This document shows, in pieces, positions 1 through 64,000 of a stretch of DNA of 64,000 nucleotides. A program made the translations under genes and the position numbers. Below the pieces are notes generated by a model. That model was given only the letters and a program-made list of their open reading frames with translations, did not search any database and was not told where the DNA came from. This DNA is from Methanogenium organophilum (GTDB lineage: Archaea; Halobacteriota; Methanomicrobia; Methanomicrobiales; Methanomicrobiaceae): the NCBI RefSeq assembly GCF_026684035.1, contig NZ_CP113361.1:1798001-1862000 (forward strand). Direction: 5' to 3'. Each line of letters starts with the position of its first letter. The stretch's first letter is position 1.

Positions 1-290
1 TGATGGACCGTCCCGTCGGTCGTCTTTACTTCCACCCCGCCCGACATGAGGGCGAGGAACTGCCGGGTGGGAGCCGGATGGAGTTCGCCAATCCAGCCCG
101 GCTCAAAGGTATAAAAGCGATATTTCGACGCGGCTCTATCCTCAGAGATATAGAACGGGGCGGCGGGTGGCGCTCCCTGCGCGAGTCTCTGTTCGACCGT
201 GACGACATCAAGATGAGATTCGCCCTGCGAGTCCGCATATATTCTGTAATATGTCACCTGAGTGAGATTGGAGGAGGCTGTCATAGTCAT
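1..290 (-). CDS. Cupin-domain protein, 3' part cut by window edge
   Basis: Reading leftwards from an ATG at 290 gives 96 open codons that run off the window. The visible part has the layout of small single-domain cupins: an N-terminal stretch naming a tyrosine-rich strand and GESHLD, then APPAAPFYISED, then FEPGWIGELHPAPTRQF followed by an LMSGGVEV strand, the usual first cupin motif region where substrate or metal is held. A second in-frame ATG lies at 284. The gene is alone on the minus strand and no neighbour suggests a substrate. The family assignment rests on recognising the HPAPTRQF/LSG-like pattern. The substrate is unknown and the C-terminal cupin motif is outside the window. Confidence 0.7.
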   Translation of the reverse strand, partial: MTMTASSNLTQVTYYRIYADSQGESHLDVVTVEQRLAQGAPPAAPFYISEDRAASKYRFYTFEPGWIGELHPAPTRQFLALMSGGVEVKTTDGTVH

Positions 291-576
291 ATCTATATCC
301 CTCGGTCAATGTACGTGTTGGGATACATCCCATCACAATTACTACCTGACGGGTGTTGGATAAATACATTACGACCGACCCGGATGATTAAGGAGGAGTG
401 CTCCGAAGCATTACACATCAGGGTGTCTTGTGTACTGGATAGGAACTTCCATACCGGGAAATACGCAGAGGAAAAATGGATGAGATTATTCATAAAACAG
501 AGCCCCTGATTCCTTTTTTGCACATGCTCAATTGGCTCAGCAATGAAGGAATACCTTGAAACAACGGATCATCCTT

Positions 577-1032
577 TTACTCTTCTCCGATATCTTCGTC
601 CCACAATTCCGGATGGGTGGCGATAAATTCACGCATCATCCGCACGCACTCCTCATCGTCCATAATGACCAGTTCGACACCCCTCGAACGCAGATACTCC
701 TCCGGCCCCTGAAACGTTTGGTTTTCCCCGATGACGACCTTGGGAATGTTATAGAGGAGGACTGCGCCGCTACACATATCGCATGGCGAGAGGGTTGAAT
801 ACAGCACCGCACGGCGATAATCCTGTGCCCTCAGGCGGCCCGCATTCTCCAGGCAGTCCATCTCGGCATGGAGGACTGCACTCCCGTTCTGCACCCGGCG
901 ATTGTGTCCCCGCCCGACGATGGTGTCGTCGATCACCAGCACCGCGCCGATGGGGATTCCGCCTTCCTTCAACCCCGTTCTCGCTTCCTCGATGGCGGTC
1001 TTCATGAATTCATCTGTTGCCGTGGTTCCCAT
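577..1032 (-). CDS. Cytosine deaminase of the yeast Fcy1 type
   Basis: Zinc-dependent nucleobase deaminase of about 151 residues, predicted to convert cytosine to uracil for pyrimidine salvage. The zinc site is visible as H55-A-E57 and C84-D-M-C87, with E57 as the proton shuttle. The resemblance to yeast cytosine deaminase Fcy1 extends beyond the motifs: EGGIPIGA, GRGHNRR, LENAGRL, TLSPCDMCSGA, a VVIGEN-like strand and a C-terminal WDEDIGE matching the Fcy1 tail that closes its active site. I chose the ATG at 1032 because the reading frame upstream (to 1128) is low-complexity and lacks family similarity. The gene ends about 290 bases from the cupin gene. A guanine or tRNA adenosine deaminase is less likely given the Fcy1-like tail. 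Confidence 0.85.
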   Translation of the reverse strand: MGTTATDEFMKTAIEEARTGLKEGGIPIGAVLVIDDTIVGRGHNRRVQNGSAVLHAEMDCLENAGRLRAQDYRRAVLYSTLSPCDMCSGAVLLYNIPKVVIGENQTFQGPEEYLRSRGVELVIMDDEECVRMMREFIATHPELWDEDIGEE

Positions 1033-1139
1033 GGTGAGAAGATGGAGTGGAGAATGTTGAATCTTGTGGTCCTGCCAGAGATCATCCATTCCCGAAGAAG
1101 AGGATGCCCTGGGCGTCATCCGGTACATTCCATATGATT

Positions 1140-1772
1140 CTATAGACCCGGTATCCTCCGAGTAAGTTCAACCCACTCGTCGCCCGTGACGGTGTGGACG
1201 ACTTCACGAACCTTTTCGAAAACAGGGATGGGCAACACCATCTGCCAGATACGGACAATATTTTCCCGGTCTTCCAGACCAACCAGGGGCATCCACCATG
1301 CCACCACGTCAAGAAATCGATCCTGCGGGACATGGCTGGACATGACCCCCATTGCCTCCATCTGCTCAGGCATGGGAACTCGTTCTGCAAAAATCCGATA
1401 CAGATGTGCATCTTCCTTTGCCAGGTGGATTTTAAGGTGGAAACGGAGGGCGGCACTTGCCCGGGCCGTTTCCAGATAATCACCAGCTGAACTCGATCGA
1501 ATCAGTTTCCCGCTTGCTTCGTCGAGTCCACGGTGGTCCCGCTCGTATGCCCAGGCAACGTCGGGTGCGACCTTCTCAAGTGCAGGAAAAATCCCTGCTT
1601 CTTCCCCTTTTGCATGCCAATCCAGCACTTCCATATAGAACTCGAGCCGTTTGAAGGTGTCCATTGCACTCCCCTTGCCTCTGGCCAGATCCAGGGCCGC
1701 AGTATCGATATTGGCCATGTCCTTTCTGAATGCATTATGGATTGATCGTATCCCATCGACAGGTATTACCAT
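1140..1772 (-). CDS. Hemerythrin-like (HHE) domain protein
   Basis: A 210-residue soluble helical protein. Candidate iron ligands of a hemerythrin four-helix bundle are in order: H12 (SIHNAF), H53 and E57 (DWHAKGEE), H80 (RDHRGLD), H112 and H116 (FHLKIHLAKED) with E120. The C-terminal 80 residues carry no recognised motif. HHE proteins bind oxygen, nitric oxide or iron and in anaerobes are usually linked to oxygen or nitrosative stress; that role here is inference. It lies between the cytosine deaminase and a redox operon that includes a Rieske protein, which fits a stress or electron-transfer setting. The start at 1772 is followed by MVIPVDGIRSIH, leaving room for the first helix. Confidence 0.8.
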   Translation of the reverse strand: MVIPVDGIRSIHNAFRKDMANIDTAALDLARGKGSAMDTFKRLEFYMEVLDWHAKGEEAGIFPALEKVAPDVAWAYERDHRGLDEASGKLIRSSSAGDYLETARASAALRFHLKIHLAKEDAHLYRIFAERVPMPEQMEAMGVMSSHVPQDRFLDVVAWWMPLVGLEDRENIVRIWQMVLPIPVFEKVREVVHTVTGDEWVELTRRIPGL

Positions 1773-1874
1773 ATGCCCCTTCCTGCATGAGATGGTAAAT
1801 AAAGGTATGTGAGGTAAATCAGGAGGGGTAATCTTTCCTACCTGCCCGTGAGTGTGAACAGGAAGTATCGAGAT

Positions 1875-2933
1875 CTAACAATCCGTATTTTCCACCCACA
1901 GCGACAGACTGCCCATCTGTTTGAACGCTTCAATCATGGGGAGTTCGATCTCAGAACGACGAGCGCTACGGAAAAACCTCCAACGGTCTCGCATCCTCGG
2001 GCCACCCTTTCCTTCGGTAGAGAGAAGATAATCGAGCGTTTCCCGCTCCCGTTTCATCCAGGCGAACCGGGCAAGCACCGACCTGGTATACCGCTCGGGA
2101 TTTGGCCAGGTATCCGCCAATATTTTTGCACATTCCAGGGAATGCACAATCCCTTCTCCGGTGAATGGCGAAACCGTCCCGATCGATTCGCCAACCCCGA
2201 TGATCAACTGGGATGTACCATCACTCCGTTCCCTTCTCTCGTAAAACGGGGTCGAATGGTACGGAGAAGCGACCCGGATGGAATCCTGACAGCTGCATTT
2301 AATGGCGAATGAGAACCTTTCGGACGACTCCCGGTAAAAGCGTTCCAATATATTCTCGTGTTTGATTGGGCCGATCCCGCCGATGCCGATATGATACTGA
2401 TCGTGACCAACGGGAAAGATCCACAGGTACCCGAGGCCAGGTATCCGGTTCCCGTACACCCCCGCTTCAAGGCGTGTAGTTCCCTCGCATTCCACGCTGA
2501 CCCTGTGCTGCAACGTCGGCAACGCCAGATCAGACCGGCAGGGAGGAAGGAGTGCTCGATGAATACCGGTTGCATCCACCACGATATCGTAATCATCCAG
2601 CTCATCCATCCCTACATTCTGTCGCTTCATCGTGGCTTTTTTTCTGAAATCCTGAAGAAGCCGGGGTTTATGTATGGTGCAGAGAGGGGTACCGGCCACA
2701 AGGTCGTCAAAATGCATGGGGGACATGGGTTCGATGAGATAGTCGTTCAGATCGAGACCGACATCAGTGAGGTACGTTTGGATACCCATCGGTACACCCC
2801 ATCCACATGAGCGGCACTTGCAGGTGGTTGTATGAAGCGCACCATCATAGACATCCGGCACAATGCCTCTCTTTTCGAGAAGCCCCGCCAGATACCCCCC
2901 GGCAATTCCCGCACCAGCAATCGCAACGTTCAT
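1875..2933 (-). CDS. FAD-dependent oxidoreductase, geranylgeranyl-reductase-like
   Basis: A 352-residue flavoprotein. The N-terminal dinucleotide fold GAGIAGGYLAGLL (residues 7-19) binds FAD, and the later GVGESIGTVSPFTGEGI segment is the second FAD contact with the GD/GE-rich motif of the geranylgeranyl reductase/PHBH class. A CKCRSCGWG cluster near residue 40 resembles the redox-active cysteine region of digeranylgeranylglycerophospholipid reductases. Such enzymes hydrogenate isoprenoid chains. It is the last gene of a three-gene operon, overlapping the UbiA-type prenyltransferase by 4 bases, so it may saturate the prenyl tail added by its neighbour. At 352 residues it is shorter than typical archaeal lipid reductases (about 390-410), so it may be a specialised paralogue. 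Confidence 0.75.
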   Translation of the reverse strand: MNVAIAGAGIAGGYLAGLLEKRGIVPDVYDGALHTTTCKCRSCGWGVPMGIQTYLTDVGLDLNDYLIEPMSPMHFDDLVAGTPLCTIHKPRLLQDFRKKATMKRQNVGMDELDDYDIVVDATGIHRALLPPCRSDLALPTLQHRVSVECEGTTRLEAGVYGNRIPGLGYLWIFPVGHDQYHIGIGGIGPIKHENILERFYRESSERFSFAIKCSCQDSIRVASPYHSTPFYERRERSDGTSQLIIGVGESIGTVSPFTGEGIVHSLECAKILADTWPNPERYTRSVLARFAWMKRERETLDYLLSTEGKGGPRMRDRWRFFRSARRSEIELPMIEAFKQMGSLSLWVENTDC

Positions 2934-3940
2934 AATATCTCACCAAATGTCAGTAAAATCATAATAATCGCCGCCGCATGTATCATCGATGCTCCCACCT
3001 GCTGCACCATCAGTTCGTTGGCTTTCAACTCAAAATCCGGAAAAGCCGTGTACAGGGCACGGGTACAGAGCTGATCAATTCTTGCCCCATACACCGTGTT
3101 TATCCCTGCGATAATGACCGTGGTAAGAATGAGAGCATACGCGAGTGCCATTCGTCCCAGAATAGCATAGAGCGGATAGAGCATCAGTACGGACACGATC
3201 AGGGTAACGATCCCATAACTCGTCGAGTGCGGTAATTCCGGATGCCGGACCGAAGATGTGTTCTTCCTTCCCACCCGATCGGAATTTACGTCACGGCGCA
3301 TCATTGATACCACGAAGCAGGTCACCGTCAGGCCGTGCAGGAGTGACAGAATAAAGGCCAGAAGGGAGAATATTCCGGTCGCAGCGTACACAACTGTCAC
3401 CGTTACCCCGACCACCAGCCATGGGAAAATGTACCATTCCGTATAGGGATGGTAACTCAATGCGATGCGGGGATGATTATACCCGTAATCGAAAAAGAAG
3501 CCCATAATAAATAGTAATGGGATGTAAATTCGCTGCATCGTAAGAAATGCTGCAAGAACGATTATCAGGATCGTGATGAGCAAAGACAGATTTTTATAAT
3601 CGCACACAGTGGCCCACCCAGACACGAGAGGCCGGTCACGTCCGGTTTCCCTGCTCTTCTCATGCCGGTCAACTTCCAGGTCCGTGATGTCATTCCAGAT
3701 ATGGGCATCGAGATGGATGAAGAGCGTTGCGACGACCGTCATGACAAACAACCCCCAGTCAATACCTGAAAGGCCGACTTCCCAGAGCGCCACCACCAAC
3801 CCAATTACAATTGCACAGCCGGTGAAAGGAATAAGCCCCTCAATCCGAAGGATACGCCAGAAGGTACGAAGCGTAACACCATCTCCGATTGCGGGAGAAT
3901 TTGCCCCATTGTTGTCATACCAATGAATATCTGACTTCAT
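2930..3940 (-). CDS. UbiA-family prenyltransferase
   Basis: An integral membrane protein of 336 residues with about eight or nine hydrophobic helices. The first aspartate-rich motif is clear at HIWNDITDLEVDRHEKSR, which holds the magnesium-diphosphate of a prenyl donor, and a second motif, RRDVNSDRVGRKNTSS, resembles the MenA/UbiA second Asp motif. Family members attach isoprenyl chains to aromatic acceptors or to glyceryl ethers. The gene is translationally coupled to the flavoprotein downstream and follows the Rieske gene by 60 bases. The acceptor cannot be told from sequence. The cluster could make a prenylated redox cofactor or a modified lipid. The N-terminal about 25 residues are hydrophilic. 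Confidence 0.82.
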   Translation of the reverse strand: MKSDIHWYDNNGANSPAIGDGVTLRTFWRILRIEGLIPFTGCAIVIGLVVALWEVGLSGIDWGLFVMTVVATLFIHLDAHIWNDITDLEVDRHEKSRETGRDRPLVSGWATVCDYKNLSLLITILIIVLAAFLTMQRIYIPLLFIMGFFFDYGYNHPRIALSYHPYTEWYIFPWLVVGVTVTVVYAATGIFSLLAFILSLLHGLTVTCFVVSMMRRDVNSDRVGRKNTSSVRHPELPHSTSYGIVTLIVSVLMLYPLYAILGRMALAYALILTTVIIAGINTVYGARIDQLCTRALYTAFPDFELKANELMVQQVGASMIHAAAIIMILLTFGEIL

Positions 3941-3999
3941 ATCCGGATCGGGTCGTAAGATGCAATTCTTCCATCATTCAAACGAATTTCTGTCTTCTC

Positions 4000-4356
4000 T
4001 CATTCTCTCAGTTTCACAAGGATACTCTCCCCCTCAACTTTCACTTCGTGCGTTTTCAGCGTCCGGGGAGACTTCACAAATTTTGCAACTGATAATTTAA
4101 TGCCTGACCAGTCGGTCCACCGAATCGCCGTCCCGCTTCTCAGATCAAATTGCGAGTGATGGCGGGGGCAGGTCACGACAGTCTCCGTGAGTGTACCGGA
4201 AGAGAGATCTCCACCCATATGGGGGCAGCGATTATCAGCAGCATAATAGCGATCCCCCACCCTCGCGATGAGAATCTCACGGTCACCAATGATGCCTTTT
4301 TTCATGGCACCGTCCTGGATGTCGGTGGTGGTGAATACCTCAATAAATTCGCTCAT
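4000..4356 (-). CDS. Rieske-type [2Fe-2S] ferredoxin
   Basis: A 118-residue soluble Rieske protein of the NirD/biphenyl-dioxygenase-ferredoxin kind. Cluster ligands are C44-P-H46 and C63-P-R-H66, separated by the expected 16-residue spacer. There is no signal peptide or membrane helix, so it is cytoplasmic. It is the first gene of the Rieske/UbiA/flavoprotein operon and most simply supplies electrons to a partner oxidoreductase, possibly the flavoprotein two genes downstream. Rieske proteins are uncommon in hydrogenotrophic methanogens, which makes the context noteworthy. The ATG at 4356 leaves a normal N-terminal beta-strand (EFIEVFTTTDI). Confidence 0.88.
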   Translation of the reverse strand: MSEFIEVFTTTDIQDGAMKKGIIGDREILIARVGDRYYAADNRCPHMGGDLSSGTLTETVVTCPRHHSQFDLRSGTAIRWTDWSGIKLSVAKFVKSPRTLKTHEVKVEGESILVKLRE

Positions 4357-4831
4357 AGAGACTCCAATTATGATAGATCATGATATAGCTTGTCCCTCGT
4401 ACAGAGGAATTATGTAATAATGGTGAATTCGGCCCGTAATTCATGGGAGCATGCAGGGTTGTATTCTCAGACCTGACTTCAAAGGGTTCCTCGGCGGGGA
4501 TTACAAAAATGCTTTCTAAAAAACGTATCCATGACTCGTGATCTGTATTGTTTATTGCCCTGATGGGCATTTAAGCGGCGATCAGTTTCATTGACGCCAC
4601 GGTGGCAGAAGATATCTGCGGGATGGAGTCTCTCCCCCTTCCACCCTCTTTGCACCAGAATTCCGGGGAAAACGCAAACCAAGCGGACGCTCATTCTGTC
4701 CCTATTTTTTGTACAGGGGAAGAGAGAGAAGAGAGGCGTACAGAGAGTATAGGAAGGTTGCATGGATTACCGGGAACACCCGGCCCCCCGGTATCACCTG
4801 CCTCAGTAGGGGTGAGTGATGGTGTCTGTGA
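4357..4831. other. Intergenic stretch with no convincing gene
   Basis: This stretch separates the Rieske operon from the accessory island. Short open frames exist on both strands, but none shows a recognisable domain, a ribosome binding site or compositional support. Pyrimidine-rich segments near 4620-4660 and purine-rich ones near 4720-4740 look like decayed sequence. I see no tRNA or repeat here. Confidence 0.4.
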
Positions 4832-5140
4832 TCACAACGGGAGTGCAAAAGAATCGATGAATTCAATGATGCGGCGGGCGTTGCAGAATTCCGGACCGCA
4901 GGCGGAAAAGACGCGGTGCAAATCCGGTTACAACGCCATCGCAGGGGGTATAACGGTGCACAAGGCGAAGGGGTCCGGCGCCACGCTGCCCTTACCCGGC
5001 ATCCTGGATCATACGTCCTTTCGCCGGTCGTCGGTGAAGGGGCGGCGGTCTACTATTCACGAGAGCAGAGGGCAAGTCTCTGTGAAGCATGCTATGCCCG
5101 GCTGGTCCGGGAATGGAATATGAGCGAGGGAGTGGTATGA
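4832..5140 (+). pseudogene. Probable gene remnant with C-terminal cysteine motif
   Basis: An open stretch of about 102 codons follows a TGA at 4829-4831 and ends at TGA 5138-5140. No ATG lies near its start; the first possible initiator is GTG at 4916. The encoded C-terminus reads SLCEACYARLVREWNMSEGVV, a CxxC followed by an amphipathic helix, resembling the tail of a small zinc-binding protein. The same tail is repeated at 6771-6846, where a TAG interrupts it. I cannot name the family. The lack of a start and the degenerate second copy make a truncated relic the best reading, though a short expressed protein from 4916 is possible. Confidence 0.35.
5065..5140 (+). repeat. Direct repeat, left copy (island module)
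   Basis: About 76 bases that recur at 6771-6846. The last 57 bases (5084-5140) differ at three positions from 6790-6846, and the upstream 19 bases are about two-thirds identical. The repeats bracket the two-gene cyclase-like module. In this copy the reading frame of the cysteine-motif tail is intact. Confidence 0.85.
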
Positions 5141-5254
5141 TAGCGAATAATTTCTGTAAAGGAGGAGATATTCTTAGTTTGTCCTTAGATATTGATTATT
5201 AATTTCCCCCCCTTTTTTCCCATTCATGGAGTAATCACGAGGGTGGAAAATGGG

Positions 5255-6376
5255 TCATTTGAGAGAGGAAGAGGAGAGAGTAGAAAAAGATCCTTCAAAG
5301 CCTTCAATTTGTGCTGAAGAATCATTAGGAAAATATCTTTTACAACAATGGTTGTGGTATTCAGCGAGCCATTGATATTTACGGTAAGTTCCCGCATCGT
5401 CCTTGAATTTGTCTAGATTCGCTGAAATGTGATCGCGGTGTTGATGAAGTAGGGTTATTGCCTCTGGATAATATGAGTTCTGTGAAGCAGGAGACCCCCC
5501 ATCTATACGTATTTGCATCTGCACCATGTCTTCATTAAAATAGTAAAGAATGTACAGGTAGTTAATAAACCATTGACCATCCTGGTCTACCAGCAAAATG
5601 TCATAAAATGGGCTATGTTCAGGTCCTCCATACCATGGGAAATAATGACTAACTCTTGCTATTGCAGATTCATTAAGAATCACGCGTGGATATACTGCCT
5701 TTTTTTCATACTCTTCAGCATGAAGCAAAACAGGGCTAAATACCAGAATTTCATCGGCATAAGACCTTTCGACAAAAATAACACCGCGTGTGAAATATCC
5801 CTCCAACGCTAGACTAAATTGGTATTGTGCGATTTCTCCAAGAGTTTCACCAAAATCGGATTCTCCATATCCATGTGTTTCCAATTCATTGACAAACAGC
5901 AGATTGTCTGTATATACTCTTACATGAGAGATCTTTATCAGGTTCAAACTGTGATTTCGTTTAGTTGTTGATTGCACCTGATTGAATGCATTTTTCAAAG
6001 CACGATTGTATTGATTGAGAATTTCATCAAACTTTGCAGAATCCTTCTGAGCTTCTTGAATTAAGGACTTAAATCCAAGAATATCGACATGAGCAACGAT
6101 TGATTCTTCACTGGAAATCGTTGCAATTCCTTTTATTTTTTCAATAAAACTATGTCTAGAAATATTTCCCTGTTTTAATGCGGATTCAATGATTGGACCC
6201 GGAATTATTTCGCAATTTGGCAGAGTAATTGTCTGGCATATATAATCTAATAGATACCATTCTGATTTTAGGGTGATATATCGTTCATTTTTTGATTCAA
6301 TGGAATATCCAAACTCTCTCAGGAGAATCAATAGATCCTCACACTCCAAATCACAGATTCCCTTAGAGAATGTCAC
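5255..6376 (-). CDS. HicA-like domain fused to a class III cyclase-like domain
   Basis: A 373-residue protein. Residues about 12-79 resemble the HicA mRNA-interferase fold: LLREFGYSIES, a strand pair, then QTITLPNC and IIESALKQGNISRHSF, matching the end of HicA (ITVP...GTLRSILKQAGIS..EF). The HicA catalytic histidine position appears to hold E31 (SKNERYITL), so RNase activity is doubtful. Residues about 93-240 resemble class III nucleotide cyclases: a metal-binding Asp in HVDILGFKSL (D98), a second in VYTDNLLFV (D157), then RGVIFVERSYADE and AVYPRVIL, as in uncharacterised cyclase-like proteins. The C-terminal about 130 residues are unassigned. The gene is AT-rich and coupled by a 4-base overlap to the 100-residue gene upstream. 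A conflict or signalling role is inference; product nucleotide unknown. Confidence 0.6.
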   Translation of the reverse strand: MTFSKGICDLECEDLLILLREFGYSIESKNERYITLKSEWYLLDYICQTITLPNCEIIPGPIIESALKQGNISRHSFIEKIKGIATISSEESIVAHVDILGFKSLIQEAQKDSAKFDEILNQYNRALKNAFNQVQSTTKRNHSLNLIKISHVRVYTDNLLFVNELETHGYGESDFGETLGEIAQYQFSLALEGYFTRGVIFVERSYADEILVFSPVLLHAEEYEKKAVYPRVILNESAIARVSHYFPWYGGPEHSPFYDILLVDQDGQWFINYLYILYYFNEDMVQMQIRIDGGSPASQNSYYPEAITLLHQHRDHISANLDKFKDDAGTYRKYQWLAEYHNHCCKRYFPNDSSAQIEGFEGSFSTLSSSSLK

Positions 6377-6675
6377 TTCGCAACCATCTCTCTAAATTTT
6401 TGTGAGAATTCATCTTTCTGGGACTTGATTTTTTTAATTGAAGTGAGATGTTCCATGATAATACTCATTAAATTATCAATCGCTTCGGATTCTGTTGATC
6501 CTTGTTCTGCAAGGTGAAGCAGTAAATCTTCAGAAATGTAATAATCATCGTGTTTCGATACTCGTATGAAATTACGAAAAAGGGTATTAATTGCATCCCG
6601 TTCTTCCGTAGAAAGAGTCACTGAAGCTTTTGTTTCACAAGCAGTAGAACCAGCTGATTTGGTGTTTGAATCCAT
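6373..6675 (-). CDS. Small helical partner of the cyclase-like protein
   Basis: A 100-residue protein with no recognised domain. The first 20 residues are polar and low-complexity, followed by predicted helices around EERDAINTLFRNFIRVSK and ISEDLLLHLAEQ, and a lysine/glutamine-rich C-terminal helix (MEHLTSIKKIKSQKDEF) that could form a coiled coil. It is the first gene of the pair and its stop overlaps the next start (ATGA), so the two products are probably made together and may interact. A TATA-like element lies about 25-40 bases upstream, suggesting a short leader. It does not look like HicB, having no RNase-H-like fold or ribbon-helix-helix motif that I can see. Confidence 0.55.
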   Translation of the reverse strand: MDSNTKSAGSTACETKASVTLSTEERDAINTLFRNFIRVSKHDDYYISEDLLLHLAEQGSTESEAIDNLMSIIMEHLTSIKKIKSQKDEFSQKFREMVAK

Positions 6676-6699
6676 TTTGTAATTGGCAATTTATGTTTG

Positions 6700-6716
6700 A
6701 CTGAATTATATTTTTG
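6700..6716 (-). promoter_or_regulatory. Predicted promoter of the HicA/cyclase-like module
   Basis: On the minus strand the sequence reads TTTCCAAAAATATAAT, a purine-rich BRE-like stretch followed by an A/T box, about 25-40 bases before the ATG at 6675. The spacing allows a short leader or leaderless mRNA. Prediction by eye only. Confidence 0.45.
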
Positions 6717-6770
6717 GAAATGTCCCCGTGTCGATTTTAAATTCACTAAACAATTTACTTCATTCCAAAA

Positions 6771-6846
6771 GCAGCGGACGAGTATCTACGAAGCGTGCTA
6801 TGCCCGGCTGGTCCGGGAATAGAATATGAGCGAGGGAGTGGTGTGA
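6771..6846 (+). repeat. Direct repeat, right copy (island module)
   Basis: Second copy of the 5065-5140 repeat. G-to-A at the tryptophan codon creates TAG within the shared cysteine-motif tail, so this copy is certainly non-coding. Weak similarity continues about 20 bases downstream of both copies. No transposase or integrase lies between the copies. Confidence 0.85.
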
Positions 6847-6891
6847 AAAAAGGTGAATTATTCTTTTGAAGAAATACCTCTACCTTTCATT

Positions 6892-7347
6892 TTATGTCCT
6901 GCACCCCTCTTCCATCATACTCGGATCAAACCGAAGTTCAATCTCGTGTGCATTCCCTATTGCGGCCCGCTGGTGTATATCGATAAGCCGGAGGTCGGAG
7001 AGTCTCCGAAGCCAGTTACGAAAAGCGGTATAGGAAATGTCCCGTTTCTCTTTGAATGACTCATAAAGGATGTGGGAAGTAAGGGATGCCGTTGGGCTAC
7101 CCTGTTTCATTTGAATAATATGGGAGAGCAGCCGTTCCGGACCCGGTTTCAGCCCTTCTATGAGAAGGGTGAGGTGAGCGCCGCGTACGGTCTCAAACGC
7201 GGTGGTGACGTCCTTTTCTATGACTTCTGTCCGGGCACCCCGTTCGGCATTGAGATCTGAATTTTTCAGGATGTCGATGCCGACCCGGAGGTCCCCCCCT
7301 TCCAGATCCCGGATGCGGTCCTTGAAGTCTTCATCAGTTTCTTTCAT
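6892..7347 (-). pseudogene. Orc1/Cdc6 replication initiator, C-terminal fragment
   Basis: The 151 residues match only the C-terminal third of archaeal Orc1/Cdc6 initiators: the sensor-2 region EGGDLRVGIDILKNS, the linker helix around EKDVTTAFETV, and a winged-helix domain (LTSHILYESF, AFRNWLRRLSDLRLIDI). The AAA+ core with Walker A and B motifs, about 250 residues, is missing, and a TGA lies six codons upstream of the ATG, so no full-length gene is present. A free-standing winged-helix origin-binding protein cannot be excluded because the fragment itself is intact. In context, next to a TBP paralogue and a frameshifted gene, it is best read as the remains of the replication gene of an integrated element. 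Confidence 0.7.
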
Positions 7348-7502
7348 CTCCCCGAGCGTCCGTCAGATCCATTTCACATCGCGGTGCGTCTCGATGATTT
7401 TTGCGGTTAAATCATCATTTCTTTTGTTCAGATTCTCCGTATTTTCTTTGCATAGTCTCTGCGGTTAAGGGAGACTGATATTACTTTTGATAATATTGTT
7501 GA

Positions 7503-8050
7503 GTGTCAGTCATAACCCGGGAAGCGGCTGGCAGGAGTGTGTGTATCATCGCAGACTTTATCCAGACTACCAACACCAAGAGTGCGGTGCGGGACCTGAC
7601 CGTCCCCATCGCCAATATCACTACCTTCGATGCCCTCGTGCAGGACATCATCGACACTAACCCCTTCGGCTGCACTGCGTATGTCGAGAGTGGGGTGACC
7701 ATTGACCCGATTGTCCGTTCCCAGGAGCGGTATGATGCCAAGATCGTATACGAGAACCTCGAAGCCGACACGGTAGGCGACGTCTCAGTGCAGGTCAATT
7801 CAGTGGCTGCCTTCGGCACCGCTGCCACCCATGTGATGGCCGACGACGACCTTGCCACCGCTATCGGCGGGACCCAGTCCGCGACACCGCAAAGGACACC
7901 TTCTCCTGCAAGCTGAAGTGTCATGACGCAAATGGCGAGACGTACTATGTGACGCTCTCCCGCACCAAGGTCCGCATTTCATCTTATGCAGATGATGCCA
8001 TTCGGACTACGATTGAGACCTGGGCTGATGGAAAGCCTGAACTTTCCTGA
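7503..8050 (+). pseudogene. Frameshifted gene of unknown function
   Basis: A GTG at 7503 opens a frame that reads in good codon usage to about 7870 and then loses it. The continuation, RDTAKDTFSCKLKCHDANG through TWADGKPELS to TGA 8048-8050, lies in another frame. One missing G in the run near 7868-7874 would join them into a protein of about 182 residues. The sequence is rich in beta-strand patterns (VTIDPIVRSQERYDAKIV, YYVTLSRTKVRIS) with no signal peptide or known motif. Such a composition is seen in structural or surface proteins of archaeal elements, but I cannot name a family. A strong hairpin terminator follows directly, which supports a once-real transcription unit. Confidence 0.6.
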
Positions 8051-8070
8051 ACCTCCAAACGAACACCAGA

Positions 8071-8097
8071 AACAGGGGCACTGCCACCCCTGTTTTT
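8071..8097 (+). terminator. Hairpin-plus-T-tract terminator
   Basis: ACAGGGG and CCCCTGT form a seven-base-pair stem around an eight-base loop, followed by five T residues. It sits 20 bases after the frameshifted gene's stop. Archaea usually need only the T tract, so this bacterial-style terminator is a little unusual. Confidence 0.65.
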
Positions 8098-8326
8098 GAC
8101 TGAATTCCGGGCAGAATGAGCTTTTTTTCCGTCCTCTTTTGACCTCGAAAAAGGGCCGTATTTTTGCGCTTTATTTCAGAAAAGAACGAATATTTGTGAA
8201 TTTCTGAGCAGGTGCTATTGACGGATATTTCAGGAGGGTGTGCAGCCTGTCTCCGGCTGAGAACGGCCCACTCCGGCCGTCTGTGTGGACGTTTTTTCCG
8301 GGGTGCGGGCCTGTTGGGGGGCCTAT

Positions 8327-8566
8327 TTAAGCGTTACTTAACCCCGGCGTGGGGATTTTTCCTAATAGTGCGAGAATTGTAATCCGCAGCTGCAGGAGGA
8401 AGCAAATTGCCATTCCTATCCACAGTGCATAGTAGAGGAGTGCATAATCGATGCTTGAAAGGGAATTGATGATAGCAACCAGGAGAGCTGTGATGGCGAA
8501 ACGAAATCCCCATTCTGCGGGGTAGAGGAGTTCACGCCAGGTGTTAGTCATAATCTTCTCTTTCAC
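8327..8566 (-). CDS. Small two-helix membrane protein
   Basis: Up to 79 residues from a GTG at 8566, or 74 from an ATG at 8551. Two hydrophobic segments are visible (FAITALLVAIINSL and ALLYYALWIGMAICFLL), the second followed by LRITILALLGKIPTPG, so it may form two or three membrane passes. There is no recognised family. It stands alone between the terminator-bearing pseudogene and the TBP paralogue. Its size and hydrophobicity are compatible with a holin-like or toxin-like peptide of a mobile element, but that is only a possibility. Confidence 0.45.
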   Translation of the reverse strand: MKEKIMTNTWRELLYPAEWGFRFAITALLVAIINSLSSIDYALLYYALWIGMAICFLLQLRITILALLGKIPTPGLSNA

Positions 8567-8774
8567 GGTGCTTTATTTAATATATGGGGATGAGGAGGGT
8601 GAATGTATGGTACAGAGAGAATGTATTGCTTATAACGATCTATTGGATTGTAGCCTTGTTCGATAAAGATCATGCATTGATGATTTCCCTAACTTATTAT
8701 TGCAAAGGGGACGATATTCACAGAGCATTTTCTTTCATGATGAATCTGCAAAATCAGTTAAATCCAGGTATTAT

Positions 8775-9296
8775 ATGAGAAAATTAGAGATTGTCAATGT
8801 GGTAGCAACGGGAACATTAACCGAGTCTCTTGATTTAGAAAAATTGCATCAAAATTTGCCCGGAACTGTGAAATCAACATCGCATTGGTTAAAATATCGA
8901 TTGCCTGAAAATAATAAATATATCGCATTCTATAAGTCAGGAAAGTTTCTCCTTACAGGAAAAGATGTTTTGGACAAACAGGATGAACTTTGTGCCAGAA
9001 TTCTCGATATTCTTCGCAAAGCTGATGTCGCATATACACTTGACCACCTCACGATAAACAATATAGTATGCAAAACGAGTGTTAAATTGAACAAATCCCT
9101 TGATGTGATAATTGAGCAGGCTGATCCTAAGAAAGGGAGCTACGAACCCGAACAATTTCCAGGATTGATCTATAAGGATTGGGGTGTTAGTTTTCTTTTG
9201 TTTTCCAGTGGTAGCGTGATTATTACAGGAGCCAAAAAAATCGAAGAGTCACAAAATGGATTCAATAATTTTGTTCAATTCCTATCTAAAATCTAA
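8775..9296 (+). CDS. Divergent TATA-binding protein paralogue
   Basis: A 173-residue member of the TBP family made of two saddle repeats. Repeat 1 opens with IVNVVATGTL and LDLEKL; repeat 2 contains the signature YEPEQFPGLIYK and LLFSSGSVIITGAK. Repeat 1 has lost its PEQFPG motif: SHWLKYR occupies the place, so W38 replaces the first DNA-kinking phenylalanine, while F52 is kept and repeat 2 keeps F128 and F143. The acidic C-terminal tail common in archaeal TBPs is absent. The ATG at 8775 puts the TBP fold at residue 4. The gene is AT-rich in an island with an Orc1/Cdc6 fragment, so it is probably an acquired alternative TBP that could redirect transcription. Confidence 0.85.
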   Translation: MRKLEIVNVVATGTLTESLDLEKLHQNLPGTVKSTSHWLKYRLPENNKYIAFYKSGKFLLTGKDVLDKQDELCARILDILRKADVAYTLDHLTINNIVCKTSVKLNKSLDVIIEQADPKKGSYEPEQFPGLIYKDWGVSFLLFSSGSVIITGAKKIEESQNGFNNFVQFLSKI

Positions 9297-9377
9297 TGCA
9301 CCAAACGCTCACGGCCGCTGCGGCGTCCGTCAGCTCCTTGTGGCACCGCCTCCGCGTCACTGCTGCGCAGGCACGCT
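9296..9377 (+). repeat. Inverted repeat, left arm
   Basis: An 82-base GC-rich arm starting at the TBP stop codon. It is about 90% identical to the reverse complement of 13533-13613, with the first 23 bases identical, then about eight differences including one single-base gap. The two arms bound a 4.3-kb block holding the DUF2290, helicase and GIY-YIG genes. The arm is much richer in G+C than the adjoining TBP and DUF2290 genes. Confidence 0.85.
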
Positions 9378-9420
9378 TCGGCGGTGAAAATCCACATTAT
9401 TCGTTCAAAATTAATCAAAT

Positions 9421-10152
9421 TTATTGAGTTGGGATATTTAAATGAGGCAAAAATTCATAATTATCGCTTATGATTTTTTGAAAGCTGGGATTATTGATTT
9501 TTCGTAATTGTCCCTTATTTTTTGGTTTTCCATCTTGATCAAGTCTCATTGAGTGATATTCTCTTGGATAAAAATGAGCGATTATAAATTCAATAAATTG
9601 ACGCGGAGATGGGACCACCGTCAATGGAATTCGTGCATCACCAAATAATCCAATATGCATGTGGCATGAGTGATGGAGGGGGCTTTCTGTTTCTTCATTT
9701 GAAAAATCAATTCTAAGCCAAGGAACAATGAAGTCCTCGTAATAAAAGGAGTTTTGAGAAAAACTATCCGAATCTATTAAGCTATCCATTATGGTGTCAT
9801 GAGTGAACGTGAGTTCCGGATCTTCTCCCTCTTGGTCCCATTTTTCTCCACTTCTTGGGATTGGGGTATTTCCATAATATGCAAGTCTGGCTTCTATGAG
9901 TGTCGAATTATCTTTTTCAAACTTATAGAATATCTGTATGAATGAACCGTCTTCAATTATTTGAAAAGTATATTGCTTTTTCATTTCTAATAAATCTAAA
10001 TCATTTTTGTGCATAATATGAGGCAATATTAATGGAGTGTGATTAAGCCATGTTATACTATTATTCTCGCGTATATATTGAGTATTTACGAGAATATCTG
10101 ACCATTCACTGTATGTGGCAACTAAGGAACTCATTACATCACTGACATTCAT
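9421..10152 (-). CDS. DUF2290-family protein
   Basis: A 243-residue soluble protein. The C-terminal half shows the DUF2290 pattern: PLHHSCHMHIG with spaced histidines, then GDARIPLTVVPSPRQFIEFIIAHFYP. The N-terminal half is beta-rich. The function of the family is not established. The gene overlaps the upstream helicase gene by 4 bases (ATGA), so the two form one translationally coupled unit and probably one complex. The histidine cluster could be a metal or catalytic site. A role in antiviral defence is inferred from the helicase partner and the island context. Codon use is AT-rich, unlike the core genes of this window. Confidence 0.7.
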   Translation of the reverse strand: MNVSDVMSSLVATYSEWSDILVNTQYIRENNSITWLNHTPLILPHIMHKNDLDLLEMKKQYTFQIIEDGSFIQIFYKFEKDNSTLIEARLAYYGNTPIPRSGEKWDQEGEDPELTFTHDTIMDSLIDSDSFSQNSFYYEDFIVPWLRIDFSNEETESPLHHSCHMHIGLFGDARIPLTVVPSPRQFIEFIIAHFYPREYHSMRLDQDGKPKNKGQLRKINNPSFQKIISDNYEFLPHLNIPTQ

Positions 10153-12320
10153 TCCTTCTTAGCCTCTGAAATCTGTGATATTAGCTTTTCAACTAATTCT
10201 GGCTGTTTTTTAACTAGTTCTGCAAATACTTTTGGGTTAACGTTTGTTAGATCTGATAGTGATCCAGTTACTTTTTGGATTTCTCGACGTCTTCTCGTTG
10301 TTTCAGCGTCCAAATTTCGAATTGAATTCAAATCAGGAAATGTAAATTTGAATCTTGGCTGATCTTTTAGGATTTTATTAATTTCATTTTCAGCATCTAA
10401 CATGCCTGGGCCGACGCCGGTTATTCTGACCCAAGCTTTAGAACGTGAAATCGCGGTAAAAGCACGATTGCGGTTTTGTAACTCCTCAACATAATCATAG
10501 AGGGCCTCGAAACTGAATATATATACGATGTATGATTCGTTTCCTTTCGCGCGAAAAACAGTTGATAATGTTACATTGCCAACTTCTCCAAAAGCACTTA
10601 CGTCAGATCCCAAACCAGGAATGTTCGAACGAATATTCAGGTCAATTAATTTCTTCTGAAGAGGAGGCAAATATTGCTTCATCTTGAGGGCATCCAAACA
10701 AATGACCACTATATGTTCTGGCAATACATTTTCAACCTCTATATCACGTTTTATAGAATCAGCGATCCAATCCAATTCTTCATTTTTATCTTTAAAGGTT
10801 TTTGTCACGATTTCTGGATTTGATCCATTGTATATTCTGGAAATTGGAGTTGGACTATTCTCGGGAGGTCGATAAATGGTAATTTCATTACCTTCGACCA
10901 ACTCTCCCTCTTCAACAACATACCCAAATGAATCCCAAGAGTCTTTTGTGCTTAGGATTTGAATCGGTCTATCCGGACTGTACAATCCAAGTCCAATGGC
11001 ATGGGCCAGCATTAATATTTTATGAGGACATCGGTAGGAACGATGGAGTACAAAATCTTTTTCGATACCCCCTGGATACGGTTCTCCTTCAAGTGATACT
11101 AGATCATTCCCATTTTTATCTGCACCGAATAGTTTTTTTGGAGATGGAATTTGCTCTCCAAATAGACTTTGAAGTTCATCATAAACCCAATATATGCAAT
11201 GGTTGGGTTTTGATAGTTTGTAGAGAAGTTTAAAGTATTCGGAATGAAAATCCTGTGCTTCGTCTACCATGATATAATCATAGTATGGTTCAATATCCTT
11301 ATTCAAAAGTTGTGTACAGCAGGCTGTGAATGGATGGTCTCTGTCTAATATACGAGCTTCTTTGAGCTGAAGTGGTGCTATCCCATGTCGCATACAAGCA
11401 TCAAAATACACTCCTGGACGCGAATAGCCACCCCATGCGTGGCGGATATGCAGATTATCCCAATCTGGATCAATTTCGCTGTGGAACCTGTAAAATTTTA
11501 TAATAAGCGCACGGACTTGGTTGTAAAGGCTTTGAGTATTGAATGTAAATAAGATTTTTTTCTCAGGATATCTTAGATGAATATTGGCTGCCTTCATTGC
11601 CAGTAATACGGTTTTCCCAGTTCCGGCTAGACCACGTATTCTTTGAGGACCTGGTGCTATTTGCAGGGCAGCCTTGGCCTGTTCTTCATCGAGCAAAGCA
11701 ATATATCTATCAATATATTTAATGGCATCACCAAGTTTATCCGCATCTTTATGGATTAGACCTAAACCTTTCGTTAATGGATTTATGCCCTGTGCTATGG
11801 ATTTTAAGGTTCGCCATTCTTCTTCTTTCAATTCTGATTCTAATGGGTTTATTATGGGATTTAGATCTTTATCTTTCCAGATAATTATTTCATCATTTAA
11901 TTGATCTGGAAACTTCTCTTCAAATTGAGCTTTATAAATGAGTGGCAATGCTATTGCATTGACTGTCCTAAGTCTATGTCTTAAAACACGGTGCTTATCA
12001 AATTTTGATTGAAGAGTAACCGCATAGTCTTCTGCCTCATATAATGGCGAATCAATCTCTTTTCCATTTATTTTCCAAAAATTTTCATCAATTGATTCAA
12101 TATCTTCCAGTTGCCAAGGGAGGCAGCAAATTATTATTGGATTGTATTTTTTTGCAATGAGTGTAAAATCTGGTGATATTATGGACTCTGTCATAAATAC
12201 AGGGTGTTTGTAGTAACAGATGCCCTCTGTGTCGGGGAATTCCCCCTCAATCCAAGACCAGATCCTTTTTGCTGGTTCATCTGTAGCATACTCTGGGAGA
12301 GTGACATTAAGTTCTATCAT
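10149..12320 (-). CDS. UvrD/Rep-like SF1 helicase with degenerate nuclease-like N-terminus
   Basis: A 723-residue superfamily 1 DNA helicase. Walker A is RGLAGTGKTVLL (about residues 229-239), Walker B is VDEAQD (352-357), a Q/R-rich motif follows at VLHRSYRCPHKIL, and the C-terminal motifs STVFRAKGNESYIVYIF and NRAFTAISRSKAWV are the UvrD motifs V/VI region. The N-terminal about 150 residues include SPDFTLIAKKYNPIIICCLPW, which resembles the core of a NERD/PD-(D/E)xK nuclease, but the E-x-K pair is not present, so nuclease activity is doubtful. The last 80 residues form helices. It is coupled to the DUF2290 gene. Predicted to act on foreign DNA as part of a two-gene defence module (inference). 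Confidence 0.8.
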   Translation of the reverse strand: MIELNVTLPEYATDEPAKRIWSWIEGEFPDTEGICYYKHPVFMTESIISPDFTLIAKKYNPIIICCLPWQLEDIESIDENFWKINGKEIDSPLYEAEDYAVTLQSKFDKHRVLRHRLRTVNAIALPLIYKAQFEEKFPDQLNDEIIIWKDKDLNPIINPLESELKEEEWRTLKSIAQGINPLTKGLGLIHKDADKLGDAIKYIDRYIALLDEEQAKAALQIAPGPQRIRGLAGTGKTVLLAMKAANIHLRYPEKKILFTFNTQSLYNQVRALIIKFYRFHSEIDPDWDNLHIRHAWGGYSRPGVYFDACMRHGIAPLQLKEARILDRDHPFTACCTQLLNKDIEPYYDYIMVDEAQDFHSEYFKLLYKLSKPNHCIYWVYDELQSLFGEQIPSPKKLFGADKNGNDLVSLEGEPYPGGIEKDFVLHRSYRCPHKILMLAHAIGLGLYSPDRPIQILSTKDSWDSFGYVVEEGELVEGNEITIYRPPENSPTPISRIYNGSNPEIVTKTFKDKNEELDWIADSIKRDIEVENVLPEHIVVICLDALKMKQYLPPLQKKLIDLNIRSNIPGLGSDVSAFGEVGNVTLSTVFRAKGNESYIVYIFSFEALYDYVEELQNRNRAFTAISRSKAWVRITGVGPGMLDAENEINKILKDQPRFKFTFPDLNSIRNLDAETTRRRREIQKVTGSLSDLTNVNPKVFAELVKKQPELVEKLISQISEAKKE

Positions 12321-12600
12321 ATATCTTAACCCATTTTTCCTTCAATCAAGATGATAATAATCGAAGAGATTTTATCTTTTGAATTAATTGAATATTAGTT
12401 ACTACCATACATAACAAATATCCTTTATTATATGCATTTTCCCGAAAGGTCATTTCAATTCTTAAGAGAAGATATAGAGACACCATTCGGTCGAGAAAAT
12501 AGTACAACTAGATTAATGAAATCAAGATTGGAATGATTCTGCATAATGGGACTTCTGAAATGGGGAAGAAGGTTTTCTACTGAATCAATAGTTCTCTTAC
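12321..12600. other. AT-rich gap between helicase and GIY-YIG genes
   Basis: No gene is seen. On the minus strand a TATA-like ATGCATATAATAAAGG lies near 12425-12440, about 110 bases before the helicase ATG, and may be the helicase promoter. Nothing else is recognisable. Confidence 0.35.
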
Positions 12601-13475
12601 TCAGAACTGCCGTTTCGGTGGCCCGCCCGCACGCTCTACCCAGGCACCAATAAGTCATTCTCCCATTCAAGACGCTGGTAGTGTTCCGTCATATCCGAAC
12701 AGAGCACATGCGATACCCGGACCTCTTCGTCCCGGAATGTCTTTACATGAGAGGCCATGCGTGAACGGAGACGCTTCGTCTCGCCGATATAGATCACTTC
12801 TCCAGACGGATTTATCATCATATAAAGGGCCGGCCATTCGGAAAATTTTGTCAGTGATGCTTTCTGCAAGGGCAGCGGCGGCTCCCAATGCAGGCCCATC
12901 CAGTCTCCTTCATTAGGGCTGCCGATATCGTGGAGAGGAACGGATGAAGGCCCGGCAGCGGGATTGATCTGTCCTTCCGGCAGCCGTCCGCCACGTATGC
13001 CCGCTGAACGGTTTGTTGACCGGGAATAGTGCGAGTGAAACCGTCCATGATTGCAGAGGGTGGATGAGCCATGTTCACACCGGTATTTCCATAGAAGGTA
13101 TGCCTCCTGCCCCAACCGGTGCCGTCTTCCTTCGTCCCCTCCGTGGAATGGAAGCGGAGCCACCGAGACTTCGAAGTCGCATCCTTCTGCATCCCGCCAT
13201 GTCCAGAGGGACTGGGCGGCGGTGTGGGGATCGTTCCACGGCATTTCATCGGATGAATTGTAGAAGACCCGGAGTTCCCGCATCCTCTGTCGGAGTGATC
13301 GGCCCGTCTGGCCGATGTATGCAAGGATCTGTCCGTCTACGGGTCGGACCCGGTAGATACCAGGTTGTGTTGGGATATGTGATAATTCACGGTGTTTGTT
13401 ATTCAGGGGAACCCATCTGGTCCAGGAGAGGTTTCCCCAGGACGATGCAAGGTAGGAAGGAGTGTTCGGTTTCAT
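12601..13475 (-). pseudogene. Tandem GIY-YIG domain protein, frameshifted near its end
   Basis: Two GIY-YIG nuclease-like domains. The first, residues about 38-66, has PGIYRVRPVDGQ and LAYIGQTGRSLRQRM; the second, about 220-250, has PALYMMINPSGEVIYIGETKRLRSRM. The frame in use stops after ENDLLVPG at 12636, but loss of one A near 12650 explains this: in the neighbouring frame the sequence continues IGAWVERAGGPPKRQF to TGA at 12601-12603, a natural C-terminus for this family. I take the ATG at 13475; the longer frame to 13613 runs through an inverted-repeat arm and is probably not translated. Such proteins are uncharacterised and may cleave DNA. Truncation by six or seven residues plus loss of the tail may or may not inactivate it. 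Confidence 0.7.
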
Positions 13476-13532
13476 GGCTGGTTTCGATGATGAGTAGTTT
13501 ATTGTGATAGGGGAAAAATGGCCCGCCGCAGG

Positions 13533-13613
13533 AGCGTGCCTGCGAAGCAGTGACGCGGAGGCGGCGCCACAGGAGTTGACGGACGCGAACGCGGCCGTGA
13601 GCGTTTGGTGCAT
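13533..13613 (-). repeat. Inverted repeat, right arm
   Basis: Reverse complement of the 9296-9377 arm, read from 13613 leftwards. It lies 58 bases upstream of the GIY-YIG start. No transposase gene or flanking target-site duplication is evident. Confidence 0.85.
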
Positions 13614-13760
13614 CCGTACACTGATGCATGAACAGGGGAGGCCGTTGCCCCGAAGGGTGAACGGCCGTTTGGATGAAAAAGGAAAGGATGGGGTTGTATT
13701 TGTAATCCTAATGGAAGAAAACGATATTTATGTGTTCTTTTAAGTTTCATTCGGATGCCG

Positions 13761-13778
13761 TTTAAATTATTATATTTG
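13761..13778 (+). promoter_or_regulatory. Possible promoter of the HEPN gene
   Basis: TTTAAATTATTATATTTG is a TATA-like stretch about 105 bases before the ATG at 13882. The region 13614-13881 otherwise contains no recognisable gene. Weak prediction. Confidence 0.3.
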
Positions 13779-13881
13779 ATAAATTGGGAATATTCATAAA
13801 TGGACAAAATATCCATGAAAGAGACTCAATCAAATTGGATTATTCGATATCGATATTTCCTCTCAAATAATATTTACCCCA

Positions 13882-15288
13882 ATGGAAGATTACTTAGATA
13901 TATTTCAAAATCTGCTCTTGGAAATTTCTCAATTGGTAGGTGATTCTATTGAGATTGCTCAACGAGGAGGTGAGATTGAACCAGAATATCACAATTACAT
14001 ATACACCATAGTGGACGAATTTAATTATGATAGTAGTGGATTTTCTTCTTATTCACAGCATAAGGAAGAACGAACAGAAGAAGAGTGGCATACAGCCCAA
14101 AATAAGATCTATCAGAATATTTTAGATTCAGAGAAGTTTTCATCACTAAAATTTCAACTTGATTCTCTTACTGACGAAACGTTTGATGTGTCAGGTAATT
14201 TCGGCACCTTTCTTTTAAAATTAATTTCTGCATATTTTGAAAATCAAGAAGACTACAAAAAACTAGCTCAAAATATTATCTCTGCATTTATCCGTGAATA
14301 TTCCGGCAATCCGATCAAATATTGCTCTAAAGTCAAACTATATGGCATTGTTGTCGAACTTAATTCATTACCCTTAAGTGATCAAATTATTTTACGAAAA
14401 CCACAAAAGAAAGACTTTGAATCATGCATTCCAGAAGGGCATTCAGAATCTCCAAAAATGAATTGGCAGGATCCATCTGCATTTTTAGAGATAGTTATAG
14501 AGGGAACAAATCAACGTCAATTACAAGATGAGATTAGGAAATCGATAATTCTAATACAGCTTTACAAAGTTGGGAGTGCAGAAATTCTCGAATACCAGTT
14601 AAACTCAGAATCATTCGGTTTTCCAGTGTCTGGAACTATTGGTAGTATTAGCCAGGGCGGACATCTTATAAACAGTCACATATCAGAACAGGACATTATC
14701 CCTATGCAGAATTTTTGGAATGCAGCCTCTCCATTAATACCAATCCATATGGTTTTGCTCGATAAAAATATCTCAGATCACATATCAATTGCCTACCAAC
14801 ATTACAATAACGCCTTATTGCAAAGGGGAATCATCGAACAAAGAGTTGCAAGCGCCATTATGGGATTGGAAGCTTTGTTTTTAAAAGGAAATGATCGAAG
14901 CGAACTCTCCTATCGGCTTGCAGTTAGAATAAGCAAAATATCAACAATATTCAATAGAGACCCAATAGATATTCGACAGTTGGTGAAAGAGTCCTACAAT
15001 ATTAGAAGCACCTATCTTCACGGAGACCAACTCAGTTCGAAAGAAAAGTCGAAATTAGAGAAAAAAGTAGGGAAAAATATGCAAAATATCCTCCTTTCAG
15101 TATTAGATTGCTTAAGAATGTCAATCATTCTCAACATGGAATTAAAGAAGGATGAAATAGGGAAAGAGGATTTCATTGATCTAATCGATGATTCTCTTGT
15201 TGATGATGATGCTAACAAAAAAGTTATTGACATTCTAAGAAATGAAAATTTCATCGCTATTATGGATGGCACAAATAATTGTCAATAG
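13882..15288 (+). CDS. HEPN-domain (ApeA-like) putative ribonuclease
   Basis: A 468-residue soluble protein. The C-terminal part resembles the Apea-like HEPN domain: a helix with SAIMGLEALFLKGND, then SELSYRLAVRISKI, and the catalytic Rx4H motif R375-S-T-Y-L-H380 (NIRSTYLHG). HEPN domains with this motif are metal-independent RNases found in abortive-infection proteins. The N-terminal 250 residues are not recognised; they are acidic and mixed alpha/beta and may sense an invader. The gene is AT-rich, stands alone on the plus strand and lies directly before tRNA-Leu, at the island's right boundary. The defence role is inference. The HEPN assignment is well supported by motif and surrounding helices. 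Confidence 0.72.
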   Translation: MEDYLDIFQNLLLEISQLVGDSIEIAQRGGEIEPEYHNYIYTIVDEFNYDSSGFSSYSQHKEERTEEEWHTAQNKIYQNILDSEKFSSLKFQLDSLTDETFDVSGNFGTFLLKLISAYFENQEDYKKLAQNIISAFIREYSGNPIKYCSKVKLYGIVVELNSLPLSDQIILRKPQKKDFESCIPEGHSESPKMNWQDPSAFLEIVIEGTNQRQLQDEIRKSIILIQLYKVGSAEILEYQLNSESFGFPVSGTIGSISQGGHLINSHISEQDIIPMQNFWNAASPLIPIHMVLLDKNISDHISIAYQHYNNALLQRGIIEQRVASAIMGLEALFLKGNDRSELSYRLAVRISKISTIFNRDPIDIRQLVKESYNIRSTYLHGDQLSSKEKSKLEKKVGKNMQNILLSVLDCLRMSIILNMELKKDEIGKEDFIDLIDDSLVDDDANKKVIDILRNENFIAIMDGTNNCQ

Positions 15289-15321
15289 TATGAATTGAAC
15301 TAAAATTTTCTATTTTAAAAA

Positions 15322-15404
15322 TGCGAGCGGCAGGATTTGAACCTGCGAACTCCTACGAGATCGGATCTTGAGTCCGGCTCCTTTGGCCTCTCGGAAACGC
15401 TCGC
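15322..15404 (-). tRNA. tRNA-Leu (anticodon CAA)
   Basis: On the minus strand a full class II tRNA folds: a seven-pair acceptor stem GCGAGCG/CGCTCGC with discriminator A at 15322, a D arm with GAGAGGCCAAAGGAG, an anticodon loop CTCAAGA giving CAA (decodes UUG), a variable arm CTCGTAGGAG, and the T loop GGTTCAAATCC. CCA is not encoded. It marks the right end of the accessory island and, as tRNA genes are common integration targets, may explain the island's position. Confidence 0.93.
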
Positions 15405-15590
15405 ACAGAAATGTGCACAATCTATTGGTCGCTCTTCTCTTATAGATTTACAGGTAGTATAACGCCAACATGGTTACGTAAATCAGGAACCTTGCATCCG
15501 TGCTGCTGCAAACCCGGAGCTAATCCGGCTTCCCTCGCACAACCCGGCACAGAGATGTGCGCAATCTAATTGGTGCTCTTAGATATTGAT
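15403..15590. repeat. Duplicated tRNA 5' flank, second copy decayed
   Basis: The sequence beside the tRNA 5' end (15403-15450) is repeated imperfectly at 15548-15590 (GCACAGARATGTGCRCAATCTA then GGT-GCTCTT). Just before the second copy, 15523-15541 contains AATCCGGCTTCCCTCGCAC, similar to the tRNA's own 5' half. This looks like a partial duplication of tRNA plus flank. Confidence 0.5.
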
Positions 15591-16206
15591 ATTACGGGTA
15601 CGAACGCCTGTAAGGTATTGGCCATGTAAGGTATTGGCCATGTAAGGGTATTGTCCATCACAATATGTCATGCCGATCTGGTATATTGACGGAACAATTT
15701 TGGAGTGAAAACGGATATGCACAATCGTATTCGTACAAATCAACACGAATTGAAGAAAAGAACCGCTCGGAAATCAACAGATCGAAACGGAACAAACCGG
15801 CCCGATACAGCCCATTTGTAAACAAAAGTAATTGAGGACCCTGACCTGCAAAGGGTTTGTGTTAGTGTGAACCAGTGAGGACAGGGTGGTAATTATTTTC
15901 ATCTTAGGGATTATAAAGCGTTGCATCTTATTTTCGGATATCAGCATTTTTTGGCGAGTGGGGGATTGTGGTAGGATTTAGCCAATACGATCCGGCTCCG
16001 AGACTTCCAATATATGTACGAAGGCTTAATATGGCCATTGACGGAAATCCCATATATCTGTCTGCCTCTATATCCTCAATGAATCAGACCGGGATTTCCA
16101 GTACGCGGCCTGTCTCTCTACCGAAGATAAAATGACCAAATCACGGCAGAAATCCTGCACGCGGGCACATAAACTGACGGTCTGCATTTCACCATGGACA
16201 CAAACC
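15405..16206. other. Long non-coding stretch after tRNA-Leu
   Basis: About 800 bases with no convincing gene. It includes the duplicated tRNA flank and, at 15609-15657, three tandem copies of a 16-17 base unit TGTAAGGTATTGGCCA. The remainder to the phosphate transporter shows only short, unsupported frames. Confidence 0.5.
15609..15657 (+). repeat. Three tandem copies of a 16-bp unit
   Basis: Unit TGTAAGGTATTGGCCA at 15609-15624 and 15625-15640, and a variant with one inserted G and one change at 15641-15657. No spacers, so not CRISPR. Confidence 0.85.
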
Positions 16207-17226
16207 ATGCTTCTCATCGCCGCTGTCACCATCATCCTCGCCTTTGCCTTCACGTTTACCAACGGGTTTCAGGATGCAGCCACGGTGGCTGCGACATTCA
16301 TCGCCTCCCGGTCAGCTACCCCCCGGCAGGGCATCCTGATGATTGCAGGTATGAACTTTCTGGGGGCGATTCTCGGCGGGAGCGCGGTGGCATTCACCCT
16401 CTCCGGCCTTCTCACCATCACGTCCGGGCCGCTTGCCCTGCAGGTCCTCCTTGCAGCCCTTCTCTCGGCAACGGTATGGAATCTCGGGGCGTGGTATTTT
16501 AGCCTCCCCTCGTCCTCCACCCATGCCCTCATCGGCGGACTCGTTGGGGCGGGGGTCACTGCAGCGGGCCTCGGCAGTGTCTACTGGGGAGCTGCAGAAC
16601 TGCTCACCCCTCCGCATGAGATCACCGGCATGGTCAAGGTCATGCTCTTTCTCATCCTATCTATTGTGTTGGGGCTGGCAGGAGGATATGCAATGCGACG
16701 GTGCACCCATGTAATCTTCCGGAATGCAAATCGCAGCATAAACCGGAGCATCATCCGCGTCAACTGGGTGGCTGCAGCAGGGATGGCCTTCTTCAACGGG
16801 TCGAATGATGCACAGAAACAGCTGGGTATCATCGCCCTCGTCCTTTTTGCCGCAGGGGAGTTTTCCGTTCTCACCGTCCCTGTCTGGGCACGGTTTATCT
16901 GTGCCATTCTCCTCTCTTTGGGAACGCTGGGCGGCGGATGGCGAATTATGAAGACCATCGGGAACAGGATATTTACCATTGGACCCGTTCATTCCATGGA
17001 TTCCCAGATATCATCCGGGATGACACTGGGCCTCTCCACACTGTCGGGGGCACCCGTCTCATCAACGCATATCATCACCATGTCTGTGATCGGCGTCGGG
17101 GCTGCAGAAAATCCCCGGAATGTCCGATGGGACGTCGGAAAGGACGTGCTTCTCTCCATCATCCTGACCTTCCCCGCGACCATGCTCCTCTCCGCAGGAT
17201 TTTTTACCCTTGTACAGCAGATCTGA
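16207..17226 (+). CDS. pit: PiT-family phosphate permease
   Basis: A 339-residue inner-membrane transporter with about ten hydrophobic helices, predicted to import inorganic phosphate with a cation. The two inverted family signatures are visible: TFTNGFQDAATVAATFIASR near the N-terminus and FNGSNDAQKQLGIIALVLF in the second half, with the conserved SSTHALIGG and SSTHIITM segments after each. I place the start at ATG 16207 because the frame before it (from 16132) is basic and cysteine-containing and would precede the first membrane helix by 25 residues. The PhoU-like gene begins 13 bases after the stop, the usual archaeal pairing for regulated low-affinity phosphate uptake. Confidence 0.88.
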   Translation: MLLIAAVTIILAFAFTFTNGFQDAATVAATFIASRSATPRQGILMIAGMNFLGAILGGSAVAFTLSGLLTITSGPLALQVLLAALLSATVWNLGAWYFSLPSSSTHALIGGLVGAGVTAAGLGSVYWGAAELLTPPHEITGMVKVMLFLILSIVLGLAGGYAMRRCTHVIFRNANRSINRSIIRVNWVAAAGMAFFNGSNDAQKQLGIIALVLFAAGEFSVLTVPVWARFICAILLSLGTLGGGWRIMKTIGNRIFTIGPVHSMDSQISSGMTLGLSTLSGAPVSSTHIITMSVIGVGAAENPRNVRWDVGKDVLLSIILTFPATMLLSAGFFTLVQQI

Positions 17227-17239
17227 ACCGGTGAACCAT

Positions 17240-17896
17240 ATGGACGAAAATACAAACGAACAGGGACTGAAACGGAAAAAATATGGTATATTCGGCTCTT
17301 TTTTCCCGCCGAAATACGACTTTGAAGCAATGCTTGTCGAACAGGCAGAGCGCACTCTCGCTGGGATGGAGGCATTCACCCGGTGGATGAACGAGGACAC
17401 CCTGACATCCCCCGACGCTCTCATCCAAATCGGACGTGAGGTTGACCTCCACCGGTATAATCTGGAGGCCAGACTTCTGGAGGCATTTTCCACCCCGTTT
17501 AACCGGCAGGACATCTACACCTTCTCCCGGAATATGGATTATATCCTCAATCATGCGGTTGAAACCGCCCGCGAGATGCATGCCTTCGGTGTCATCCCGG
17601 ACGAACCCATCAGGGAGATGTCCCAGTCTCTTCTCCATGGTACCCGGCACGTGCTGGAGGGAACACGGTATCTGGGTACAGACAAGGGAAGGGTCGAGGA
17701 TTCCATCCGGAAAGGGCGCAAACATGTCCACGCAATAGAAGACATCTACATCACCTGTATGGCAGATCTCTTTCAGACAAACGATGCGATGGAGGCGATG
17801 AAGAAACGGGAGATATATTATCATCTCCGGGGTGGCGGAAAAGCCCTCAGAATGACGCTTTATATCATGCACAAGGCGGTCGTCGGGCTGGCATAA
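17240..17896 (+). CDS. PhoU-like DUF47-family protein
   Basis: A 218-residue, all-helical cytoplasmic protein of the DUF47 (PhoU-like) family that accompanies PiT transporters. Recognisable parts are the N-terminal FGSFFPPKYDFEAMLVEQAE, the IGREVDLHRYNLE helix with acidic and histidine residues, IYTFSRNMDYILNHAVE, and the C-terminal RKHVHAIEDIYI segment; these acidic clusters probably bind metal ions. It is presumed to modulate the transporter. GGTGA nine bases before the ATG at 17240 acts as ribosome binding site, and the frame further upstream overlaps the permease, so the shorter start is preferred. Confidence 0.85.
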   Translation: MDENTNEQGLKRKKYGIFGSFFPPKYDFEAMLVEQAERTLAGMEAFTRWMNEDTLTSPDALIQIGREVDLHRYNLEARLLEAFSTPFNRQDIYTFSRNMDYILNHAVETAREMHAFGVIPDEPIREMSQSLLHGTRHVLEGTRYLGTDKGRVEDSIRKGRKHVHAIEDIYITCMADLFQTNDAMEAMKKREIYYHLRGGGKALRMTLYIMHKAVVGLA

Positions 17897-18081
17897 TGGT
17901 GCACCGCCTGATCTGTCAACGTTCACATGGGTATCCGCGGAGTATGCGAGCTGCATCCTGTTCTACAACCGTGTTCTTCCCCGTTATATCAGTCCCGGCA
18001 CACGGCCGTTTCATCTGTTCCTCTCGGCAGATGTAAATCCACATCTTTTTTTCTGTTGCTCACCAGACACTCTCTTCAGAT

Positions 18082-18975
18082 ATGCCGCAGGTATCGTATG
18101 TCTGCCCCTCCCTGAGGCAGAAGACTGACGCCTTCCGCGGGGGGCTTGCCAGCAGGTGGGAAGAGGCCATCCGGCATGGGTGTGACTATTGTGAAATAAC
18201 CGCAGGGTTCATCTGCAGTCCGGCAGAAGAGGAGGCAACCGGCCTTCCGATGCATGCGATGCTGACCCCTGCGGCGATTGCCTCGCTCTATGACGAAGGT
18301 CACCATCTCCCGGATGGAATACGGTATCTCCTGAACACAGAGTATTCATTCCCTCACACAGACCGCTTTGGCAAACGGCACCCGGCAGCGGTTCTCCGGT
18401 GGGACGACCGTGTCTGGCTCACAGAGTTCGTTGAGATGCTTGTCCTCATCTCTGATCAGCTCGGCAGGCCGGCGGATGCCATTGTTGTCCATCCCGGAAA
18501 GGCGCACGGGGTCACATTTTCTGCGATTGCACGGGCCATGCGGTTTATCCGGAATACCTGTGCGGATGCCTGTGGTACGGCCCCCGTGGTGCTGATGCAA
18601 AACGCCTATCCCTCCCTCATCCGGACGGGGGATGATATCAGGGAGTTCTGGCTCGCGATGCAGGCGCAGGTGCCGGAATGCTGTAGCGAATGTGGTATTC
18701 TTCTGGATACATCTGCCCTGAGCGCTGCCGCCCATTATGCAAAAACCCCTGTTTCGTCCTTTCTTGCACCGCTCCCCGCAGATGCCCTGAAGGGTTTCTT
18801 CCTGCGGCCAGATATTGGGGACGGGAATTCCGTGATTCCGTGGGAGAGTATCTTCCGGGCAATACAGATGCTGCCCCATGACGCTCTTATCATCCCTGAC
18901 GTCCGCCACCCGGACGAGATCGATGAGATGCTGGCACGCTGCCGGCAGCTGTATGTCCGGGCAGAGGGCCGTTGA
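18082..18975 (+). CDS. TIM-barrel sugar-isomerase/AP-endonuclease-like protein
   Basis: A 297-residue soluble protein resembling the xylose-isomerase-like/endonuclease IV TIM-barrel superfamily. The clues are regularly spaced strand-helix units ending in polar residues: CDYCEITAGF, LNTEYSFPHTDRF, AIVVHPGKAHG, VVLMQNAYPS, CGILLDTSALSAA, ALIIPDVRHPDEI. These supply histidine, glutamate and aspartate side chains suitable for metal binding. No signature allows a substrate to be assigned. It may be a DNA-repair enzyme or a sugar-related enzyme. A 185-base gap separates it from the PhoU-like gene, and the following secreted protein begins about 50 bases on. Confidence 0.55.
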   Translation: MPQVSYVCPSLRQKTDAFRGGLASRWEEAIRHGCDYCEITAGFICSPAEEEATGLPMHAMLTPAAIASLYDEGHHLPDGIRYLLNTEYSFPHTDRFGKRHPAAVLRWDDRVWLTEFVEMLVLISDQLGRPADAIVVHPGKAHGVTFSAIARAMRFIRNTCADACGTAPVVLMQNAYPSLIRTGDDIREFWLAMQAQVPECCSECGILLDTSALSAAAHYAKTPVSSFLAPLPADALKGFFLRPDIGDGNSVIPWESIFRAIQMLPHDALIIPDVRHPDEIDEMLARCRQLYVRAEGR

Positions 18976-19025
18976 ACAGTTGGGCCGTCACAATCATTAT
19001 CCCGGCGGAACACCCCATTCCTGTA

Positions 19026-20222
19026 ATGACATCCGTTACTACCCCCCGTGCGACCGTTTTGGTCACCGTATTTTTGCTCTGTCTTTTTTTTCCGGCATCC
19101 GGTGCTGCCGTATGGGAGACCGAGACCATCGCCCCGTCCGTCCCCGAACCGATCGCTGCAGACATTGCGGGCTCTCATGTGGTCTACTCCGTTGCATACG
19201 GCGAAGCGATAAACGTCTCCACTCCCCGCGGCCTTCTCCTCTATGAGGCTGCCACCGGCACCACCACATCGCTTGCGAACGCCTCTTCACCCTTCACCCT
19301 CACCGGCGGAGATACGGCAGGGGATGTGATCGTCTGGTTTGAGGAGCCACAGGCGTTTCTCAACGAATCTGTTGCAGAACGTCTCACAAACCGTATCATG
19401 CTCCACTCCCTCTCCACCAATATAACCACACCAATCCGATCATCTCAGTCGGCTGAATGGCCGAAGACCGATGGTCACCGGGTCGTCTGGTCAGAGACAC
19501 CGAACGACTCATATATCTCCACCCTCTCGCTCTATGACATTGCGAATAAGACGACTGAGACCCTGCCGGTGCACACGCTGGACGGGTCGTCTGTTGTGCT
19601 TGAGGGAGATACGATTGCCTTCCAGGATGGAAATACATCCACCCTTACCCTGTATGACATCCCCTCACACAGGAGCACCGCAGTCATGGTTCCCGTCCAT
19701 ACCAATGTGACGTCCGCAATTGTCGAATCCTTTGCGATGGGTGGGGATGTGCTGCTCTATTCTACAGAGATCGTTGAGTTCTCACCGAAACGCAGCATCT
19801 CAAATACCCTGACATGGTATTCCATCACGGAACAGACAAATGTCACCCTCAGCCCCATTACCGGGCTCCCGGTGGGAAACCTCACAACAGACGAGCGAAA
19901 GGCGGCCTTTGACTCCCTCTTCACCGATGGAGAGACCGTCGGCTGGGTGCTTGAGACAGGAATATCGGAATCCGATGTTATTACCGTGAATGCAAAAACA
20001 GGGGCTGTTTCCCATCTCAAAATCGACGGGGATGTGGCATTTCCGTCCGTCGACAGCGACCAGGCGGTATGGGTGCAGTCAAAACTAATGGCGGACTCTC
20101 ATGTTGTTCTCGCGACACAGGATGTCACCAATCCCGTATCGACGCAGGCTTCTGCTCCTGTCTTTGGCATGTTATGTGCCGCAGGTGCGTTTGCTGCCAT
20201 TTGGGCCGGCAAAAGAGAATAA
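19026..20222 (+). CDS. Surface beta-propeller protein with C-terminal sorting-like tail
   Basis: A 398-residue exported protein. An N-terminal signal peptide is clear from the ATG at 19026 (VLVTVFLLCLFFPASGAA). The body has repeated strands of the TolB/WD-like kind: HVVYSVAYG, DVIVWFEEP, HRVVWSETP, DTIAFQDG, DVLLYSTEIVEF, ETVGWVLETG and DQAVWVQSK, each starting a propeller blade. It is rich in potential N-glycosylation sites (NVS, NAS, NES, NIT). The C-terminus PVFGMLCAAGAFAAIWAGKRE resembles PGF/PEF-CTERM archaeosortase tails: a small P-x-FG motif, a hydrophobic helix and basic residues. A TTG start at 18972 would add 18 residues and place the signal peptide oddly. Probably anchored at the cell surface; ligand unknown. 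Confidence 0.72.
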   Translation: MTSVTTPRATVLVTVFLLCLFFPASGAAVWETETIAPSVPEPIAADIAGSHVVYSVAYGEAINVSTPRGLLLYEAATGTTTSLANASSPFTLTGGDTAGDVIVWFEEPQAFLNESVAERLTNRIMLHSLSTNITTPIRSSQSAEWPKTDGHRVVWSETPNDSYISTLSLYDIANKTTETLPVHTLDGSSVVLEGDTIAFQDGNTSTLTLYDIPSHRSTAVMVPVHTNVTSAIVESFAMGGDVLLYSTEIVEFSPKRSISNTLTWYSITEQTNVTLSPITGLPVGNLTTDERKAAFDSLFTDGETVGWVLETGISESDVITVNAKTGAVSHLKIDGDVAFPSVDSDQAVWVQSKLMADSHVVLATQDVTNPVSTQASAPVFGMLCAAGAFAAIWAGKRE

Positions 20223-20334
20223 CCCCGGACCTCCCTCCCCTCAATATCTGCTCCGGTGGATGCGGACACTGGGGGGTTTCCTTTCCACACACTTTTTCCG
20301 CTTCCCTGTTGTTATACGACGGAGCCGGAGCTGT

Positions 20335-21636
20335 TCACGCTTTATCATCCTCAGCCATCTTTCTACGCTCCAGTATCCAACCGAAGAAGGCAGCTCCCCC
20401 GAGAAGCACGATGCCGATAAGGAGGATCTGCCAGTCGAGCTGAAACAGGAAGAAAAGGCAGGTCACAATCCCCAGCACCGCGGGAACAGGCACGCGTCCT
20501 ACTGTCCCCGGAACGCGGTACGGCCGGGGAACGTCCGGCATCGTCCGACGGAGGGTGATCACTGCGGCGTTGATGACGATGAACGTAATGAATAGGGTAA
20601 AGTTTGCAATCAGGGCTACATCACGGATATTCCCCGGTAAGAGGAAGAACATGGAGACGATGGCAGCTCCCACGATTGCCACCATCGGTGTCCGCCTTCC
20701 GGGATGGACATATGCGATCACCTCAGGCAGTGTCTTCGTTTTGGCCATGCCGTAGAGAATCCGTGAGGAGGCAAGCATCATCAGGAGGGCGGTGTTTGCC
20801 GTTGCAAAGAGGGCAATGACCGTGAAGAGTGTATAGCCGCCGGAGAACGCCTGACCCGCAATCTCTGCAAAGGGATTTGGTGAGCCGGCAATGGCCTCAT
20901 ATCCTCCGATACTCACCACCGAGAGGGAGACTGCAATGTAGAGGATAATTGTGATCGCGATTGCCACGAGAAGGGCTGCAGGGATGGTCTTTTCCGGTCG
21001 GACAGTCTCATCCGAGAGTTTGACAATCTCCTCAAAGCCCTGGTAGGCAAAGAAGATGAGGGCTGCCGCCGCAAAGATGCCGGGGAAACCGTCTGGTGCC
21101 GCAAAATAATCAACCGTTCCGAGATATGGCAGGCCGATAATGATGATGCCAATGAGTCCCCCGGCTTCAATCAGGGTGAAGATGATGGCAAAGACAGCAG
21201 ACTGCCGGATGCCGCTTAAAAGGATGATACAGAGCGCCACGAGGAGGACCACTGCCACAGGGAGGGCAGGGGCTCCTGTCCATCCGGAGAAGTATCCGGC
21301 AAACCCGAGGGAGACAGTCGCAGCCCCTACAATGCCAGAGAGTATCACCATAATCCCGATGATAAATGCAACCAGATTCCCGAAGGGATGGCGGGAATAT
21401 TCGTACTCTGCACTCGCACCGGGAAACATGGACGAGAGCTCCATGTAGGAGAGGCCGGTGAAGGATGCGATGAGTGCCGCGAGAACGAAGGATATCCAGA
21501 TGGCATTGCCTGCCACCGCTGCCGCTTCACCGATGAGTGCATAGATGCCTGCTCCCAAAATAACCCCGACACCGGAGATGACAACTTCCGGGAAGGTCAG
21601 GGTGCGCCGAAGGGACGGATTCGTGTCGGGTGCCAT
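20335..21636 (-). CDS. APC-family amino-acid permease
   Basis: A 433-residue membrane transporter with about twelve hydrophobic helices. The signature of the amino acid-polyamine-organocation superfamily is present near the N-terminus: VVISGVGVILGAGIYALIGE, the unwound helix 1 that contacts substrate. FFAYQGFEEIVKLSDETVRPEKTIP (helix 6 onward) and PNPFAEIAGQAF are also typical. I chose the ATG at 21636 (MAPDTNPSLRRTLTFPEV); the frame upstream is basic and unrelated. It stands alone, convergent with the surface propeller gene. The substrate cannot be assigned, but the EEIVKLSDE helix is common in cationic amino-acid transporters. Confidence 0.85.
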   Translation of the reverse strand: MAPDTNPSLRRTLTFPEVVISGVGVILGAGIYALIGEAAAVAGNAIWISFVLAALIASFTGLSYMELSSMFPGASAEYEYSRHPFGNLVAFIIGIMVILSGIVGAATVSLGFAGYFSGWTGAPALPVAVVLLVALCIILLSGIRQSAVFAIIFTLIEAGGLIGIIIIGLPYLGTVDYFAAPDGFPGIFAAAALIFFAYQGFEEIVKLSDETVRPEKTIPAALLVAIAITIILYIAVSLSVVSIGGYEAIAGSPNPFAEIAGQAFSGGYTLFTVIALFATANTALLMMLASSRILYGMAKTKTLPEVIAYVHPGRRTPMVAIVGAAIVSMFFLLPGNIRDVALIANFTLFITFIVINAAVITLRRTMPDVPRPYRVPGTVGRVPVPAVLGIVTCLFFLFQLDWQILLIGIVLLGGAAFFGWILERRKMAEDDKA

Positions 21637-22044
21637 ATGTCTGTTGAATCTGCATCGACGCCGGGGGTAATATGTCCGTCGGTGTGTTGTTTTATACTGC
21701 CGCACATCCGATGTGCTATCTGCCGCCAGCGCACCCTCCACAGACTCGTTCCAGCAGAAATGCCCTGTCTTTTCGGATTGAAACAGATAATCTTGCAGAA
21801 ATCAGAGGCTGGATAGCCTGTGCCGTCCAATGGGATCGATAATGGATACCCAGGAGAAGCCTTTGATGCATGGATGCGTGTATTTATATTCCCGGTATCA
21901 GGGTATTTTATAACGGTTGTGGCATTTTTATTTAATCGCATATTTCTGTTGGATTCTTAATTTAAATTATTTTTGCCGGTTTTTGTGTTTGCACTGGTGT
22001 ATACTTTTATCCTTTTTCCGGGGGCACCATAGGCTACGGTTTTT

Positions 22045-22063
22045 TTCAAAACCGGGGGTTGAA
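22045..22063 (+). promoter_or_regulatory. Leader hairpin covering ribosome binding site, copy 1
   Basis: TTCAAAACCGGGGGTTGAA is an imperfect palindrome ending four bases before the ATG at 22067. The G-rich segment is the only ribosome-binding-site candidate and lies in the stem. Nearly the same sequence precedes the paralogous gene at 22603. A TATA-like GTATACTTTTAT lies near 21999-22010. Confidence 0.5.
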
Positions 22064-22066
22064 GAG

Positions 22067-22243
22067 ATGAATATATTCAGATGTGAACTGTGTCCAAAAC
22101 CGTGTACCATAACTACGCTGGATGAGAAATCACCTGATTTTTGTCCGGTCACGGGTGGGGCGGCAGAGTGGAGAAAGGTCAACGGCCGGGCTTCACAGAA
22201 GATGCCGCTTACTGCCGAAGCCGGCGAAGAAGCACTATCTTAA
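22067..22243 (+). CDS. Tiny cysteine-rich (zinc-ribbon-like) protein, copy 1
   Basis: A 58-residue protein whose N-terminus is MNIFRCELCPKPC, with cysteines at 6, 9 and 13 and a fourth in DFCPVTGG, a likely zinc or iron site. EWRKVNG follows, then an acidic tail. It is 50-60% identical to the gene at 22603-22782. The family is known to me only as small conserved methanogen proteins without assigned role. The ATG at 22067 is preferred over the long frame from 21917 because both copies share similarity starting at this methionine and share the hairpin leader directly before it. Confidence 0.7.
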   Translation: MNIFRCELCPKPCTITTLDEKSPDFCPVTGGAAEWRKVNGRASQKMPLTAEAGEEALS

Positions 22244-22582
22244 ACCATTTTTATTTCTTCTACCCCATGAGGTGAGTATGCCCGTCCCCGCATGAATGCC
22301 GGAATATGTGAAGTTTCATCTATTCGGCAGGCAGGTATCTCCCTCACATAAATTCCACATGTTCAGGTGATTCTCCCTGTCCTCATCAACGGGTGAGACC
22401 GGATACCTGTCTTTCATCCCGATACGCCGTCGTATACATAGGGGATGCAGCAATTCGTGCCTTTCTTCCGTGATATCCGGATGCACCTTCAGATATGCCC
22501 GTTATGCACGGTTCGGATACTTTTCCTGGCACCGATTATGCAGTACATTATATATGATAGTGCATACTGTTCCCCATTGTTT
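22244..22582. other. Gap between the paired tiny-gene units
   Basis: About 340 bases with no gene. It contains the promoter of the second copy: TTATATATGA at 22549-22557, some 45 bases before the ATG of copy 2. Confidence 0.4.
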
Positions 22583-22600
22583 TTCAAACCGGGGGTTGAA
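22583..22600 (+). promoter_or_regulatory. Leader hairpin covering ribosome binding site, copy 2
   Basis: TTCAAACCGGGGGTTGAA, directly before the ATG at 22603 and almost identical to 22045-22063, in a region (22480-22580) that otherwise differs between the copies. The conservation suggests a functional RNA structure or a protein-binding site. Confidence 0.5.
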
Positions 22601-22602
22601 AA

Positions 22603-22782
22603 ATGAATATATTCAGATGCGAAATGTGCCGGAAACCATGCACAATGACAACACTTGAGAACAAATGCGTTTTATTCTGTCCGGTTACGGGGGAACCGGC
22701 AGAATGGCGACAGGTTAACGGCAGTACATCACGAAAAATGCCGCAGGTGACCGGAGCCGGAGAAGAGGGAGTACAATCCTGA
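22603..22782 (+). CDS. Tiny cysteine-rich (zinc-ribbon-like) protein, copy 2
   Basis: A 59-residue paralogue of the 22067 gene: MNIFRCEMCRKPC, then LFCPVTGEPAEWRQVNG, then an acidic tail ending GVQS. The three N-terminal cysteines and the FCPVTG cysteine are kept; one extra cysteine occurs at about residue 22. The two genes lie 360 bases apart, so they arose by tandem duplication that kept the leader as well as the coding region. Function unknown; a metal-binding regulator or small electron carrier is possible. Confidence 0.7.
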   Translation: MNIFRCEMCRKPCTMTTLENKCVLFCPVTGEPAEWRQVNGSTSRKMPQVTGAGEEGVQS

Positions 22783-22895
22783 AATTCACTTTAGGTTTTT
22801 TGCTGACCGCTGCGATGCGGACGTCAGTTCCTCTGCATGCATGCCGGTATCCGGGCGTCATCATGCCCATGGGCAGGGCAGAGGACTTTGCCCTC

Positions 22896-25800
22896 TCACA
22901 TAAAATCAGCAAGACCAAGCTGAATCTCCTTTTCCTCGCCAAATGTTGATATTAGATACATATCCAGCATCTCAATTCGCTGGCGGGTGTACTCTGAGAT
23001 ATTATAGTCTGTGCATATCTTCCGTGACATATCGATGTACTTCTTCACCGATCCCTCGTGGACGGTCTGGATGATTTTCCCGCCGCACCGGCATTTCCCT
23101 GCCATCGGCATCCTCCGGTATTTGGCATTGCACGTCGGGCACCGGAGTTTCTGGCGTGAGAACGCGTTGAGGTTGCCCTGCATGTCCGGGATGAAATGCG
23201 TTTTGAGCACCCGTTCAGCGACATCGTCCTCGTCCACTGCCCGGATGATTCTTCCGAGTTCAAACTCTGCCTCCAGTTTGTCCGTCATCGTGGTAAGCGT
23301 GGTATAGGTGGAGAGAAGCGGCCCTGCAGAGATGTCACTGGTATCGTGGGTAAACCTGACCCCTTCATACTGTCCGGGAGTGCCCAGACGGTTTTCGAGA
23401 TGGTCAATAATTTTTGAGAGTTCTTTCGGGTGGCGGTATTCCAGTGCCGCGTTGTAGAGGTCAATCGGATATGATGAACAGGCATCGACATTGTGGGATT
23501 CACCATCCACTTCCGCCGGGTCCAGTTTGGTGGTCAAAACCAGAGGTGCGTCCATGGACCCACCACGTGTCTCCGGCAGAAACGACCGCGAGAAATTGAT
23601 CAGTCCGTCCATCAGAAGCATCACACAGTCCTCATCTCCGTCGCACTGGCCGGTAAAGATCCCGTTCGCCGCAAGCGTGTGGTCAACTGCTACTGTCAGG
23701 CAGTAGACATACTCTCCAAGGTTCGGAATGTATTCCTTTGCCGTAATCTGGTCGGTGACCATCATCTGCCCTTCTGAAACCGGGACATGGTCTCCCTCCT
23801 TCAGCTCCATCGCACGGACTTTGCGCTGGTATGCGAAATCAGATACGAGCATCGCATGGTCAGGAGTGACCGTCACATGTTTTCCCCGGGAGGTGGTGAA
23901 CCGGATCAGATGGTCCGGTGCCCGGTGGATGGAGACCGAGGTCACCTGCCGGAGGTGAATGGCCCCATTTGTGTCAAGGGCATGCACCCAGAAGGGTTCC
24001 TTTGGGTCCGAGTAGTAGGTGCCCACCTGATCGAGGCCGGGACGGTCGAGATCAAAGTTTTCGACCACAAAGTGGCCGATGGGAAGACTGCGCCACTCTG
24101 CACCATCAAAGACCTCGATCATCGTATCAGCTGCAAAACAGTTGCGCCTCTTTGCCGCATGGAAATACGGGTGGGCATATCCCACCGGGGCCTTTGAAAC
24201 ACCGATCACACGGGCAAGCACGCCTGCACTGGTATGTGGTGCAAGACCCATAACCAGCTGGCCGACGATATCCTCCCGACTCTTTGCATTGTAATAGGGT
24301 GGCAGGCCGTAGAGTTTTACGAGCATCTCATCGATGAATTTCGCCACACGCAAAAGCCATCCGGCGCAGTCCTCAGAGACAAGGATGTCCTGTGCCCGGA
24401 GTTCCAACACCTGGTCCGGCCGGGTAAGGGGTTCCCCGTCAATGTCTTTCGGGTAGCCCAGTTCAACGAGTCGTTCGACGCTGACCCCGATTTCATTTGG
24501 CCGGATGTGGGTGAGCGGCAGGTCTATCATATCATAGCGAAGGGTGCCGTCCTTGAAGACATAAAGGTTGTTTTTTTGCCGGAGAAGTCCTTTTTCAATG
24601 GGTTCTACGGGCCGTTCCTTTGAAATAAGCCCACGGACACCTTTCAGGAGTTCGACCTCGCCCGGGCGCATGCCAAGTGCAGTAAGGGCGTTTGTATACT
24701 CTGTTTTGATATTGATCTCTGCCTTTTGCTGACAGACACCTTCTGCACCGCAGACCGGGCAGGTATCCTCGTCTTTGAGTTCACGACTGCAGCGGGGGCA
24801 GGTGAAGACTGGTTCTGTGTGTGTGTCGCATTCACTGCAGATACTCTTATAGGTCTCCTGTCCACAGGAGGGGCAGCGCCTTCGGCCGACATCAGCCTGG
24901 ATGGTGTCCGCATGGTTGTCTTTCCCTTTTATGACTCCCTGGAATGAACGGCGTGATCCTCCTTCGTCCCCGACCGGAAAGATGACATGGGGCGGAGGAC
25001 GCATCTCACGGGCCTTTGATTTGCCGGGCCGTCCCATCCTGCCGCCGATACGGATGCCCGCACGGGACCGCATCTTCAGGCCTGAGAGGTGCATGGCACA
25101 GGTGAGCCCGTCACCATCCGGTGCAGTCTCCCATTCCGGTTTCTGTTTCAGATCTTTGGTAAGGCCGAGGCAGGCACAGAGTGCCTTCGGGGTGTCGATG
25201 AGAATTGTCCCGTCTGTTACGGTATGGGGAACGAGGAGAATTTCCAGGTGCCGTTTCTCCGGGGCATCTGCAGGCAGGGTCAGCCCCTCAGCAGTGATGT
25301 TTCCAGTGGCTGCCACCCATTCAGAGAGGGCACGGACATCTGCGGTGGTGATGTCGTCCCAGACATAGGTGTATGCGGGATGGAGGTAGCCTCCCGCTGC
25401 CGCCATCGCAAGGGCTTCGGTCTCATCAGCAGGAGTATGGGTGCCTCCGTCCAGCCGCCACCACTCCTCGCAATAGGTGGGTGGAATGAGTGGGTGGTTG
25501 TTTTCCAGAAATTCACCGTATGAAACAAGCATCTCGCCGACGTCGAGAATTTCTTCGACACTGCTCATCAGCCGGAGTGCCGTCTCAGCGTTGTCGATGC
25601 GCAGGACACTGCCGTTGGTGAGTTTTACGGTTGGACCTTCGATACTATCCACCGGGACCACACCCGCCGCCTTCCCCGGCCGTTCCACCTTCATCTGGGT
25701 ACCAACGGCGAGGAAGTTGCCGAGGAGATGCAGGGTTGCCGGGTTAAATCCGGCCGCTGCAAACCCGGTATTGCGTGACCGGCCGTAGCGGAGCCGAAAA

Positions 25801-26762
25801 CCGCCTGCCCGCATGGGGTATGAGAAGACCGGTCGGCCTGCAATCAGATCACGGATGTATTTGTCCTTTGGTTTGACACCGGGTTTTTTCTCGCCTTCAT
25901 CTTCGTCTTCGTCTTTGCTCTTTGATGCCCCTGAAATGATAATGTCCAGAAAGTCCCAGCCCTCCATGTGCACCTTATCGACCGTCTTTTTGATCTTCGG
26001 CGCCTTGAGGGCGAGACCCTCTGCCACGACGAGTGCCATACCGCCGCGGACAGTGTTCGTCTCTATCCGCTCCAGGTTGCGGTACCCGGAAACTTCCACG
26101 CGTTCGGTCGGTTCTCCTTCCACACAGACCGGACAGTTCTTTATTATTACCCTGAGTTCATCGTCCGTCGGAAGATACTGCAGGGAGGCCTGGCTGTTAT
26201 ATTTCTTGACCTCTTCCACATAGCGTTCGACCTCCTCTTTCCGGGGGATATACGCCGCCATCCCGAGACCACGCCGGACATAATCTCCTACCAGAACAGA
26301 GAGTGCCTGTGCGGTTCCGCCCGCACTCCGGATTGGCCCTGCATAATAGATCTTCAGGTAATCGGTCCCGTCATCGTTCTTGCCGATTCCCACCTTGGCA
26401 ATACCTTCGGTGGGTGCTGCCACCACACCTTCCGTGAGAAGGGCCATTGATGTCCGGATAGCATGGTCCAGTGTCTCCTCACGTGTGGTCTCGCCGAACA
26501 TATGCGCGATGAAGTCGTCACCAATCTTCAGTGCCACTTCTTCACGCGGCATGGTCTCTGCCAGTTCACGCAGCCGGGCTGCGACTCCCGTATACCCAAG
26601 CAGAGCCTCCACCCTGTCAGCAAGGTCGTTTGCCACCGGAATTTCCACTGCTGTCCGCGGGTCAATTCCCTTTGCCCGCGCCTCATTGGCGACCCCGATC
26701 GCCTCTTTGAGCTTTGCCTCAAGCCCGGCAAAGTAAGCTTCCATCTCCGGTGACGCATGCAT
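22896..26762 (-). CDS. polC: DNA polymerase D large subunit (DP2) with mini-intein
   Basis: Catalytic large subunit of the archaeal replicative polymerase PolD. The precursor has 1288 residues; removal of a 165-residue intein leaves 1123, normal for DP2. N-terminal features include [35 protein letters not shown] and [22 protein letters not shown] zinc cluster region lies at about 630-680 (CPSCGQE, CSECD, CPRCSRE, CPVCG) and another near the C-terminus (CPTCN ... CRCGG). The metal-binding catalytic motif DGDED lies right after the intein, in RRN-CDGDEDC. The small-subunit gene is not in this window. It is transcribed divergently from thyA with a 158-base gap. Confidence 0.96.
23646..24140 (-). 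other. DP2 mini-intein, 165 residues, ending in Gln
   Basis: Coding region of an intein at precursor residues 875-1039. It starts with Cys in [10 protein letters not shown] (block A), has block B at [11 protein letters not shown] with the TxxH pattern, block F at [18 protein letters not shown] and ends IFTGQ followed by the +1 Cys of CDGDED. The size and lack of a LAGLIDADG endonuclease domain make it a mini-intein. The terminal residue is Gln instead of Asn and the penultimate residue Gly instead of His; a C-terminal Gln is documented for the Pyrococcus abyssi PolII intein at the same protein. It splits the polymerase active-site motif, so splicing is essential for replication. Confidence 0.93.
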
Positions 26763-26920
26763 GCAGATGTGGTCTCTCCCGGAGACTCATTATCATTTGT
26801 GTTGGTGCCTCTGTGATGCAGGCGGACTTCGTTATCTTGATGTGTAAGGGTGGCATAGAGTCTGTATATACAGGCAGGCACCGTTTCCGCTGTCCCGGTG
26901 CCTCCGGAGTGATATCTGTT

Positions 26921-27649
26921 ATGTTTAATGTCCGTGCATTCTGCCTCGGAAAGGCGCATGAAGAAGTGATTAAAACCATTGTGCGGTATGGGAATTTTCT
27001 GGTCACCGAAGATGGTGAGAAGACACTGGAACTGCCGGAACCCTTCAATATTCATGTAGGAGAACCATTTGCGGATTACCTTGTGAGCCCCTATAACATG
27101 TTCGGCGAACGGGCGATGCAGCAGTATGTGCATGACCTCATCGAAGGCACAGACAATGAGTTTGTCTATACCTACCATGACCGGCTCTTTGATTATCCCC
27201 GGAGGGATGTGGACGGAAATCCGCGCGGGGACGGGGACAAAGGTGGTATCGATCAGGTGGCCTACATCATTGAAAAACTCAGGGCAGACCCGGCATCCCG
27301 GCGGGCAGAAGGCATCACCTGGTACCCGGAGTATGACGATGCATCAAAGAACCCTCCCTGCCTTCAGCGTATTCAGTGTCTGGTGCGGGGCGGGGCACTC
27401 AATATGCATGTCGAATTCCGCTCCAATGATATGCTCTCAGCTCTTGGGGCGAACATGTATGCCCTCGTCCATCTGCAGAAGCATATTGCAGATGCCCTCG
27501 GTCTTCCGGTTGGCTGGTATTCGCATACCTCTGTCTCAGCACACATCTACTATGAACGCGACCATGAGGAACTGATGAAGTATGTGAATGGTCTTGGGCT
27601 TGCAGATCTGATAAAAAAACTGGATAATAAAGCCTATATAAAAATATAG
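26921..27649 (+). CDS. thyA: Thymidylate synthase (archaeal ThyA type)
   Basis: A 242-residue enzyme that methylates dUMP to dTMP, or the related hydroxymethylase. The family's nucleophile is the Cys of KNPPCLQRIQ, and the phosphate-binding RSND lies in HVEFRSNDML; HIYYERDHEEL forms the C-terminal strand region. Shorter than bacterial ThyA (about 264), which is normal for methanogen enzymes. The ATG at 26921 (MFNVRAFCLG) is chosen over an upstream frame from 26714 that overlaps the divergent polymerase gene and lacks family similarity. CCGGAGTGA before the start could serve as ribosome binding site. Methanogen members may use a tetrahydromethanopterin-derived cofactor. Confidence 0.88.
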   Translation: MFNVRAFCLGKAHEEVIKTIVRYGNFLVTEDGEKTLELPEPFNIHVGEPFADYLVSPYNMFGERAMQQYVHDLIEGTDNEFVYTYHDRLFDYPRRDVDGNPRGDGDKGGIDQVAYIIEKLRADPASRRAEGITWYPEYDDASKNPPCLQRIQCLVRGGALNMHVEFRSNDMLSALGANMYALVHLQKHIADALGLPVGWYSHTSVSAHIYYERDHEELMKYVNGLGLADLIKKLDNKAYIKI

Positions 27650-27651
27650 AC

Positions 27652-28161
27652 TTATTCTTCCATTACTGAGCGGGCGAGGGCTTCTGTCCCCTCGCCGCCC
27701 ATCCTGTACAAAACCATCTTTGCGCAGCGTTGGCGGAGCCCCTCGGACTCTTCTATGACTTCGACCAGACGTTTTATTGCCGGTTCACCCATCCGCCCGA
27801 GGGCAAGGGCGGCAAATCCTCTGACCTGTGCGTCGTCATCATCCAGAAGTTCGATGAGCGGTTCAAGGGCTGCATCTCCCATCTCCCCGAGTGCTGCTGC
27901 TGCATACCGTGCGGTGTCCGGGTCATCCGGAATGGTGATGAGATAGATGAGTGAATCAATGGCAGGAGCGCCTATCATTGCGATCGCTCGTGTCAGGTAC
28001 CACCGAACATCATTGTCTTCTGCGTTGATGAGTGCACCTACAAGCGGGTCCACCGCTTCACCACCAAAGGCAACCACAGCACTGACCGCCTCACGGCGTG
28101 CCGTAAGATCTCCTGTCCGGATCGTTTTAATTAATCCGTCAATCTCTTCCATGTCTCCCAT
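27652..28161 (-). CDS. HEAT-repeat (PBS-lyase-like) protein
   Basis: About 169 residues made of helix pairs of the HEAT/PBS-lyase kind. Repeats are seen in VDPLVGALINAEDNDVRWYL, IDSLIYLITIPDDPDTARYA, LEPLIELLDDDDAQVRGFAA and IKRLVEVIEESEGLRQRCA, each about 31 residues, giving five repeats. Such proteins are scaffolds for protein contacts. Start uncertain: GTG 28179, ATG 28161 or ATG 28152. It converges with thyA, separated by two bases. No neighbour indicates a partner. Confidence 0.75.
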   Translation of the reverse strand: MGDMEEIDGLIKTIRTGDLTARREAVSAVVAFGGEAVDPLVGALINAEDNDVRWYLTRAIAMIGAPAIDSLIYLITIPDDPDTARYAAAALGEMGDAALEPLIELLDDDDAQVRGFAALALGRMGEPAIKRLVEVIEESEGLRQRCAKMVLYRMGGEGTEALARSVMEE

Positions 28162-28268
28162 ATTACAGAACTGTTTCACAGGATCAGGTATCTATTGTTC
28201 GGTCTGGTGAACAGGAAATCCAATATATTATCTGTAAAGTGACCCTAACTCACCTGCAGAGGAAAATA

Positions 28269-28568
28269 ATGGAGAGAGATGCGACCGGGGTTCTGCAGCG
28301 CACAGTTGGGATCATCGTCACCGGGCGGGTCCAACACGTTGGATTCCGTGCATGTGTAAAGAAGACAGCCCAAAATCTCGCAGTCACAGGCGTCGTGATG
28401 AACCTCCCGGACGGGACGGTTTCCATCCGTGCCACAGCAGAACCGGTTATTCTTGAAAAATTTGTGTCTCTTCTCTATTCATGTCCCCGTGCTCTTGTCC
28501 GTGATGTCCGGATCGCGGATGAAACGGACTGTGTTTTTGATGGTTTTTCCATTGTTTTCGCGGAATGA
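28269..28568 (+). CDS. Acylphosphatase
   Basis: A 99-residue enzyme hydrolysing carboxyl-phosphate bonds such as acetyl phosphate or carbamoyl phosphate. The active-site pattern is visible as VTGRVQHVGFRACVKKTA, which supplies the catalytic arginine (GFR) and phosphate-binding loop, followed by VVMNLPDGTV, which supplies the asparagine and the G-x-V-x-I core. Length is at the normal 90-100. The ATG at 28269 lies 30 bases inside the longest frame and is preceded by GAGAGG. A divergent promoter region is shared with the HEAT-repeat gene. Confidence 0.9.
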   Translation: MERDATGVLQRTVGIIVTGRVQHVGFRACVKKTAQNLAVTGVVMNLPDGTVSIRATAEPVILEKFVSLLYSCPRALVRDVRIADETDCVFDGFSIVFAE

Positions 28569-28764
28569 ACTCAAATAATTCTCTCTGTTCCTGCAACCTT
28601 TCACACAGTCAATACCATTGGTATTTTCCTGCTGGAATCTTCTCAGGTTTAACAGGCATCCGGCGAACCGCCAGAACTCAGATTGAATATAACCGGGTTT
28701 TTTGGGCTATTTCCGAGACAAAATGGCGGCAAAACGGGTCTGTCGCTCACCTCAGATAATCCAT

Positions 28765-29697
28765 TTAATATCCAAGGAAAAATGGTCCGTCTCCCATCAG
28801 GCTCTGGGAAAGTGAGAGCACATTACTATCGATTAATTCCTGTTTTATCGATTCTCTGAGGGGGGCGATCAGGGCGTCTATTACCTCTTCATTGAGATGG
28901 CAGCGTTTGGTGCTCACCTCATATCTGCGGTCAATTAATCCTGCACGGGCGATGGAAAAGACCACTTCATCCACCATAGTGGTCTTTATGGGATCAATGA
29001 GGTCTGCCACAAGCGAACGTTCTCCTTCCCGCAGAAATCCATAGTCCGGATCGAGGTATGCACCGATAACAGAGACGATGGTGTTGCCGAAAAGCATGGC
29101 ATACCCGAGAGAGAGCATGGCATTGACAGGGTCCTGGTGGGGGCGCTTTGTACGGCGGCGGAACCCGAGTTCCGGTGACAGGCTGCGTGCCATGATCTCA
29201 TAATACATATCACCGGCCAGTTTATGCACACGGCGGAGTTCGTCCATTGTGATGAGATATTCAAGGTCTTTTAGGAGATTGTGCAGGATCTCCTGTTCTC
29301 CTTCGTAAAACAGGTTCTCACCCAGCTGGTCTCCTGTACGTTCTATAGCAAGCAGGCGTGATTTCAGCGTCGCCCTGGCAATCTCCTGTGCAAAAGTGTG
29401 GGGCATTCGGGCCCGCTGGGCTTTTCTTACGTCAGCTCCCACATCACTGCCAAAGGGGTTGAGCATACCCACCGGTGTTCCATCCGCATCGAAGAATGAT
29501 ATGGAGGACCCCTGCCTCAGCAGACGTGTCACGGCAGAGGTGTGGATATTGTGGCCTCCCACAAGGAGCAGATGATGTACCGATGGGAGCGGAAACTCCT
29601 TTTGTTCGCCTTTGTAGAGAATACTGAGTGTTGTTCCGGTTGACTTAATGTGGGCGCCGAAACCCGCCACAACATGCCAGGAGTGTTCGCTCGTCAT
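28765..29697 (-). CDS. Solitary Cas1-family protein with altered active site
   Basis: A 310-residue Cas1 homologue. An N-terminal beta-domain is followed by the helical catalytic lobe with RRRTKRPHQDPVNAMLSLGY, LDPDYGFLREGERSL and VADLIDPIK. Cas1 integrases use Glu, His and two acidic residues. Here the Glu position in the KLAGDMYYE helix appears to be A161, and the His of the GFLH motif is R223, while D232 and D235 are kept. Integrase activity is therefore doubtful. No cas2, other cas genes or CRISPR array lie in the window. Stand-alone Cas1 families (Cas1-solo, casposases) are known in methanogens; this copy lacks an adjacent PolB and so does not look like a casposon. Confidence 0.82.
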   Translation of the reverse strand: MTSEHSWHVVAGFGAHIKSTGTTLSILYKGEQKEFPLPSVHHLLLVGGHNIHTSAVTRLLRQGSSISFFDADGTPVGMLNPFGSDVGADVRKAQRARMPHTFAQEIARATLKSRLLAIERTGDQLGENLFYEGEQEILHNLLKDLEYLITMDELRRVHKLAGDMYYEIMARSLSPELGFRRRTKRPHQDPVNAMLSLGYAMLFGNTIVSVIGAYLDPDYGFLREGERSLVADLIDPIKTTMVDEVVFSIARAGLIDRRYEVSTKRCHLNEEVIDALIAPLRESIKQELIDSNVLSLSQSLMGDGPFFLGY

Positions 29698-29911
29698 ATG
29701 TACACACGATAAATGCTGTTATACAAGTACTCCTTTTTCTCAGTACATTAAGTCATCGTTTGCGTTTTTAGGACCAATTTATCCTCCACATGGCAAAATA
29801 AGATCTAATTTCTAATGATTTTGCCTATAAATGGTCGGATTTCCTTTCATATGTTAAATTACCCTTTATTGCCGGGTAAAATATAAATTGTTTATATGCA
29901 TTCAATGTTAC

Positions 29912-30505
29912 ATGGAATTTCAAGAAACAGAAATGATGATTTCCGGGGATGAACTCATCTCTGCTGCCTGGTGGGTTTTTATCCTCCAGGGCCTTGTCGG
30001 AATTATATTAGGCGGTCTTGCGATGCTCTTTCCTGAAATTGTCGTTGAGTTGCTTGCAATACTGCTGGGTATTATCATCGTGCTCTACAGTCTGTCTGCT
30101 ATCGTACAGTCAATTGTAAGCAAGGATTCTGGTGGACGGAAGATTCTCATGGTTATTCTGGGGATTATCGGCATCATCATCGGTATCCTGGCGCTGATGA
30201 ATATGACGGTGCTGGGTCTGACGATTGCCTTTATGCTGGGACTCTGGGCGTTTATTTCCGGGTTTTCAGCGCTTTACACGGCATTCACTGCAACAGAATT
30301 CCACTGGTACAGGATTATCTTCTTCATCATTGGGATTCTCTTCCTGGTGTTCGGTATCTATGTCATCATTTATCCGCTTGCACTGACTGCAGCGTTCATA
30401 TGGGTGCTGGGACTCTTTGCCTTCATCATCGGAATTGCAACTATCGTTCTCGGTTTTATCATGCAGGCTGAGATGAAGAAGGCCATGCACGAATCCGGGA
30501 TGTAA
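29912..30505 (+). CDS. DUF308 (HdeD-like) membrane protein
   Basis: About 197 residues with six hydrophobic helices in three pairs: WWVFILQGLVGIILGG, VELLAILLGIIIVLY, ILMVILGIIGIIIGIL, IAFMLGLWAFISGFSALY, IIFFIIGILFLVFGIYVI and WVLGLFAFIIGIATIVLG. This layout with G-rich helices fits the HdeD/DUF308 family, whose E. coli member is linked to acid stress but is not understood. Start options are ATG 29912 and 29933; no strong ribosome binding site is seen. It stands alone between Cas1 (divergent) and the aryl-CoA ligase operon. Confidence 0.75.
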   Translation: MEFQETEMMISGDELISAAWWVFILQGLVGIILGGLAMLFPEIVVELLAILLGIIIVLYSLSAIVQSIVSKDSGGRKILMVILGIIGIIIGILALMNMTVLGLTIAFMLGLWAFISGFSALYTAFTATEFHWYRIIFFIIGILFLVFGIYVIIYPLALTAAFIWVLGLFAFIIGIATIVLGFIMQAEMKKAMHESGM

Positions 30506-30695
30506 CCAGGGAAATAGAAAATACCATAGATCTGGTGTGCTATGCTACGGCATAGCAATCTTTTTTCAGTTAATCACTGCATAGTTTATACTACGGTTAT
30601 CGCGGGTACTGCATAAGCCCCCGGGGTACGATATGTGGCCGGATGATACAGGCATTCACATATGCCTGTCCCGGCATAATCAGTTGGTTATCAGG

Positions 30696-31991
30696 ATGAA
30701 ATACTGGAACAGGGAGATGGAGACTCTGAAGGGTGATGCATTGCATGCTCTTCAGGCAAAACGGCTCAGAAAAACCGTGGAACAGGCAGAGAAGGTGCCG
30801 TTCTACCAGAAGATGCTGAAGGACGTGGGTGTGGGATCTGCAGATATCAGTACTGTCGAGGATGTACAGAAACTGCCCTTCACAAAAAAGACTGATCTGC
30901 AGGGTGGCTACCCGTTCGGGTTCTTTGCGGTGCCGATGAAGGAGGTCGTGCGTATCCACACCACGTCCGGGACGACCGGGAAACCGACGGTGGTAGGATA
31001 TACCCGGCAGGATCTTGACCACTGGTCTGAACTCATTGCACGCAACCTGACGATGATCGGTCTTACGGATGAGGATGTCTTCCAGAATGCGGTAAACTAC
31101 GGTCTCTTTACCGGGGGACTCGGGTTCCATTACGGTGCGGAGAAGGTCGGGATGACGGTCATCCCGAGCGCTACGGGCAACACCCGGCGGCAGATTGAGA
31201 TGATCGATGACTTTGGCGTGACTGCCATCCACTGCACACCGAGTTATGCGATGCACATCGGAGAAGTTGCGGAGCAGATGGGGACGACGCTTCCCACCCT
31301 GAAGACCGGGATCTTCGGGGCAGAACCCTGGTCTGACAATATGCGCAATATGCTGGAGGGAAAACTCGGGGTTACCGCGTATGATTCATACGGGATGTCC
31401 GAGATGTACGGGCCGGGTGCGGCATTTGAGTGCCCGGAGCGAAACGGGCTGCACATCTGGCATGACATGTACCTCGCAGAAATTATCGACCCGCAGACAG
31501 GAGAGGTTCTCGGGCCCGGTGAACGTGGGGAACTGGTGGTCACCCCGCTTGTGAAGGAGGCGATGCCTCTTCTCCGCTACCGGACCGGGGATATCACGAT
31601 GTTTCTGGAAGAGGAATGCCCCTGTGGACGCGGGATGAAGATCGCCCGCCTCCACGGCAGGAGTGATGATATGCTCGTTATCCGGGGGATTAATGTCTTC
31701 CCGTCCCAAATAGAGCATGTACTTCGTTCCGTGCCCGAAGTAGGCGATGAATTCCTCGTCTATGTGGACCGGGTGAACCATCTGGACGAGATGACGATTG
31801 AAGTGGAGATGAACCGCAGCGCCTTTAAGGGCGAACTTGAAGACCTGACCCGTGCGCAGAACCGCATTGTGGGGGCATTAAAAGAGGCACTCAACCTCCG
31901 TACACGTGTGCAACTGGTTGAACCGGATTCCCTGCCCCGCTATGAGGGGAAGGCCAAGCGGGTTGTTGACCGTAGAGGTAATGAACTATGA
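30696..31991 (+). CDS. Phenylacetate-CoA ligase-like enzyme 1
   Basis: A 431-residue adenylate-forming enzyme of the PaaK branch. The ATP loop is THTTSGTTGKPTVVG-like (HTTSGTTGKPTVVGYT), adenine contacts lie in YDSYGMSEMYGPGAAFEC, the hinge in RYRTGDITMFLEEECPCGRG and the C-terminal domain starts HGRSDDMLVIRGINVFPSQIEHVL. It forms aryl-acetyl-CoA thioesters. First of three genes coupled by overlapping start/stop codons with a second ligase and an ACT protein. In methanogens such clusters usually serve aryl acid uptake for aromatic amino-acid synthesis, often with indolepyruvate oxidoreductase, which is not seen here. The ATG at 30696 follows TCAGGA. Confidence 0.87.
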   Translation: MKYWNREMETLKGDALHALQAKRLRKTVEQAEKVPFYQKMLKDVGVGSADISTVEDVQKLPFTKKTDLQGGYPFGFFAVPMKEVVRIHTTSGTTGKPTVVGYTRQDLDHWSELIARNLTMIGLTDEDVFQNAVNYGLFTGGLGFHYGAEKVGMTVIPSATGNTRRQIEMIDDFGVTAIHCTPSYAMHIGEVAEQMGTTLPTLKTGIFGAEPWSDNMRNMLEGKLGVTAYDSYGMSEMYGPGAAFECPERNGLHIWHDMYLAEIIDPQTGEVLGPGERGELVVTPLVKEAMPLLRYRTGDITMFLEEECPCGRGMKIARLHGRSDDMLVIRGINVFPSQIEHVLRSVPEVGDEFLVYVDRVNHLDEMTIEVEMNRSAFKGELEDLTRAQNRIVGALKEALNLRTRVQLVEPDSLPRYEGKAKRVVDRRGNEL

Positions 31992-33289
31992 TTGCATGGG
32001 ACCCGAATATGGAACTGATGCCGGAAGCTGAACTGAAGAAAATGCAGTTTAAGCTCCTGAAAACACTGGTGTATCGATTGTACTCGTTTTCGAACTTTTA
32101 TCACGAACGGATGGTGGCCCACGGGGTTCACCCCGACGACATCACCCGACTGGAGGATGTGGCGAAGCTCCCGTATATGGTGAAGTCCGACCTGCGGGAC
32201 AACTATCCTGATAAGATATTCACGGCAGACCCGGAGGAACTGGTGCGCTACCATGTCTCATCCGGAACAACCGGAAAACCGACGGTGGTGGGATACACCA
32301 AAAATGACCTGGAGAACTGGACCGAGTCTCTCGCACGTGCCCTCACTTCATGCGGTGTCGGTCGCGGCGACGTAGTGCAGGTGGCGTATGGTTACGGCCT
32401 TTTCACGGGCGGCCTCGGCCTTCACTATGGGGCAGAACGCATCGGTGCCTCTGTGGTGCCGGCATCAGTGGGCAATACCGAACGCCAGCTTGAACTGATG
32501 CAGGATTTACGGGTGACGGCCATCTGCTGCACCCCTTCGTACCTGGTGCATATCGGTGAGACGGCAAAGAAAATGGGCATCTCCATCAAAGATGACACCC
32601 GCCTGAAGAGAGCGATTCTCGGGGCAGAACCCTGGTCCGACCAGATGCGGGAGCGTATTGAAGAAGAGATGGGCATAAAGGCTTACAACATCTACGGCAC
32701 CTCTGAGCTGTCCGGCCCGATGTTTACGGATTGTGCCGAGCAGAACGGGATTCACATGTGGAGTGATATCGCTCTGGTCGAAATCATCGACCCGGAGACC
32801 GGCCGTCCCGTGCCGGACGGAGAACAGGGTGAGATGGTGGTGACCATTCTCCAGAAAGAGGCGCTTCCCATCATCCGCTACCGGACAGGCGATATCACAT
32901 CAATTGATCACACGCCCTGCCAGTGTGGCCGCACGCACCCGCGTATCGCCCGCCTCTCCGGGAGGGTCGATGACATGCTCATTATCCGCGGCATCAATGT
33001 ATTCCCATCGCAGGTGGAGCATGCACTCCTCGGCATCCCCGAGGTCTCCGGCAATTTCATGATTGAAGTGGACCGGGTGGGTGCCCTTGACCATATGCTT
33101 GTCAAAGTGGAGCTCAATCCGGAGGCGTTCTCTGACAAAATCAACGATATTCTGGATATACGCCGCAAGGTAGGACACACGCTTAAGAATATGCTCAACG
33201 TAAGTGTTGATGTAGAGATCAGTGAACCGGGGTCACTGCCGCGGTTCGAGGGAAAAGCACAACGTGTCATTGACAGGAGGGTTCTGTAA
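31988..33289 (+). CDS. Phenylacetate-CoA ligase-like enzyme 2
   Basis: A 433-residue paralogue of the preceding ligase: HVSSGTTGKPTVVGYT for ATP binding, NIYGTSELSGPMFTDC, RYRTGDITSIDHTPCQCGRT and SGRVDDMLIIRGINVFPSQVEHAL. Start ATG overlaps the previous TGA (ATGA). It is roughly half identical to the first copy, so the pair probably arose by duplication and may differ in substrate (for example phenylacetate and indoleacetate) or form a heteromer. The exact acids cannot be predicted. Confidence 0.87.
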   Translation: MIAWDPNMELMPEAELKKMQFKLLKTLVYRLYSFSNFYHERMVAHGVHPDDITRLEDVAKLPYMVKSDLRDNYPDKIFTADPEELVRYHVSSGTTGKPTVVGYTKNDLENWTESLARALTSCGVGRGDVVQVAYGYGLFTGGLGLHYGAERIGASVVPASVGNTERQLELMQDLRVTAICCTPSYLVHIGETAKKMGISIKDDTRLKRAILGAEPWSDQMRERIEEEMGIKAYNIYGTSELSGPMFTDCAEQNGIHMWSDIALVEIIDPETGRPVPDGEQGEMVVTILQKEALPIIRYRTGDITSIDHTPCQCGRTHPRIARLSGRVDDMLIIRGINVFPSQVEHALLGIPEVSGNFMIEVDRVGALDHMLVKVELNPEAFSDKINDILDIRRKVGHTLKNMLNVSVDVEISEPGSLPRFEGKAQRVIDRRVL

Positions 33290-33720
33290 TGGATGTTACA
33301 CAATACACTATCAAACAGATCTCGGTCTTCTCCGAGAACAAACCGGGGCGGCTTGCCGCAATTGCAGGCGCCCTGCAGGATGAGGGGATAAACATCCTCG
33401 CATTTTCCATCGCTGAAGCAAACGGGTTTGGTGTCGTGCGGGCACTGGTGAATAAGCCGGAGGCCGCCTATACGAAACTCAATGCGATGGGGTTCATGGT
33501 CTCTTTCACCGATGTCATCGCGGTGAAGATGCGGGATGTGCCCGGGGGTCTCTTTGAGATGGCCGCCATCCTATCGGAGGCAGGGATCAATATCGAGTAT
33601 TCGTATGCCTACTCAGGTCGTGAGGCAGCAGTGCTCATTCTCCGGGTGGACCAAGTGGACGCTGCTGTGGAGAAGATTCTTGCACGCGGGGGGACGCTCC
33701 TGGGTGCGGATGAATTTTAA
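33289..33720 (+). CDS. ACT-domain regulatory protein
   Basis: A 143-residue protein with two ACT units: KQISVFSENKPGRLAAIAGAL (first) and IAVKMRDVPGGLFEMAAILSEAGIN (second), each with the ligand loop containing Gly or Pro-Gly before the first helix. ACT domains bind amino acids and give feedback. It starts in the TAATG overlap with the second ligase, so it is a third member of the operon and probably senses an aromatic amino acid to control the ligases. Confidence 0.87.
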   Translation: MDVTQYTIKQISVFSENKPGRLAAIAGALQDEGINILAFSIAEANGFGVVRALVNKPEAAYTKLNAMGFMVSFTDVIAVKMRDVPGGLFEMAAILSEAGINIEYSYAYSGREAAVLILRVDQVDAAVEKILARGGTLLGADEF

Positions 33721-34506
33721 TACACTCTGCTTTTTTTCGCTTATCTGTATTTCTGATCCCGGCATATTATCCGGGTTTTCACGTTCTAAACTGGTACTGG
33801 GGCAGGTGGATACCTCTCTTCTTCCTCTCCTACAGATAATGCGGGGTATTCACCCTAAGTTTGCCAATCCACTCAGATTTCTCAGATTGAGACGGAACAG
33901 AATTTGACCGTTCCGGGTATTTGGAAAAATCTCCCGAAATATCCTCATTTTGGACCTGAATTTCAGGCAACACTGTTATTCTGATAATAAACTTGCATTA
34001 TATCAACAAATTTAACCCAACGGTCAAATTCAATTCCGACCATTTTGGAAATTTTTGGCCATGAAAGACCTCCAGAAGCCAAATGGCATTGGGATCCACT
34101 GAAATTTCATATTACATTTGCAGGTAAAGAAACGCATAAATAACCTAAAAAACCGTGAAAAATCCCCAAAATAATGCATCCACACAGATGGTCGGAGTGG
34201 CCCGTTCTTACCATGGTCTGTCCCATGCGTTCTCTCAAAAACGGCGATAATTGGGGCCCGTGATATTTCGAAATAATCATCCACTATTGAAAACAGCGCA
34301 CAAAATAGCCATATTTTGGACGCATCCGTTTGTGTTGGTTACGGGGGTCAATTTAGTCTCAGATTCTGCAAAAACAGGATTGGGTTACAATTTTTTGGCC
34401 ATTCATCAGGCCGGTTGTCCTGTCTTCTATCTTCTGTCCGGTCACCCCGTCACGGTGTTTTAGATGGCATCGTTCGGGCGATGCCGCGGCATTGTGACAA
34501 AACCCT
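33721..34506. other. Long intergenic stretch without a gene
   Basis: About 790 bases between the convergent ACT gene and mntP, AT-rich in its middle part. The short frames on both strands show no codon-usage or domain support. I see no tRNA, repeat or CRISPR. It could hold a small RNA, but nothing specific is visible. Confidence 0.45.
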
Positions 34507-35049
34507 TCACAAAAATAAAATCTTCAGCCCAATCGCCACGAGGATCAATCCGCCTGCGATCTCGGCATATTCGCCAATCAGGTGGCCGATCCTTCTCCCC
34601 GCAAAGACGCCCGCAAACGAGAGGACAGCAGCAACGGCCCCGATGACAACCGCTGGAATCAGCACCGGCTCACCTAGAAGGGCGATGCCCATCCCGGCGA
34701 AGAGGGCGTCTATTGATGTTGCAATCGCCATTATCGTGAGGGCGGGGAGGGTCTCAATTGGGCTTTCGCCCGTCCCTTCTTCCCGGCTCTCATAGATCAT
34801 CTTGATGCCGATGCCGCCGAGGATCAGGAATGCGATGAGGGGTCCGAATCCTGTGAGAAACGAGGAGACGGCACTGCCTGCATACCATCCGAGTATGGCC
34901 ATGCCTCCCTGGAATCCACCAAATGCCGCCGCAGCCATGACGCCGGTCTTTGCAAGCCTTTGTCTGGTGGTGATGCCTGCAGAAACCGAAACGGCGAATG
35001 CGTCCATCGCAAGGCCGATGGCGATGATTAAGAGTTCCGGTGCCTGCAA
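34507..35049 (-). CDS. mntP: Manganese exporter MntP
   Basis: A 180-residue membrane protein with six helices in two repeats. The family motifs IGLAMDAFAVSVSAG in repeat 1 and IMAIATSIDALFAGMGIAL in repeat 2 carry the Asp residues that conduct Mn2+. It expels excess manganese. A TATA-like CAATATACC on the minus strand near 35113-35122 may be its promoter. The 140-base leader region does not show a recognisable Mn riboswitch. Confidence 0.9.
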   Translation of the reverse strand: MQAPELLIIAIGLAMDAFAVSVSAGITTRQRLAKTGVMAAAAFGGFQGGMAILGWYAGSAVSSFLTGFGPLIAFLILGGIGIKMIYESREEGTGESPIETLPALTIMAIATSIDALFAGMGIALLGEPVLIPAVVIGAVAAVLSFAGVFAGRRIGHLIGEYAEIAGGLILVAIGLKILFL

Positions 35050-35189
35050 ACCTATGCCTCTCCTGCTGAATGATGTGTCTGGCCCATTTGTCTGCTCAGT
35101 ATTGGGGCATCACGGTATATTGGATTGTTTATTCTGCCCTATCCTTAGGCTGCCAAAAAGAATATGGCCGGTATTTCGGCCGGAAATAT

Positions 35190-36476
35190 CTATTTCTTCT
35201 CCCATTTCAGGAGTTCTGTCACCGCAGCAAGGGTGGCACCCCGGCGGATCTCCTCTCTGATGCGCCGTTCTGTCTTGTTGACCTCAAGCGCCCGGCGTGC
35301 CACCTCATAGGCACGCTCACGCGGCACGACCACAACGCCTGATTCATCCCCCACAATCCAGTCGCCGGGCCGGACCGTCTGGCTGCAGCAGGTGATGCCT
35401 GCACCAATCTCGCCGAACCCTTTTGGCTCCCCGGCATTGGGCACCACACCTGTTGCAAAGACGGGAAAGCCATATTCCCGGATATCGTCCACGTCACGCA
35501 CCGGCCCATCGATGACAATGCCCGCCACCTTCCGGTTCATCGCCGAGAGGGTCGCAAGTTCGCCCCACGGCGATACCGAGGAGTCCCCGGAGTTGTTTAT
35601 AACAATGACCTCCCCTTCCTTTGCCACATCGATTGACTCCACCGGTTTTGCCCAGTCACCGCCGAAGGTCTGCACAGTAACCGCAGGGCCTGCCATCCGC
35701 ACCCTTCCACAGATAGAGATCACACGTTGCATTGCCCCAGTGCGGTGCATCGCATCGGTCACATTTGGTGCCGAGACCTGTAAAAAGATCTCCCGGATCT
35801 CCTCGTCTTTTGACTGCTTTTTTGGCGGCACAACGGACGGGTCGTTAATTGCGGCCCGTATCTGTGCCGCGGAGCCGGTCACGTCATTAGACCGAACGAT
35901 ATTTCCACCGACAATGACGATTGCAGCCCCTGCCGCCACCGCCTGTGCCGCCGATCGCGCGTCAAGACCGCCTGCCACAGCCACCGGTATCGTTACTTCA
36001 TCAATGATGGCAGAGAGTGTGTCCAGCGAGCTTTTGCCGATCATCTGCTGGTCAATCCCCACGTGGGCGTTGATGATATCAATCCCCAGCGTCTCCAGTT
36101 CACGGGACCGTTCTGCCGGGTTTCCGGTATTGATGAGGTCTGCCATCAGGCGCACCCCGTAGAGGCGTGCCGCCCGCACCGCATCCTGAATGACCGCATC
36201 GTCCGCATCTGCGAGCACACAGACAATGCTTGCACCGGCCTTTGCCGCCATCTCGACTTCGATGGTGCCGGTGTCGGCAATCTTCATGTCGGCAATAATT
36301 TCATTATCCGGGAACGCCTCTCTGAGGCGGCGGACTGCGTCCATGCCGGCACTTTTAATGAGCGGGGTGCCGGCCTCAATCCAGTCGGCACCGCCTGCAA
36401 CCGCCTCCTGAGCGATTGGCACTGCACGGCCGGCCTCCTGAATATCAAGAGCGACCTGCAGATGGGGAGAATTCAT
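35190..36476 (-). CDS. 3-hexulose-6-phosphate synthase fused to RraA-like domain
   Basis: A 428-residue two-domain protein. Residues 1-210 form an orotidine-decarboxylase-like barrel ([59 protein letters not shown]-like), the pattern of 3-hexulose-6-phosphate synthase. Residues 230-428 form an RraA/HMG-aldolase-like domain ([52 protein letters not shown]). In archaea the first activity, run in reverse, makes ribulose 5-phosphate and formaldehyde from hexulose phosphate, replacing the oxidative pentose pathway. The role of the second domain is not settled. ATG 36476 is favoured over 36497 because the barrel begins at [10 protein letters not shown]. Confidence 0.88.
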
Positions 36477-36542
36477 ATCAGATTCTTGGGAATGCAAAAA
36501 AATTAAAGATTTGGTATTTTTTTGGTGGGGAGAGGTGAGACC

Positions 36543-37055
36543 TTAGTCCTGGAAGGTCTCTTTGAACGTGACATCGTCAAACGACTTCTTCTGCGGCGGC
36601 ACCATACGCTCTCCGATGGCCGGATATCCGGCAGGAATGAGCGATACAAGGGTGTACTCCGGCGGTACGTTCATCAGCTTGCGCACTTCTTCGTTGTAGT
36701 CCATCTTGTCTCCTGCAACCCAGCAGGAGGACACACCATATGCCCAGAGACCAAGGATTAGGTTCTGTGTGGCCGCGCTGCAATCTTCCACATAAAATTT
36801 CTCATCCCGGAGGCCGAAGATGGCGAAACAGATGGGGGCGCCTGCAATAAATTTGCCGTGGCTTGCCAGTTCACCCAGTTTCTCCAGGGTCTCTTTGGTT
36901 TCGGTGAAACCGAAGAGCCATGGCTGACCGTTTCTGGCGGTCGGTGCCAGACGTGCACATTCCATTGCCTGCTCGATTACTTCCAGAGGGACGGGCTCAT
37001 CCTTGTAGTTCCGGATACTGCGCCGGCCCTTGATGATGGTTGTTCCAAGATTCAT
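36543..37055 (-). CDS. Nitroreductase-family flavoprotein
   Basis: A 170-residue FMN enzyme. Family features are the N-terminal RRSIRNYKDEPVP, RLAPTARNGQPW for FMN phosphate binding, and DCSAATQNLILGLWAYGVSSCW, the helix that binds the flavin. It reduces nitro compounds or other electron acceptors, or it may be a cofactor-processing paralogue; the physiological substrate is unknown. The start lies 67 bases after the end of the TraB gene region on the minus strand, and it precedes the HPS-RraA gene with a 67-base gap. Confidence 0.88.
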   Translation of the reverse strand: MNLGTTIIKGRRSIRNYKDEPVPLEVIEQAMECARLAPTARNGQPWLFGFTETKETLEKLGELASHGKFIAGAPICFAIFGLRDEKFYVEDCSAATQNLILGLWAYGVSSCWVAGDKMDYNEEVRKLMNVPPEYTLVSLIPAGYPAIGERMVPPQKKSFDDVTFKETFQD

Positions 37056-37103
37056 ATCCTAGTTTCAGTCATAACCAATATATGCTTCGCGAAAATGTCC
37101 GCA

Positions 37104-38312
37104 TCAGAAGGGCAGAATGCCCCCCAGAAATGCCATCAGGTTGGTCAGTCCCGCACTGAGAATCTCCCTCGGGTCGATACCGAGGATGGGCATGATAAAG
37201 ATGATGTAGACAAACGTCCCGATGATGCTCCCGATGTTTGCAAGTGCGGCGACAAGGACCACTTTGAAAAGCGGGTTCTTCCGCATAACCTCCAGATCGT
37301 CTGCTTCAGCTATACGGCTGAAGTCCGAGGCCGACGGGCGACGGATCTTTGCTTCTGTGATCGCGGCAAACCACCCGGCTGCCATGAAGGGGTTGAGTGA
37401 CGTCATCCATGCGACCGCAAAAGCGGTCAGTGCCGAGAAGGGATGTCCTCCGGCGGCAAAGACCCCGATTGCCGCAAGAATACCGTTTATCAGCACCCAC
37501 CAGATCATCGCAGAGAGGAGCACATCAAGCCCCGCACCGGAGAATGCGATGAGAATAAGGAAAAAGACAAAGATGACAAGGATAAAGAACCCGATAAACT
37601 TCGCCCACGGGAAGGTCTTCGGTGTTTCGGTAAGGCTTGCCTTGGTGGGCAGTGTCTCCGGATGCTCCAGATACCGGGCGATACCTTCCTGGTGACCTGC
37701 GCCGACCACGGCAAGAACACGGTCGTATCCCCTGCCAAGGTCGTGGATGGCATGGGCGAGATAGGCATCGCGCTCATCAATGAGTGCAGCGGCTCCTTTT
37801 GGCGCAAACCGGCGGAATTCGTCCATCGCAGCCGATATCATGTCCTGATCGGTCATTGAGTCGATGTCTATCTCTTCGCCTGCCTTCCCTGCGCCTGCCA
37901 CCGAACCCACGAGGGTGTATACCATCTTTAGTTTCTCGAAAAGAGGCATCAGGTTCCAGAACCTGCTGAAGGTGATATGGATGTCGCGATCTGCAAGCGC
38001 TATGGGGATGCCGCGTTCTTCTGCCAGTTCAACGGCTGCCATCATCTCTGCACCGGGTGAAACGCCGGTCTCTTTACCGATACGGCGCTGGACATAGGCA
38101 AGCAGCCACTGGGCAAGGATGGCGGAGAAGTTCCCGCCCTTCAGGACAGCATCTACAGATGGGGGCTCTGCTTCCCCTTTCAGCACCATCAGGCGGCCCC
38201 GATCCAGTTCGACTGCCACAATCTGCGGTTCAAAGGAGTCGACGGCTTCTGTTACTTCATCGACGCTCTTCTGCGAGACGTGTGCCGTCCCGATTATTTT
38301 TATTTCACCCAA
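37104..38312 (-). CDS. TraB/PrgY-family membrane protein
   Basis: A 402-residue protein. The soluble N-terminal TraB domain (GTAHVSQKSVDEV, IVAVELDRGRL, DRDIHITFSRFW, DERDAYLAHAI, VLAVVGAGHQEGI) resembles a metallopeptidase-like fold with His and Glu residues, followed by six or so membrane helices (WAKFIGFFILVIFVFFLIL onward). Members include the Enterococcus pheromone shutdown protein. Starts at TTG 38312 inside the end of the YkgJ gene (13-base overlap). Operon order is guaAA, ykgJ-like, traB. Function in archaea unknown. Confidence 0.85.
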   Translation of the reverse strand: MGEIKIIGTAHVSQKSVDEVTEAVDSFEPQIVAVELDRGRLMVLKGEAEPPSVDAVLKGGNFSAILAQWLLAYVQRRIGKETGVSPGAEMMAAVELAEERGIPIALADRDIHITFSRFWNLMPLFEKLKMVYTLVGSVAGAGKAGEEIDIDSMTDQDMISAAMDEFRRFAPKGAAALIDERDAYLAHAIHDLGRGYDRVLAVVGAGHQEGIARYLEHPETLPTKASLTETPKTFPWAKFIGFFILVIFVFFLILIAFSGAGLDVLLSAMIWWVLINGILAAIGVFAAGGHPFSALTAFAVAWMTSLNPFMAAGWFAAITEAKIRRPSASDFSRIAEADDLEVMRKNPLFKVVLVAALANIGSIIGTFVYIIFIMPILGIDPREILSAGLTNLMAFLGGILPF

Positions 38313-38848
38313 ATTCGTTTCACTCCTTCACTGTCCACGACGGCGTGTTCGTTTGGACCAAGCTCCATTGTCATAAATATCTCTCTTGTGCGTTCGGCGT
38401 CTTTCGTCTCTGCGCTGTCACGTCGGATACATTCCTCTGCAAGGGTTTCCGCCTCACTGCATGAAGGTGTATGTCCTGTCCCCGGACATGCATATACGGA
38501 CAGGCTTCCTTCTTCCAGTGCAAACGGGTATGTCCGGCAGATAAGGGGGCGTGCCGGATATATCGTACATCTCTTCTGTTCGTCCAGAAAGATGCAGGCC
38601 TTCTCTGTCCGGCGAAGACACCAGGCGAGGGTAAATTCTCCACCGCCTTCCGCGGGAATCCATTCGGGATATGGCTCTGCAATTTCGTCCCATGCGAGAC
38701 CCGTGTGATCCATAATCGCCCGTATCTCGGGTGCACTTACGAGGACGAGCATGCCGTCATCCTCCCCTCTCGCGCAGCATCCGCCGCACATCAGGCATTG
38801 AAATCCGGTTTTGCGGATTTCTTCGGCGAGATCGTGGACCTTCTCCAT
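38300..38848 (-). CDS. YkgJ-family cysteine cluster protein
   Basis: A 182-residue protein with the eight-cysteine pattern of the YkgJ family, assumed to bind zinc or iron: CLMCGGCCARG near the N-terminus, LAWCLRRT in the middle and ACIFLDEQKRCTIYPARPLICRTYP. It is coupled to TraB (13-base overlap) and follows the glutamine amidotransferase by five bases. Biochemical role unknown. Confidence 0.82.
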   Translation of the reverse strand: MEKVHDLAEEIRKTGFQCLMCGGCCARGEDDGMLVLVSAPEIRAIMDHTGLAWDEIAEPYPEWIPAEGGGEFTLAWCLRRTEKACIFLDEQKRCTIYPARPLICRTYPFALEEGSLSVYACPGTGHTPSCSEAETLAEECIRRDSAETKDAERTREIFMTMELGPNEHAVVDSEGVKRIWVK

Positions 38849-38853
38849 TGGAT

Positions 38854-39414
38854 TCAGGCCCGGTCAAGGGTCAGTGCATTGAAGTTTTCATACACACGGC
38901 TGCCGTCAACAGAATGACTGACTTCCGGGTGCCACTGGATGCCGAAGATGGATTCGCTCTCGTGGGCCATTGCCTCCACACCGCAGATGGGTGATGTGGC
39001 AAGCACCCGGAAGCCTTCCGGCACCTCTGCAACCTCATCACCGTGGGATGCCCAGACAGAGATTGTGTCCGGATATCCGGCGAGGATGGTGTCATGGTCT
39101 GTGATGGTGACTTCGATGCCGCCAAATCCGCCGGATGCACCAGGACGGATGGATCCGCCACGGGCGGTGGATATAATATGTAGGCCGAGGCAGATGCCCA
39201 GAACCGGAAGACCGGTGTCAACGTATGCCGGTGCATTGCCCGCACGGTTGATGTCCGGCCCTCCACCCAGGATGATGCCGCGGCAGGACTCTGCAACCTC
39301 TGCGACAGGCACATCGTTCTTGATCATCTTTGCGTCAATATCGAGGTCCCTGAGCATCCTGAGGATGAGGTGGTTGAACTGGCCAAAGTTATTGACCACA
39401 TATATGGGATGCAT
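38854..39414 (-). CDS. guaAA: GMP synthase glutamine amidotransferase subunit
   Basis: A 186-residue class I amidotransferase supplying ammonia to the separate archaeal GMP synthase subunit B. The nucleophile is the Cys in VLGICLGLH, and the His-Glu pair lies in IQWHPEVSHS. The N-terminus MHPIYVVNNFGQFNHLILR matches archaeal GuaAa, so I use ATG 39414 and not the longer frame to 39468. Subunit B is not in the window. It leads a minus-strand operon with the YkgJ- and TraB-like genes. Confidence 0.9.
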   Translation of the reverse strand: MHPIYVVNNFGQFNHLILRMLRDLDIDAKMIKNDVPVAEVAESCRGIILGGGPDINRAGNAPAYVDTGLPVLGICLGLHIISTARGGSIRPGASGGFGGIEVTITDHDTILAGYPDTISVWASHGDEVAEVPEGFRVLATSPICGVEAMAHESESIFGIQWHPEVSHSVDGSRVYENFNALTLDRA

Positions 39415-39474
39415 TTTATACTGATTTGTTTCACAACGGTATATCTTTTTCAGACGTACGCCGGGCAAAGGTGT

Positions 39475-40422
39475 TCACTCCTGCCGGATTGATGCTGCCA
39501 GTGCTGTTTCAATCATGGCCTCAGAAAATCCACACCGGCGTGCCAGGGCGAGGGCACCACCTGCCCCGAACCCTTCTTTTACCCGATCGATGCAGGCACG
39601 CGATGGTGACTGTCCCTGAACAAACCGGACAGGGACAGGAGCGATAGTCACAGGAATTCCCACATCCTCTGCAATCTGTGCCACATCTGCAGCAGGGTCC
39701 TGCCAGACACGGTCGGTCATTGCACAGGATACCTGGCCCCCTATATCACCTGCGAGGGCGGCAACCGCGAGCATCTGGGTGGCGCCACAGAGGACAGTCT
39801 CTCCGGGAAACCCCCGGAGGAGTCCATACGCTGCGGCCATAACGGGATCTCCCGTCTCCCGGATGAGGGCCGTGCCAGAGAGTGAGGAGATATCCGGACA
39901 GCGTTCCTGAACCCCTTTCCATACTGCTTCTTTGGCGATGACTGTCTCCCCTGCCGCAGACGAACTGACTCTGCCTCTGATCCCGAGGGCCCGGAGGATA
40001 CAAAGTGCGTGTGTCGTCCCGCCGGGAATGCATTCCCCCAGCCAGAGTGTGTGGCAGTCTTCTCCAAGGGTGGCACCGGTTTCCGCGGCGTCCCTGACAA
40101 TTTCCTCAGCATCCGGCACCGACGGGCCTTCACGGGGATCGCCTGCAGGTGTCCGGGAGAGCATGGGGGCAGAAACAGAGAGTTTCTCTGCATATCCGGC
40201 ACGGAAAAAAAAGGGGGAGATGCCGGTGAGTGTGCACATCGCCCGTGTCACCCCGGCCACCGTCAGGCAGGGGGGCAGAGGGCCTGAGCCTGTTACAAAG
40301 GCTGCATCCCGCCCCGGTGTGTGCCAGGTGTCCTCCGGTGTCCTGCCCGCTCCGGAGAGTCCGGGAATGAGGCTCAGGCGGGACGAGCCGAGGAGCACAA
40401 CAACAGCATGCGGAGCGGGCAT
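39475..40422 (-). CDS. CobT-like phosphoribosyltransferase (TIGR00303), paralogue 1
   Basis: A 315-residue protein of the archaeal nicotinate-nucleotide-dimethylbenzimidazole phosphoribosyltransferase-like family. Shared landmarks with its neighbour are LIPGLSGAGRTPE, AGDPREGPSVPDAEEI, LWLGECIPGGTTHALCILRALG, VLCGATQMLAVAALA and EGFGAGGALALA. The enzyme activates the lower cobamide base by transferring ribose phosphate. It follows the second paralogue by eight bases. This copy is more diverged and has shortened loops, so it may act on a different base or be a partner subunit. Confidence 0.78.
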   Translation of the reverse strand: MPAPHAVVVLLGSSRLSLIPGLSGAGRTPEDTWHTPGRDAAFVTGSGPLPPCLTVAGVTRAMCTLTGISPFFFRAGYAEKLSVSAPMLSRTPAGDPREGPSVPDAEEIVRDAAETGATLGEDCHTLWLGECIPGGTTHALCILRALGIRGRVSSSAAGETVIAKEAVWKGVQERCPDISSLSGTALIRETGDPVMAAAYGLLRGFPGETVLCGATQMLAVAALAGDIGGQVSCAMTDRVWQDPAADVAQIAEDVGIPVTIAPVPVRFVQGQSPSRACIDRVKEGFGAGGALALARRCGFSEAMIETALAASIRQE

Positions 40423-40430
40423 ACTCCTAA

Positions 40431-41444
40431 TCAGGAGTAATCCTTCATAAATTCGCGTATCTTTTCCCAGATGGCTGCCTTCGGGTGGCCCATCATGGAC
40501 GCAAGCCAGAGGGCACCTCCGGCACCTGCGCCCTCCTTCACTTCACCGGCACAATAGCGGGCAAGGCCGGGGTGGCCGATATTGCCGAAGTCCGGGTCAA
40601 CGAACCAGGCCGTGGTGCCGATTTCTGCAGCGGTCTTTTCAAATGTGGCATTTTCATCATCCCGGACATAGACCGTGGTGGCAAGTTTCGGGGGGATATG
40701 GCCCAGTGCTTTCACCACTGCTGCAACAGCAAGCATCTGGGTGCCGCCCGCATAGACGAGTGTGCCCGGATATGTTGCAGCGATACCGGCGCAGACTGCC
40801 ATCATCGGGTCACCCGCCGCCCGGACAACGGCAATCGGTTCTGTGATATTTTCGGTTTCAATTCGGCTGGTCACTGCGGCACAGATCTCCTCTTTTACCG
40901 ATGTCGGGTGCGCCACATGGCTGGAGCTGACATTTGCAGTATATCCGAGTGCCCGTAGGACGCAGAGGGCGGTGGTGGTGCCGCCGGGCACACTCTCCCC
41001 TAACAGCAGGAAGTCCGAGTGTTCGCCAAGGAAGGTGCCGAGGGTCTTTCCCCTGAGATAGAGTGCCTCAGCGTCAGGAACGGCATCGCCCTCGCGTGGA
41101 TCTCCGCCACATGCGCCATACACATCAATAGCGGGATAGGTAGGTGGAAAGGCGAGGCCCGCGTTCACCACGAAGGGTTGGAGGCCGCAGAGTTCGGCCA
41201 TGGCACGGGTCAGGGTGGCGGGCGTGGCGCATCCGGTTGGGCTGACCGGCACTACCGGGGCACTGGTAATTTTTCCGTTGACAATAATTTCCCCATCAAG
41301 CGCTGATGTGGCAAGGGTAAGTTCCGGTGTCGGCCCGGCAGCAGAAATGCCCGGCACGGTTGATATTTTTGTGTTTCCGAGTACTATCCCCATCATTGGC
41401 CGGGAAAATGCGAGGTCAGGTTTCTCTGAAATGATGCTCATCAT
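40431..41444 (-). CDS. cobT: CobT-like phosphoribosyltransferase (TIGR00303), paralogue 2
   Basis: A 337-residue archaeal CobT-type enzyme: VLGNTKISTVPGISAAGPTP, GDPREGDAVPDAEALYLRG, LLGESVPGGTTTALCVLRAL, LVYAGGTQMLAVAAV and KEGAGAGGALWLA. Predicted role is conversion of a benzimidazole base and nicotinate mononucleotide to alpha-ribazole phosphate for cobamide assembly. It is divergent from cobS (145-base gap), which performs the later joining step, so this is a cobamide nucleotide-loop locus. It is the closer fit of the two copies to canonical family members by eye. Confidence 0.82.
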   Translation of the reverse strand: MMSIISEKPDLAFSRPMMGIVLGNTKISTVPGISAAGPTPELTLATSALDGEIIVNGKITSAPVVPVSPTGCATPATLTRAMAELCGLQPFVVNAGLAFPPTYPAIDVYGACGGDPREGDAVPDAEALYLRGKTLGTFLGEHSDFLLLGESVPGGTTTALCVLRALGYTANVSSSHVAHPTSVKEEICAAVTSRIETENITEPIAVVRAAGDPMMAVCAGIAATYPGTLVYAGGTQMLAVAAVVKALGHIPPKLATTVYVRDDENATFEKTAAEIGTTAWFVDPDFGNIGHPGLARYCAGEVKEGAGAGGALWLASMMGHPKAAIWEKIREFMKDYS

Positions 41445-41589
41445 GTGAGTATAGGAGGATTGACGATATAATTGTTACAAATTATCCTATTTAAATCAAA
41501 TAAATTTGTTTTCAGGACAAGCCTGCTTTGCTCACCAAAAAAAGATACAAAGGCAATTATAGCCTGATCGTACATTGTTGGAGTAGACG

Positions 41590-42315
41590 ATGATAATCAC
41601 CGAAGCACTCCGTGCGATGCTGCAGTTTACCACGATTCTTCCGATGGGCAGGCATGCCGACTACGATGCATTTGCCCGGCACGCCTATCTCATGCCTCTG
41701 TCCGGGTATCTTGTGGGGGGCATTGCAGGACTTTTTGCCATGCTCTTTGCAGAACCCCGGATTGCGGGTGCCGTTGCGCTTGCTGTCGCCCTGGTCCTGA
41801 CGGGGCTCAATCATTTTGACGGTCTCTGTGATCTGGGGGACGGGATGATGGCGCACGGGAGCCGGGAGAAACGGGTGACGGCACTCACGGATCGCACTCT
41901 CGGTGCGGGCGCCGTCGGCGCGGCGTTGGTCGTTACGCTTCTTGCCTACGCAGGTATCACCTCTGTTGCCTGGATTGCGGGTGCGATCCTAATTGCAGAA
42001 GTAATGGGGAAATTTGCTCAGGTGCTCTTAATCGTTATCGGGCATTCCTTCCATGACGGGATGTTCTCCTATATTCACGGGTTTGCGTGCTGGTGGTTCA
42101 TTCCGCTATCGGGCCTCTTTCTATGCCCCCTCCTGCTCCTGCCGGTCGGTCTCTTCTCAGTAGGGGGTGCGATGGCATCCACACTCCTGACAGTCGGGAT
42201 TCTCCTGGTGGTGACCCGCCAACTCTTCGGCGGAGTAAACGGGGATATCGTTGGCGCCTCCCATGAACTGACCCGTTGCATGGTTCTTCTCTCCCTTGCG
42301 GTAACCGGTTTTTAA
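41590..42315 (+). CDS. cobS: Adenosylcobinamide-GDP ribazoletransferase CobS
   Basis: A 241-residue membrane enzyme joining adenosylcobinamide-GDP and alpha-ribazole in the last step of cobamide synthesis. Signature residues lie in LNHFDGLCDLGDGMMAHG (acid residues binding the metal), VTALTDRTLGAGAVG, and FGGVNGDIVGASHELTR near the C-terminus. Six or seven membrane helices are visible. ATG 41590 follows GGAGTAG. It is divergent from the cobT pair. Confidence 0.93.
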   Translation: MIITEALRAMLQFTTILPMGRHADYDAFARHAYLMPLSGYLVGGIAGLFAMLFAEPRIAGAVALAVALVLTGLNHFDGLCDLGDGMMAHGSREKRVTALTDRTLGAGAVGAALVVTLLAYAGITSVAWIAGAILIAEVMGKFAQVLLIVIGHSFHDGMFSYIHGFACWWFIPLSGLFLCPLLLLPVGLFSVGGAMASTLLTVGILLVVTRQLFGGVNGDIVGASHELTRCMVLLSLAVTGF

Positions 42316-42405
42316 ATGGGTATGCCCGAATTGTACTATCCGTGTGACGGTACGGGTGCGGGCGTGGTGCATATATTACAGGGAAAAATGGGGATTTTGA
42401 TTTAT

Positions 42406-42711
42406 TTAGTAGGAATAGAGTGATTCAAACCCTTTGTTTTTGTCATCACTGCAAAGGAGGGCACTGCCATCCCTGATGAGGGTGTTGAACATCATTTGGG
42501 CGCCCTGAAGGTCTTCATCTCCTCCTGCACCAATTTTCATGTCCTCAATCACTTTCTTCATCGGGTTGGGCATCTCGCGGCGCCCGACGGCAACTCCTTC
42601 ACAGTGGATGCAGAATGCGCACCTGCTGTATACGGACACTTCTCTCTCTTCGGCGCACGTGACCTTCACCATATCGTTCGGGCCTGTTCGGTTAAACGGC
42701 AACGTCTTCAT
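42406..42711 (-). CDS. Conserved small methanogen protein of unknown function
   Basis: About 101 residues from ATG 42711, or 88 from ATG 42672 (MVKVTCAEEREVSVYSRC). The conserved-looking part is VTCAEEREVSVYSRCAFCIHCEG, three cysteines plus CxxC that could bind a metal, followed by GRREMPNPMKKVIEDMKIGAG and a polar tail. A longer frame to 42858 would overlap the promoter of the EF-1alpha gene, so a shorter start is favoured. I do not recognise the family beyond its occurrence pattern style in methanogens. Confidence 0.5.
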   Translation of the reverse strand: MKTLPFNRTGPNDMVKVTCAEEREVSVYSRCAFCIHCEGVAVGRREMPNPMKKVIEDMKIGAGGDEDLQGAQMMFNTLIRDGSALLCSDDKNKGFESLYSY

Positions 42712-42803
42712 CCAAAGATTTAGGTGGAATCCTATGTAATATGAGAGTGTCGATTGGCGAGGTTTTTCCACCGTTATTTCGGTGCTATAATCGCTGAAGA
42801 AAT

Positions 42804-42813
42804 CTTTTATATA
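42804..42813 (+). promoter_or_regulatory. TATA box of the EF-1alpha operon
   Basis: CTTTTATATA, the strongest TATA match in the window, lies about 90 bases before the EF-1alpha ATG, with transcription expected to start near 42838. A purine-rich BRE-like stretch (GAAGAAAT) precedes it. GGAGGT at 42887-42892 is the ribosome binding site. Confidence 0.7.
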
Positions 42814-42901
42814 CCTATCCTTCCTATTAATAATACTCGTATCAAAGCGACCGGGCACAAATTCACCGAGCCCATCCTTACGATTTGGAGGTTATAGAAA
42901 T

Positions 42902-44179
42902 ATGGCAGCTGATAAGCCACACATGAACCTTGCCGTGGTCGGGCACATTGACCACGGGAAGTCAACAACAGTCGGACGACTTCTCTTTGAGACAGGAGCA
43001 GTCCCTGCGCACATCATTGAGAACTACCGAAAGGAAGCAGAGTCAAAGGGTAAGGGCTCATTCGAGTTCGCATGGGTTATGGACAACCTCAAGGAAGAGC
43101 GTGAGCGTGGTATTACCATCGATATCGCACACAAGAGGTTCGACACCGACAAATTCTACTTTACTATTGTAGACTGCCCAGGTCACCGTGACTTTGTTAA
43201 GAACATGATCACCGGTGCATCCCAGGCTGACGCAGCACTCCTCGTTGTTGCAGCACCTGACGGCCCAATGGAGCAGACAAAGGAGCACGTCTTCCTCTCT
43301 CGTACCCTTGGTATTAACCAGCTCATCATCGGCATCAACAAGATGGATGCAGCAAAATACAGCGAAGAGCGCTACAATGAAGTTAAAAAACAGCTCTCTG
43401 ACCTGATCAAGATGGTTGGATACAAGCCTGACGACATTCAGTTCATCCCGATGTCCGCATTCGCTGGTGACAATATCTCTTCCCACTCAGAAAACACTCC
43501 GTGGTACAAGGGAATGACACTGCTCGAGACACTCGACACCCTTGTCGCACCTGAGCTTCCAACATCGCTTCCATTCCGTCTTCCAATCCAGGATGTCTAC
43601 TCCATTTCCGGTATTGGAACCGTCCCTGTCGGACGTGTTGAGACCGGTATCATGAAGAAGGGAATGAAGGTCTCTTTCATGCCCGCAAACAAGGAAGGAG
43701 AAGTCAAGTCCATTGAGATGCACCACGAAGAGCACGATCAGGCACTGCCTGGTGACAACGTCGGGTTCAACGTCCGTGGTATCGGCAAGAACGATATCCG
43801 TCGTGGTGATGTCTGTGGTCCTGCAGATAAGCCCCCGTCAGTTGCAGAGGAATTCGTCGCACAGATTGTGGTTCTCCACCACCCAAGTGCAATCACCGTC
43901 GGATACACACCGGTCTTCCACTGCCACACCACCCAGACTGCATGCACATTCATGGAACTCCAGAAGAAGCTCGACCCGCGCACCGGACAGGTCAAGGAAG
44001 AGAACCCAACCTTCCTCAAGACCGGCGATGCAGCAATTGTCAAGTTCCGTCCTGTTCAGCCCATGGTCATTGAGAAGATCAAAGAGATTCCTCAGCTTGG
44101 TCGTTTCGCAATCCGTGATATGGGATCAACCATTGCAGCAGGCATGTGCATTGAAGTCATTGCCAAAGATATGAGATAA
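42902..44179 (+). CDS. tuf: Translation elongation factor EF-1alpha
   Basis: A 425-residue GTPase delivering aminoacyl-tRNA to the ribosome. G1 is [15 protein letters not shown], the switch I region has [35 protein letters not shown] (G2/G3 in separate parts), and NKMD is G4. Domain II and III segments [16 protein letters not shown] and [17 protein letters not shown] follow. It is cotranscribed with uS10 (32-base gap), the usual archaeal order. A strong promoter and ribosome binding site match its expected high expression; codon use is markedly biased to favoured codons. Confidence 0.98.
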
Positions 44180-44210
44180 TCTCCTTCTCATACATTTTTG
44201 GTGATACATT

Positions 44211-44519
44211 ATGCAAAAAGCACGAATTCGTCTTTCAGGAACAGACTTTCAGAAAGTTGAGATGGTCTGTGATCGCATTAGAGAAATTGCAGAACGTACC
44301 GGCGTAAACCTCGCAGGTCCAATCCCTCTGCCTACAAAGCGCATGATCGTCCCGATTCGCAAGAGTCCGGACGGTGAGGGAACCGCAACCTGGGATCGCT
44401 GGCAGATGCGTGTGCACAAACGCCTCATCGACCTTGATGCAGATGAGCGTGCACTTCGCCAGCTGATGCGCATTCAGGTGCCAAAAGACATTGGCATTGA
44501 AATCGTTCTGGAGAACTAA
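44211..44519 (+). CDS. rps10: Ribosomal protein uS10
   Basis: A 102-residue small-subunit protein. Diagnostic parts are [39 protein letters not shown] and [19 protein letters not shown] with the C-terminal [13 protein letters not shown]. It binds at the head of the 30S subunit. It follows EF-1alpha in one operon. Confidence 0.98.
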
Positions 44520-44528
44520 GGGTGCGGC

Positions 44529-46418
44529 GTGAAAGCCGCAGATTCCTCTCCAACATTTCTCAGTAGGTTACGGTTTGAACATATATTTCTGGTAATTTTT
44601 ATTGTCGCGCTCATATTGCGCTTTTTTATCCTCGATCTAAAGCTCTTTCATCATGACGAGGCAGTTCATGCCTGGTTTTCGTTTAAACTGCTGACCGAAG
44701 GATCCTATGTATATGATCCGGTCTATCACGGTCCGCTTCTGTATTATACGACAGCGAGCATGTTTGCCCTCTTCGGGGATTCGGATCTCGTCGGACGGAT
44801 TGTGCCCGCCCTTTTGGGGTCCCTCATGGTCCTTCTGGTCTGGCCGATATACCGTCTGGGATATCTTGAGAAATATGGTGCTCTTATTGCCGCATTGTTC
44901 CTTGCGATATCCCCGGATATGGTATACTTCTCCCGGTTCCTGCGCAATGATATTTTCATCGCGTTTTTTACCCTGCTCCTTCTCGTGGCACTTCTGTATT
45001 ATCTTGAGTATGGACAGCGCCGCTATGTGGTAGTGGCAGCTCTTGCCGCAGGGCTGGGGTGCTGTTCAAAGGAGAATATGCCTATCATTCTTCTGATCTT
45101 CGGTGTCTTCCTTCTCGCGGCAGTAATGCTGAAGTGGGTGCATCTGAAGAAGGGGTGGTGGATGGACTTCATCTTAGGTATTGCAGTGATGCTTGCCGTG
45201 GGATCGCTTTTCTATTCATCCTTCGGAGCCCATCCTGAGGTGCTCTGGACGGGAGCATTCCAGGCCATTGAGCACTGGACGGCGATGTCATCCCAGCAGC
45301 GTCTGGGCGGACCGCCGTACTTCTATATTCTGCTCTTCCTGCTCTATGAGGTGCCCATAATTTATCTGGCATTGGTGGGAATGATGCAGGCAGCTCTCTG
45401 TGCGCTCTTCCTCTGGAAGCGAAGGCGGCAGGTGGATGTGGTAGATATGTCCGCCCCTGTTGTGGCAGGGGTGGACGAGGGTGCCATGCTCTATGATGGG
45501 GCAGATCCCGAAATGTATTCAGAAGATGCAGCAGAGGGGTGCAGAATGCCCGAACCTCCTGAAATGGTGGAACCCGCAAACGGTGGATGTGCTGAAAGTT
45601 CTGAAGCAGGGTTCGAAGCCACGGAATTTGTAGGGTGTCAGGAAGACAGAGCAGGTGTTGATCCAGCTGAAGAACCGGCAGGTCATTCATCCCGGCCAAA
45701 GAGCCTGTTATCTGGTCTTATTGCACGCACCAGTGACTGTTGCGGTGATGCGGGCCGACCGGGATTTGACCGTCGCCTTGGTTTTTCACTCTTCTGTATC
45801 TGGTGGATGTGTGCGTCACTTGGCGTATATGCGATCATCGGAGAGAAGGTGCCGTGGCTCATTCTGCATCAGCTTCTTCCGATGATCTTTGTCGCAGCGT
45901 ATCTGATGACACGCAAAAAGGCGACTCTCGCGCTGATCCTGTCAGTATTTTTGGTGGTGATGATGGCGCATGTTGCCTTCACCCCGGCGGATATCAATGA
46001 GCCCATCGTGCAGGTTCAGAATTCCGAAGAACTACGTGAGCTCTTCTCCCTCATTGACGCAGGGAATAAAACTGCAGTCACAACAGAGAGTGTATGGCCA
46101 CTTCCCTGGTACTATCGGGGTGATGGTTCTGAGAAGATTACCTATCTTTCGACTGCCGCTGACAATCCCGAATATTTCAGGGACAGTGAATATGACGTCA
46201 TTGTGTCTCATAACCCGGACGGATTCTCTGCCGTGCCTGGATACGTGAAGACCGATGTAATCCGGCAGAGCTACTGGTTCTCAATCTATGACAATGGGGA
46301 CCGCCTCGCCGAGTATTATTTTCTGCGCAACGGGAAGCTTGGGAGTGTTAACTGGAATATCTTTGTTCTTCCGGAAACAACCGGTGGCGTGGAGATTCCG
46401 GTCAACGTTACCGTCTGA
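44529..46418 (+). CDS. TIGR03663-family membrane glycosyltransferase-like protein (Agl23-type)
   Basis: A 629-residue polytopic protein. The N-terminal region FILDLKLFHHDEAVHAWFS has the acidic D-E motif of PMT/GT39-type membrane glycosyltransferases, followed by YVYDPVYHGPLLYY. About ten membrane helices are visible, interrupted after residue 300 by a long acidic soluble insert (about residues 305-395, rich in Glu/Asp). The C-terminal domain is extracellular. Family TIGR03663 is linked to the protein flippase activity in archaeal N-glycosylation. The start is GTG 44529, ten bases after uS10, so expression may be coupled. Confidence 0.85.
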   Translation: MKAADSSPTFLSRLRFEHIFLVIFIVALILRFFILDLKLFHHDEAVHAWFSFKLLTEGSYVYDPVYHGPLLYYTTASMFALFGDSDLVGRIVPALLGSLMVLLVWPIYRLGYLEKYGALIAALFLAISPDMVYFSRFLRNDIFIAFFTLLLLVALLYYLEYGQRRYVVVAALAAGLGCCSKENMPIILLIFGVFLLAAVMLKWVHLKKGWWMDFILGIAVMLAVGSLFYSSFGAHPEVLWTGAFQAIEHWTAMSSQQRLGGPPYFYILLFLLYEVPIIYLALVGMMQAALCALFLWKRRRQVDVVDMSAPVVAGVDEGAMLYDGADPEMYSEDAAEGCRMPEPPEMVEPANGGCAESSEAGFEATEFVGCQEDRAGVDPAEEPAGHSSRPKSLLSGLIARTSDCCGDAGRPGFDRRLGFSLFCIWWMCASLGVYAIIGEKVPWLILHQLLPMIFVAAYLMTRKKATLALILSVFLVVMMAHVAFTPADINEPIVQVQNSEELRELFSLIDAGNKTAVTTESVWPLPWYYRGDGSEKITYLSTAADNPEYFRDSEYDVIVSHNPDGFSAVPGYVKTDVIRQSYWFSIYDNGDRLAEYYFLRNGKLGSVNWNIFVLPETTGGVEIPVNVTV

Positions 46419-46984
46419 AGTTTCTCCCGTTCCCCTTTTTTTCCCCTGATGTATTGTGATTCTTTTTCAGTTTATTCTGTTTCTGTTATGGTAATTCCCG
46501 AAATGATGAATCTATATGGGGCGCTGTTTACGGGAGTATTTTTCAATATATTGGGAAATGACTGGTGCATATTTTATGCGGTAGGCGGATTCTTCGGTTC
46601 TGAGGGATATGAAATGATGAACTGATGCCTGAGTAGGAAATAGATGGTTGTGTGAGCTGTATGGTTGGGCTTTGTAACTGTGAATTGTGTACTGCTGTGG
46701 TCTAATTGGGGATGGGGATGCTACATGGATATGCATCCTTTTTTGCATGGAACAGAAGCGGCACGGGAACAATTCTATGGATTTTCTGCGTATGATTTTT
46801 GAATTTTCAGGGATGCATTCTCATAATATTACTAAAAACAACAGATCTTCTGGTTGTTGTATCATAATTTTTGTCAGGCATCATGTGGATACCTATGCCT
46901 GCTGTTCTTTGTATTGCGATGAATTTGAAAAGAAACAGCTAAAATAAGGTGAATCAGCAGAATTAAAAAATATGAGTGGGTTGG
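46419..46984. other. Intergenic stretch with T-tract terminator
   Basis: A run of seven T at 46436-46442 follows the glycosyltransferase stop by 18 bases and is the likely terminator. The remaining 540 bases show only short unsupported frames. The facing gene pair ends at 46985 on the minus strand. Confidence 0.45.
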
Positions 46985-48100
46985 TTATCCAAGTTCATCC
47001 CACTTGTTAAACCGTCGGTATATCACAAATCCGATGCCTGCGATAATGACAACAGCCACAATGATGATGACATACGTCCCGAGTCCGCTGAAGTCAGGAA
47101 GGAGTCCTCCTTCGCCGATCTCCTCTCTGAGTTCGGTAGACATTGTCAATGCCTCATTTGCGGTCAATTGTGCCTCGTTTGCATTCAGGCGTGACTGGTA
47201 GTAGTCTTTATTGTCACGGAAATCCTTTGCCTGCGACATCTGTGTCTCGGCGAGGGACACCTTGTTCTGGATTGAAGTAACCCGGGTGTCACCGGTCATG
47301 CTCCGGTTATTGATGAAGTAATTGACATCGCTATTAACCGCATCGATGGTTACTTGGGCATCGTCAATGAGTTTCGCAGAGTATGCATCCTCCAGACTTC
47401 CTTCTGCCTCTTCAATGAGGGCTCCTGCCTCTGTGAGCAGCACATTTGCCTGTGAGTAGCTCGCGGTCTTTGACTGGTCAATCTTTTCATCTGCCTGGGT
47501 GTAGAGCTCTCCGGCCTGTACAACATTTACCCCGAGTGCGGTATACTCATCAATTGATGTACTGAGTTCTTCCAGTTGCTCTTCCCGGAGATCCCGAATC
47601 TTGTCAACATCCTCGGGGTTGATTACCGTACGTTCAATGAGCAGTTCTCCGCCGGACGGAATATTGCCATTTGCATCCATCTGGCGCAGACGATAGAGTG
47701 TCAGATCAGAGGTCTGTGTGACATCGGGCACCTTCCCAACAAGGGCATAATCGATTGTTACTTCGTTGCTGTCCGGGTATGAAAGGTCCCATCCGAGAAG
47801 GCGCAAATATCTGCTGGTGCTTTCTTTGGGTATGCCCTGACTATTCACAAGGATCGTATAATCCCATTCCGGGTCCTCAAGTTCGGTGTATGCTTCGAGT
47901 TCGTCATCAGTGTCGAACGTGGTGTCTCCGCTGCCGGTCAGTTTGACAATAACATGGACAATGACCTGATCTCCTGGTGCAAGATCGCCAGATGCCGGAT
48001 CAACATCTGCAACGCTTTCAACAAAATCTGCAGCCGCTACACCCTGCACAAGGCAGAGTGCAAGCATTAATGATATTAGTAGTGTTACTCCCCGTTTCAT
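46985..48100 (-). CDS. Secreted coiled-coil protein with C-terminal anchor
   Basis: A 371-residue exported protein. From ATG 48100 a signal peptide is seen (VTLLISLMLALCLVQGVAAA), then a beta-rich domain (residues about 25-145), then a long helical region with heptad-like spacing (residues about 160-330, including LREEQLEELSTSIDEYTAL), and a C-terminal membrane helix TYVIIIVAVVIIAGIGFVIY followed by RRF. It lies 20 bases after the CetZ gene on the same strand, so it may be linked to cell-shape functions at the envelope. The longer frame to 48139 would overlap the CetZ stop and lose the signal peptide position. Confidence 0.75.
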   Translation of the reverse strand: MKRGVTLLISLMLALCLVQGVAAADFVESVADVDPASGDLAPGDQVIVHVIVKLTGSGDTTFDTDDELEAYTELEDPEWDYTILVNSQGIPKESTSRYLRLLGWDLSYPDSNEVTIDYALVGKVPDVTQTSDLTLYRLRQMDANGNIPSGGELLIERTVINPEDVDKIRDLREEQLEELSTSIDEYTALGVNVVQAGELYTQADEKIDQSKTASYSQANVLLTEAGALIEEAEGSLEDAYSAKLIDDAQVTIDAVNSDVNYFINNRSMTGDTRVTSIQNKVSLAETQMSQAKDFRDNKDYYQSRLNANEAQLTANEALTMSTELREEIGEGGLLPDFSGLGTYVIIIVAVVIIAGIGFVIYRRFNKWDELG

Positions 48101-48119
48101 GGTGTATTTCACCTGATTA

Positions 48120-49298
48120 TCATTCAAAGAGTGGATCAATCTCGTCCCCGTCGAACATGGATGAACGACGTTCTTTGGATTTGACTACATCCTCTTTTGT
48201 TTCTTTTGCAATTTCCATCAGTTCACGGATACGTGGGGCGTCACCTATGGTCGCAAGCACAACCACGGCAGCCACCTTTGAACTCTCGGTCGGGTAGTCT
48301 CCACCACGGACTTCTACGCCCGCGATATTCTCCTCTACCCATGATTTGGATTTTTCAACTCCTTTGCGGTCCATCTCACCGGAAGGGCCTGCAATTAATA
48401 CAAGTGCACGCTCGGCAGTGGTATAATCACAGGGCATGGTGAGACGACCAAGCATTGCACGGCGGACGAGGCCAATGATCTTTGCAGATTTGTCCTCACC
48501 GGTCAGTACTTCCTCTGATGCTTCGCGTTTCTTCAGACCCCTGAACAGGCCCCCTGTAAGGCCCTGTTTCTGTTTGGTGCTCTTACTGACGGTTTCAGAG
48601 ATTGCATACCCGATACTGCTTACGCCACCCCCGCGAAGGGTGTTGATTATTTCACTGGAATCAACGACCATCTCTCCGACGCCGGACTTGCTGACTTCGC
48701 CTGCACGGAAAAGCACGCCAAATCTGCGGACGATTTCGTCATTGAGACGCTGGTAAGCGCCGCGGACACTCTCACCCTCATTCTTCCAGGCACTGTTATC
48801 GAATATGAACGTGTTATCAGCTTCATTGACCAGTGTTGAGAGACTACGGGCTGCATTATATGAGTAAAGTCTTCCTTCCTCTGGTGCGGGAAGGATGCCC
48901 ACTGCATAAACCGGTTCACGGTAAATACGTTTCAGGTGGCGTGCCAGCACGGGGGTCCCACCGGACCCCGTACCTCCGCCCAGACCGGCACAGATTACAA
49001 ATGCATCTATGTCGTGGGTGCCGCGGTTGTCGATGGTATTGATGATACTATCGATCTCATCCGCGGTGATTTTGGCTCCGGTTACATTGTCAGTGCCTAC
49101 TCCATGCCCTTTTACAACTGTCTGACCAATGAGGATGCGGTCTTTGAGCTCGATATTGTCGAGACCCATAAGATCCGTCCGTGCAGTGTTCACTGCAATA
49201 CCCCGGAAGCTCCGTGTCGGTGCTTTCTTGTCCTGTTCGATGAACATGTCGACAATTTTTCCGCCTGCTTGGCCGAATCCTATGAAAAAAACTCTCAT
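48120..49298 (-). CDS. Tubulin/FtsZ-superfamily protein, CetZ type
   Basis: A 392-residue GTPase of the tubulin superfamily. The N-terminal MRVFFIGFGQAGGKIVDMF replaces the FtsZ pattern with the FGQAG of CetZ, and the GTP-binding T4 loop is CAGLGGGTGSGGTPVLA. The C-terminal region is tubulin-like without a typical FtsZ C-terminal peptide; it ends in an acidic tail (DGDEIDPLFE). CetZ proteins shape cells in archaea. It precedes the secreted coiled-coil gene and is divergent from the flavoprotein at 49413. Confidence 0.9.
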   Translation of the reverse strand: MRVFFIGFGQAGGKIVDMFIEQDKKAPTRSFRGIAVNTARTDLMGLDNIELKDRILIGQTVVKGHGVGTDNVTGAKITADEIDSIINTIDNRGTHDIDAFVICAGLGGGTGSGGTPVLARHLKRIYREPVYAVGILPAPEEGRLYSYNAARSLSTLVNEADNTFIFDNSAWKNEGESVRGAYQRLNDEIVRRFGVLFRAGEVSKSGVGEMVVDSSEIINTLRGGGVSSIGYAISETVSKSTKQKQGLTGGLFRGLKKREASEEVLTGEDKSAKIIGLVRRAMLGRLTMPCDYTTAERALVLIAGPSGEMDRKGVEKSKSWVEENIAGVEVRGGDYPTESSKVAAVVVLATIGDAPRIRELMEIAKETKEDVVKSKERRSSMFDGDEIDPLFE

Positions 49299-49412
49299 AT
49301 GTGAACACCATTTGATTGAATGAAGATACTCGCTTCTTCAGATTATAAGACATGTTTCTTTCATAACTTCAAAAACTTTCTTATGGCAATTCTTGTTAAT
49401 AATTAAGATGTA

Positions 49413-50651
49413 ATGAGAATCTGCATCATAGGCGGAGGATTGACCGGTCTTTCTGCTGCATATTACCTGTCGGGCACACACTCTGTTGATGTGCTGGAAG
49501 CCTCATCAGAGGCTGGTGGTCTTCTCTCTTCCGTTCCTGTCCATGATACCTCTATTGAGCGGTATTATCACCATTGTTTCTCCGGTGATGCGCATCTTCT
49601 GGCGCTCATAAATGAACTTGGTCTGGCTGCAGATCTCACCTGGCTGAATGGAAGCACGGGGTATTTCAGCGAAGGGCGCATCTATCCGTTGACCTCGCCT
49701 GTTGAGATACTGCGGTATCCGCTCCTCACCCTACGCGATAAATTCAGACTTGGTATGCTGACCCTTCGGGCTGGAAAATATCAGGCGGCCTCCTATGATG
49801 ACATGACAGCAGACGAGTTTATTCTTGACACCTGTGGTCAGCATACCTATGACTCATTCTTTGCACCCCTATTACGCAGCAAATTCGGCGACATGCGCCA
49901 CGACGTCTCCGCTGCCTGGCTGATATCACGCATTGCTATCCGTTCTGATCGCGGCCCGCAGGGAGAGCGGCTGGGTTATCTGCGGCATGGATACCAGAGC
50001 CTTATTTCCGGGTTGTCTGATGCGATTCGCGCCAACGACGGGGCAATTCACACTGGTATCCCTGTCCGGTCGCTGGAAAAAAAAGAAGGGGGTATATGGA
50101 CTGTCAATGGTGCGCCCTATGATGCAGTCATTTCAACAGTGCGGCCGTCCGTTCTCACATCCCTGGGAGGGCCCTCCTTCCCTGATATTCCCTATCAGGG
50201 GGCAGCATGCGTGACACTGGGGCTTCCCCGTGATGTGCTCCAGGGCATATACTGGGTTAATATGAAAGATAATGCTCCATATGGGGCTGCGATAGGACAT
50301 ACCAACTTTGCACCTTTTGAGTGGTATGGTGAACACATCGTCTACCTTGCGTCATACTTCCGTGACGCGCTGCCCGAGGATCATGAAGAAAACATGATAA
50401 CAGACTTTTGTGAACGTTTCGGTGTGTCGCGTGATGAGATCCGCTGGCATTATATGACAACAGATACGGCCGCAGGACCGGTATACACCACCGGGTACAG
50501 GAGTCTTATTCCTCCATATGAAGTGGATGGCATATACTGTGCCGGTATGTTCTCCCCGCCGAATTATCCGGAACGGAGTATGGAGGGTTCAGTCGTTGCC
50601 GCACAGACGGTGGCAGAGATGATCAGATCCAGTGAGGCGAAGCATGTCTAA
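49413..50651 (+). CDS. FAD-dependent oxidoreductase of the protoporphyrinogen-oxidase-like class
   Basis: A 412-residue flavoprotein. The Rossmann motif IIGGGLTGLSAAYYLS is at residues 4-19, then VLEASSEAGGLLSSV binds FAD ribose, and near the C-terminus YCAGMFSPPNYPERSMEGSV places the flavin. It resembles amine-oxidase-type and UDP-galactopyranose-mutase-type enzymes. First gene of a four-gene cluster with a glycosyltransferase, a flippase-like protein and a DUF2298 protein, so it may convert a sugar or lipid carrier. Confidence 0.78.
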   Translation: MRICIIGGGLTGLSAAYYLSGTHSVDVLEASSEAGGLLSSVPVHDTSIERYYHHCFSGDAHLLALINELGLAADLTWLNGSTGYFSEGRIYPLTSPVEILRYPLLTLRDKFRLGMLTLRAGKYQAASYDDMTADEFILDTCGQHTYDSFFAPLLRSKFGDMRHDVSAAWLISRIAIRSDRGPQGERLGYLRHGYQSLISGLSDAIRANDGAIHTGIPVRSLEKKEGGIWTVNGAPYDAVISTVRPSVLTSLGGPSFPDIPYQGAACVTLGLPRDVLQGIYWVNMKDNAPYGAAIGHTNFAPFEWYGEHIVYLASYFRDALPEDHEENMITDFCERFGVSRDEIRWHYMTTDTAAGPVYTTGYRSLIPPYEVDGIYCAGMFSPPNYPERSMEGSVVAAQTVAEMIRSSEAKHV

Positions 50652-51351
50652 GTATGAGGTCTGTGCCATTCTTCCGGTGTATAATGATCGTGAGTCACTT
50701 GAGACTGCAATCCCGCGTTCCATTGAGGTGCTGGAAAAAATCACGGATTCCTTCCTTGTGGTGGTGGCAGAAGACGGAAGCACCGATGGTAGTGCGGAGT
50801 TTGTGCGTGAATGGGAGGAAAAAGACAGCCGTGTCCTGCTCTTCCATGCTGATGAGCGTCTGGGCCGGGGGACAGCCCTGACCCGGGTTATCCGTGCCGT
50901 GGACGCAGAGATTGTCTGTTACTATGATGTGGACCTTGCAACCGATATGGCGCATCTGCCGGCACTGATTCAGGCCATCCGGGACGGCAATGATATTGCG
51001 ACAGGGTCGCGCCTGATGCCGGAGAGTGATATCGTGCGCACACAGGGACGGGAAGTGGCAAGCAGAGGGTATAATTTTCTGGTGCGCACGGTGCTGAATA
51101 GCAGGCTGTATGATCATCAGTGCGGCTTCAAGGCATTTCGGCGTGATCGCATTCTCTCTCTGCTGGATACCATTGAGGCTCCCCACTGGTTCTGGGATAC
51201 TGAACTTCTTGTCCGGGCACAAAAGAAGGGATTTCATATCGCGGAATTCCCGGTGCGCTGGCGGACCAGTGACAAGACAACGGTCAGGTTCAGTGATGTG
51301 ACCGGAATGGGGATGGCAATATTTCACCTGAGGCGGCATCTGAATGATTAA
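50644..51351 (+). CDS. GT2-family glycosyltransferase (dolichyl-phosphate type)
   Basis: A 235-residue enzyme of the DPM1/Alg5-like family that loads a sugar onto a polyprenyl phosphate on the cytosolic face. Features include AILPVYNDRESLETAIPR, VVAEDGSTDGSAEF, the DxD motif in CYYDVDLATDM, and DHQCGFKAFRRD. No membrane helix follows, as in short DPM1 types. It overlaps the upstream flavoprotein by eight bases (ATG 50644 in place of the longer frame) and the next gene by eight. Confidence 0.87.
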   Translation: MSKYEVCAILPVYNDRESLETAIPRSIEVLEKITDSFLVVVAEDGSTDGSAEFVREWEEKDSRVLLFHADERLGRGTALTRVIRAVDAEIVCYYDVDLATDMAHLPALIQAIRDGNDIATGSRLMPESDIVRTQGREVASRGYNFLVRTVLNSRLYDHQCGFKAFRRDRILSLLDTIEAPHWFWDTELLVRAQKKGFHIAEFPVRWRTSDKTTVRFSDVTGMGMAIFHLRRHLND

Positions 51352-52309
51352 GAGGGCCGCGGCCATTGTGCTTCCCACGATTCTTGCGGTTGGTATCGTC
51401 GCATACATGCTCTATCGGGTGTGGGATGATCTTCTCGTGGCTGTTCAGAATGCGGTGTGGTCATACCTGATTCTTGCCGTTGTCATCTGTGTCGGTGCCT
51501 GGTTTCTTCGTGGGTTCCGGTATCGTTCAATTCTTGCAAGCCTCACGGTGACGATCTCCATCTGGCTCTCTACCGCCTGTATCTATCTCTCGCAGACGGC
51601 AAATCTCATCGTCCCGGCACGGCTGGGCGACTTAATCCGGCTCTTTATTCTGAAACACGAAGCGGACGCGACATACACAAATGGCCTTTCGTCTGTAGTG
51701 GTGGAACGGTTCTTTGACATTGTCACCATTGCGCTTCTGGGTGCGGTGACCCTCCCCTTCGTTCTGAATGTACCGGAGTGGTTCATCACCGTAATCTACG
51801 TGGCACTTGCCCTCTGTGGCATCTTTGTGGTGGTGCTATTCTCGGTAGGGAAGCTGCAGTCTGAGAACAAGTATCTTAAAATGGGTATTGACCTTCTTGG
51901 TCAGGTGAAAGAAGCATCCCTCTCGCCACAGGGCATTGTGGGCCTCTCGGCCCTTTCCATCGTGATCTGGTTGACTGATGTGGTGATCTGTTATGTCATT
52001 GCCTTGATGTTTGGCGCGGCAATTCCGTTTGTGGTGGTCACGCTTGCCATTGTCATCGGAAATCTGGTCAAGGCAGTGCCGGTTACTCCTGGTGGTGTGG
52101 GTACCTATGAGATCGCAGTCGCCCTTACCCTCTCGCTTGCGGGGGTTGATCCTGCAGTTGCAACCCTCATTGCGGTCGTCGATCATCTCGTCAAAAATGG
52201 TGTCACGCTTGCAGGGGGTGTGGTGTCGCTCTATGTCTTTGGAGACTGGGCGGTCTCCCTCCTGCGCCGTGCTTTCTCCCATTCCCTGGATGTGGCGGAG
52301 GTCAGATGA
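51344..52309 (+). CDS. UPF0104/LPG-synthase-type integral membrane protein
   Basis: A 321-residue protein with eight or so membrane helices, matching the lysylphosphatidylglycerol synthase transmembrane region family: FLRGFRYRSILASL, IYLSQTANLIVPARLGDLIRLFIL, SVVVERFFDIVTIALL, KAVPVTPGGVGTYEIAVAL. In archaea such proteins sit next to glycosyltransferases and are believed to assist lipid-carrier handling or flipping. It overlaps both neighbours (8 and 4 bases), so it belongs to the same operon. Confidence 0.83.
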   Translation: MIKRAAAIVLPTILAVGIVAYMLYRVWDDLLVAVQNAVWSYLILAVVICVGAWFLRGFRYRSILASLTVTISIWLSTACIYLSQTANLIVPARLGDLIRLFILKHEADATYTNGLSSVVVERFFDIVTIALLGAVTLPFVLNVPEWFITVIYVALALCGIFVVVLFSVGKLQSENKYLKMGIDLLGQVKEASLSPQGIVGLSALSIVIWLTDVVICYVIALMFGAAIPFVVVTLAIVIGNLVKAVPVTPGGVGTYEIAVALTLSLAGVDPAVATLIAVVDHLVKNGVTLAGGVVSLYVFGDWAVSLLRRAFSHSLDVAEVR

Positions 52310-54324
52310 TCGGGGCATGTGCTCAGGCCGCGGGGCTTATCCTCTGGCTGCTCGTCCTGAAGGTGCTGCAGGTTGCTCTCTGGCCTGTCCTTTCGAAGGC
52401 GTTCGGACGGTTTGCCTATCCTATCTCCTACCCTCTGTCGTTCCTGCTCTTTGGGGGCATCAGCTGGTATCTGGGCCTTCTCCATCTCCCGGTGCAGGCG
52501 GCGGTGATTCCGTTTCTGTTCATCATCGGGTATTACGCCGCCACCGGCTGGTACACTCGCGAGAAATGTTCCGGTGTCTGGAAGTGGGACGCAGCCTTTC
52601 TGCTCTGTTTCGCCTTCATGACCGAGATCCGGTTCTTCAACCCGATGATTTCATATGCGGAGAAGTTCATGGACCATGCGTTCCTTGCCTCGGTGATGCG
52701 TTCGCCGGTGGTTGCTCCCGCAGACCCGTGGTTTGCTGGTGGGACACTTGCGACCTACTATTATCTCGGACACTGGATGATGGGGGTGACCGGGATTCTC
52801 TCCGGGACGCCGTCATCGGTTGCCTTTAATCTCATCCTCCCGACAGTCTTTGCCAATGCGGCGGTCTCGTTATATGCAGTCGGGCATCTGCTTTTGACCC
52901 GCTTCCGTGCGCTCCCCGTCATGGCCCTCTTCCTGATCAATCCCTCGTTTATTGTCCAGGTGATCTCCGGTGCCGATGCACATGGTGTGCTCTGGAATTC
53001 TACCCGTACCATCGCTGATACAATCAATGAATATCCGCTCTTTTCCTTTCTCTGGGGGGACCCGCATGCCCATGTAATCTCGCTCTTCTGTCAGGCGCTC
53101 TTCATCTTCCTCATGCTTTACATTCTGAAGGAATGGGGTGGCCTGACAGAGAGGAGCCGGTGGATATGCCTCGGTGCAGCAGCACTCTCGCTTGGTGTGA
53201 TGCCGGGAATCAACTCCTGGGATGTCCTCGTCTATGCGCCCCTCCTGCTTGCAGTCGGGGCAATCGTCTGGTACCGGGCAAAAAGTGCTGAGGTACATGA
53301 TCCATATCCGTGGCGCCTCTTTCTTGTCTGCCCGGTAGTATCGGTGCTCCTTTTTGCACCGTATTACCTGATGCTCACGACACAGGGTGTTGCAGGCATC
53401 GGCATTGTGCCGGTCCCCTCGTCAGTGCCGGAGTTCATGCTGGTCTACGGATTTTTTATTGTCATGTTCTGGTGTGCCACGCTCCGCGACATTTGGGAAA
53501 ACACCCGGCTGCTCATTGTGCTCGTGCCCTTTGTCCTCACCGGGTATGTGGCCGCAGGACTTGCTGCAGTGCCGCTTGCTGCCCTTATTTTGCGGCGGAG
53601 GTTCCTTCCTGCAGAGGTGATCTCGATATTCGGGCTTGCGGTGCTGATATTTTCTGAACTCTTCTATCTTATCGATGGGATGGGCGATGTCTATTACCGG
53701 ATGAATACGGTATTCAAGTTTGGGCTTGCGGCCTGGATGATGATGAGTGCCGGTGCATTTATATGGCTGGGTGAGTGGCTGACAGAGCGGTTCAGGGATC
53801 GCTCCTTACCGGTGTGGGCAGTCCGCGCCGGTGCCGGTGCTATTGTTCTTCTCCTCATCTGTGCGCCGCTGGCTATCCCTGACCTGACATATGGGTATGG
53901 CGGCAAGACACTGGACGGCCTTGCCTGGGTGGATACATCTCATCCCGGTGATGCTGCCGCAGTGGCATATCTGTCAATCCTGCCGGAGAACGTCACTATT
54001 CTGGAGGCCGAGGGAGGGGATTACAAATATTACTCCCGTATGTCTTCGTTTACGGGCATCCCGACAGTTATTGGGATGCCATTTCATGAGACAATGTGGC
54101 GGGGGAATGATGCGGGCATCTCACAGCGCGCTGCTGATGTACAGATGATCTATGAAGACCCGTCCCGTTCACCATCGCTGCTCTCTCTCTATGGAGTGGA
54201 TTACCTTGTGTTGGGGGACACAGAAAATGAGCGATATTCTGTCCGGCTTCCAGAAGATATGTTAGAAGAGGTATTTTCCCAAAACGGAACAATAATCTTC
54301 CGTGTAATGGCGCCCTCTGCCTGA
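52306..54324 (+). CDS. DUF2298-family membrane protein
   Basis: A 672-residue polytopic protein of the DUF2298 family, known in archaea as the Chlor_Arch_YYY type. About thirteen membrane helices; TYYYLGHWMMG carries the YYY motif, and FLWGDPHAHV and GINSWDVLVYAPLL are other conserved loops. The C-terminal about 140 residues are extracytoplasmic (GAWMMMSAG to the C-terminus), as in PMT-like enzymes. Probably a polyprenyl-phosphate-sugar-dependent transferase for surface glycans. Last gene of the cluster; start ATG overlaps the previous TGA. Confidence 0.86.
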   Translation: MIGACAQAAGLILWLLVLKVLQVALWPVLSKAFGRFAYPISYPLSFLLFGGISWYLGLLHLPVQAAVIPFLFIIGYYAATGWYTREKCSGVWKWDAAFLLCFAFMTEIRFFNPMISYAEKFMDHAFLASVMRSPVVAPADPWFAGGTLATYYYLGHWMMGVTGILSGTPSSVAFNLILPTVFANAAVSLYAVGHLLLTRFRALPVMALFLINPSFIVQVISGADAHGVLWNSTRTIADTINEYPLFSFLWGDPHAHVISLFCQALFIFLMLYILKEWGGLTERSRWICLGAAALSLGVMPGINSWDVLVYAPLLLAVGAIVWYRAKSAEVHDPYPWRLFLVCPVVSVLLFAPYYLMLTTQGVAGIGIVPVPSSVPEFMLVYGFFIVMFWCATLRDIWENTRLLIVLVPFVLTGYVAAGLAAVPLAALILRRRFLPAEVISIFGLAVLIFSELFYLIDGMGDVYYRMNTVFKFGLAAWMMMSAGAFIWLGEWLTERFRDRSLPVWAVRAGAGAIVLLLICAPLAIPDLTYGYGGKTLDGLAWVDTSHPGDAAAVAYLSILPENVTILEAEGGDYKYYSRMSSFTGIPTVIGMPFHETMWRGNDAGISQRAADVQMIYEDPSRSPSLLSLYGVDYLVLGDTENERYSVRLPEDMLEEVFSQNGTIIFRVMAPSA

Positions 54325-54385
54325 TTTCGGGAGGAATCTTCGGTGATTTGGTCTGCCGTTCAATAACCTTTATCCCTCGGACTGT

Positions 54386-54499
54386 CGATATAATATGGCT
54401 ACATCAATCACGAACTGATGAGTGATGAGGGAGCAACACGCTACCACATATGCCCTGACGAAGGACAGGGTGTATTTCAGCTCCTGAATGAGGTGAGTT
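54386..54499 (+). promoter_or_regulatory. Promoter and structured leader of the L7Ae operon
   Basis: GATATAATATGG near 54387-54398 is a TATA-like box. The following leader of about 85 bases contains box C-like GTGATGA (54422-54428), a box D-like CTGA (54455-54458) and a five-pair hairpin CCCTG/CAGGG (54453-54470). GAGGTGA before the ATG is the ribosome binding site. L7Ae is known in archaea to bind K-turns, and its own mRNA leader can be a target; this leader could be that site. An overlapping 35-codon frame starts at 54418. Confidence 0.4.
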
Positions 54500-54868
54500 A
54501 TGTCAAAAGTATACGCAACATTTGAAGCTCCTGACGAGATCCAGAACAAGGCACTTGAAGTACTTGAGATCTCCCGGGACACCGGCAAAATTAAGAAAGG
54601 ATCAAACGAAGCAACAAAAGCTGTCGAGCGCGGCAATGCTGAACTCGTGCTCATCGGCGGCGACGTTGAACCGGAAGAAATTGTGATGCATCTTCCTGCA
54701 CTCTGCGATGAGAAGCAGATCCCGTACATGATCATCAACAAGCAGAATGATGTCGGTGCAGCAAGCGGACTGGATGTCGGCTCAGCAGCAGCAGCAATCG
54801 TCAAAGCCGGGAAGGCGAAGGATCTCCTTGTTGAGGTCGTCGGGCAGATCTCAGAACTGAGAGGGTGA
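54500..54868 (+). CDS. rpl7ae: Ribosomal protein eL8/L7Ae
   Basis: A 122-residue K-turn-binding protein of the large subunit that is also part of C/D and H/ACA RNPs and RNase P. Signature regions: KIKKGSNEATKAVERG, LIGGDVEPEEIVMHLPALCDEK and ASGLDVGSAAAAI. Start ATG 54500 follows GAGGTGAGTT. It heads an operon with eS28, eL24 and Ndk, with 5-10 base gaps. Confidence 0.97.
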   Translation: MSKVYATFEAPDEIQNKALEVLEISRDTGKIKKGSNEATKAVERGNAELVLIGGDVEPEEIVMHLPALCDEKQIPYMIINKQNDVGAASGLDVGSAAAAIVKAGKAKDLLVEVVGQISELRG

Positions 54869-54876
54869 ACTGACCT

Positions 54877-55083
54877 ATGGCAGACGCAACGCCGGCAGAA
54901 GTCCTTGAGGTTATCGGCAGTACCGGTATGCATGGGGAAGCCATGCAGGTGAAGTGCCGTATCCTGGAAGGAAACAACAAAGGCCGTATCATCACCCGCA
55001 ACACGGTAGGACCAATCCGTGAGGGTGATGTCCTGATGCTCATTGAGACTGAGCGTGAGGCAAAGAAACTCTCTAGAAGGTGA
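54877..55083 (+). CDS. rps28e: Ribosomal protein eS28
   Basis: A 68-residue small-subunit protein near the mRNA exit path. The family core [20 protein letters not shown] and [20 protein letters not shown] and the terminal basic tail are intact. Archaeal-type gene order with L7Ae, L24e and Ndk. Confidence 0.97.
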
Positions 55084-55088
55084 AGTAA

Positions 55089-55280
55089 ATGGTTGAGCAT
55101 CATATCTGTACATTCTGTGGTGAGCCGCTGGAACCCGGTACCGGAAAGATGTATGTCCGCAAAGACGGATCCATCTATTACTTCTGTGGTCCCAAATGCC
55201 AGAACAACTACCGCCTCGGGCGTGTTCCCCGCCGTGTTGTCTGGACCAAAGCTGGCCGCAAGGCGCTCGGAAAGGACTGA
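55089..55280 (+). CDS. rpl24e: Ribosomal protein eL24
   Basis: A 63-residue protein with a zinc finger of two CxxC-type pairs: [17 protein letters not shown] and [16 protein letters not shown] (Cys 6, 9, 32, 36). It sits at the subunit interface of the large subunit. Five bases after eS28. Confidence 0.97.
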
Positions 55281-55285
55281 TCCCT

Positions 55286-55735
55286 ATGGATCGCACTTTT
55301 TTAATGATCAAACCCGACGGTGTCCAGCGTGGGCTTGTCGGTGAAATTATCGCACGGTTCGAACAAAAAGGCCTGAAGATGGTCGCCGGAAAGTTTGAAA
55401 CGCTTCCGGAAGACCGTGTGATGGAGCACTATGCAGAGCACACGGAAAAACCGTTCTTTGCAGGTCTCAAAGCATATATCACAAGTGGACCCTGTTTCCT
55501 CATGGTCTGGGAAGGAAAGGATATCGTTTCCATCACCCGCCAGATGATCGGGGCAACAAATCCCGCAGAGGCAGCACCTGGCACCATTCGTGGTGACTAT
55601 GCGATGGAGATCGGCATGAATGTCATCCATGGCTCTGACTCTGATGAGACAGCAGCACGCGAGATCGGCATCCATTTCGCTCCTGAAGAAATCACCTCCT
55701 ATACCCGAATTGACGAAGCATTCCTGTACGAATGA
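55286..55735 (+). CDS. ndk: Nucleoside diphosphate kinase
   Basis: A 149-residue enzyme balancing NTP pools. The catalytic histidine is in [18 protein letters not shown], with [16 protein letters not shown] at the N-terminus and RGDYAMEI before it. The ATG at 55286 agrees with the family N-terminus; a longer frame from 55196 covers the eL24 gene in another frame. Last gene of the ribosomal operon, followed by a T tract at 55754-55759. Confidence 0.97.
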
Positions 55736-55951
55736 TCGTGCAGGCAATCATTCTTTTTTAAAAATATCCTGTTCCTGGATTGTGCGGGTTCAATCTCCCT
55801 TCCTGTCATTATTGTGAGTTTCGGGATTCTTAATTCAATTTTGTCCGCTGTTTCCATCGGGCAGGACATTCCATCAGAAGAGACACGAAACAAAAAGATA
55901 AATGAAGACAGAAGAGATACATTGCTGATAACTGGAGGGTGTGTTACAGTT

Positions 55952-56152
55952 ATGTCTGAATTGGTATTACAAGGGGCGACTATTCTTGTTGGCGGGTGTA
56001 TTGTTCTTGCCGGTATCGTAATTGCAGCGCAAATTATGGGGTATACTGTTCCCTATGGCGGGCTGCTTCTCCTAATCTGTGCTGCACTCATCATTGTTGG
56101 TGTGTATATGATGAACAGTAGTGCTGCTGGCATAAATGCAGGTCATGAATGA
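55952..56152 (+). CDS. Small two-helix membrane protein
   Basis: A 66-residue protein with two hydrophobic helices, ATILVGGCIVLAGIVIAA and GGLLLLICAALIIVGVYM, and a short polar tail. GGAGGGTG about 12 bases upstream supports ATG 55952. Its TGA overlaps the ATG of the nitrilase gene. No family recognised; the longer frame from GTG 55814 looks non-native. Confidence 0.5.
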   Translation: MSELVLQGATILVGGCIVLAGIVIAAQIMGYTVPYGGLLLLICAALIIVGVYMMNSSAAGINAGHE

Positions 56153-56946
56153 GTGGGGATGTAGTCCGCATCTGCTGTGTGCAGGCAGAGAGCATCCCTC
56201 ACGCTCCCGATATAAATCTGGCGCGTGCGCAAGAGTATGCACGGGAAGCCAGGAAGCAGGGTGCCTCCCTTGTCATGTTCCCTGAGCAGTATCCAACCGG
56301 ATGGAATCCACATGATACGGGATTCACTGATGACGGCACTGGTGTGATTTTTCAGGGATGGGCTGCAGTTGCAAAGGAGGCGGGCGTTCATGTGCTCGGG
56401 TCATACCGGAAAGAGACAGCAACGATGCCACAGAATGTCGCTGCAGTCTTTACACCGGAAGGTGACTGCATTGCGGAATACGCGAAGATCCATCTTTTTT
56501 CACCGGGTGGGGAAGATCTGTCGTTTTTGCCGGGGGGAGAACTGGCAACATTTACGCTTGGCGGAATCCGGTTTGGTATTGCTATCTGCTATGATCTGCG
56601 TTTCCCTGACCTCTTCTGTGCATATGCCCGTACGGGCTGTTCGGCAGTGATTGTGCCTGCCGCCTGGCCCTGTGCCCGCCTGAAACACTGGAACCTCTTT
56701 TTGCATGCCCGTGCGCTGGAAAATCAGATGTACGTGGCAGGAATAAATCCGGCGGAAGGTCGGGCAGGTGGTGAATATTGTGGCGGCACAGCGGTGATCA
56801 ACCCGCAGGGAGAGGCTGTTGCACGAGTGGAGGGTGGCGGGCCTGCCCTCCTTCTCGCGGATATTAACCCTGCGGAGGTTTTGGCAGCGCGTGCCGCATT
56901 TCCGGTGTGTGCTGATCGCCGTGACGACCTGTACCCCTCCCTCTGA
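56149..56946 (+). CDS. Carbon-nitrogen hydrolase (nitrilase superfamily)
   Basis: A 265-residue amidase-type enzyme. The catalytic triad is visible: Glu in LVMFPEQYPTGWN, Lys in EYAKIHLFSPGGED, and Cys in IAICYDLRFPDLF. GAVIV-type strand SAVIVPAAWP follows. Likely an omega-amidase or related amide hydrolase; substrate unknown. Coupled to the small membrane protein by ATGA and followed 52 bases later by threonine synthase. Confidence 0.9.
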   Translation: MSGDVVRICCVQAESIPHAPDINLARAQEYAREARKQGASLVMFPEQYPTGWNPHDTGFTDDGTGVIFQGWAAVAKEAGVHVLGSYRKETATMPQNVAAVFTPEGDCIAEYAKIHLFSPGGEDLSFLPGGELATFTLGGIRFGIAICYDLRFPDLFCAYARTGCSAVIVPAAWPCARLKHWNLFLHARALENQMYVAGINPAEGRAGGEYCGGTAVINPQGEAVARVEGGGPALLLADINPAEVLAARAAFPVCADRRDDLYPSL

Positions 56947-56998
56947 GAGGGTGTTACGGGGATTATCTATACTTACCCCGGGAACCAATCATTATAGC

Positions 56999-58201
56999 AT
57001 GTATCGTCTTGTCTGTATAGGCTGTGGTGCTGAATATGCACCGGACGAAGTGATCTACCGCTGTCGGACGTGTGGTCACCTGCTTGCAGTGAAGTACGAC
57101 CTTGACAGCCTGAATATTTCCCGTGCCGAGTGGGACCGCCGCCCGCTGAAACTCTGGCGCTATCGTGAAATCTTACCGGTGACGGGTGATCCGGTTTCCC
57201 TGCAGGAGGGAGGGACTCCGCTCTACCACATGAAGAGACTTGGTGAGGAACTGGGCCTGAAAAACCTGTATGCAAAACACGAAGGGATGAACCCCTCCGG
57301 TTCATTCAAAGACCGCGGGATGACCGTTGGTGTCTCCATGGCTATGCAGCTGGGGATGAAACAGGTCGCCTGTGCATCAACCGGCAATACCTCCGCCTCT
57401 CTTGCTGCCTATGCGGCAAAGGCAGGCATGCCTGCTGTTGTGCTGCTCCCTGCGGGCAAGGTGGCTCTTGGCAAAGTGGCACAGGCACTGATGCACGGCG
57501 CGAAGGTCATTGCCATCCGGGACAACTTTGACCGTGCTCTCGAGATGGTGCATGACCTCTGTATCTCAGAAGGTATCTATCTCTTAAACTCAGTCAATCC
57601 CTACCGGCTTGAAGGGCAGAAGACTATTGGGCTTGAAGTGGTGGACCAGCTTGGTGACGTACCGGACCGCATAGTCCTTCCGGTGGGGAATGCAGGAAAT
57701 ATCTCCGCTGTGCACAAGGGACTTGGGGAACTCATTGAACTTGGGTTCATTGACCGGATGCCGATGATGACCGGTATTCAGGCGGCCGGGTCACAGCCGG
57801 TTGTTGAGGCAATTGCAGGCAATCTGCCCGAAGTTATCCCCTTTAAAGAACCTGAGACCATTGCGACTGCCATCCGTATCGGGGCACCGGTTAATGCAGA
57901 GAAGGCATTGCGTGCCATCCGTGAGACCGGGGGAACAGCTGATTCCGTTACTGATGAGGAAATCCTCGCGATGCAGCGCGATCTCGCACGCAAAGAGGGT
58001 ATTGGTGTTGAACCTGCCTCTGCGGCGTCAGTTGCAGGCATCAAAAAGATGGTGGAAGACGGGCGCATTGACCCGGACGAACGGATTGTGTGTGTGGTGA
58101 CCGGGCACCTCCTGAAAGACCCGGAAACGGTGATCCGCCAATGCGAACCGCCAATAGAAATCGACGCAGATATTCAGTCGCTCTTATCTGTCTTGCGCTG
58201 A
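56999..58201 (+). CDS. thrC: Threonine synthase
   Basis: A 400-residue PLP enzyme converting O-phosphohomoserine to threonine. The N-terminus carries a zinc ribbon (CIGCGAEYAP and CRTCGH), the PLP lysine lies in NPSGSFKDRGMTVGVS, the phosphate-binding loop in ACASTGNTSASLAAY, and VLPVGNAGNISAVHKG follows. The ATG at 56999 is chosen; the frame to 56819 overlaps the nitrilase gene. The gene overlaps the next gene by 61 bases. Confidence 0.93.
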   Translation: MYRLVCIGCGAEYAPDEVIYRCRTCGHLLAVKYDLDSLNISRAEWDRRPLKLWRYREILPVTGDPVSLQEGGTPLYHMKRLGEELGLKNLYAKHEGMNPSGSFKDRGMTVGVSMAMQLGMKQVACASTGNTSASLAAYAAKAGMPAVVLLPAGKVALGKVAQALMHGAKVIAIRDNFDRALEMVHDLCISEGIYLLNSVNPYRLEGQKTIGLEVVDQLGDVPDRIVLPVGNAGNISAVHKGLGELIELGFIDRMPMMTGIQAAGSQPVVEAIAGNLPEVIPFKEPETIATAIRIGAPVNAEKALRAIRETGGTADSVTDEEILAMQRDLARKEGIGVEPASAASVAGIKKMVEDGRIDPDERIVCVVTGHLLKDPETVIRQCEPPIEIDADIQSLLSVLR

Positions 58202-58752
58202 TTCTTCTCTGTGTCGGCAGTGTGTCCGCTCTCTCGGCCAATTATACGGTCGCAGAGAACGGCACTGCCTATTTCGCAGAAGTTGAGGTGTTGCAGGCAG
58301 AGGAGTATTCCTTCACTGAGCCCGGGCTCCTTGGGGAACCGGTGCCGGTTGAGGCAACAGGGATTATGCTCCTGAATGCGACCGGCCCCGTGAACTATAC
58401 CGAAGAGCGGTCCGCCATCCGGTTTCCGGAGGGCAACTATACCATCCGCTACACCGCACCGCTGAGTACAAACGAACTGACGGTGATGCTGGATGACGCC
58501 TCGAATATTACTGTCTCCCTGCCGGAGCAATATGCAGTGACGAATCCGCTCCTCGGGTATGTGAGCACCGGAGGTACGGTTAATACGACCGGCAATGGTA
58601 CAACAATTCTCTGGGATGGAGCCCGGAGCGCACAGGTCCGGTATTATGATACCTTTCAGGAACAGGCGCTCATCATCTTTGGTACATTTTGGATTGGTCT
58701 TGTGGTGATCTTTCTTGTTCCCTATATGATTGTCCGCCGGAAACGGGAGTGA
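58141..58752 (+). CDS. Exported single-span protein, possibly DUF5803-like
   Basis: A 203-residue protein with an Arg-rich N-terminus and signal or anchor helix (SVALICLALILLCVGSVSA), an extracellular domain with NYT, NIT and NTT glycosylation sites, and a C-terminal helix ALIIFGTFWIGLVVIFLVPYM followed by RRKRE. The start at 58141 overlaps threonine synthase by 61 bases; no later start keeps the signal peptide. It resembles small archaeal surface proteins of unknown role; DUF5803 is a possible match I cannot verify. Confidence 0.6.
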   Translation: MRTANRNRRRYSVALICLALILLCVGSVSALSANYTVAENGTAYFAEVEVLQAEEYSFTEPGLLGEPVPVEATGIMLLNATGPVNYTEERSAIRFPEGNYTIRYTAPLSTNELTVMLDDASNITVSLPEQYAVTNPLLGYVSTGGTVNTTGNGTTILWDGARSAQVRYYDTFQEQALIIFGTFWIGLVVIFLVPYMIVRRKRE

Positions 58753-58821
58753 CCCGCGGCTGGCATGGCGGCATCCTCTTATATCTGGCAGATAATATGT
58801 GCCAGTATGGGAGAGAAAAAA

Positions 58822-60243
58822 ATGCGAATACAATTCATTCTTTTTGTCTGTCTCATTGGACTAGCCGGTATCTGTGTGATGCCGGTCAGCGCATCGGTCG
58901 CTGATATTGCGCAGGGCTCGACCGTGTTTGTCGGCGAAGAGGGTCTGGTCCTGCAGCCCGGTGTTTTGGCACCCAATGATTCTCAGGTGGCATGGTATCC
59001 AAGTGGGACGACTGTTTCAGGTACGAGTGTGCCTGATATTACCCTGACGATTATCCCTTCATCATTTGATGTGACGCCAGTGCAGTTTGGAGGTCGAACC
59101 GGCGCCTGGTATTCCTATCCAAATGGGGTGGCGCAGGCAACACCCCATCTGGCATTTCTGGTGGACCAGCCCGAGGCGCGGGTGAAACTCTGGGTCTATC
59201 CCCCGGGGGGTGGCATCGGCGAGGATGGTACTGGCTATAAGACCATCCGTGGTGTGAAACTCGGGTTCCGGATGGAGACGAATCTGTACCCGATCTTCAA
59301 CCGGCCGGGCGTTACCGCCGGAGAACCGGGTATTGATATCTATGTAGATGCTCCCGGCGGATTCACCTATTCATCCCTCTATGATGATGCTTCAACACCC
59401 CATTCTGTCCCGATAACCGGGCAGCACCCGCAGACTGCCTATGCCTATGTGCCGATAGAATCCGGAGCCACATGTGTCTGGGATACCGGTAATGCAGAGT
59501 ATAATGCTGGTGACTATACCTTCTATGCCTATGCCGATGTGAACGGACTCAAAAATGTGGTGGGGAGGGTAGAGGGCGACACCTTCACCCTGCTTGCAAC
59601 GGCAACGGAATCACCGGGAGTGACCCCCACACCGGAATCGCCTGACCTGATCACGGGTACGGGAACGGTCACGCTTGACACCACCTCCGGAGGCATCGTA
59701 CAGACGGACACCCTTCTGAATGACCCCGAAGGCATGGCATATATCTCTATGGAGAAAGGAACGCGGGCTTTAGACGATAAGGCGCAGAGACTGGGGACTC
59801 TCTCCATGATCATGGTAGGCGACCCGCAGAATATCGGTCCGTCTCCGGAGGGGCAGAATCCGCTTTCCACATGGCATATCAGCCCGGAGGGGTCATCGTT
59901 CTTTCCGTCTGCTGAACTGGGTATCTTAATCAGCGACAACTCCCTCTCTCACAATCTCTACTGGTGGAGTGAGTCTGCAGGCAAATGGTACGTTGTTCAC
60001 GCGGAGACGGACGATAACGATGGTTACCTGAAGGCGGAGATCACAAAAACCGGGTATTACATGATGACCTATCCGTCAGGCATGCCGACGGCTACTCCAA
60101 CCGCAGAACCGACTATTCTGCCTGAGCCTACGGCAACCGCAGAGCCGACGGCATCGCCAACGTCAATACCCACCCAGACCCCTCTCGGGTTCCTGAGCGT
60201 TCTGGCAGGGTTTGGAGCATGCACTCTTCTGAAGAAGAGATAA
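58822..60243 (+). CDS. DUF3821-type secreted surface protein with sorting-like tail
   Basis: A 473-residue exported protein. Signal peptide (IQFILFVCLIGLAGICVMPVSA), then a DUF3821-like domain (IAQGSTVFVGEEGLVLQ onward), a Pro/Thr/Glu-rich low-complexity linker (residues about 425-455, TPTAEPT repeats), and a C-terminus PLGFLSVLAGFGACTLLKKR of the PGF-CTERM-like kind for archaeosortase processing. Glycosylation sites are few. Start ATG 58822 is favoured by GGGAG nine bases upstream. Probably an S-layer-associated protein, as seen in Methanomicrobiales. Confidence 0.78.
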   Translation: MRIQFILFVCLIGLAGICVMPVSASVADIAQGSTVFVGEEGLVLQPGVLAPNDSQVAWYPSGTTVSGTSVPDITLTIIPSSFDVTPVQFGGRTGAWYSYPNGVAQATPHLAFLVDQPEARVKLWVYPPGGGIGEDGTGYKTIRGVKLGFRMETNLYPIFNRPGVTAGEPGIDIYVDAPGGFTYSSLYDDASTPHSVPITGQHPQTAYAYVPIESGATCVWDTGNAEYNAGDYTFYAYADVNGLKNVVGRVEGDTFTLLATATESPGVTPTPESPDLITGTGTVTLDTTSGGIVQTDTLLNDPEGMAYISMEKGTRALDDKAQRLGTLSMIMVGDPQNIGPSPEGQNPLSTWHISPEGSSFFPSAELGILISDNSLSHNLYWWSESAGKWYVVHAETDDNDGYLKAEITKTGYYMMTYPSGMPTATPTAEPTILPEPTATAEPTASPTSIPTQTPLGFLSVLAGFGACTLLKKR

Positions 60244-60252
60244 TTAATTTTC

Positions 60253-60258
60253 TTTTTT
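60253..60258 (+). terminator. T-tract between convergent genes
   Basis: Six T ten bases after the DUF3821 gene stop, with a second T5/A6 stretch at 60266-60276 that could serve the opposite porB transcript as well. Confidence 0.5.
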
Positions 60259-60302
60259 CCCCGAATTTTTAAAAAAGTGGCGAATGTCCACCGTGTGGTG
60301 GT

Positions 60303-61196
60303 TTATTCGTTCAGCTGTATGTCGATGCCGTATTTTACGGCGTTTGCATCGGCAATTGCCTGTATTTTTGCAATCTCTTCGGTGACAGGCTGTGGTTTGA
60401 AGAGGTGGCGGAACCGCTTCTGTGCCTTCAGGTACCCTTCAACAGGGACGCGGCGGACTTTCTTTGCCTTTGTCAGTTCACCGTTCTCCATCTCGTAATT
60501 GACCCAGAGACCGCATTCGATTGCCTGTTTGCCGATCTCAATAGTCTTTGAACCATCAAAGCCCCATCCGGTGCTGCACGGCGCGTGAACCTGGAGATAG
60601 CATGCGCCGGGGGTGTTGACCGCCTTTTCGACCTTTTTCATGACGTCCATCGGATATGCAACCGATGCCGTTGCGACATAGGATGCTCCGTGGGCGTTGA
60701 GGATCTGGGGGAGATCTTTTTTGGGCCGTGAGTTGCCCATTGACAACCTGCCTGCAGGCGATGTCGTCGTGCTTGCGTCATATGGGGTGGCACCGGATCG
60801 CTGAATACCGGTGTTCATGTAGGCCTCGTTGTCGTAGCATATGTAGGTGATATCGTGGCCACGTTCAAAGGCGCCGGAGATGCAGAGCATACCGATGTCA
60901 AAGGTAGCGCCGTCACCACAGATACAGATAACCTTCTCTGTTCGGTTGTTGTGCTTCAGAGAAGCCTCAACACCGGATGCGACGGCTGCTGCATTCTCGA
61001 AGAGTGAGTGGATCCAGGGAACCTTCCATGCGGTTTCGGGGTATGGTGTGGAGAATACCTCCATACATCCCGTGGATGCGACAATAATCGTGTCTTCACC
61101 GGCGCCTTTCAGGATGAGTCGTGCAAGCAATGCAGGACCGCATCCACCGCAGGCACGGTGGCCGCAGTCAAAGAGTTCGAGTGATTTATCGACCAT
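60303..61196 (-). CDS. porB: Pyruvate:ferredoxin oxidoreductase, beta subunit
   Basis: A 297-residue subunit binding thiamine diphosphate and a [4Fe-4S] cluster. The cysteines include [16 protein letters not shown] and a [13 protein letters not shown] motif for TPP-Mg binding (GDG..D). Last gene of porCDAB, directly abutting porA. It catalyses the reversible oxidation of pyruvate to acetyl-CoA; in hydrogenotrophic methanogens it works mainly as pyruvate synthase. Confidence 0.95.
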
Positions 61197-62357
61197 TTAG
61201 AGCACCTCCGTCCTCAGGCCATAGAACATATTCCCTTTGCCCTTCTCTGCGAGTGCTGCAATGCCGCGGATATCTTTTTTGCGGATATCCCTGCCGCCGA
61301 GACCGACGATATAGCTGTATACGTCAATACCGGTGCCGGTGACTGCGTCTTTTACTTCAGGACCAACAGCACCTTTCATAGCAGAGCCGAGAGAGATGTT
61401 CTTTTCCAGTACTGCGACTGTTGGAACGCCGGCAAGTGCCTTTGCAATCTCTTCTGCCGGGAACGGTCTGAGGGTCCGTATTTTTACAAGCCCTGCTTTG
61501 ATGCCGTCTGCACGCATTTCATCGATGGCATCTTTTACCGTGCCGCAGATTGAGCCGAGCGCAACGAATGCGACATCAGCGTCGTCCATGCGATAACTCT
61601 CGGTATGGGTTGAGTAGTCGCGGCCGAACATCTCGCCGAATTCTTTGCCTGCTGCACTAATGGCGTCACCGGCACGCTGCAAAGCTGCATCCGTCTCGTA
61701 CCTGAACTCCATGTAGTAGTCAGGTGTTGCATACATGCCCATGGAAAGCGGTGCTTTTGCATCGAGTTTGTTATATGGGACATAGGGCGGGAGGAACGCG
61801 TCGATCTCTTCCTGTGTCGGGATGTCCACCGGTTCATAGGTGTGCGAGAGGATGAATCCGTCAAAGCAGACAAATCCCGGAAGCAGGACATCGTGCTGTT
61901 CTGCTGCCTTGTATGCAATGAAGTGCTGATCCGTCATCTCCTGAACATCTTCGCCGTAGAGGTGGAACCATCCGGCATCTCTGAGGGAAATAGAGTCCTG
62001 CTGGTCATTCCAGATTGAGAGCGGTGCACCGAGTGCACGGTTTGCAATCGACATCACGATTGGCTGGCGCATGCCTGCCACATTGAAGACCACTTCTGCC
62101 ATCAGCATGAGACCCTGGGATGAGGTGGCCGAATAGACACGCGAGCCTGTGGCGGATGATCCGAGACAGACGGAGAGTGCGGAGAGTTCTGATTCCACAC
62201 AGATATATTCCGCGTCCAGTTCGCCGTCTGCGACAAAATCTGCAAGACGTTCGACGATATGAGTCTGGGGGGTGATTGGGTATGCGGAGACGACCTCCGG
62301 GCGGCAGAGCTTTGCTGCCTCTGCAACGGCGTGAGAGCCTTCCATTATCTGCAACAT
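61197..62357 (-). CDS. porA: Pyruvate:ferredoxin oxidoreductase, alpha subunit
   Basis: A 386-residue subunit. Recognisable parts are MEGSHAVAEAAKLCRPEVVSAYPITPQTHIVE (in pieces: EGSHAVAEAAKLC, SAYPITPQTHIVERL), SATSSQGLMLMAEVVF and PIVMSIANRALGAPLSIWNDQQD. Third gene of the operon; TAA is immediately followed by the porB start. It forms the catalytic core with the beta subunit. Confidence 0.95.
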   Translation of the reverse strand: MLQIMEGSHAVAEAAKLCRPEVVSAYPITPQTHIVERLADFVADGELDAEYICVESELSALSVCLGSSATGSRVYSATSSQGLMLMAEVVFNVAGMRQPIVMSIANRALGAPLSIWNDQQDSISLRDAGWFHLYGEDVQEMTDQHFIAYKAAEQHDVLLPGFVCFDGFILSHTYEPVDIPTQEEIDAFLPPYVPYNKLDAKAPLSMGMYATPDYYMEFRYETDAALQRAGDAISAAGKEFGEMFGRDYSTHTESYRMDDADVAFVALGSICGTVKDAIDEMRADGIKAGLVKIRTLRPFPAEEIAKALAGVPTVAVLEKNISLGSAMKGAVGPEVKDAVTGTGIDVYSYIVGLGGRDIRKKDIRGIAALAEKGKGNMFYGLRTEVL

Positions 62358-62615
62358 CTATTTTTCCTCCTGAATCATGCTAATCGCTTCTGCAGGGCAT
62401 TCTCTGGCGCATACGCCGCAGCCCTTGCAGAAGTCAAGGTCAAAGAGGATCTGGCCATCATTTTCACTGACTGCCGTTTCCGGGCAGAGCAATATACAGT
62501 TACCACAAAGAATACATTTCTCCAGATCTACAACCGGCATGAAGACCCGCCATGATCCGGTTTTATTGTCGCGTGCCCTGCCGGGTTCCGCAGCGCATCC
62601 GATACGAAGTGCCAT
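62358..62615 (-). CDS. porD: Pyruvate:ferredoxin oxidoreductase, delta (ferredoxin) subunit
   Basis: An 85-residue protein with two [4Fe-4S] motifs, CILCGNCILLCPETA and CKGCGVCARECPAEA, that carries electrons from the core to ferredoxin. Immediately precedes porA (TAG/TAA to ATG without gap) and follows porC by one base. Confidence 0.96.
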   Translation of the reverse strand: MALRIGCAAEPGRARDNKTGSWRVFMPVVDLEKCILCGNCILLCPETAVSENDGQILFDLDFCKGCGVCARECPAEAISMIQEEK

Positions 62616-62616
62616 A

Positions 62617-63171
62617 TTACTGCCCCTCCTTTACGAGTTCATATGCGCGGCGTGCTGCTGCGATATTCTTTTCTGCAAGGGGGCCGGAGAAGCGCTCTGA
62701 GAGTGCTTCTTCCAGTGATTTCAGTTCGATTTCACCGGTTGCGGCGGCAAATGCACCCATGAGGGTGGTATTGGTAATCGGGAGTCCGAGGATCTCCAGT
62801 GCGAGGGATGTTGCGTCGATGGTGATGAGTTTCACACCGTCGGGCACACCCTCAACAGTACCGTTCTCGGTATTGACAAGTGCAATGCCACCTTCTTTGA
62901 CTCCGCTAAACACATCGACATCGGCGATAAGCGAACTGTCCTGCACGATAATGTAGTCTGGTTCGTAGATCTGGCTGCGAAGGCGGACTTTCTCGTCACT
63001 GAAACGGACGAACGCCTGCACCGGTGCCCCTCGCCGTTCGACACCGAATGCGGGGAACGCCTGTGAATAGACGCCGCTTTTGAAGGCAGCGGTTGCAATG
63101 AGCTCTGCTGCGGTCACAGACCCCTGCCCTCCTCTTCCATGAATTCGTAGTTCTCTCAAAAAAATCCCCAT
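62617..63171 (-). CDS. porC: Pyruvate:ferredoxin oxidoreductase, gamma subunit
   Basis: A 184-residue subunit: RELRIHGRGGQGSVTAAELI at the N-terminus, SQAFPAFGVERRGAPVQAFVR, and a C-terminal helical part. First gene of the operon. The start ATG at 63171 matches the family N-terminus. The upstream gap 63172-63679 should contain its promoter. Confidence 0.95.
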   Translation of the reverse strand: MGIFLRELRIHGRGGQGSVTAAELIATAAFKSGVYSQAFPAFGVERRGAPVQAFVRFSDEKVRLRSQIYEPDYIIVQDSSLIADVDVFSGVKEGGIALVNTENGTVEGVPDGVKLITIDATSLALEILGLPITNTTLMGAFAAATGEIELKSLEEALSERFSGPLAEKNIAAARRAYELVKEGQ

Positions 63172-63679
63172 ATAATCTTACATGATTAATAGATATGAAT
63201 TTTTGGCACGCTGTACACCTGATCTCTTTCTCCGTGCAAAATTGCCGGTCTGTTCTTCATTGGTTGTCGAAATTTGAAAAATGTGGGAAGGGGATGCGCG
63301 ATGTATTTCCTGCCGTGAGGGTATCTGTCTTATCAAAGGACTCAGTATTTTTTCACCGGATCGGCTATCAATCCAGCCACTGTTTTGAGCACACATCAGG
63401 TGTCTGCCTGATTCATCTGATTGTCATTATTGGCATCGCAAAAGAGAATTGGAGTGATCCTGATGTATTTGGGTTTTGTACAGCAGTCCTCACACCCTTC
63501 TACTGAGAGGAAGACTGTGCAGGTTCCTGCTGATATGTACTGGTGAACCGGATTTTGATCAGATGATGTGGGCCTGTCGCCGAAGGTCTTGTTTCAGTCG
63601 GCAAGTGTGCCTGTGGAGAGATCTGTGGTTATAATCGCCTGGGATGCAGCACAGGATTTGATATTTTCCCGGAGATCCA
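63172..63679. other. Intergenic stretch before porC
   Basis: About 500 bases without a convincing gene. Short frames on both strands lack domains and codon support. It should hold the promoter of porC; I could not pick a clear TATA box. Confidence 0.4.
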
Positions 63680-64000
63680 TCATCTTTTAACTTTTAATCC
63701 CAGTACTGACCTTGCCCCTCCTGCAAATACATCCCGTGCAATCCGTGCGCACCCGCGTGCCGCCGCCCACTCGTCGAAGACCGTGACCGGAATTGTAATC
63801 AGACGCGAGACTTCCGCAGCAATGGCGGGTGCCTGTGACCCGGCGATTGCGACAGGTGCCTCGGGGGCAAGCAGGCGCAGGGATGCAATCTCCATTGCCA
63901 CCCAGAGGGCGAGGGTTGCCTCCTGCAGGTCTTCCGGGACAGTATGCCGGACACCGGCGTGGAGGAATGCCTCGTTTGCTGTCTCCTCTCCCCGGTCAAT
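63680..64000 (-). CDS. Probable methanogenesis marker 12 (UPF0285) protein, 3' part
   Basis: The C-terminal 106 residues of a protein that extends beyond the window; the frame is open to the right edge. EATLALWVAMEIASLRLL, APVAIAGSQAP, VTVFDEWAAARGCARIARDVF and the ending VLGLKVKR recall the end of the UPF0285/methanogenesis marker 12 family, an ASKHA-like protein found almost only in methanogens. Identification rests on the WAAARGCARIARDVF motif and is not certain. Confidence 0.6.
   Translation of the reverse strand: MDRGEETANEAFLHAGVRHTVPEDLQEATLALWVAMEIASLRLLAPEAPVAIAGSQAPAIAAEVSRLITIPVTVFDEWAAARGCARIARDVFAGGARSVLGLKVKR

What the first reader, a model, noticed from the sequence alone, without database searches (positions are those of the whole stretch)
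9296..13613. 4.3-kb module bounded by ~80-bp inverted repeats carrying helicase, DUF2290 and GIY-YIG genes
The arms 9296-9377 and 13533-13613 are about 90% identical in inverse orientation and GC-rich against adjoining AT-rich genes. Within lie a translationally coupled SF1 helicase/DUF2290 pair and a GIY-YIG gene, all on the minus strand. No transposase is present. The arms could be transposon ends moved in trans, recombination sites, or repeat elements that captured the module. The bounded cargo suggests transfer as a unit.
Basis: partly seen in the sequence, partly recalled or inferred. Interest (0 to 1): 0.62.

Follow-up and report, generated by a model that had tools for sequence, protein, structure and literature searches.

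The report
Transposase-free mobile defence cassette in Methanogenium
In this methanogenic archaeon a small block of anti-virus genes sits between two mirror-image hairpin-rich repeats, and the same bounded block turns up at a different chromosomal place in another species of the genus, so it has apparently moved between species as one unit although it carries no recognisable gene for moving itself.

Summary
Arms at 9296-9384 (+) and 13526-13613 (-) are about 90% identical inverted repeats, the only two strong copies in the 2.65-Mb genome. The right arm continues outward to about 13682, so a full arm is ~155-160 bp with three hairpins; the left arm lacks the outer hairpin. Between the arms lie the known anti-phage pair Helicase+DUF2290 and a double GIY-YIG gene.

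Methanogenium marinum carries the whole unit, arms included, at another chromosomal site. Synonymous divergence is 0.11-0.65 inside the unit against 0.9-1.3 for host genes, which supports horizontal transfer of an arm-to-arm unit. A MAG of the genus has a near-empty orthologous site: a 38-bp palindrome matching the fused outer ends of the two arms. Single shortened arms occur at three further loci. No arm was found in 34 other genera of the order.

Best reading: a non-autonomous composite cassette bounded by palindromic repeats, working like MIC or TIME-bounded cassettes. Movement by an enzyme in trans is inferred: no transposase, target duplication or matching autonomous element was found. 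Recombination between shared repeats remains a real rival. The cargo is known; the repeat family and its pairing with a defence cargo seem undescribed (limited literature search).

The parts
9296..9384 (+). Left arm: hairpins II and III of the repeat; outer hairpin I is missing, cut off at the stop codon of the TBP gene
9421..10152 (-). DUF2290 gene, 243 aa, partner of the helicase in the Helicase+DUF2290 anti-phage system
   Evidence: Pfam PF10053, PADLOC DUF2290
10149..12320 (-). UvrD-like SF1 helicase, 723 aa; overlaps the DUF2290 start by ATGA
   Evidence: Pfam UvrD, PADLOC PDLC03002 'Helicase' E 6e-133
12636..13472 (-). GIY-YIG gene, two GIY-YIG-like halves; likely start at about 13472, inside the arms; C-terminus frameshifted relative to all four relatives
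   Evidence: Pfam PF01541 and weak DUF7508; alignment; sequence comparison
13526..13613 (-). Right arm, part shared with the left arm (hairpins II and III)
13614..13682 (-). Outer part of the right arm: linker and hairpin I (TTCG loop), the outer end of the unit

Best explanation
The block is a non-autonomous mobile defence cassette. Two inverted copies of a Methanogenium-specific, hairpin-rich repeat (full length ~155-160 bp, three imperfect palindromes) bracket a Helicase+DUF2290 anti-phage pair and a double GIY-YIG gene. The arm-to-arm unit was transferred horizontally between Methanogenium lineages and sits at different chromosomal sites in two species (shown by comparison). Copies decay by deletion, leaving shortened single arms and, at the orthologous site of one genome, a 38-bp palindrome matching the two fused outer arm ends (sequences shown; the loss event is inferred). 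The arms most likely act as end sites for an enzyme supplied in trans that moves everything between them, as happens with MIC or TIME-bounded cassettes (inferred; enzyme not found). In the cell the cargo would act as anti-virus defence: the helicase senses or processes invading DNA, DUF2290 is its partner or effector, and the GIY-YIG protein is an accessory nuclease (inferred from family).
For: Homology between window and M. marinum is co-terminal with the arms. The sites are non-orthologous: window near tRNA-Leu(CAA), M. marinum near tRNA-Leu(UAA) at 88-93 kb, while its tRNA-Leu(CAA) locus is at 1.916 Mb. dS is 0.11 / 0.25 / 0.65 for the three cargo genes against 0.91-1.29 for five host genes. 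The near-empty orthologous site in G005 is a palindrome best explained by joined arm ends (score 83 against 62 and 70 for single arms). Shortened solo arms at G001, G005 and G006. Arms restricted to this genus in 150 genomes of the order, 1 of 35 genera. Hairpins show three pairs changed on both sides. Cargo is foreign in GC and rare in the phylum: DUF2290 in 2 of 295 genomes. Cargo matches a described anti-phage system.
Against: No transposase, no target-site duplication at the only site with both ends complete, and no autonomous element with the same ends in the family. Only two complete units are known. The divergence gradient along the unit (left arm 94%, right arm 82%) shows more than one exchange event, which simple transposition does not give. 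Both units lie on the same side of a copy of the same small membrane gene, which suggests recombination or targeting at a repeat already present.
Confidence: 0.6

Rival explanations
1. The arms are resident intergenic hairpin repeats (REP-like) that only supply homology. The defence block spread by ordinary homologous recombination after DNA uptake, with crossovers in or near the repeats; no dedicated transposition is involved.
For: Solo arms exist next to the small membrane gene in G005 and G006, and both units lie beside a copy of that gene. Mosaic divergence along the unit. Both window arms share changes that both M. marinum arms lack, so sequence is exchanged between arms. No target duplication.
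Against: A crossover in a single resident repeat does not by itself place full-length inverted arms at both ends. The solo arms are shorter than the arms of the unit and look like deletion products of full arms. Flanks beyond the arms are not shared between the two sites apart from a short tRNA and small-gene match.
Confidence: 0.25
2. The GIY-YIG protein is the mobility enzyme: it cuts the arm hairpins and moves the unit, so the element is autonomous.
For: It is the only nuclease-type gene other than the defence pair inside the arms in both genomes, and it lies next to the complete arm.
Against: Relatives of this gene (45-71% identical) in other genomes have no arms or comparable flanking inverted repeats and two of them lie beside DUF6884 genes. 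The window copy is frameshifted near its end.
Confidence: 0.07
3. The inverted arms are an inversion switch: recombination between them flips the block to turn the genes on or off.
For: The arms are in the right geometry, and sequence exchange between arms within a genome is visible.
Against: Same orientation relative to the small membrane gene in both genomes; no invertase found in or beside the block; the block as a whole is found at two different sites.
Confidence: 0.04

Closest known systems
Mobile insertion cassettes (MIC; MIC231 of Bacillus cereus; mic with qnrD, PMC3913671)
   Same: Passenger genes between two inverted repeats, no transposase inside
   Different: MIC ends match those of a known insertion sequence and usually have a target duplication; here neither was found, and the ends are far longer (~155 bp) and full of hairpins
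TIMEs and TIME-bounded composite transposons (Pseudomonas, PMC4133298)
   Same: Short transposase-free repeats that can also occur alone and bracket unrelated genes, giving a composite unit
   Different: TIMEs have 38-bp Tn3-family ends and make 5-6-bp duplications; the arms here show no such ends or duplication
PATEs and SMRs of Haloquadratum walsbyi (PMC3119063)
   Same: Archaeal, transposase-free, palindromic ends; core deletion leaves terminal-only remnants, like the 38-bp palindrome in G005; SMR ends match no known transposon and make no duplication
   Different: PATEs have no terminal inverted repeats; SMRs are ~80-110 bp and carry no genes
Helicase+DUF2290 anti-phage system (PMC9122126)
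   Same: Both protein families in one operon, matching PADLOC models
   Different: The described systems lie in P4-like satellites and prophage hotspots of bacteria; here the pair is in an archaeon, between inverted repeats, with a GIY-YIG gene

Membership tests
Mobile insertion cassette (MIC) | Passenger genes bracketed by inverted repeats with no transposase gene | tested here: met
Mobile insertion cassette (MIC) | Target-site duplication (usual, not obligatory) | tested here: not met
   None seen at the M. marinum unit, the only one with both ends complete (read); the window's left end is truncated
Mobile insertion cassette (MIC) | Ends match an insertion sequence whose transposase can act in trans | tested here: not met
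   No autonomous element with these ends in 28 genomes of the family; it could exist in an unsequenced strain
TIME-bounded composite transposon | 38-bp Tn3-family terminal repeats and 5-6-bp duplication | tested here: not met
   No duplication seen; the arms have a different anatomy, ~155 bp with three hairpins. The Tn3 end sequence itself was not compared
PATE | No terminal inverted repeats; palindromes near the ends | tested here: not met
   Long inverted repeats are present, although each holds palindromes
Helicase+DUF2290 anti-phage system | Adjacent helicase and DUF2290 genes of the described families | tested here: met
   PADLOC PDLC03002 and PDLC02998
Helicase+DUF2290 anti-phage system | Protects against phage | not testable with these tools
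   Reported for a bacterial system against T7; not shown for this one

The most novel reading that the evidence does not exclude
A new class of archaeal transposase-free mobile element whose ends are long inverted clusters of hairpins, moved by an unidentified enzyme without target duplication, and which carries anti-virus defence genes between species.
Probability: 0.2. Interest if true: 0.7.

Novelty: new variant of a known kind. Interest (0 to 1): 0.45.

Why it matters
It gives a concrete, precisely bounded example of how a defence system can travel among methanogens without a recognisable transposase, integrase, plasmid or virus of its own. The near-empty site and the arm remnants make the ends testable, and the repeat can be used to look for further defence cassettes in Methanomicrobiales.

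Tried and rejected
GIY-YIG as marker of the element: relatives in other genomes have no arms or comparable flanking inverted repeats. Arms as coding sequence: each can be read as an ORF starting MHQTLTAA, but small insertions or deletions shift the frame between arms and the GIY-YIG relatives start inside, so rejected. Arms as a known RNA: no Rfam match; the only hit in the window is a tRNA. Arms on viruses: no exact pattern match in viral contigs; DUF2290 not found in the phage collection. Shared sequence beyond the arm ends: weak and not convincing against shuffles, except for the orthologous G005 flank and two copies within M. marinum. DUF2290 fold: AlphaFold2 with three sequences failed (pLDDT 36.7), so no fold search was made; no solved structure matches it by sequence. 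The first script for the fused-end prediction cut the left arm too short and was redone. One script failed on a syntax error and one structure string had the wrong length; both were redone.

Full report
Place. The window is bases 1,798,001-1,862,000 of a single-contig 2.65-Mb archaeal genome. The genus is therefore Methanogenium; the species of the window was not identified.

Observation. The arms are real: 9296-9384 and 13526-13613, 81 identities, 6 mismatches, 3 gaps, the only long inverted repeat in 64 kb. In the own genome BLASTN finds only these two copies; the covariance model adds one weak partial match. A full arm has three imperfect palindromes and folds better than shuffles (z about -2.8). 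Across six copies three base pairs changed on both sides, against 0.7 expected from shuffles: a modest sign that the hairpins are kept.

Cargo. The helicase and DUF2290 genes match the PADLOC models of the Helicase+DUF2290 system, reported to inhibit phage T7 in bacteria (PMC9122126). The third gene has a Pfam GIY-YIG domain in its second half and a GIY-YIG-like motif in its first half that relatives conserve. In the window its C-terminus is changed by a frameshift relative to all four relatives aligned. DUF2290 was found in 2 of 295 genomes of the phylum. The other one, in a different family of the order, has a helicase+DUF2290 pair (helicase 60% identical) with no arms and no GIY-YIG gene. 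So the arms and the GIY-YIG gene are not part of the defence pair as such.

Transfer as a unit. In M. marinum the homology starts and stops with the arms: window 9296-13681 equals L009 10731-15122, and the left arm there is complete out to 10657. The two sites are not orthologous. The window's unit is near tRNA-Leu(CAA); the M. marinum unit is near tRNA-Leu(UAA) at 88-93 kb, and its tRNA-Leu(CAA) locus, with the host genes that follow it, is at 1.916 Mb. Synonymous divergence is 0.11 for DUF2290, 0.25 for the helicase and 0.65 for the GIY-YIG gene, against 0.91-1.29 for five host genes beside the window's tRNA (NG86). All three are below host level, which points to horizontal transfer after the species separated. 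The gradient along the unit (left arm 94%, right arm 82%) shows that it is a mosaic, so more than one exchange probably took place.

Remnants. In G005, contig C2, the gene pair that flanks the window's unit (a small membrane gene and the homologue of 13882-15288) is separated by a short stretch holding a near-perfect palindrome of about 38 bp, CCAAACGGCCGTTCACCCTTTGGGGCAACGGCCGTTTGG. Its right flank is orthologous to the window's (alignment score 67, best of 300 shuffles 45). A sequence made by joining the left arm's outer end to the right arm's outer end at their shared AACGGCC fits it better (83) than either arm alone (62, 70). I read this as an excision or deletion remnant; a pre-insertion target cannot be excluded. 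Single arms in G006 and G001 match full arms minus about 42-45 bp, and one in G005 (contig C15) ends inside the second hairpin. Related repeats in one genome of another genus (three copies) share mainly the second and third hairpin region and carry no such cargo.

Mechanism. Shown: bounded unit, two sites, lower divergence than host genes, remnants, and exchange of sequence between the two arms of a genome (both window arms share a one-base gap and a T-to-G difference absent from both M. marinum arms). Inferred: that the arms are end sites for a trans-acting enzyme. No enzyme, target duplication or autonomous partner was found. Homologous recombination through repeats already present at the target is the strongest rival; it explains the mosaic and the link with the small membrane gene, but not easily the inverted full-length arms at both places.

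Known kinds. It works like a mobile insertion cassette or a TIME-bounded composite (PMC3913671, PMC4133298). I do not file it as a MIC, because target duplication and a matching insertion sequence were looked for and not found. The remnants resemble terminal-only PATEs of Haloquadratum, but PATEs lack terminal inverted repeats (PMC3119063). Two literature searches found no description of this repeat in Methanogenium or of a defence cassette of this type; that library is incomplete. I therefore rate it a new variant of a known kind, of moderate interest.

Noticed in passing
window 8700-9296 (+): A TATA-binding-protein gene, AT-rich (36% GC), whose stop codon overlaps the first base of the truncated left arm (TAATGCACC); its arrival may have removed the outer hairpin of that arm.
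   Followed up: partly
window about 12640-12660: The window's GIY-YIG gene has a small frameshift near its 3' end relative to four relatives, replacing the last ~20 residues.
   Followed up: partly
window 8214-8343: Intergenic repeat with dozens of dispersed matches in other Methanogenium genomes, most in G003.
   Followed up: no
window 8372-8551 (-): Small membrane-protein gene (~66 aa) with several copies in the genus and pseudogenes in G003; in several loci the outer end of an arm lies just upstream of it.
   Followed up: partly
window about 7294-8100: Stretch with several copies per genome in G002, G005 and G006; its ORF 7503-7916 matches no Pfam family.
   Followed up: no
window 5064-5140 and 6770-6846: Two direct copies of a 77-bp sequence, 88% identical.
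   Followed up: no
L031 6146-7490; L034 551-1876: Relatives of the GIY-YIG gene lie beside a DUF6884 gene in two genomes, without arms; in L034 the GIY-YIG gene is interrupted by stop codons. Possibly a separate defence gene pair.
   Followed up: partly
L010 about 6022-6165 and 9005-9150; L070 7690-7830: Three related ~130-150-bp GC-rich repeats in a genome of another genus of the family, all solo and in the same orientation in their contig.
   Followed up: partly
window 13882-15288 (+): 468-aa gene between the unit and tRNA-Leu with no Pfam match; conserved at 85% DNA identity in G005 beside the near-empty site.
   Followed up: no
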